From a virus: a stretch of DNA of 24,739 bases. The stretch is from positions 1 through 24,739 of IMG/VR virus record IMGVR_UViG_3300017528_000164; one strand, 5' to 3'. Under the pieces are notes generated by a model, which did no database searches, was not told the origin of the DNA, and worked only from the letters and a program-made list of their open reading frames with translations. Positions 1 through 24,739 of this stretch are shown here, in pieces (the first letter of the stretch is position 1; each line of letters starts with the position of its first letter). The translations under genes and the position numbers were made by a program.

Positions 1-149
1 ATTACATCTTCGTATTCGTACTCAAACGTATGCGTGCCCACCTTTGTCCACTGTGGGCCTTTGCCCTTCCTTCTCCATTGATAGACAGCCCAGATCGTGA
101 CCCCTGCCATCGCCGCTACTTGTTTGGACGTTAGTTTTATATTTTGCAT
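1..149 (-). CDS. Helix-turn-helix DNA-binding protein (AlpA/MerR-like), partial
   Basis: The gene reads leftwards from an ATG at 149-147 and is still open at the window edge, so only 49 residues are visible. Residues 6-27 (LTSKQVAAMAGVTIWAVYQW) look like the helix-turn-helix of the HTH_17/AlpA/excisionase/MerR class. They are followed by a basic turn and a short beta-wing-like stretch ending in EYEYEDV, where family members usually have a 'G..R.Y...DL' wing. Such proteins are small DNA-binding regulators or excisionases. It is divergent from the virion operon and lies next to the 16-bp repeat array, so it may regulate this control region; that is inference. No good Shine-Dalgarno is seen. A weak minus-strand -10-like TACAAT lies at 197-192. 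Transcription regulator and excisionase cannot be told apart from this fragment. Confidence 0.65.
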   Translation of the reverse strand, partial: MQNIKLTSKQVAAMAGVTIWAVYQWRRKGKGPQWTKVGTHTFEYEYEDV

Positions 150-207
150 GGCGGAAATACTATCACAAGCCACAACAGAACGTCCATTACTATTGTATGG
201 GAGAAAG

Positions 208-261
208 CCTATGGAAGAGCTTTCCTATGGATGATCTTCCATAGGAAAGCTCTTCCATAGG
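208..261. repeat. Perfect inverted repeat, 24-bp arms
   Basis: Bases 208-231 are the exact reverse complement of 238-261, separated by the 6-base spacer TGATCT. The left arm is an inverted copy of the 16-bp unit that is then repeated head-to-tail on the right. A very stable cruciform or RNA hairpin could form. There is no T-run directly after it, so it does not look like a simple terminator. It overlaps the first two copies of the tandem array. Confidence 0.95.
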
Positions 262-314
262 AAAGCTCTTCCATAGGAAAGCTCTTCCATAGGAAAGCTC
301 TTCCATAGGAAAGC
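235..314. repeat. Five perfect tandem copies of a 16-bp unit (iteron-like)
   Basis: The unit TCTTCCATAGGAAAGC occurs at 235-250, 251-266, 267-282, 283-298 and 299-314 without a mismatch and without spacers. Each unit carries the arms TTCC-ATA-GGAA, and unit junctions give GGAA-AGCTC-TTCC, so every period offers dyad-symmetric sites that a dimeric DNA-binding protein could use. Perfect identity points to recent expansion or selection for spacing (16 bp is about one and a half helical turns). Candidate roles are operators for the adjacent HTH protein, iterons of a replication origin, or a selfish repeat; the sequence does not decide. The 16-base period makes any translation of this stretch repetitive and not evidence of a gene. 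Confidence 0.95.
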
Positions 315-590
315 TCCCTCTTTAGGACAGTTTTGGTTAGCACCAGGCACCTTCAGGCCTAGCTCTTCTCCAGCTCCTAGAGATCCAAAGGGTTGCCGCG
401 ATTGTTTCCAATGTTTCGCTTGGCAGCCGTAAGATAGCATCAGCCAGGCCCTTGCGTTCTACAGCAGCAGTGCTTACAATAGCAGTTACCAGCTTGGTGA
501 CCGGCAAGGCTAGCATGAAGGGCTAGGTACTCGGTTATCAGGCTGGCCTGGTTACTCCTAGATACGAGTGTGAAAGCTACAACACACGGA

Positions 591-628
591 AGAGCCCAGA
601 GTCGTCAGACAGCTCTGGGCTCTTTTCT
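591..628 (+). terminator. Intrinsic terminator before the virion operon
   Basis: An 11-bp perfect stem, AGAGCCCAGAG (591-601) with CTCTGGGCTCT (613-623), has an 11-base loop and is followed by TTTTCTAT. This is a classic rho-independent terminator for rightward transcription. It insulates the promoter at 649-657 from upstream reading. The transcript it ends is not identified. Confidence 0.85.
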
Positions 629-657
629 ATTATATTACCACAAAGGTATGATATAAT
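629..657 (+). promoter_or_regulatory. Extended -10 promoter for the virion operon
   Basis: TG at 649-650, one base, then a perfect TATAAT at 652-657 form a full extended -10 element. The -35 position (629-634, ATTATA) is weak, as is usual for extended -10 promoters. Transcription would start near 664, giving a leader of about 30 bases before the ATG at 693. The same TGnTATAnT pattern recurs at 2745-2753 and 19207-19215. Confidence 0.7.
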
Positions 658-692
658 GTCTTGACTTAACGTAGAAAGCAGTAGCAGCCGCA

Positions 693-1049
693 ATGACCTT
701 TAGTTTCATCAAAAAGCCTCAGCCTGTTCACCAGTCAGTACCGCCTAAGAGCTCGCACAGCGTGTTCCTGCCACCAGGCAGAGCGGTACCGATCGCCAGC
801 GCCACAGCCAAGTCAGACAGACATACCCTCTGGCTCCATTGCTTCAGTAACGGAGCAGCTGTTAGCCCTGTCCCTAGCTGGCCCCTGAAGGAGCTGCCTC
901 AGGACCTTCTAGCCACGCTAGGCCTCACTTCAGGGGCACTGACAACTGACTGTAACGCACTGCCGTTCTGGCTCCAGAGAACTGGTTCCAGCTACGTGGT
1001 GACGAAGGACAACCCTAACTCACCGATACCGCGTGCGAGGTACGGATGA
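693..1049 (+). CDS. Hypothetical phage protein
   Basis: First gene of the rightward operon, 118 residues, starting about 30 bases after the predicted transcription start. I do not recognise a family. The N-terminal 35 residues are rich in Ser, Pro and Lys, and the middle has a Trp/His/Cys patch (HTLWLHCFSNG, residues 45-55). No signal peptide or membrane segment is evident. Its TGA overlaps the ATG of the next gene (ATGA at 1046-1049), which suggests coupled translation and supports it as a real gene. Position ahead of the terminase suggests an accessory late function, but nothing in the sequence shows which. Confidence 0.6.
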   Translation: MTFSFIKKPQPVHQSVPPKSSHSVFLPPGRAVPIASATAKSDRHTLWLHCFSNGAAVSPVPSWPLKELPQDLLATLGLTSGALTTDCNALPFWLQRTGSSYVVTKDNPNSPIPRARYG

Positions 1050-1528
1050 AGGCTGAAGTGCCTGTGATCATCTCTACCGCTTACAGCGGCAAAGAGAAGA
1101 ATCTCTACCTAGGCTCTTGGAGAGCAGCTCTGAAGGACAGCCCAGCTGGCGAAGATATGAAGGACCACGTTTACACTAGGTTCTTCAACATCGTGTCAGC
1201 AGACTTCCTAGGTCCAAAGGATAACCAGATAGAGCTAGCGCCTGACTGCCACCTCCTAACGGTCAGACGACAGGATCAACCAGACACGATCCTCAGCTGG
1301 ATGCTCCTAACCAACCTGAAGCCAGGCGCAGCGATTCACTTTTGCTTCACCAAGTATGACTTCCGAAACCGTGGCTATGCACGTCTGCTTTTAGGCGTGG
1401 CAGATGAGATAGCTGGTGGTGGTCCGTTATACAACACCGTCTTGCCCAGAACAAATCTCATACCAACCCTAAAGAAGTACGGAATTGAATACGTCCCTAT
1501 CGACAAATACGTGAGAAAAAACCTATGA
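1046..1528 (+). CDS. GNAT-like acyltransferase-fold protein
   Basis: 160 residues, overlapping the previous gene by 4 bases, with GAGG six bases ahead of the ATG. Residues 97-117 contain IHFCFTKYDFRNRGYARLLL, where R107-x-x-G110-x-A112 follows a beta strand. This matches motif A of GNAT acetyltransferases (the R/Q-x-x-G-x-G/A pyrophosphate loop for acetyl-CoA) and is followed by a helix. The later segment LYNTVLPRTNLIPTLKKYG fits the motif B region, where an alpha helix precedes 'YGF'-like residues. Similar GNAT-like ORFs are known near packaging genes of podoviruses, but their substrate is unknown. Acetyltransferase activity is inferred from one motif only. Its 3' end again overlaps the next gene by ATGA. 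Confidence 0.55.
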   Translation: MKAEVPVIISTAYSGKEKNLYLGSWRAALKDSPAGEDMKDHVYTRFFNIVSADFLGPKDNQIELAPDCHLLTVRRQDQPDTILSWMLLTNLKPGAAIHFCFTKYDFRNRGYARLLLGVADEIAGGGPLYNTVLPRTNLIPTLKKYGIEYVPIDKYVRKNL

Positions 1529-1761
1529 AGCTTGTACAAATTGACTTTGCTGAGAACGTTGTCAGCCCAGTCTCTACCGATACTGAATACACCATGGTGC
1601 GTACCTTAAGAGGCGAGCGCCTAGAGCTCTCTGTTCACGATGGCATCGTAACTGCCAGGGACAAAGAGACAGGCAACGTTCGCTGCTATCCGTGGTCTAA
1701 AGCCACTAGCGCGGTACCAGCACCCCCACAGTCGAAAAGAATACCTATGAAGATTGAGTAA
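1525..1761 (+). CDS. Hypothetical small phage protein
   Basis: 78 residues, ATG overlapping the previous stop (ATGA at 1525-1528). I do not recognise a family. Residues 23-55 look like a small beta sheet (TMVRTLRGERLELSVHDG, then VTARDKETGNVRCYPW), followed by a Pro/Ala linker and a basic tail. No catalytic motif is visible. The tight overlaps on both sides support it being translated. Confidence 0.6.
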   Translation: MKLVQIDFAENVVSPVSTDTEYTMVRTLRGERLELSVHDGIVTARDKETGNVRCYPWSKATSAVPAPPQSKRIPMKIE

Positions 1762-2152
1762 GAAGGAACATCTATACCTGCCTCCAGGCCTGGTAGCTAA
1801 AGCCGCTAAGGAGATGAAGGAATCGGTTATCCATGCCGATCGTGTCAAGCAAGTCGATGGTGACAAGCCCAAGTGGACTAGCAAGACTGACGTGTATTTA
1901 CTCGTTTCTCAGCTTCGCACTGATGGCGCACCAAAGGCTTGGAAGGCAGAGACTATCGAACCTCTGAGCCACAGAGGCGACATGGGGAAGTGGTATGGAC
2001 ACTCCCAACAGGCAGTGCTTGGATCAGAGGCTAAGTTCTTCCTGAGGAATTACCTCTATCATTCCGGCAACTTCAATGAGCTGGGAGAGAGCCTGAGCTG
2101 GGTCTGCGATAACGTGAACTTTATAGCCGCTGAAGTTGTGAAGCTCAAGTAA
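1754..2152 (+). CDS. Hypothetical phage protein with TTG start
   Basis: 132 residues. The only start that keeps most of the frame is TTG at 1754, because an in-frame TGA lies six bases upstream; the first ATG is at 1814 and would remove 20 residues. The protein is mixed alpha/beta with a basic N-terminal half (AKAAKEMKES, then VKQVDGDKPKW) and ends in a helix-rich stretch with aromatic residues (FFLRNYLYHSGNF). I do not recognise a family. It overlaps the previous gene by 8 bases and the next by one (TAATG), immediately before the probable small terminase, so a packaging-related role is possible but unsupported. Confidence 0.55.
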   Translation: MSKKEHLYLPPGLVAKAAKEMKESVIHADRVKQVDGDKPKWTSKTDVYLLVSQLRTDGAPKAWKAETIEPLSHRGDMGKWYGHSQQAVLGSEAKFFLRNYLYHSGNFNELGESLSWVCDNVNFIAAEVVKLK

Positions 2153-2706
2153 TGGCTGGACGTCCACGAAGCAAGAAGCCAAAAGCTCCTTCACTGCCTG
2201 AAGCTCAGGCAACGCTGGCAGTTGTAGAGGAAGCCTCTGACAGCTCACCCTTCTACAAGATAGGGAAGCGTAGGCCCAGTCGCCTTGAAACAGAGCCCAG
2301 CCTTTCAAGGGACATATTTAACCTTGTCTGCTCTGGTGTCTCTATCACCGCTGCAAGCCAGGCGTGCGGCGTACATCACAGCTCTGAAGGGGAATGGGCT
2401 GCCAAGGGACGGCAAGGGATAGAGCCATATGCCACCCACTATGCCGATCTCCAGGCTGCCAAGGCCATCTTTGAAAGTCGGCTGGTGACAGGCATCTTCC
2501 GAATAGGACTTGGACTAATCCCCAAAGGCAACGCCATGGCGCTCTGCTGGCTACTAGAAAGGCGCTGCAGGGATGAATACTGGCTCAGTAAGAAGATTGA
2601 GCTGACTGGTGAAGGTGGCAGAGAGCTTGGCCTACTTACTCTGGAGCAGCTTCAGAACCTAGTACCCAAAGCTGACTGGGAACCAGGCCGAAAGCCTAAG
2701 CAGTAA
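2152..2706 (+). CDS. Terminase small subunit (probable)
   Basis: 184 residues, ATG overlapping the previous TAA. After a basic N-terminus (AGRPRSKKPK), residues 54-88 form a helix-turn-helix (IFNLVCSGVSITAASQACGV, then a Trp at 82) typical of phage small terminases. Residues 100-144 are helical and end in MALCWLLERRCRDEYW, followed by KIELTGEGGREL (148-159). This reproduces the family pattern in which a hydrophobic helix and 'LK.R.P..W' precede a short 'V...G..G' strand. Small terminase oligomers bind the packaging site in phage DNA and deliver it to the large-subunit motor. The large subunit is not adjacent and is not in the window. The alternative, another HTH phage regulator, is less likely given the C-terminal pattern. 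Confidence 0.75.
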   Translation: MAGRPRSKKPKAPSLPEAQATLAVVEEASDSSPFYKIGKRRPSRLETEPSLSRDIFNLVCSGVSITAASQACGVHHSSEGEWAAKGRQGIEPYATHYADLQAAKAIFESRLVTGIFRIGLGLIPKGNAMALCWLLERRCRDEYWLSKKIELTGEGGRELGLLTLEQLQNLVPKADWEPGRKPKQ

Positions 2707-2724
2707 ATGTCAAGCCAAATTATG

Positions 2725-2753
2725 TTTACTAATATACTTTAGACTGTTATACT
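2725..2753 (+). promoter_or_regulatory. Extended -10 promoter ahead of the head genes
   Basis: TTTACT at 2725-2730 (four of six bases match the -35 consensus), a 17-bp spacer, and TATACT at 2748-2753 preceded by TG at 2745-2746. Predicted initiation is at about 2760, just before the GTG at 2761. It would boost portal, scaffold and capsid expression. Confidence 0.6.
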
Positions 2754-2760
2754 ACTGATC

Positions 2761-2964
2761 GTGCTTAGTATAGATGACTTTATACGTTTGATAGAGGCAG
2801 CGAAGGCCCTAGGTTGCTCCCGTATCGAGGCACCAGGCGGTTACGTAGCTTTGATTCCACCAGCCGCAAAGGAACCTGTTAGGGCTGAGCCTGAACGAGC
2901 TCCAATCCATATGACAGCCGCAGAGAAGCTCGAATTAGAGCTGGCAGCTGAGCTTGGAAACTAA
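2761..2964 (+). CDS. Small phage protein between terminase and portal
   Basis: 67 residues with a GTG start; no better upstream start exists. The N-terminal half (DDFIRLIEAAKALGCSRIEA, then a short beta pair GYVALIPP) and the acidic C-terminal helix (TAAEKLELELAAEL) resemble the small unnamed proteins often found just before phage portal genes; their function is unknown. The predicted transcript from the promoter at 2745-2753 begins within about three bases of the GTG, so translation would be leaderless, or this start is wrong and the promoter mainly serves the portal gene. It overlaps the portal gene by 11 bases. Confidence 0.5.
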   Translation: MLSIDDFIRLIEAAKALGCSRIEAPGGYVALIPPAAKEPVRAEPERAPIHMTAAEKLELELAAELGN

Positions 2965-4861
2965 CAAGGACTGGTTTGATTCGAGCAAGGAAGAGATAGC
3001 AGCGGAAGTCTTCCGTACCTGCAACTTCATTAAGACACAGCAAGAGTTCCAGCGGAGAATGCATCTCCATTACCTGGATCTCTACTCAGACGGTGCGCAC
3101 AACCGTCTTAATAACCGCACTGGCTTCTCAGGACTAGCCAACTACTTTGCCGCTACCAGGCCAGGCTCCATTGGTGGCACCAGGTTCAACCTCTGTGCTG
3201 CTGTCTGTGACACTGCCTCAAGCCTAGTCTCTCAGTCGCCACCACTGCCCATCTATATTACCTCTGGTGAAGACCTGAAGGTGGCACGCATAGCCGAGAA
3301 GCGTACCAAGGTACTTCAGAGCCAAATCAACCAGCTGTCCAAAGGTGTCTTCTCAGAGGCATTCGATTTCTGTGCACAGACAGGCACTGGCGTTACCCAT
3401 GGCTTCATCGATGAGAAGGGCCTGCCAAAGCTAGAGGCAGTGCACCCCTTAGAGATCCTGGTTGAGTACCTGGATGGGCTTTACCGCCAGCCTAGGTCCA
3501 TTCACCGAACCAAGTACGTCTCCAAGTCACACCTCTCCAAGCTCTACCCTAGCAAAGCCGAGATAATCCAGAAATCAGGCAAGGGCAAAGTAGACCGTGT
3601 CTCTGACCGTATGATGCCTGATATCCTCTGTGACCATACAAACATAGTAGAGGTTATAGAAAGCTGGCATCTCGGCTATAACGGCAAGCCAGGCAGACAC
3701 ACTCTATGTGTTACCGCTGGCAGCCTCAAAGACGAGCCTTTCACAGACTCAGAGTTCCCCTTTGCCTTTACCCGCTTCTATAACCGTGACCGTGGCTTCT
3801 GGGGCATTGGACTTATAGAGCGTGCACACTCAGCTCAGAACCGAGTCAATGAGCTGATTATCAAGGTAGAGCGTGCTCAGAACCTAGCCTCTACCCTCAT
3901 CGTGTTCAATCCCAACTCAGGTGAAGGCACAGAGCCAGCAGTCAACCCAGACAACCTGAAGACCACGAAGCTAGGCTTGGTAATACCGTACGATCCTCAG
4001 GTAGGAAAGCCTGAGCTAGCCAAGTGGGACGGCACCCTTAGCGATCTGCAAGCCCAGATCAACCTGGAGTATGAGCGCGTTCTAGTCGTCAACGGCATGT
4101 CAGACGCTCAGGTATCAGGTGAAGGCGCTGGCAAGGGACTTACCTCAGGCGTGGCTGTTAGAGCTGCTGATGACGTCCAAAGCCGCAGACTCTATCACCC
4201 CACTACGCGCTTTGAGCAGATGTGCCTGGACGCATCCAGCTTAGTAGAGCGTCTCAACGATCGCCTGGCAGAGAACGACAACGGCTATGCACCAACTGGC
4301 TACCTCTCTGCTGCTGGCCAGAACTTCCTAGTCACGTCCAACTGGACTGAGCTTGCCCTGAAGGACGGCCAGGCCTGCCTGAACATGATGAAGATGTCTG
4401 CTCTACCCACCACGCCACAGGGCAAGTGGGCAGCCGTCAACGAATGGATTCAGGCTGGCTTCATTCAGAAGCCTGCTGCCATGAAGCTCCTAGAGTTCCC
4501 AGCTCTAGATGAGTATGCAGGCCTAGAGACAGCTGCATTTGATCTGATCATAAAGCAGATCTGCGATCTCCTAGATGGCAAGTCAGTTGTCCCATATCCA
4601 AGGCAGTCCATGACCTTGATCCTAGATCTAGGTACCAAGGCCTGGAACAGGATGATGATGATGAATCCAGACGAGCCAGTCATCGATGCCTTTGAGATGT
4701 ACCTATCGACCGCTCAGGCGAACATCGATGCCATAGCAGCCAAGCAGCAGCAAGCACAGCAAGCACAGCAAGCACAGCAAGCGCCAGCACCTCAGCTACC
4801 AGAAGCACCACAAGGCGGAATTGCCCCTACACCTATTGCCTCTCCTGCGATAGCCGCTTAA
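2954..4861 (+). CDS. Portal protein
   Basis: 635 residues, a usual size for podovirus portals. Portal dodecamers form the DNA gate at one head vertex and dock the terminase and the tail. The N-terminal helices (residues 10-45), the alpha/beta wing region, the conserved FYNRDRGFWGIGLIERAHSA near residues 275-294, and the following long helix rich in Arg/Asn/Glu (RVNELIIKVERAQNLAS) match the portal family. After residue 595 comes a Gln/Ala low-complexity tail encoded by near-identical 9-bp repeats, then a Pro-rich end. The start is TTG at 2954; the first ATG (codon 36) would delete N-terminal helices normally present. It overlaps the previous ORF by 11 bases. The TTGGAAACTAA start resembles that of the scaffold gene at 5375. 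Confidence 0.88.
   Translation: METNKDWFDSSKEEIAAEVFRTCNFIKTQQEFQRRMHLHYLDLYSDGAHNRLNNRTGFSGLANYFAATRPGSIGGTRFNLCAAVCDTASSLVSQSPPLPIYITSGEDLKVARIAEKRTKVLQSQINQLSKGVFSEAFDFCAQTGTGVTHGFIDEKGLPKLEAVHPLEILVEYLDGLYRQPRSIHRTKYVSKSHLSKLYPSKAEIIQKSGKGKVDRVSDRMMPDILCDHTNIVEVIESWHLGYNGKPGRHTLCVTAGSLKDEPFTDSEFPFAFTRFYNRDRGFWGIGLIERAHSAQNRVNELIIKVERAQNLASTLIVFNPNSGEGTEPAVNPDNLKTTKLGLVIPYDPQVGKPELAKWDGTLSDLQAQINLEYERVLVVNGMSDAQVSGEGAGKGLTSGVAVRAADDVQSRRLYHPTTRFEQMCLDASSLVERLNDRLAENDNGYAPTGYLSAAGQNFLVTSNWTELALKDGQACLNMMKMSALPTTPQGKWAAVNEWIQAGFIQKPAAMKLLEFPALDEYAGLETAAFDLIIKQICDLLDGKSVVPYPRQSMTLILDLGTKAWNRMMMMNPDEPVIDAFEMYLSTAQANIDAIAAKQQQAQQAQQAQQAPAPQLPEAPQGGIAPTPIASPAIAA
4745..4780 (+). repeat. 9-bp tandem repeat in the portal gene
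   Basis: Copies of CAAGCACAG run head-to-tail and encode the repeated tripeptide QAQ/QQA in the portal C-terminal tail. This is slippage-prone DNA that stays in frame whatever the copy number. The tail is probably disordered. Confidence 0.8.
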
Positions 4862-4870
4862 GATACTAAT

Positions 4871-5371
4871 ATGCCAGAAGTAAAAGCTTATATTAGATTC
4901 TTAGATAAAGTAAAAGTCCTAGACACATTCGGTTGCTGGGAGTGGACTGGTGCGAGACTAGGCGCACGGTTGGGCGAAGTAGCAAATCCAGGAACTGGTC
5001 ACGGCTACTTCCGCTATGCAGACGGTTCTGTATTAGCGCACCGTTGGAGCTGGGAGCACATTGGCGGCAACGCGCCACCAGGCGATCTCTGTGTGTTGCA
5101 TAAGTGTGACAATCCAAAGTGCGTCAATCCCGATCATCTATTTCTTGGCACTAGGGCGGACAACTCAGCTGACATGGTTAGCAAGGGTCGTGCGGCGAAG
5201 AAGCTAACTGAAGCTCAGGCCAGAGAAATAATCGCACTTCGTGCCACTGGACTTACCTTAAAGGAAGTCGCGGCCAAATTTAACATTGACCTATCAATGG
5301 TGTCCTACATTTGCAAAGGCAAATGTTGGAAGAACGCAGCAACAGCCGCACAAAAAGAGGAAGCAACATAA
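4871..5371 (+). CDS. HNH homing-type endonuclease
   Basis: 166 residues. The N-terminal part has the HNH_3 pattern: CWEWTG (C22), GYFRY, AHR (H57), then LHKCDNPKCVNPDHLFLGT with H77, C79, C84, N86 and H89 as catalytic and zinc-site residues, followed by DN..DMVSKGR. Residues 112-153 (EAQAREIIALRATGLTLKEV, then FNIDLSMVSYICKGKCW) form a helix-turn-helix of the kind that recognises the target site. Such free-standing nucleases cut uninvaded alleles and spread by repair. It sits between portal and scaffold, two genes normally adjacent, and its first 60 bases are clearly richer in A/T than its neighbours, which supports insertion. All key residues are present, so it looks intact. Confidence 0.92.
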   Translation: MPEVKAYIRFLDKVKVLDTFGCWEWTGARLGARLGEVANPGTGHGYFRYADGSVLAHRWSWEHIGGNAPPGDLCVLHKCDNPKCVNPDHLFLGTRADNSADMVSKGRAAKKLTEAQAREIIALRATGLTLKEVAAKFNIDLSMVSYICKGKCWKNAATAAQKEEAT

Positions 5372-5374
5372 GCA

Positions 5375-6373
5375 TTGGAAACCAATACAGAAGTAGCAGC
5401 ACCACAGACGCCACCACCCGAGGCACCAGCAGCGCCAGAGACACCTGCAGTTGAGCTGAGCCATCGCGATCAAATTAAGCAAGAGCTCGCAAAATTCCGT
5501 GCCGCACAGGCAAAGGAAGCAGAGTCAGCCACAGCAGCTGAAGCGTCTACTAAAGTAGACACAAAGGCGCCACCAGCTGATGACCTAGAGCTCAAGCTAT
5601 CCAAGCAAGCTCTCAAAGTCTCAGACCTTCAGGCAGAGCTCAGAGCCACCAGGGAAGAGCTCAAGACAGCCAAGTCAGATGGCCCAGCCAAGATGCTGGA
5701 TGGCGTCAAGGAAGACCCTCTAAAGGCCATTGGCGCCTTCAAAGAGATCTTCGGCCGAGACTTTGGCGAGTTCTCCAGGTGGATTGTCGAGAACGCAGAC
5801 AAGATCGAATCCAGCCGCAAGTACGCCACCCTTCCCAAGGAAGTCAGGGAAGAGCTGGAGCTAGCCCGCAAGGAACGAGCTGAGCGCACCAGCACAGCTG
5901 AAGCTGAAGCTACGCGCAAGCAAGTCAGCAACTACGCTAACAACGTAGCTCTCTATCTAAAAGAGAACGCTGAAGACTATCCAATAGCTTTTGCCTTGGA
6001 CTTCTCAGCTGGCCACCTAGTCGAGCAATTCGGCGTAGGCAAGGTCAAGCCTGAGCATATCAAGGCTTATGAAAAGAACATCACAGACACGATCGTAGCA
6101 GTGATCTCACAGGATAACGTGCTGAAGCACCTTATCAAAAGCAATGACAAAGTAAAAGAAGCAGTCCTAGCAGCTGTAAATGCTAAGTCGCAAAGCAATA
6201 GCCAGGGTACGGCAAGCAAGAAAAGTAGCCCAACTGCAACGGAAGGTCCAAGCAGTCTTAGCAATCAATCAGCCTCAGGCGCTCAACTACCTACGTCTCA
6301 GAAGCATGAAGAGACTACGGCAGAATATACCAAGCGCATGTTGGCAGAATGGAAAGCCAAGAACGGCAAGTGA
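5375..6373 (+). CDS. Capsid assembly scaffolding protein
   Basis: 332 residues between portal and capsid genes, the usual scaffold position. The N-terminus is Pro/Ala/Glu-rich and probably disordered (residues 8-30). Residues 70-100 and 155-185 are strongly charged helices likely to form coiled coils. Residues 270-315 are Ser/Gln-rich linker. The C-terminus (TAEYTKRMLAEWKAKNGK) is a basic helix like the capsid-binding ends of known scaffolds. Scaffold proteins direct capsid protein assembly around the portal and leave before packaging. The start is TTG at 5375, with AGAGGAAG at 5356-5363 inside the end of the endonuclease gene; the next in-frame ATG is over 100 codons later. No catalytic protease motif is visible. 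Confidence 0.82.
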   Translation: METNTEVAAPQTPPPEAPAAPETPAVELSHRDQIKQELAKFRAAQAKEAESATAAEASTKVDTKAPPADDLELKLSKQALKVSDLQAELRATREELKTAKSDGPAKMLDGVKEDPLKAIGAFKEIFGRDFGEFSRWIVENADKIESSRKYATLPKEVREELELARKERAERTSTAEAEATRKQVSNYANNVALYLKENAEDYPIAFALDFSAGHLVEQFGVGKVKPEHIKAYEKNITDTIVAVISQDNVLKHLIKSNDKVKEAVLAAVNAKSQSNSQGTASKKSSPTATEGPSSLSNQSASGAQLPTSQKHEETTAEYTKRMLAEWKAKNGK

Positions 6374-6374
6374 G

Positions 6375-6404
6375 CCGTAACCCTTCCATAAACCCGTAAC
6401 CCTT
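6375..6404. repeat. Direct repeat in the scaffold-capsid gap
   Basis: CCGTAACCCTT occurs at 6375-6385 and again at 6394-6404, 19 bases apart, in the 61-base gap before the capsid gene. No promoter or terminator is evident in the gap. The capsid gene's ribosome site is TAGGA at about 6420-6424. Confidence 0.7.
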
Positions 6405-6434
6405 ATTCTTTGTAACTCTTAGGACTTATTACTT

Positions 6435-7679
6435 ATGGCAACACTTGATAGCTCAGCGGCTGCATACCTATTTAAGCTTCTCGCTGAAAAGAAACTAGAT
6501 GACAAGGCGCTCAAGCGCGGCAATCCCCTAACCGAATGGATGGAGCAGGTCAAAGACTTCTCCAGCTCACGTGGCTATGAAGTCGCGTCTGAGTACTCCA
6601 ATCCCCAAGGCGCTGGCGCTACCTTCCAGATCGCCGCAGCTACTTCCGTACCCAGCAAGGGTGTGGTCTTCAGCGTTCCCCAGCGTAAGTACGTCATGCA
6701 AGCGTCCCTTGCATTCGACGTCATTCAAAACGCTGAGTCTGGCGATGGAGACGCATACTTTGCGGACGCTGTCTCCAGGCAGGTAGATGGTGTCACCAAC
6801 CAGTTTGGTAAGCACATCGAACGGCAGGCATGGGGCACCAACGTTGGTGTCCGTGGCGTTGTTCTCACTGGCACCAGCTCAGCCAGCTTCACCCTAGTTG
6901 ACAAGACTTCTGCCCAGATCCTTGAAGTGGGCCAGGGTCTAGACTTCTACACCTCAGCTGGCGTGCTACGTACCACAGGTGGTGCAGCGGCTGTTGTGAC
7001 CAGTATTAACCGGTCTACTGGAGCAATCACAACCACTGGCGGACCTACTACCATAGCTCCTACCGACGTAATCGTTGGCCGTGGCGATGGTGCGAACTTC
7101 GCGGTACCACCTGCCCAGTTCGCCATCGATGGTATCCAGGGCTGGAACCCAGAGGTACCCTCTGCAAGCTTCCTTGGAGTAGACCAGACGATCGATCGTG
7201 AGCGTGTGGCTGGCGTATTCGTAGATGGCTCTGCAGACAACGTACGCAATGCGTTTATCAAGGGCCACCAGGTTGCCTCTCTAATGGGTGGTGACTCTAT
7301 CGTGGCCAGCGCTCCTATCTTCCTCAATCCTCTTAACTACGCCTCGCTAGAGATGTCCGTAGAGGCGAGCAAGATAATCTATCTAGATGGTATGAAGAAG
7401 TACGGCATTGGTATAGAAGGCTTCTCGATCGGTTCCATGAACTTCGTGCAAGCTGGATTCTGCCCAGTGAACCGAGCCTTCAAGATCGGTCAAGGCGCCT
7501 TCAAGCGCTACACATCAGGTGAGATGCCTGCACTCTGGGCTCCCAAGGGCTCAGACGCTTTCACCATGAACCAGGGCACTGGTGACGTGACCTTCTCGCT
7601 CTTCCACCTTGGTAACTGTGCATCTCCCAAGCCTTACCAGCTTATGCACATCAAGTTGAATCCACAGACGGTTCTATAA
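6435..7679 (+). CDS. Major capsid protein
   Basis: 414 residues, directly after the scaffold, with AGGA ten bases ahead of the ATG. The size and the order portal-scaffold-this-gene fit an HK97-fold capsid protein. The charged N-terminal arm (residues 12-50) precedes an E-loop-like glycine-rich stretch (GAGATFQIAAATSVPSKGVV), and the C-terminal half holds the mixed alpha/beta segments (YASLEMSVEASKIIYLDG, then MKKYGIGIEGF) expected for A and P domains. The region around residues 145-225 is Thr/Gly/Val-rich and beta-like, perhaps an inserted surface domain. No single diagnostic motif exists for this fold, so the call rests on context, size and composition. It forms the icosahedral shell. Confidence 0.8.
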   Translation: MATLDSSAAAYLFKLLAEKKLDDKALKRGNPLTEWMEQVKDFSSSRGYEVASEYSNPQGAGATFQIAAATSVPSKGVVFSVPQRKYVMQASLAFDVIQNAESGDGDAYFADAVSRQVDGVTNQFGKHIERQAWGTNVGVRGVVLTGTSSASFTLVDKTSAQILEVGQGLDFYTSAGVLRTTGGAAAVVTSINRSTGAITTTGGPTTIAPTDVIVGRGDGANFAVPPAQFAIDGIQGWNPEVPSASFLGVDQTIDRERVAGVFVDGSADNVRNAFIKGHQVASLMGGDSIVASAPIFLNPLNYASLEMSVEASKIIYLDGMKKYGIGIEGFSIGSMNFVQAGFCPVNRAFKIGQGAFKRYTSGEMPALWAPKGSDAFTMNQGTGDVTFSLFHLGNCASPKPYQLMHIKLNPQTVL

Positions 7680-7683
7680 AGCT

Positions 7684-8061
7684 ATGAGCATTGAGAACAC
7701 ATCTGAAGCCCCTGTTCATGCATGGGGCTACAACACCAAGATAGCTTGGGTGAAGTTCGTTCCAGTGGACGGTGCTCCTGCTACCATCCAATCCGCCTTT
7801 GGTGTCACTGGCGTAACCAGGAACTCTGAAGGTTCCTGGAACGTGCAGATAGCCCAGCCAAAGTACACTGACCTAACGGCCAATGCCTATGGTGTCTTCA
7901 CAGGTGCCAACTACCACGAAGTCAAGGTGACTGCCTTAAATGTGGCCACTGGCGTAGCTACAGTTACTCACAGCACTGCTGCCTACGGGTCACCTCCAGT
8001 TCTAGATGACAACTTAGGCGTTACCAGCATCACTGTCGTATTCATTGCGGTGCAGGGGTAA
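7684..8061 (+). CDS. Beta-rich head-associated protein (decoration-like)
   Basis: 125 residues, starting four bases after the capsid stop. The sequence is nearly all beta-prone, with the pattern 'GVTGVTRNSEGSWNVQIAQP', then 'YHEVKVTALNVATGVATVTH' and a final strand 'SITVVFIAVQG'. This resembles small virion proteins found next to capsid genes in many phages, in which a 'V.R...G.Y.V.L' strand pair is followed by 'V.V......VTV.T' and a terminal strand. A capsid decoration or head-surface role is inferred from position. Nothing shows whether it is essential. Confidence 0.6.
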   Translation: MSIENTSEAPVHAWGYNTKIAWVKFVPVDGAPATIQSAFGVTGVTRNSEGSWNVQIAQPKYTDLTANAYGVFTGANYHEVKVTALNVATGVATVTHSTAAYGSPPVLDDNLGVTSITVVFIAVQG

Positions 8062-8062
8062 T

Positions 8063-8290
8063 ATGTCTGAGAAGAAAGGCATAGCCCTACTTCTAGGCGG
8101 GTCACCTTCTGAAGATGGTGATGAATCCAAAGAGTCAGATGAAGGCCTGCAGCTGGCTCTCAAGAGCTTCAAGAAAGCTCTAGATGCTCATAACTGGGAT
8201 AAGGCAGCTAAGTCTTTCAAGGCTGCTCTAGATCACTGTGACTCTTCTGAAGACTCTGAAGAAGAAGATGAAGATGAAGAGTACGACTAA
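8063..8290 (+). CDS. Small acidic phage protein
   Basis: 75 residues from the ATG at 8063, which has AGGGG five bases upstream; an upstream in-frame TTG at 8045 lacks such a site. The N-terminus (MSEKKGIALLLGG) is followed by an acidic linker, a helical segment (ALKSFKKALDAHNWDKAAKS, then FKAALDHCD) and a tail of almost only Asp/Glu/Ser. Proteins of this layout occur near capsid or connector genes in many tailed phages; their function is unknown. The acidic tail could mimic DNA or bind basic head proteins, which is speculation. It is the last gene before the hairpin-rich gap. Confidence 0.7.
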   Translation: MSEKKGIALLLGGSPSEDGDESKESDEGLQLALKSFKKALDAHNWDKAAKSFKAALDHCDSSEDSEEEDEDEEYD

Positions 8291-8301
8291 CTCTTAGACT
8301 T

Positions 8302-8325
8302 GGCAGGATGCTAACCCATCCTGCC
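8302..8325 (+). other. Hairpin 1 in the head-tail gap
   Basis: GGCAGGATG (8302-8310) pairs perfectly with CATCCTGCC (8317-8325) around CTAACC. No T-run follows, so it is not a standard intrinsic terminator. It lies 11 bases after the stop of the acidic protein and abuts a second hairpin. It could block 3' exonucleases or be an RNase III processing site. Confidence 0.75.
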
Positions 8326-8365
8326 TCTATAAAAGCCCACAAGCCACTTGTCGCCTTTTATAGAG
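8325..8365 (+). other. Hairpin 2 (nested) in the head-tail gap
   Basis: CTCTATAAAAG (8325-8335) pairs perfectly with CTTTTATAGAG (8355-8365). Inside it, ACAAG (8339-8343) pairs with CTTGT (8347-8351) around CCA, leaving a 3-by-3 internal loop. It shares base 8325 with hairpin 1, so the two could stack end to end. From 8366 to 8423 nothing else is recognisable and the ATG at 8424 has no strong ribosome site. Confidence 0.75.
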
Positions 8366-8423
8366 CAAATCCAAGACCTTAGAGACCCACTGGCACGAAC
8401 AGAGACAGGCTTAACGTAATAAC

Positions 8424-9137
8424 ATGACCACCTTCAGCGTATCGGAAATAGCAGAAGACGTTAGGCAGCTCTTAACCGTGCCAACCTTCACCACGTCTAG
8501 CAAGCCCACCACCACTAGGGTTCTGGCCCAGATCCAAAGGTCTACCAGGTCCCTAGCCGCTCTCACCAGGCAGAAGCTAGGTAGAGACTATGACCTTATC
8601 TCCTATGCCACCTTAACTACCCAGAAGAACGTCAACCAGGTGTCCCTACCGGTCAACTTTGGAGAGCTCACCAAGATCATATGGGTCAAGGATGCAACTA
8701 CCCAGGTACCTCTAGACCATGCTCTACCCAGCGACTTCGAACCCCTTGGCTTCAATCCCAGGTCCTGGGAAGCGCCAGTAGACTCAGGCTTTCTCAGTAC
8801 CAGGCCTAAGTACAACGTAGAGGGTAATACGATCACTTTTTACCCCTGCCCATCCCAGATCTACACCGTAGCCATCTGGTATACCGATCACTTCATAGTC
8901 ACAGCCCTAACTGACTCCATCGTGGGTCGCCTCGACTGGGATCGCTGGATAGCTCTAGACGTAGCCCAGTCCCTTTGCTCAGACCTGAAGAGAGACCCAG
9001 CCATCTTTGCCGCCGAGAAGGCAGGCCTAGAGCAGAACCTCTTTAACCACAAGCGCAAGAGAGACCAGCAAGCCGTTCACTCCCTAGAAGACATCAACTC
9101 TGAGCACCTACGTAATACCGATGGCTGGCCCTTCTAA
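8424..9137 (+). CDS. Head-tail adaptor (T7 gp11 / tail tubular A-like)
   Basis: 237 residues. Residues 5-15 and 30-52 are helices (VSEIAEDVRQLL, TTRVLAQIQRSTRSLAALTR). Residues 55-150 are beta, with RPKYNVEGNTITFYPCP at 127-143 followed by YTVAIWY, and the C-terminal part is helical (DWDRWIALDVAQSLC, then ERxx-type repeats of charged residues). This 'Y.I.GN.I.FYP.P...Y.V..WY' pattern is typical of phage adaptor proteins that form the ring below the portal. Position directly upstream of the nozzle protein agrees. Its stop overlaps the next ATG (TAATG). No strong Shine-Dalgarno precedes the start, so the upstream hairpins may matter for translation. Confidence 0.75.
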   Translation: MTTFSVSEIAEDVRQLLTVPTFTTSSKPTTTRVLAQIQRSTRSLAALTRQKLGRDYDLISYATLTTQKNVNQVSLPVNFGELTKIIWVKDATTQVPLDHALPSDFEPLGFNPRSWEAPVDSGFLSTRPKYNVEGNTITFYPCPSQIYTVAIWYTDHFIVTALTDSIVGRLDWDRWIALDVAQSLCSDLKRDPAIFAAEKAGLEQNLFNHKRKRDQQAVHSLEDINSEHLRNTDGWPF

Positions 9138-9451
9138 TGGATACGTTCTCTGACTTCCTACGTAGGCTCTCTAGCGACGTCCCTACCCTGGTGGTCTTCT
9201 TCCAGCGGCTATTCAACAACAAGCTTCTGAAAGCCGTTCCAGTCCAGGTGACCATACCTGCAGGCATGGCAGCTATCACCGCAAGGCATGGCCTGGAGTA
9301 CCCAGCCACAGGTGGGGTTATTACCTCGGCTACAGCTCCAGTGGTAATGGTTCCAGTCAACCTAGCTGGGGTAGATAGCAGCCGCTACGTGACCTTCACG
9401 CTTGATCACTCTTATGAATATGACATCCAGCTGAGTGCATTGATCTTCTAA
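9137..9451 (+). CDS. Small beta-rich virion protein
   Basis: 104 residues, start overlapping the adaptor stop by one base. After an N-terminal helix (SDFLRRLSSD, FFQRLFNNKLL), residues 33-104 are beta-rich, with VQVTIPAGMAAITARHGLEY. The 'H-G-L-x-Y/R-x-P' turn resembles small structural proteins common in tailed phages, where it lies in a 'H.LGR.P.G' motif, and the ending YEYDIQLSALIF resembles their last strand. The exact role is unknown; location between adaptor and nozzle suggests a tail or connector component. Confidence 0.6.
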   Translation: MDTFSDFLRRLSSDVPTLVVFFQRLFNNKLLKAVPVQVTIPAGMAAITARHGLEYPATGGVITSATAPVVMVPVNLAGVDSSRYVTFTLDHSYEYDIQLSALIF

Positions 9452-12400
9452 ATGGCCACTACACCCGTATCTAAAATCTCTATCTTACTGAATGGAGGAA
9501 TCGACAACAGAACCGATCCTGAGCTGGTTACGCCTGTCGTGGCCACAGGCACAAGCCCAGCTCTCCTAGCTTCAGAGAACACCCGATTGTCAGTAATACC
9601 TAACTCGGTGGTTCGTTCCCCTGACACCTTCTTCCTCTACCAGACCAATGAGAATGCAGAGTGCTACGGCATAGTCCCTGCCACAGCCACCAAGGGAGCT
9701 GTTGCCTTCTTTGGTAGTAACGATGGATATAATAGACAGATCGCATTCAAGCCAGGCGATTACCTTGAAGGGCCACTCCTAGGCTCTGATGGCCAGAACC
9801 AATCTGTATACCGTCCAGTTCAGTTGACAGATGCAGGCGCTATCCCAGCTACCCCAGCCTCTAGCCACATCGCCACTACGTATAACTCATATGACAATCT
9901 GATCTGGTATGCGTATCTAGCTCCAAACAAAGACGTTCTTGGCTCCCAGGACATCTATGCCGTTGCCTTTACGGCTGATGGCACAGCCCTTTGCAGTCCA
10001 CAAAGGGTAGACGAAGCCAGGTTCATGACCAGCTGGGTTGGCCTCACAGCCCATGGAGTCAACGGCGTTAGGCTCTGGTACATCCTAGCTGACACTGGCA
10101 CCTTGAATATGCGCTCGCTCAGCATTGGCCCTACACTTGCCAGCAGAGCTGTTATCGATGGCGGACCTATATTTATATACGCACCAGGCACTACCAACTC
10201 AGCCGTAGACGTATGCGCATATGATGACAACAACGCTATCGTTGTCAGCTCTGAGACTGGATTGCCAAACAACGGCGTACTGTTAGCAGTCAACGTTAAC
10301 ACTGCCACGGTGTCAGCAGCTTCCTATCCCAACAGGATGCTTGGTTCACAGTCTCAGTGCACGGTCTACGTAGATACCGTCGCTGGCACCAAGTACGTAG
10401 CCTATATGTTCTCCAGCTCCACCAATGGCACCAGCACGATAGCCCTGGTCACCCTGGCAGTAGGCGCTGGCACCTTCAGCGCTCCATGGGTCTCACAGAC
10501 CATAGAGGAAGCTGGCACAGTCGCCTGTAAGTTCCTGGTCACCAACGCTGGTAGCTGGGTTGTGTATGCACGTAGCCCCTGGACTGGGTCTTTTGAGGAA
10601 GATACAGCCACCCAAGCTACCTATATTACCTATGCAGACCTGGCCACAGGCGTTATCTCGGTACCAGACACAGTAATACCTTGGGTCAACCTTCATAACC
10701 ATGGTGCGCAAGTACAGATCTCAGCCACTGAGATGTATCCACTCTTCTTTACTGTGCGTTGCTACGGAGAGCTCGCCAACGCCACCAAGCCAGCAGACTA
10801 CGTAGATGACCCATCAGTGGAAGCCTACTTAGTTGCTGATGCCATAGCTACAGCCAAGCTGGCACCGGTAGCGCGCTTTGGCACGCTCAGAGGCACGGTA
10901 GCTCCAGCCAGAGTCATGATCTCCTATGAGTGGCTACCAGGCAATGGAGCCACGGTCATTAACGGCACGAAGGTCTTCACCACCTACCGCAAGGACAACT
11001 ACGGCAACTCAGCTGCAGCCACCCAAGGCTTCATTGGACGCTACGTAGCCCTGGACTTCACTACTCGCCAGCCATCTATAGCCCATGATCGCGATGGTGT
11101 AGCCCTGGCCGCTGCAGCTCTGCCCTTCCAATGGGATGGCGTAGAGGTTGTGGAGCAGGGCGGACCCATGCATTCACCACACCTAGCCATCGCTACCACT
11201 GGTGGCACTGGTTCGTTCCTGGACCCAGGCTTCTACTCCTACCTGGCTCTATATAAATGGACTGATGCGGCTGGCCTGGAGCACAGGTCAAAGCCCAGCA
11301 ACATGGTGACGATTGAAGTCACACCTGACGGTGGAGAGATGCCCGTAGCGCGTATCACCACACCTGACTCGCTCAGAGATGGAATCTCGCTTGGTCCGGT
11401 GTCTGTCCAGCTCTTTGCCACTGAGCCCAACGGAGCCACGTTCCACCTACTTAAGCGCCCACCTGATGAGATCACACCCTTTGAAGTTATCTTCACCTCC
11501 ATCAGTGCGGCTGAAGCAGCTCAGGCTCAGATCTTCAGTACCACAGGCGCCAATGGTGAAGAGCTGTTCCCACAGCCACCAGCTCCACAGCACGATATTA
11601 CGATCGTAGGAAGCAGGGCCTACGCCATCGATGCTGAGTACAAGTCTCGCCTCATGGTCAGCAAGATCCGCATAGCTGGTAAAGGCTTTGAATGGGCACC
11701 AGCTCTAGAGCTCAACTTCCCATCTGCTGCTGGTGACCTGATAGCGGTACGCGAGATGAACGGCACGCCTGTAGCGATAACCGAGAATGGCGTCTACACC
11801 CTAGATGGTGGTGGCCCCAGTAATACCGGACAAGGGATATTCAGTCCACCTGTGTTCCTGTCTGACTTTGGCTGCTCTAACCCAGACTCAGTTGTCCGCT
11901 ACCCACAGGGCTTGCTGTGGCAGAAGAACAACTACGTAGCCAGGCTAGCGGGCAACCAGGTAGCTACGTTCCCCAACATCATGGCTGCCAATACCTTCAG
12001 CGGTGCAGCTGTCCTCAAGAACCAAGATGAAGTCCTTCTCTTCACGCGAGATGCACCTTCAATCCTGGTCTACAACTACGCCGTCAATAGGTTCACCACC
12101 TGGAACCATGAGACACATCCTGACCCAGTGTCCCTAGCTGTGAACGTTCCTACGGACGCTAACAAAGTACTCATCTACAGCCCAGCCCATGGCCGCATAT
12201 CGCTAATAGATGGCGCTACCACCAGCGACGCTGCCTCAATGGTCTTTGGCAGTGCCTGGTTCCTTCCACATAGCGATTTCCAGGATCATACGGTTCTGAA
12301 GGATATCGTGTTTTCAGGCTTTCAAGACTCTCCGTGCGATCTAACTATTGAGATTTACACGAACTATGAAGACGTGCCCACTAGCTTCGCCACTTGGAAC

Positions 12401-12631
12401 AGCGATCTGCTTACCACCAGACAAGAGAACGCTAACCACAGGTTCACGGTACGCATGAATCCAGTGGAACTAAATTCACGGGCTATCAGGTGGGTAGTCT
12501 ATGACGAACTAGTAGGCGATGGTGGCTCCAGCAAGGGTCTGCGACCAATCGCGCTCACTTTAGTCACTTGCCTTGAAGCTACTGACAGCCTTCTTAACGA
12601 ACTTGTATTACTTGACGAACTTCATAAGTAG
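9452..12631 (+). CDS. Tail nozzle / stabilisation protein (T7 gp12-like, beta-propeller)
   Basis: 1059 residues, beginning immediately after the previous stop. The N-terminus (SKISILLNGGIDNRTDPELV) matches the opening of podovirus tail tubular B/nozzle proteins, which commonly start with a 'GG...DDPELL' segment. The body is a long series of beta strands with aromatic and Gly turns, consistent with a propeller. Examples are the repeats near IWYAYLAP, LWYILAD and WVVYARSPW, and the later VREMNGTPVAITENGVYTLD. The C-terminal 150 residues carry FTVRMNPVELNSRAIRWVVY, a typical distal sandwich. It would form the short tail tube below the adaptor and seal DNA in the capsid. Size is above T7 gp12 (about 800) but within the range of larger podoviruses. 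There are no enzyme motifs. Confidence 0.75.
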   Translation: MATTPVSKISILLNGGIDNRTDPELVTPVVATGTSPALLASENTRLSVIPNSVVRSPDTFFLYQTNENAECYGIVPATATKGAVAFFGSNDGYNRQIAFKPGDYLEGPLLGSDGQNQSVYRPVQLTDAGAIPATPASSHIATTYNSYDNLIWYAYLAPNKDVLGSQDIYAVAFTADGTALCSPQRVDEARFMTSWVGLTAHGVNGVRLWYILADTGTLNMRSLSIGPTLASRAVIDGGPIFIYAPGTTNSAVDVCAYDDNNAIVVSSETGLPNNGVLLAVNVNTATVSAASYPNRMLGSQSQCTVYVDTVAGTKYVAYMFSSSTNGTSTIALVTLAVGAGTFSAPWVSQTIEEAGTVACKFLVTNAGSWVVYARSPWTGSFEEDTATQATYITYADLATGVISVPDTVIPWVNLHNHGAQVQISATEMYPLFFTVRCYGELANATKPADYVDDPSVEAYLVADAIATAKLAPVARFGTLRGTVAPARVMISYEWLPGNGATVINGTKVFTTYRKDNYGNSAAATQGFIGRYVALDFTTRQPSIAHDRDGVALAAAALPFQWDGVEVVEQGGPMHSPHLAIATTGGTGSFLDPGFYSYLALYKWTDAAGLEHRSKPSNMVTIEVTPDGGEMPVARITTPDSLRDGISLGPVSVQLFATEPNGATFHLLKRPPDEITPFEVIFTSISAAEAAQAQIFSTTGANGEELFPQPPAPQHDITIVGSRAYAIDAEYKSRLMVSKIRIAGKGFEWAPALELNFPSAAGDLIAVREMNGTPVAITENGVYTLDGGGPSNTGQGIFSPPVFLSDFGCSNPDSVVRYPQGLLWQKNNYVARLAGNQVATFPNIMAANTFSGAAVLKNQDEVLLFTRDAPSILVYNYAVNRFTTWNHETHPDPVSLAVNVPTDANKVLIYSPAHGRISLIDGATTSDAASMVFGSAWFLPHSDFQDHTVLKDIVFSGFQDSPCDLTIEIYTNYEDVPTSFATWNSDLLTTRQENANHRFTVRMNPVELNSRAIRWVVYDELVGDGGSSKGLRPIALTLVTCLEATDSLLNELVLLDELHK

Positions 12632-12642
12632 GATTTTTACAC

Positions 12643-13824
12643 ATGGAAGTTACACGGTGGAATATGGATACCAAAGGCGGTAGGAGAAGGGGAAAGCGAC
12701 GTGAGGAACGGCGTGCTGACCGTAAAGAAGCGCGCAAACTGCGAAGGGATGGCCCCAGTAAGCAGTACTATGGTGGCACTGAGGAAGATCTAGCTAATAC
12801 TCGCAAGGAAGCTGGCGAAGCTGTAGACGAGTCACAGGCTCGTTACAAAGAATCAGCCGATCGCCTGAACACCGTAGCCGATCGTGCTGATCAGCAAGAG
12901 CGTGAGGCAGCTGGTGACTACAGGGGCCAGCGCCAGCTAACCAATCAGTCACGATATGCTTACGGCCAAGCCATAGACAACATCGGCACGGCTGCCAGTG
13001 GCGCCATAACCCAAAGAGACGCTGACCTTGGCAAGGGGCCTACCCTCTCACAGTCGGCTGACTCCATCCTGTCTCAGCGCGCTGCAGAGCTCGCTGGCAA
13101 GCCCACCATCGGCCAGGCAACAGACACAGCTCTCACTGCCATGGATACCAACGCCACCAATAGGCTACGGAACACGATAGGCATGAACAACCGTCAAGCC
13201 CTTGGCCTAGCCGCTGGAGCTGGTGAGTCAGGAGCTCTAGCGACGCAACAGGCCATAGCTTCAGCTGCTGCTGGTGGTGCTGATGCTCTGGCCCAGAACA
13301 ACCTCAACCAGAACGATCTGCAAGCACAGCTTCGCTTCAACGCAGCTCAGACACAGAACCAGCAAGACATAGACACAGCCAACCAAGGCGTAGATCTACG
13401 AGCTGGAGCTGCTGAAGCTGAACGAGCTGCACTCTTTGACCGTGCCAAGTCCGATGCAGCAATGACCTACGATGCTGCCAACCAGCAAGCCACTCAAAGG
13501 GGTCAACAGCAGCTGCAGGACCAAGCCTCAAGAGATGCGGCTACAGAGCGCCAACTGAAGCTCCTAGGTCAACGCGCTGACGTCTCACAGGCTGGAGCTA
13601 CCCTTGGTCTAGAGAACCAGGGCCAGCGCTTAGTAGAGCGACAGAACGTGAACATTGCCCAGCTTGGTCAAGACACCAAGTCAGCTCAGGATGCCTACGA
13701 AGCAGCCAAGAACAAGGGCTTCATGGCGACCTTGAACAAGCTTAAGAACTTCAACAGCACCGTCTCTGACACTGTCGAAACCGGCTTGGGTGGCGGTGGA
13801 AAGCTACTAGGTATTACAAAATGA
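12643..13824 (+). CDS. Internal virion (ejection) protein, helical, Ala/Gln-rich
   Basis: 393 residues, ATG nine bases after TAGGA. The N-terminus has a very basic stretch at residues 13-37 (RRRGKRREERRADRKEARKL), likely to touch DNA or membrane. Residues 45-360 are Ala, Gln, Asp and Arg-rich helices with heptad-like spacing, and the last 35 residues are a flexible Gly-rich tail. This composition and the place after the nozzle gene fit the internal core proteins that podoviruses eject into the host envelope. Sequence similarity to T7 gp14 is not evident, so the call rests on composition and context. Its TGA overlaps the next ATG. Confidence 0.65.
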   Translation: MEVTRWNMDTKGGRRRGKRREERRADRKEARKLRRDGPSKQYYGGTEEDLANTRKEAGEAVDESQARYKESADRLNTVADRADQQEREAAGDYRGQRQLTNQSRYAYGQAIDNIGTAASGAITQRDADLGKGPTLSQSADSILSQRAAELAGKPTIGQATDTALTAMDTNATNRLRNTIGMNNRQALGLAAGAGESGALATQQAIASAAAGGADALAQNNLNQNDLQAQLRFNAAQTQNQQDIDTANQGVDLRAGAAEAERAALFDRAKSDAAMTYDAANQQATQRGQQQLQDQASRDAATERQLKLLGQRADVSQAGATLGLENQGQRLVERQNVNIAQLGQDTKSAQDAYEAAKNKGFMATLNKLKNFNSTVSDTVETGLGGGGKLLGITK

Positions 13825-14411
13825 TTGACTTCGGCAACTGGTCACAAGCTCTCAAGACAGTCGGCTCTGACTATGAGCTGCCTAATCAATCACCCCTGTA
13901 TAGCAATACATGGCGCGATCCTGTCGATATAGGTAACCGCGCCTATGACGCTACGCAGGAAACGCCGGAAGACATTTATGGAGCTAGCGCCACGATATCA
14001 AAGCCTGGAGTGGTGACAGACGTTGAAAGCTCCATGACTCCAGTGAGCGGCTACATGAAGGGCTACAACAAGTTCACCCCACAGCTTATTACAGCATCTA
14101 ATGCGAGCAAGCCTTTAGACACGGGCACCCTTAACACAGCACTAGAAGCCACTGGCTCAAAATACCGTGTACCTGAGAAGGTCTCTGAAGAAGCAGACGC
14201 ATTACTTGCGAACTCTAAAGAAGGTGCTCCTGGCATCATGGGATCGCCACTGGTGGGTCTGGTCAAGAAGGCTGCTGGACTAGTCGCTTCCTTCTACACA
14301 GGCGGTATGTCAGGGCTAGCTATGAATGCTGGTGCCTCGCTTGCCAGCAAGAACAACCCTAACGCAGGCGCTCTTACCTCAATGGCCAGCACGGCCAGTA
14401 AGTTCTTCTAA
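13821..14411 (+). CDS. Internal virion protein with repeated GSxYxxP motif
   Basis: 196 residues. Two copies of a short motif stand out: QALKTVGSDYELP at residues 9-21 and TALEATGSKYRVP at 106-118. The same motif occurs in the next protein (residues 94-106), so it probably marks a shared binding or assembly element. Residues 140-175 are Gly/Ala-rich and hydrophobic (LVKKAAGLVASFYTGGMSGL), able to insert into a membrane. No signal peptide. It overlaps the genes on both sides (ATGA, TAATG). Family unknown; an ejection role is inferred from the neighbours. Confidence 0.65.
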   Translation: MIDFGNWSQALKTVGSDYELPNQSPLYSNTWRDPVDIGNRAYDATQETPEDIYGASATISKPGVVTDVESSMTPVSGYMKGYNKFTPQLITASNASKPLDTGTLNTALEATGSKYRVPEKVSEEADALLANSKEGAPGIMGSPLVGLVKKAAGLVASFYTGGMSGLAMNAGASLASKNNPNAGALTSMASTASKFF

Positions 14412-16342
14412 TGGCTGATTTCAACCTTGGCAACCTGGCACAAGCTCTGAAGGTAACAGGATATGACGATCCTGAGCTTCTGGCTGCCCTTGATTCACGG
14501 ACTAACCAGCAGCCCTGGGAGGCAGCTCCTGAGCCTGTACAGACTGTTGTAGCTCCAGCTCAACCGGCTGTAGCCGTCCCTGTCCCGGTGCCTGTTCAGG
14601 CTCCAGCTGCATCGCCAAAGATCACTATAGAGACGCAGCCACAACAACCTGCCCCTACCTCTGTAGTGCCTGATGCCAACATACAGAACCAGGCTCTAGA
14701 GATCGCTGGCTCTCCCTACCGCGTGCCTGTTCCCACAGCTCAGGACATAGCGCCTTTCAATCCGAACCAAAAGATCAAGGCACTCAAAGCAGAGTCTACA
14801 GCGGGCAAAAACGATCGCCTTGGTCTCACTCTTCAGCAAGGTGACATTGCCGCTGAAGGCTATGACAAGCAGGCCACTCTAGCTGGTGGCCTTGAAGCTG
14901 AAGAGCGGGCAACCAACGCCACAGCTAAGGCAGCCATCGACAAGAACCGAGCTGACAAGGCACAGCTTGAAAGTGAGGCTGACAAGCGCCTGCGTTCGGT
15001 TGTGGACAGGCTCGATCACCCACCAGATCGCACCATGGAGCGCGTCTTTGGCATTATCGGTGCGATTCTATCTATTGGTGGCAACAAGGGTGCTGCTTCA
15101 GGCATGCAAATGCTTGGGTCACTTATTAACAAAGACGCCCAAAAGTATGCGGACGGTCTAGCAGCGGACCAAGGCGCTCTAGATCTTTTCAATAAGCAAG
15201 CTGGCCGTGAAGCTGATGACTCTGAACACGAAGCACGCCTAGCTTCCCAGATACATACCCTATCAGTTGCACCGTATCAGGCTGCACTAACTAAGATCGC
15301 TGCTGAGACCAACAGCAAGGAAACCAAGCGCGCTGCCCTAGATGCAGCTTCTCAACTTCGTAATCAGTACGTAGATAACGAAGTGAAGATGAAGACAGCT
15401 CAGGGAATCGCTGGGAACCAGAAGAAGCTTGAGTTAGACGCCTACCGCGTACTCAGTCAGATACAAGATCCACGGCAACGCGAACTTGTAGCGGGTCAAA
15501 TTGGTCCAGTAGGCATGAAGGTCTGGAAGGAGCTCAACTCCGGTGCCCTTCAGGTTGCTGAACTTGGCTCCAAGGCAGCCGGTACCAAAAAGACAGAAGA
15601 AGAGACTAAGAAGTTGGCGCTTGAAGCTGCTAAGGGTCCACAACCCAAGACTGAGTATGACAGCAAAGTACATAACATGCTCACTCCACTTGCCGGTGCT
15701 GATGGCCCCATTGCTCGTCTAGAGAAGCGGATTTATGCCAATGGCAAAGAGCTACCAGCTGACGAAATCGATCTTCCCTACGTTGGATCTGAGACTCGTG
15801 GCGGTTCTTCATGGGTGCCTCAGATAGTCACGCCTGTGGAAACACTGCAGCATGATGCTGACGTTAATACCCTGAAGCAGGTGTTCATTCGCGCTCGTTC
15901 TGGAGCTGGCGTCAAAGCAGACGAAGCGGAAGATGAGCTAAGGAACATGGGCATTTACAGTAGAGACTCAGACGTAGCCGCTCAGGGCCTAAAGCAACTG
16001 GTGCGATCTATTAGAAGTCTAGACAAGTTCAACGCCTTAGAAGCGCCTGGTAGCTTGAACGCCACTAAAGCAGGTAACGGCACACCACCACCAGCCAGCT
16101 TAAAGACCACTGGCTACAACCAGGCCGCTGGCGACACACGTCAACAGGCACGAGCTGCTGTCAATGCTCAGTCTCTAGTTGAGATTGTGAACCCAGAGAC
16201 TGGTGACCGAAAGCGCGTCACGCCAGCTCTAGTCAGCCAATACCAAGGCCATGGCTACATCCCTACTGCAGTACCAGAAGAAGAGAAGAGCGTAGCTGAG
16301 GCTTCCACTGGTGGCCCACTCTGGCCAGGTCTTGGGAAGTAA
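14411..16342 (+). CDS. Internal virion (ejection) protein with motif-bearing N-terminus
   Basis: 643 residues. Residues 1-25 (DFNLGNLAQALKVTGYDDPEL) echo the N-terminus of the previous protein. A Pro/Val/Ala/Gln linker spans 40-86, and NQALEIAGSPYRVP at 93-106 carries the GSxYRVP motif. From 120 to about 400 the chain is charged helix, interrupted at 213-240 by a hydrophobic Gly-rich segment (GIIGAILSIGG, MQMLGSLI) that could span a membrane. The C-terminal third is mixed and ends in an Ala/Pro tail. Size and order agree with the middle ejection proteins of podoviruses (compare T7 gp15, about 750 residues), but I see no specific sequence match and no lytic transglycosylase catalytic motif. 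Confidence 0.65.
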   Translation: MADFNLGNLAQALKVTGYDDPELLAALDSRTNQQPWEAAPEPVQTVVAPAQPAVAVPVPVPVQAPAASPKITIETQPQQPAPTSVVPDANIQNQALEIAGSPYRVPVPTAQDIAPFNPNQKIKALKAESTAGKNDRLGLTLQQGDIAAEGYDKQATLAGGLEAEERATNATAKAAIDKNRADKAQLESEADKRLRSVVDRLDHPPDRTMERVFGIIGAILSIGGNKGAASGMQMLGSLINKDAQKYADGLAADQGALDLFNKQAGREADDSEHEARLASQIHTLSVAPYQAALTKIAAETNSKETKRAALDAASQLRNQYVDNEVKMKTAQGIAGNQKKLELDAYRVLSQIQDPRQRELVAGQIGPVGMKVWKELNSGALQVAELGSKAAGTKKTEEETKKLALEAAKGPQPKTEYDSKVHNMLTPLAGADGPIARLEKRIYANGKELPADEIDLPYVGSETRGGSSWVPQIVTPVETLQHDADVNTLKQVFIRARSGAGVKADEAEDELRNMGIYSRDSDVAAQGLKQLVRSIRSLDKFNALEAPGSLNATKAGNGTPPPASLKTTGYNQAAGDTRQQARAAVNAQSLVEIVNPETGDRKRVTPALVSQYQGHGYIPTAVPEEEKSVAEASTGGPLWPGLGK

Positions 16343-19170
16343 TGGCCCTACCTTCTCTTGAAGAGCTAGATGCCCTGAACGCTGCAGCTACGGCCGCACC
16401 AGTCGAGCCTACGCCTGTCGCGGTACCGCAACCTGCGGTCAATGGCCTACCTTCTATTGAAGAGCTAGACGCACTGAACGCAGCGGCTACGGCTACAGAG
16501 CGTCCCGATGATGTTGTCAACGTTCAGGGTCCTGATGGTTCCTTTGGCACGGTCAACCGAGCAGAGCTACCGCAAGCTGTAGCCGCTGGATACACGCCTG
16601 CAGACGACGCAGCCTATGCCAGAGCTCAAGAGAAGGAGTACAACGAATCTACCCTAGGCCAAGCTCAGACTGTTGGAGAGCAGTTCGTAGAAGGCGGAAC
16701 ACTAGGTCTAGCAGGGTTAGCAGCTAAGGCGATTGCTCCAGAGTACGCCGAGAAGGTTGAACACCGAGTTGAAGACAATCCAATTCTTGCCACAGGCGCC
16801 AATATCGGTGGAGCCTTCTTACCTGGCTTCCTCACTGGTGGTGCCTCAGCTATTGAGTCTGGTGCTGGTCTGGCTGCCAGGGGTGCTGGCGCTGTGCTTC
16901 GTGCTGCACCAGCAGCTCTGTCAGAAGCCGGAGCCAAGAAAGTTGGAGCCTACGCACTCAAGAAACTAGGTGGCGAAGGCGCTGGCGTAGTTGCTAGAGC
17001 TCTAGCTGGTGGAGCTGAAGCTGCATCTGAAGCCGCTATCTCCACTGCAGTCCAAGAAGCTTCAAAGCGCATTCCTGAGGTTATCGCCAACCCAGAGAAG
17101 TGGGGTGAGCAGCTAACTGACGGCTTTGACAATGTAGCCACCTCAGCTCTGATTTCAGGTGGCATTGGCTCTGTGCTTGGTGGCCTTGGTGGCGTCTTTG
17201 CCAAGGGAGCCAAAGGAGCTGATGAGCTGATTGCAGCTCGTCTGGCAGCCAAAGAGGCTGCCACACCATCACTCTCCACACGTGTTGCTGATGATACTTT
17301 AGCTGAGATCACAGGTGAGCTGAAGCTCAGGCCTCTAGTGTCTGATATAAAAGACGCAGCCGACAATCGCTCAGCAGTCCAGAAGTCCGTAGAGCGCGTT
17401 AGAGCTGCTGAAGGCGGATTTGAAGAGACACAGCAAAACGCAGTACGCAGCGTGTCTCATGACTTTGACGATCTTCTCAGAGACCAGAATCAGATAGATG
17501 AGTACGCAGGACTAGCGGCCAAGACCAAAGGCACCAAGTTCCTGGAAGACGCTCAGCAAGGGTTCGCCATCGATCCTGCTGATGCTGAAACATACATAGA
17601 CACGATCGTTGGTGACGTCAAAACGCTACAGAAGAAGTACGGCAAAGTGGCGCTGACTGAGAACGGCGGCAACACAGCTTTCAGCAAGGTTCTTGACCAA
17701 GCAGAGCACTCACGCAAGGCCATCAGGGAAGCAGCTGCAGTAGGCGACCTAGGCACGATGCACGATGAGATGTCTCAGCTCAACCGCATCATAGGCAAAG
17801 CATCCAACACACGAAATACGCTTGTTTCAAAGCCTCTCCGTGACTTCTACGATGGGTCTCTGAAGAACTTCCTTCAGGATGAAGACTACTGGGGCAGCAT
17901 GGCCGTACGGCAGAAGGCCATCAACCCTACGTGGTCTGAGCGCATTGGCCGTTCACGTGCAGACTTGATCCAGAAGTTCTTTGTGAGGAAGTCTGGCGAA
18001 GCTGCAGCCGACCCCTTTGAAGACCTAGCTAAGTCCAACTCCAGCGCCCTAGGTTCGTTCTTCAATCAGCTTGGAGACGCTGAGGCAGACGACACAGAGC
18101 AGGCCCTACGCTTGTACCTCAGGGCTTCAGCTGCAGACGCTACGGCTCGAGCCGCTAACGTAGGTGGTAAAGAGCTTCAGGATCGCGCCAGAAACATTGT
18201 CCAGAAGGTAGCTCGCATTGAGGAAGCTCTAGACAAGGTCAAGATCACGAGAATGGAAGCGGTTCACGGTAGGCGCTTACTGTCGCGTTCTGCTGGTAAC
18301 GAGCTTCTAGGAGCTGCAGTAGGTACAGTCGTTCCTGGTGCTGGCTTTCTGATCAATGGCCTGGCCAATATCAAGAAGACGTTCCTACGAGCTGCAGCAG
18401 AGCACGGAGAAGCTTCTGAGAACGTCCTAAACAAAGCGGTAGGCAAGGTTCTATCCGGCACGGCAAAGGCTGCCAGGGGCCTGGAGTCAGCTACAGGCGT
18501 AGCTCGCACGATCACTCCAAAGGCTGTCACGTTCCTGTCACCCAAGAAGCATGACGCAGCTGTTCAGCAGGCAAGAGAGCTCTCTGATCCACAGTCAGAC
18601 GCCAGCCTCAACCTGCAAGATGACGCCAGCGTTCTGGATGAGATCCAGCCAGGTCTAGGCACCTCATATGCCCGTGCTCAGGTGGCTAGAGCCAACTTCA
18701 TAGCTTCAAAGCTGCCTCCAGAACAAGCTCAGGGCATCTACGGTACCACGCGACCGATGGACCCGATCTCAGAGCGCAAGCTAAAGAAGTACGTCACGGC
18801 TGCGTATGCTCCCACAGAAGCCTTAGTGCGTATCGCTAGCGGTGAAGGTCATCCTGAAGATCTGGAGACGATCAAGAAGGTCTACCCAGCTCTCTACTCT
18901 GAGTTCCAGAAGCGCACAGAGGCAGCGCTGAGGCAGAGCAAGAAGAAGCCTCCTTATGATGCTCGTGTACGTATTCAGTACGCGACTGGCCTGGACCTGG
19001 ATGGCACCGATATGGCCAAGCTCCAAGGCACAGCAGACGGCAACGCTGCAGACGCTGTTCAAGAGGTTGAGGGTGGCAACCAGCCTAACCCAGGCAAGGA
19101 CTACCAACCTTCCATTGACCCCAATAAGGCCTACGGGTCTAGGTCCGATAATATATTGGCACGTGGCTAG
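16342..19170 (+). CDS. Largest internal virion (ejection) protein
   Basis: 942 residues, last gene of the main operon. The N-terminus is duplicated: LPSLEELDALNAAATA at residues 3-18 and again at 36-51 with one change. Residues 58-100 (VQGPDGSFGTVNRAELPQAV, then AAGYTPAD) resemble a short 'G..G.V......AL.AGY' module seen in other phage and bacterial proteins. Several Gly-rich hydrophobic stretches (near 148-170, 268-288 and 654-676) are possible membrane segments between long charged helices. Near 814-887 the pattern LKKYVTAAYAPTEALVRIAS followed by IKKVYPALYSEFQKR and YDARVRIQYATGLDLD matches a C-terminal element I associate with large phage internal proteins. No lysozyme or transglycosylase signature is seen. 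Likely delivered into the host to help DNA entry. Confidence 0.65.
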   Translation: MALPSLEELDALNAAATAAPVEPTPVAVPQPAVNGLPSIEELDALNAAATATERPDDVVNVQGPDGSFGTVNRAELPQAVAAGYTPADDAAYARAQEKEYNESTLGQAQTVGEQFVEGGTLGLAGLAAKAIAPEYAEKVEHRVEDNPILATGANIGGAFLPGFLTGGASAIESGAGLAARGAGAVLRAAPAALSEAGAKKVGAYALKKLGGEGAGVVARALAGGAEAASEAAISTAVQEASKRIPEVIANPEKWGEQLTDGFDNVATSALISGGIGSVLGGLGGVFAKGAKGADELIAARLAAKEAATPSLSTRVADDTLAEITGELKLRPLVSDIKDAADNRSAVQKSVERVRAAEGGFEETQQNAVRSVSHDFDDLLRDQNQIDEYAGLAAKTKGTKFLEDAQQGFAIDPADAETYIDTIVGDVKTLQKKYGKVALTENGGNTAFSKVLDQAEHSRKAIREAAAVGDLGTMHDEMSQLNRIIGKASNTRNTLVSKPLRDFYDGSLKNFLQDEDYWGSMAVRQKAINPTWSERIGRSRADLIQKFFVRKSGEAAADPFEDLAKSNSSALGSFFNQLGDAEADDTEQALRLYLRASAADATARAANVGGKELQDRARNIVQKVARIEEALDKVKITRMEAVHGRRLLSRSAGNELLGAAVGTVVPGAGFLINGLANIKKTFLRAAAEHGEASENVLNKAVGKVLSGTAKAARGLESATGVARTITPKAVTFLSPKKHDAAVQQARELSDPQSDASLNLQDDASVLDEIQPGLGTSYARAQVARANFIASKLPPEQAQGIYGTTRPMDPISERKLKKYVTAAYAPTEALVRIASGEGHPEDLETIKKVYPALYSEFQKRTEAALRQSKKKPPYDARVRIQYATGLDLDGTDMAKLQGTADGNAADAVQEVEGGNQPNPGKDYQPSIDPNKAYGSRSDNILARG
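16348..16494 (+). repeat. Duplicated 48-bp N-terminal segment
   Basis: Bases 16348-16395 and 16447-16494 encode nearly the same 16 residues (LPSLEELDALNAAATA, and with Ile in place of the second Leu). Differences are mostly silent third-position changes, showing that the protein motif is under selection after an in-frame duplication with a 99-bp offset. Confidence 0.85.
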
Positions 19171-19179
19171 TTGACTTAT

Positions 19180-19205
19180 TGCCGACAATAACCATCGGCA
19201 GTTTT
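19180..19205 (+). terminator. Intrinsic terminator after the ejection genes
   Basis: TGCCGA (19180-19185) pairs with TCGGCA (19195-19200) around a 9-base loop, followed by GTTTTAT. The stem is short (6 bp), so termination may be partial. It lies nine bases after the stop of the 942-residue gene. Confidence 0.65.
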
Positions 19206-19206
19206 A

Positions 19207-19215
19207 TGTTATAAT
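19207..19215 (+). promoter_or_regulatory. Extended -10 promoter of the adsorption module
   Basis: TG at 19207-19208, T, then TATAAT at 19210-19215. The -35 position falls inside the terminator hairpin and is weak. Initiation near 19222 gives a leader of about 24 bases containing AGAGGT (19233-19238), seven bases before the ATG at 19246. Confidence 0.65.
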
Positions 19216-19245
19216 AACGTTCACTTATTCTTAGAGGTATAGATC

Positions 19246-19683
19246 ATGTCATCAGCGGAGGAAAAAGCGGCTTTAGCATCAGGCGTAGTGCTAGGCAATA
19301 CACCAGACGGCACAGGGCTTACAGGCATCCTGTATCGAGGCACGGCTAGCACGTCAAACACCATCATTGTTCTACCAACATTCATCCCTGGTGGCCCCAC
19401 TGGGCCTATTACAACGCCAGTAGCCGGCAAATGGATCAATGTATTTTCAGAGACTAGCAACGTCCAGCTGGCAGTTGGCATAGGCACATCAGCTCCTGTA
19501 CTCACTTATAACAGCGACGTCAGCTCTGACAGTGGATCTCTCATAGCTGGAGCGACCATTCCCGCTGGTGTCGTGTTCCCTGTGTTGATCCCTGGCAATG
19601 CGAAGTACATCAGCTTCATAGCTGCTGGCTCCACAGGCAAGGTAGAGCTCTATGTCTCTGAGATACTAAGCGGATCTCACTAA
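19246..19683 (+). CDS. Small beta-rich tail protein
   Basis: 145 residues, the first gene behind the promoter at 19207-19215, with AGAGGT seven bases upstream of the ATG. After a helical N-terminus (SSAEEKAALASGVVLG) the chain is beta-rich and Gly/Ser/Thr-rich (TSNTIIVLPTFIPGGP, GKWINVFSETSNVQLAVGIG, ending GKVELYVSEI). I do not recognise a family; it looks like one small beta sandwich. Direct linkage to the fibre gene suggests a fibre accessory, adaptor or tip protein, which is inference. Confidence 0.6.
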   Translation: MSSAEEKAALASGVVLGNTPDGTGLTGILYRGTASTSNTIIVLPTFIPGGPTGPITTPVAGKWINVFSETSNVQLAVGIGTSAPVLTYNSDVSSDSGSLIAGATIPAGVVFPVLIPGNAKYISFIAAGSTGKVELYVSEILSGSH

Positions 19684-19719
19684 AGCATGCTGACCAGTAG
19701 AACAGGAAGTAAGTAAACC

Positions 19720-22700
19720 ATGGGATTTTCACGTAGATTTGGCACGCGAGGTGGGCGCAGAGGTTCTGTTGTTGCCAGGGTTGGCGCTCCAGTAGCCCCA
19801 GAGGTTCCTGTCTTTGACCTGCTTCCTAACTATTGGTACCGAGCTGACAACGTCACTCTTAATGCAGGCACAGTTGCGACCATTCCAAACAAAGTAGGGA
19901 CAGACGCGCTTGTCAATCAAGGCGCAACTCTACCCCTTCCTGTTCAAGATCCGCTGTTCCTCGATAAGCCTTCTATTCTGTTCTCTGGAACTCAGTACTT
20001 AGACAGCAACCTGTCAGCTGCCTCTTGGGCGTTCATGTCCGATGGCACCGGGTTTGAGGCGTTCCACGTCTTTGCGCCTACCAACACATCAGCCGACACG
20101 TTTATCATATCGGCTACTCTCTCCCAAGGTAGCCCCGGTTCCCAGCAGGCGTGTTATGTAGGTGGTTCAACTGATTTCCTTGTGAAAAACTCTGCAGCTC
20201 AGTCAGTAGTTCTATTTACTTCTTCGGCAGGAGTACTCAGTACCAACTCTCCTACGTATATAAATGGATACTACAAATCTACGTCTCCTGTGAAGGCTGC
20301 ATTTTTCGTTAAGGAAGCAGTGGTGGGCTCAGCCGTAGCGGAGGGGACACCGAGTGCTACCGGTAATACCACATTTTGCCTCGGCGCACGTTCCGGCGAT
20401 AGAGCTGTGCCAGCTAAAATGCGCTGGTGCGATACGATCATATTCAACCGTGCACTCTCAGAGTATGAGCGGCAAGTAGTGCGCACCTACATCCAGAAGC
20501 GTTATGGTATAGCCGCTCCAGTCGTCACCCCAGCTGAAGGCACCGTTCTTAAGCTCAAGCCACGCAACTGGATACGTGCTCAAGAGAGCGTCGACTCTGC
20601 TGGCTTCGCTACTGCATTCAATGACAAGGCCATGCCTGGCCACCAGCTAGTGCAAGGTACCCCAGCACTTCAGTTGTTTTCTCCTGTACCAGACCCTCTG
20701 TTCAACAACAAGCCAACCCTAAACTTCCAGGGTGGCGGTCAGATGTATGACTCTACTCTACCTCCATCGGCATGGCAGTTCTTGCACGATGGTACCGGCG
20801 CAGAGCTCTTCTTCGTGGCGACCTTAACGGCAAACTCATCTGTAACTGTTTCCCTAACTACCCGCGTAGGCGGAAACGGTATTACAATAATACACGCTAA
20901 TACGTCTACCTCACCTTTTCTCTATCTGCAGAGTGGTCCTGGTAGCGTCCAAGCTAGCTCAGCCACTGGCACTGGCGTATGGCCTCTAAACACAGGCACA
21001 TACATCTCACATTCTATTAAGAGTTCTGCACCATTTCCTATCACACAGTGGAACGAGAGCTCTGTTGGACTGGCCATGCAGCCAGCCGCTCCATTCGTCA
21101 CCGGGTTAGATGCTGAAATAGCTCTGCGTCTAGGTTATGCCGCCTCAAATGCTCCACGCATGAAGTGGGCTGAGGTTCTGATCTTCAACAGAGCTCTAAC
21201 CGAGATAGAGCGCCAGACAGTCAGAGAATACATCCAGGACCGCTACGCCATCCTAGCGCCTACGATAAATGCCAATGATCGCCCAGTGCTGGAGCTCCAG
21301 CCGCGCAACTGGTTCCGTGCCTCTAACTTCACAACAGCTGGAGCGAACGTAGCCAGCTTTTATGACAAGGCACAGCCAGGTCACGTGTTGGCACAGGCTA
21401 CACCAGCCAACCAGGTTGTTGCTCCGTTATCTGATCCTCTTTTTACTAACAAGCTCAGCGCCAACTTCACAGGCGCACAGATGTACGATAGTAATGCTAC
21501 CGCTTCAGCGTGGAAGTTTCTGCACGATGGCACCGGGATGGAAGTTTTCCACGTCCTTGCTGGTACTTCAGCTACGCTAGGCGTAGTTATTGCAACACTA
21601 GCCCCGTCTAGTCCTGGAATGCAACATTATCTTGTTGGAGATGGTGCGTATACTTTTCAGGTAAACGGATCAATTGCAATAGCCGACCTGAGAGCAGCCA
21701 ATACGGCGGCTCCAGTAGGTGTAGCTACCTATATCGATTCTTACTTACGGTCGTCTCAGTTTCCGCCTGCTGCAGTTGCGTTTGACCACCATGCAGTCTC
21801 TGCAAGCCATATGACTCTTGCAGGCGCACCCGTTACAGGAGACCCAGCAGGGCCTTTGCGTCTCGGAAACCAGGCTGGTGCTTCACCAGCTTTTCCGGCA
21901 AACATGAAATGGTGTGAGACTCTCATCTTCAATCGTGTCCTAACTGAGTACGAGCGCCAGACTGTTCGCGAGTATATCCAGGCGCAATATGGAATAGCTG
22001 CTCCTGTCATAAGCTCCCCAGACCGGGCCATCCTAAAGCTTAATCCACGCAACTGGTTACGAGCTGACTCAGCCACTGTTGTTGCTGGCAAGGTGACTGC
22101 TCTTTTAGACAAGGCCATGCCTGGGGCAACAGTGGCTCAAGCGACGACTGCTAGCCAGGCATCGCTAACCACAGACCCAGCTCAGGGAAATCAGCCAGTA
22201 CTTGTGTTCGATGGCGTAGACGACTTCTACGACTCCAATTTGCCATCTTCAGCCTGGACGTTCCTGCACAATGGTCTAGGGATGTATTGTGCCCACAAGT
22301 ACAAGCTTAATGGTATATCTGGCGTCCAGCTACTACAGCGCACTACTGCTAACGCCAATGTGGCAGGTCATGCTCTCTTAGCTGTTGCTAGCGGTTTTAC
22401 AAGCGTTCAAGTGTTCGCAGCAGCAGGCACTGTCATAATTCCTACAGGTTCAGCTAGTTCTACGTTGCCCATGGTGCTGGCTAGTTCCTTTTCGCTGGCG
22501 GATACTCCTGACGCTCGTCTAATCGAAAACGGAGTCACAGTAGCTACTTCAAATGTAAGTGTAGCTCCAGGCACAGGAGCGCCACAGTTTACCTTGCGCC
22601 TGGGAGCAGGTGGTAACTCATCCCCAGCCAGCAACTTTTTGAACGCAGCGTGGTATGAGGCTATTCTCTTTGATCGCGTACTAAACGCAGCAGAAGAGAA

Positions 22701-24192
22701 GATCCTCTCCCAGTACTACACTGACAGGTACGCGCCACCAGCAGTTGATAAGCCTATATTTGACCTGCAACCATTCTCTTGGTTTAGAGCAGACACTTAC
22801 AATACTACAGGTGCCGTAGTCACTGCTTTCCGTGACAGGGCCATGCCAGGTCATTTGCTCTCAGCTGGCGGTACACAGGTACTTAACCCTGTTGCCGATC
22901 CTCTCTTTGCTGGCAAACCTACGGCTGACTTCAACAGCACTCCTAGCACGAACTTTTACGACTCTTCCCTGCCACCATCGGCGTGGAAGTTTATCCACGA
23001 TGGTACTGGATGCGAGATCTTCACGGTCGCAACTGTTGCTACTACTGGGAGTAACCAGGTTGTTTGGTGTACTCGCACAGGTGGTTCCGCTGCTGGATGT
23101 TCGTTGGTGCGCGGTCCTAACACACAGGTTCAGACTATATTCATGCTTAATGACAGTGGTGCTATTGTAGCCGCTACTGGTGGTACGGTTCCGTGGTCAT
23201 CTACAGCTGGCACCTATCAGTCGTATGCATTCAAGAGCTCAGCTCCAATTCCAATTACATTGTGGGTAGAGGGTACTGCCGATATTGCTGTCCAGGTAGC
23301 TAGTGCTCCTGGTTCTGGAAATCCACAAAGTACGTTTAGGCTAGGCAATGACTCTGGCCAGCGTGCCACCATGAAGTGGGCTGAGGTTCTGATCTTCAAC
23401 CGCACCCTAACGGAGCTGGAGCGCCAGCAAGTTCGGGAATACATACAAGCTAGATACGGCATAGTGGCTCCAACGATCTCTAGCGAGGATAGGCAAATCC
23501 TAAGCCTCAGTCCCTTCTCATGGTCACGAGCAGACACATACACAACCGCTGGTGCTAACGTCGCTGGATTTACTGACAAGGCGTTGCCTGGCCATGCACT
23601 TGTGCAGGCAACGCCAGCGAGCCAAGTAGCTATATCTACGGTTGACGCGCTGTACAACAACAAGCCGTCTGCCAAGTTCATAGGTGCACAGTGGTACCAA
23701 AGCAATGTCTCCGCTTCAGCGTGGAAGTTCCTGCACGATGGCACTGGCTGTGAAGAGTTCACTGTCTACAGTTCACCTCTGCTAGGCACAGAAATTGTGT
23801 GGGCTACAGGTGACATTGGCCAGCGTGCACAGAGATTCTATAGTGCTCTAGGTGTCGTGTCTGCTTACGCGGCTGGATACAGTGCCTCTGGCGTCACCTC
23901 TGCTCCAGGCACTCAGACTCCCAATACCGCTTACTACGCTGGGTACGCATTAAAAGAAGGCACTTCGCCTGAGCTAGTGGCTTATTCCAAAGGCAACTCT
24001 TATGGCAGCATCGATGGAACCCCTTCTTTAGTAGCACCTGAAGGACCGTTCACGCTCGGTGCCAACTCTGCTGGCTTATACAATTCCACTATGAACTGGG
24101 TTGACACTATCCTGTTCAAGCGTGTCCTAACAGCTGCTGAACGGCTACAAGTCCGCCAATACATTCAGAACCGGTACGGAGTAGCACCTTAA
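19720..24192 (+). CDS. Giant tail fibre with six LamG/concanavalin-like repeats
   Basis: 1490 residues; AGGAAG at 19704-19709 supports the ATG. A basic leader (residues 1-22) is followed by six repeats of about 245 residues whose conserved Trp in the '[PNY]xWxRA' opening falls at residues 39, 284, 531, 779, 1021 and 1268. Each repeat runs through a 'DP[LA]F.NKP...F.G...YDS' strand pair, 'SAWKFLHDGTG', several beta strands, 'MKWAE.LIFNR.LTE.ER' and a closing helix 'VREYIQ.RYGI.AP'. This is the layout of LamG/concanavalin A-like lectin domains, which bind glycans. The repeats fill the protein, with no clear trimerisation or chaperone domain at either end. It probably recognises host surface polysaccharide. 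Repeat 4 is the most divergent. Whether it trimerises like ordinary fibres cannot be seen. Confidence 0.75.
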   Translation: MGFSRRFGTRGGRRGSVVARVGAPVAPEVPVFDLLPNYWYRADNVTLNAGTVATIPNKVGTDALVNQGATLPLPVQDPLFLDKPSILFSGTQYLDSNLSAASWAFMSDGTGFEAFHVFAPTNTSADTFIISATLSQGSPGSQQACYVGGSTDFLVKNSAAQSVVLFTSSAGVLSTNSPTYINGYYKSTSPVKAAFFVKEAVVGSAVAEGTPSATGNTTFCLGARSGDRAVPAKMRWCDTIIFNRALSEYERQVVRTYIQKRYGIAAPVVTPAEGTVLKLKPRNWIRAQESVDSAGFATAFNDKAMPGHQLVQGTPALQLFSPVPDPLFNNKPTLNFQGGGQMYDSTLPPSAWQFLHDGTGAELFFVATLTANSSVTVSLTTRVGGNGITIIHANTSTSPFLYLQSGPGSVQASSATGTGVWPLNTGTYISHSIKSSAPFPITQWNESSVGLAMQPAAPFVTGLDAEIALRLGYAASNAPRMKWAEVLIFNRALTEIERQTVREYIQDRYAILAPTINANDRPVLELQPRNWFRASNFTTAGANVASFYDKAQPGHVLAQATPANQVVAPLSDPLFTNKLSANFTGAQMYDSNATASAWKFLHDGTGMEVFHVLAGTSATLGVVIATLAPSSPGMQHYLVGDGAYTFQVNGSIAIADLRAANTAAPVGVATYIDSYLRSSQFPPAAVAFDHHAVSASHMTLAGAPVTGDPAGPLRLGNQAGASPAFPANMKWCETLIFNRVLTEYERQTVREYIQAQYGIAAPVISSPDRAILKLNPRNWLRADSATVVAGKVTALLDKAMPGATVAQATTASQASLTTDPAQGNQPVLVFDGVDDFYDSNLPSSAWTFLHNGLGMYCAHKYKLNGISGVQLLQRTTANANVAGHALLAVASGFTSVQVFAAAGTVIIPTGSASSTLPMVLASSFSLADTPDARLIENGVTVATSNVSVAPGTGAPQFTLRLGAGGNSSPASNFLNAAWYEAILFDRVLNAAEEKILSQYYTDRYAPPAVDKPIFDLQPFSWFRADTYNTTGAVVTAFRDRAMPGHLLSAGGTQVLNPVADPLFAGKPTADFNSTPSTNFYDSSLPPSAWKFIHDGTGCEIFTVATVATTGSNQVVWCTRTGGSAAGCSLVRGPNTQVQTIFMLNDSGAIVAATGGTVPWSSTAGTYQSYAFKSSAPIPITLWVEGTADIAVQVASAPGSGNPQSTFRLGNDSGQRATMKWAEVLIFNRTLTELERQQVREYIQARYGIVAPTISSEDRQILSLSPFSWSRADTYTTAGANVAGFTDKALPGHALVQATPASQVAISTVDALYNNKPSAKFIGAQWYQSNVSASAWKFLHDGTGCEEFTVYSSPLLGTEIVWATGDIGQRAQRFYSALGVVSAYAAGYSASGVTSAPGTQTPNTAYYAGYALKEGTSPELVAYSKGNSYGSIDGTPSLVAPEGPFTLGANSAGLYNSTMNWVDTILFKRVLTAAERLQVRQYIQNRYGVAP
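19810..24189 (+). repeat. Six ~735-bp protein-coding repeats
   Basis: Repeat openings (Trp codon) are at 19834, 20569, 21310, 22054, 22780 and 23521. Repeats 2 and 5 share 30 identical bases (21160-21189 and 23371-23400), while flanking sequence differs. Repeats 3 and 6 are near-identical over the SAWKFLHDGTG codons (from 21500 and 23711). This mosaic similarity suggests duplication followed by gene conversion or domain shuffling. Confidence 0.9.
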
Positions 24193-24195
24193 CTT

Positions 24196-24739
24196 ATGAC
24201 AATCGCGCAGTATTTTCCAAGCCCTGGCTTCCTTGTCCCTTTTCCAACAGAGCATGGTCCACCCCTAGGGCCTGAAGGCGGCTCTGCTGAAGTCAGCGAG
24301 TATTTAACTAACCACGTTCTGGCTGGATCATTACTGACAGACGATCCAGAGGGTGACGCAGACACACCACCAGTTATCTTTCCTCTAGCAGGCGACGTCA
24401 CTGGTTTCACGAACGCAACCACCGTTGTCAGGCTACGCAACGCCTCTATACCAGTGCTCTCTAACGGAGCGCTGACTTCTACTGCTGGCGTGCTGTCCTG
24501 GGTCTCTTCTGCCGTCTTATCCGTAGCTGCTTTGGCCACTACTCCAGGCGCTTTTGACGGCCAGGTTGTCACCGTACGTGGCTTCTCCACAGCTAACGAT
24601 GGTGGCCAGGGTGATTTCTACTGGGTCACAGGCGGTGTCGCTACGGCTGTTGCAGGCATGATCGTCAACGCGACTGGTGGTCAGTGGATCCGGCTACATG
24701 ACAAAGCTACTTACAACGTCAAGTGGTTTGGAGTTGCTG
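24196..24739 (+). CDS. Tail-spike-like protein, N-terminal part (runs off edge)
   Basis: ATG at 24196, three bases after the fibre stop; 181 residues visible, open at the window end. Residues 62-110 (FPLAGDVTGFTNATTVVRLR, then NGALTSTAGVLSW) match the 'LAGDVTG....T.V..L....V....G.VL.W' repeat common in phage tail proteins. Residues 124-181 (VVTVRGFSTANDGGQGDFYW, a Gly/Ala turn, GGQWIRLHD, NVKWFGVA) match the entry to a right-handed beta-helix, where 'GD.G.G.FYW', 'G..W.RL' and 'V.WFGAKGDG' are typical of pectate-lyase-fold tail spikes. Such spikes usually bind and often cut capsular or O-antigen polysaccharide. The catalytic part is beyond the window, so enzyme activity is unknown. No clear ribosome site; coupling to the fibre gene is likely. 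Confidence 0.75.
   Translation, partial: MTIAQYFPSPGFLVPFPTEHGPPLGPEGGSAEVSEYLTNHVLAGSLLTDDPEGDADTPPVIFPLAGDVTGFTNATTVVRLRNASIPVLSNGALTSTAGVLSWVSSAVLSVAALATTPGAFDGQVVTVRGFSTANDGGQGDFYWVTGGVATAVAGMIVNATGGQWIRLHDKATYNVKWFGVA

Follow-up and report, generated by a model that had tools for sequence, protein, structure and literature searches.

A regular array of TTCC-N3-GGAA dyads beside an excisionase-like gene in a phage contig: a possible multi-site protein-binding element

Gene content and setting of the locus

The virus record IMGVR_UViG_3300017528_000164 was analysed over its entire length of 24,739 bases, referred to here as the window. Close to its left end, a repeat element lies in a 543-bp gap (150-692) that holds no convincing gene. 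A small leftward gene for an HTH protein precedes the gap, and the first rightward ORF begins at 693. Among the genes that run rightward are those for a terminase small subunit (phrog_4102), a portal protein (phrog_156), an HNH endonuclease and a major head protein (phrog_14242). Together with the phrog_66 match of the HTH protein described below, these assignments bear out the setting given in a first-pass annotation of this DNA, namely a position between a leftward HTH gene and rightward virion genes. No repeat common to both ends of the window was found, and the record is therefore probably a fragment of a genome. The features that flank the element are as follows.

3-149, minus strand: small HTH gene, HTH_17/excisionase-like; the start codon ends at 149 and the 3' end is cut by the end of the contig
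588-626, plus strand: hairpin with T-rich sequence behind it, possibly an intrinsic terminator of rightward transcription, located past the array and before the first rightward gene
649-657, plus strand: TG-N-TATAAT, resembling an extended -10 element, upstream of the rightward genes (best rightward score, 11.3)

The HTH gene runs leftward, away from the element, with its start codon approximately 50-60 bp distant, and 49 residues of its product are present before the contig ends. In PHROG the product matches phrog_66, “excisionase and transcriptional regulator” (E 1.5e-6), and in Pfam it matches HTH_17 below the cut-off (E 0.0013). The models matched are of the HTH_17/excisionase and MerR kinds, with none of the RHH or TubR kinds; NCBIfam HTH_BldC scored 13.8 bits against a cut-off of 77, with a query truncated at the contig end. 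Phage homologues found by tblastn are 63-73 aa long and are annotated as HTH, DNA-binding, MerR-family or hypothetical proteins. A PDB sequence search with the HTH protein gave nothing significant (best E 0.78, a phage repressor). An AlphaFold2 model built from the single truncated sequence was all-strand (pTM 0.44), in conflict with an HTH protein, and was discarded. No good promoter candidate for the HTH gene was found beside the array.

In the gap itself, a minus-strand ORF that covers the array (225-440) scores 0.069 bits per codon, as compared with a 5th percentile of 0.089 for coding and a 95th percentile of 0.101 for non-coding sequence. Neither this ORF nor a second one on the minus strand (337-516) has a PHROG match. 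The second ORF, of 59 codons, has a codon score between the coding and non-coding ranges and may be a real gene, in which case the array would lie between two leftward genes. A coding repeat is unlikely, since the 16-bp period of the array is not divisible by three.

To the right of the array, sequence from 317 to 586 shows no unusual RNA structure (z -1.4 and -0.2), and only the hairpin at 588-626 stands out before the first gene (585-640 folds at -25.6 kcal/mol; local z -3.8 for 541-660). A strict terminator scan did not list this hairpin and reported no terminator. The score of the -10-like sequence at 649-657 falls just below the 95th percentile of shuffled sequence (11.6) and is not significant alone. 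The first rightward ORF (693-1049), at -0.024 bits per codon, scores like non-coding sequence and has no family match; it may have been wrongly called or recently acquired.

Several other genes of the window deserve mention. A small protein encoded at 1046-1528 has a weak acetyltransferase (GNAT) match, and homologues are found upstream of the portal gene in the related loci L019 and L028. The terminase-small-like gene (2152-2964) sits before the portal gene, as it also does in the related locus L015. No terminase large subunit was recognised within the window. From reading of the sequence, an ORF of approximately 470-510 aa that looks terminase-large-like lies shortly before the portal gene in the distant relatives L017-L021 and L028, and another terminase-large-like ORF lies further upstream of it in L023; in the window and in L015 this place is taken by the terminase-small-like gene instead. 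The HNH endonuclease gene (4871-5371; phrog_59, E 2.7e-30) is located between the portal gene and the next gene; as the portal and following gene are only 34 bases apart in L015, it looks like a homing-type insertion. A 1490-aa protein (19720-24192) contains, from reading of the translation, about six similar repeats of some 240 residues, and matches phrog_4390, a family of unknown function.

Architecture of the repeat element

The element (199-318) can be described as one unequal, imperfect palindrome, the right arm of which carries three extra units. Its parts are listed here.

199-318, no strand assigned: whole element, consisting of GGGAG, two degenerate inverted units, five direct units and CTCCC
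208-231, plus strand: left arm of a 24-bp perfect inverted repeat
238-261, plus strand: right arm, the perfect reverse complement of the left arm
235-314, plus strand: tandem array of five exact 16-bp copies, found with TRF and by pattern search
206-311, no strand assigned: seven dyads TTCC-N3-GGAA, centred at 211, 227, 242, 258, 274, 290 and 306

The unit TCTTCCATAGGAAAGC occurs in five exact copies without gaps (235-250, 251-266, 267-282, 283-298 and 299-314); TRF extends the repeat to 235-316, with a period of 16, 5.1 copies and 100% matches. The five perfect, spacer-free copies and the 24-bp palindrome of the first-pass annotation are thus both present, the two arms of the latter being separated by a loop of 6 nt. 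That annotation also placed an inverted copy ahead of the array. Such a copy exists (219-234, minus strand) and has one mismatch; outside it lies a second, more degenerate inverted unit, and the left arm consists of parts of these two. Both sides share a flank, and in the predicted fold GGGAG (199-203) pairs with CTCCC (314-318). The left 36 nt and the right arm, taken here as the first and last copies plus the flank, differ at 5 of 36 positions. Four of the five mismatches are contiguous: in this block AAAG takes the place of CTTT, the sequence of the mirrored arm, and the two tetramers are reverse complements of each other.

Each unit contains dyad symmetry, as had been proposed, in the form TTCC-N3-GGAA. 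The dyad is exact in all five direct copies (starting at 237, 253, 269, 285 and 301), and is recognisable in the inverted units with one mismatch (start at 222) and two mismatches (start at 206). The steps between successive dyad centres are 16, 15, 16, 16, 16 and 16 bp, and this spacing is kept across the flip in orientation at 232-237.

These features depart strongly from chance. The 16-bp unit with at most three mismatches is found 7 times in the window, as compared with a shuffle mean of 0.20. Exact dyads also number 7, five of them in the element (a mean of 0.22 and never more than 2 in shuffles). At periods of 10-40 the window matches itself over as many as 66 bases, versus at most 13 in 100 Markov shuffles, and its longest perfect hairpin has arms of 24 bp, versus 8-11 in 5 shuffles. 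Folding of the element as DNA gives z = -8.4. The even dyad step across the flip is the best hint of a bound protein, and could also be luck: by a rough estimate, a random palindrome centre would give a step within 1 of 16 with a chance of about 1/6 to 1/10.

Distribution of related sequences

Single occurrences of the 16-mer are found in 7 viral contigs. One of them (L003) also has a match with three mismatches 1.5 kb from the 16-mer, and there is none in the DNA examined of the other six. A relaxed dyad ladder of three steps retrieved 0 viral contigs. A pair of adjacent dyads, the 5-base linker being left free, gave a single match among genome contigs (84,980 species by the collection's description), at an unrelated place in a Lachnospiraceae assembly and with different linkers. 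When positions 190-325 were searched by blastn, 0 matches were obtained in phages and 0 in plasmids. No second array was found in viral contigs, genome contigs, phage records or plasmid records, collections that may omit records very near the window. The suggestion that the array is a host-derived mobile repeat found no support in these searches. No report of the array was found in the literature searched, and a search for the dyad core in two written forms returned, as judged by titles and the openings of abstracts, no paper on phage or bacterial gene regulation.

The phage itself is poorly represented. Among 50,697 phage records there was no match to the DNA of the whole window, nor to the head, portal and whole 1059-aa tail proteins as queries; the GNAT-like protein had no match in phage records either. 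In viral contigs no close relative was recovered with the head protein or portal as single queries, and a segment of the tail protein had no match. A portal segment retrieved one contig, L015, which is syntenic with the window (portal 45% and head protein 34% identical) and is the nearest relative. Its contig ends approximately 1 kb before its terminase-small-like gene, and the control region lies beyond it. A two-row portal alignment retrieved 17 loci, one of them L015's contig again, the other 16 being 23-31% identical in the best segment; a portal sub-alignment recovered only L015's contig.

Window DNA from 150 to 692 was compared with 15 of these records (L016, which is L015's contig, L027 and L030 being left out), and gave just 15-base matches, in 3 of the 15; among these relatives none covers the counterpart of the control region with useful similarity. 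The HTH protein had a match in 0 of the 15, many of which are fragments. No unit of at least 10 bp in at least four exact tandem copies was present in L015-L032 (18 loci on 17 contigs). In a distant relative, L029, a tandem repeat of 11/22 bp, degenerate and with A-rich repeats after it, is present at 1117-1237. Upstream of six homologues of the HTH protein, fetched from 237 matching records, neither a tandem array nor a hairpin arm longer than 8 bp was seen within 450 bp. These homologues are distant (E 6e-3 to 8), so that the comparison is a weak one and only shows that the array appears not to be a fixed companion of the HTH protein family.

Interpretation of the element

The dyads are regular, concentrated at one place and adjacent to a gene for a DNA-binding protein, and for these reasons the explanation best supported, which we hold tentatively and at somewhat less than even confidence, is a multi-site protein-binding ladder of the operator or iteron type in a divergent control region, with a binder that we infer from the sequence. 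The regularly repeated dyads, the intergenic position and the neighbouring regulator gene are what would be expected of operators of a divergent HTH gene. Among known systems, the parS sites of pSM19035 that are bound by omega, and centromeres of types Ib and III, are similar in having 7 to 10 iterons in direct and inverted orientation that overlap promoters and are bound by a small protein, and omega binds direct and inverted repeats comparably (available text of PMC5016525). They differ in that, for the element described here, no partner genes were recognised in the window and the adjoining gene is of another HTH class. A further likeness is to the filaments of BldC and the excisionases Xis, Cox and RdfS, small MerR-like HTH proteins that multimerise on DNA and regulate promoters or excision (available text of PMC5859096 and PMC11963761), the HTH protein of the window being a match to the excisionase family phrog_66. 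BldC sites, however, are described as asymmetric 9-bp direct repeats (PMC5859096, available text), whereas the spacing here is 16 bp and the dyads are symmetric. Judged by the features tested, this is not a BldC-type element: they are the period of 16, the dyad-symmetric cores and the HTH_BldC score below cut-off.

The main alternative, rather unlikely but still to be taken seriously, is that the element is a neutral or nearly neutral intergenic quasipalindrome, the arms of which were made or evened by template switching while the right arm grew by slippage to five copies. The arms share their terminal flank (GGGAG/CTCCC) and differ little, a template switch could produce a block such as AAAG/CTTT (mechanism in PMC8794818, available text), and the extra copies are confined to the right arm and identical, as after recent slippage. 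These observations are fitted equally well by the neutral reading, and the relatives examined show no comparable array. The identity of the copies, which had been taken to indicate recent expansion or strong constraint, may reflect recent slippage or constraint alike, since the control region is covered by no close relative. Against neutrality stand the continuation of the dyad spacing across the junction and the location in a likely control region; phage genomes, moreover, keep little spare DNA. An error of assembly, in the copy number or the inverted arm, is scarcely credible. The contig end is some 200 bp away, and short-read contigs err at repeats, but the array spans 80 bp and the whole element 120 bp, lengths that common reads exceed, and the arms are not a simple mirrored copy, as their sequences differ.

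Roles as operators, as an origin or as a packaging-related site had also been put forward for the array; operators and an iteron origin are both possible, while a packaging site is unsupported. A replication origin in which an initiator binds each dyad, in the lambdoid style, is nonetheless improbable. The lambdoid plan comprises four to six tandem iterons bound by the O protein, imperfect inverted repeats that can form hairpins (available text of PMC7466680), and the copy number and the tandem, individually symmetric units of the element agree with it. Lambdoid iterons, however, contain 19-bp imperfect inverted repeats and are located within the gene for the initiator, next to an AT-rich tract (PMC7466680, same text), whereas the units here are 16 bp and intergenic; no convincing gene lies over the array, and an initiator gene was not recognised anywhere in the window. 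No clearly AT-rich tract was apparent in the adjoining DNA (AT 0.68 at 120-159 and 0.60 at 160-199), and no change of sign in GC skew was marked beside the element. It is very unlikely that the element serves a plasmid-like prophage as a partition site (centromere) recognised by a small DNA-binding protein. Type Ib and III centromeres are direct repeats (in type Ib also inverted) upstream of their operon, and the small binder doubles as repressor (PMC5016525, available text); here, no motor-protein gene was recognised in the window, which ends inside the HTH gene and so short of any partner gene downstream of it, and the HTH protein matches no RHH or TubR model. We give just as little credence to an action at the level of RNA, by which a very stable transcript hairpin would stabilise, process or attenuate the message. 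Positions 195-325 do fold at -72.9 kcal/mol on the plus and -73.7 kcal/mol on the minus strand (local z -11.8 and -8.5 for 181-300), but such folding is expected from any palindrome. A T-run follows the hairpin on neither strand, the structure downstream (317-586) is unremarkable, and the palindrome reaches the gathering score of no Rfam family, most of its sub-threshold matches being to microRNA families.

If the element is indeed a protein-binding ladder, a DNA-binding protein, probably encoded by the phage, would occupy each TTCC-N3-GGAA dyad. Since seven dyads recur every 15-16 bp, cooperative loading is proposed, which would build a nucleoprotein array over approximately 110 bp. Adjacent sites would be about 1.5 helical turns apart, and alternate sites would thus lie on opposite faces of the helix. 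To a protein that binds such symmetric sites the flip at 232-237 would hardly matter, which would account for the spacing being kept across it. As the array starts approximately 50 bp from the start codon of the HTH gene, the simplest role would be control of this gene, perhaps autoregulation, and possibly of rightward transcription as well; the HTH protein itself is the candidate binder. We consider it quite unlikely that the mechanism goes as far as an excisionase-like HTH protein (or an unseen partner) that loads on a phage-specific ladder of seven steps, changing in written orientation but constant in step, as a nucleoprotein platform, with assembly spreading both ways from the point of reversal toward two divergent promoters and slippage tuning the switch by changing the number of steps.

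Significance

As a site, the element is probably of an ordinary kind; the phage that carries it is poorly sampled. Should it have arisen neutrally, it would be a clean example of a quasipalindrome enlarged via template switching and slippage. If instead the HTH protein binds the ladder, it would offer a control site that is compact and defined in sequence, in a phage group for which the head, portal and 1059-aa tail queries retrieved no relative among the 50,697 phage records.
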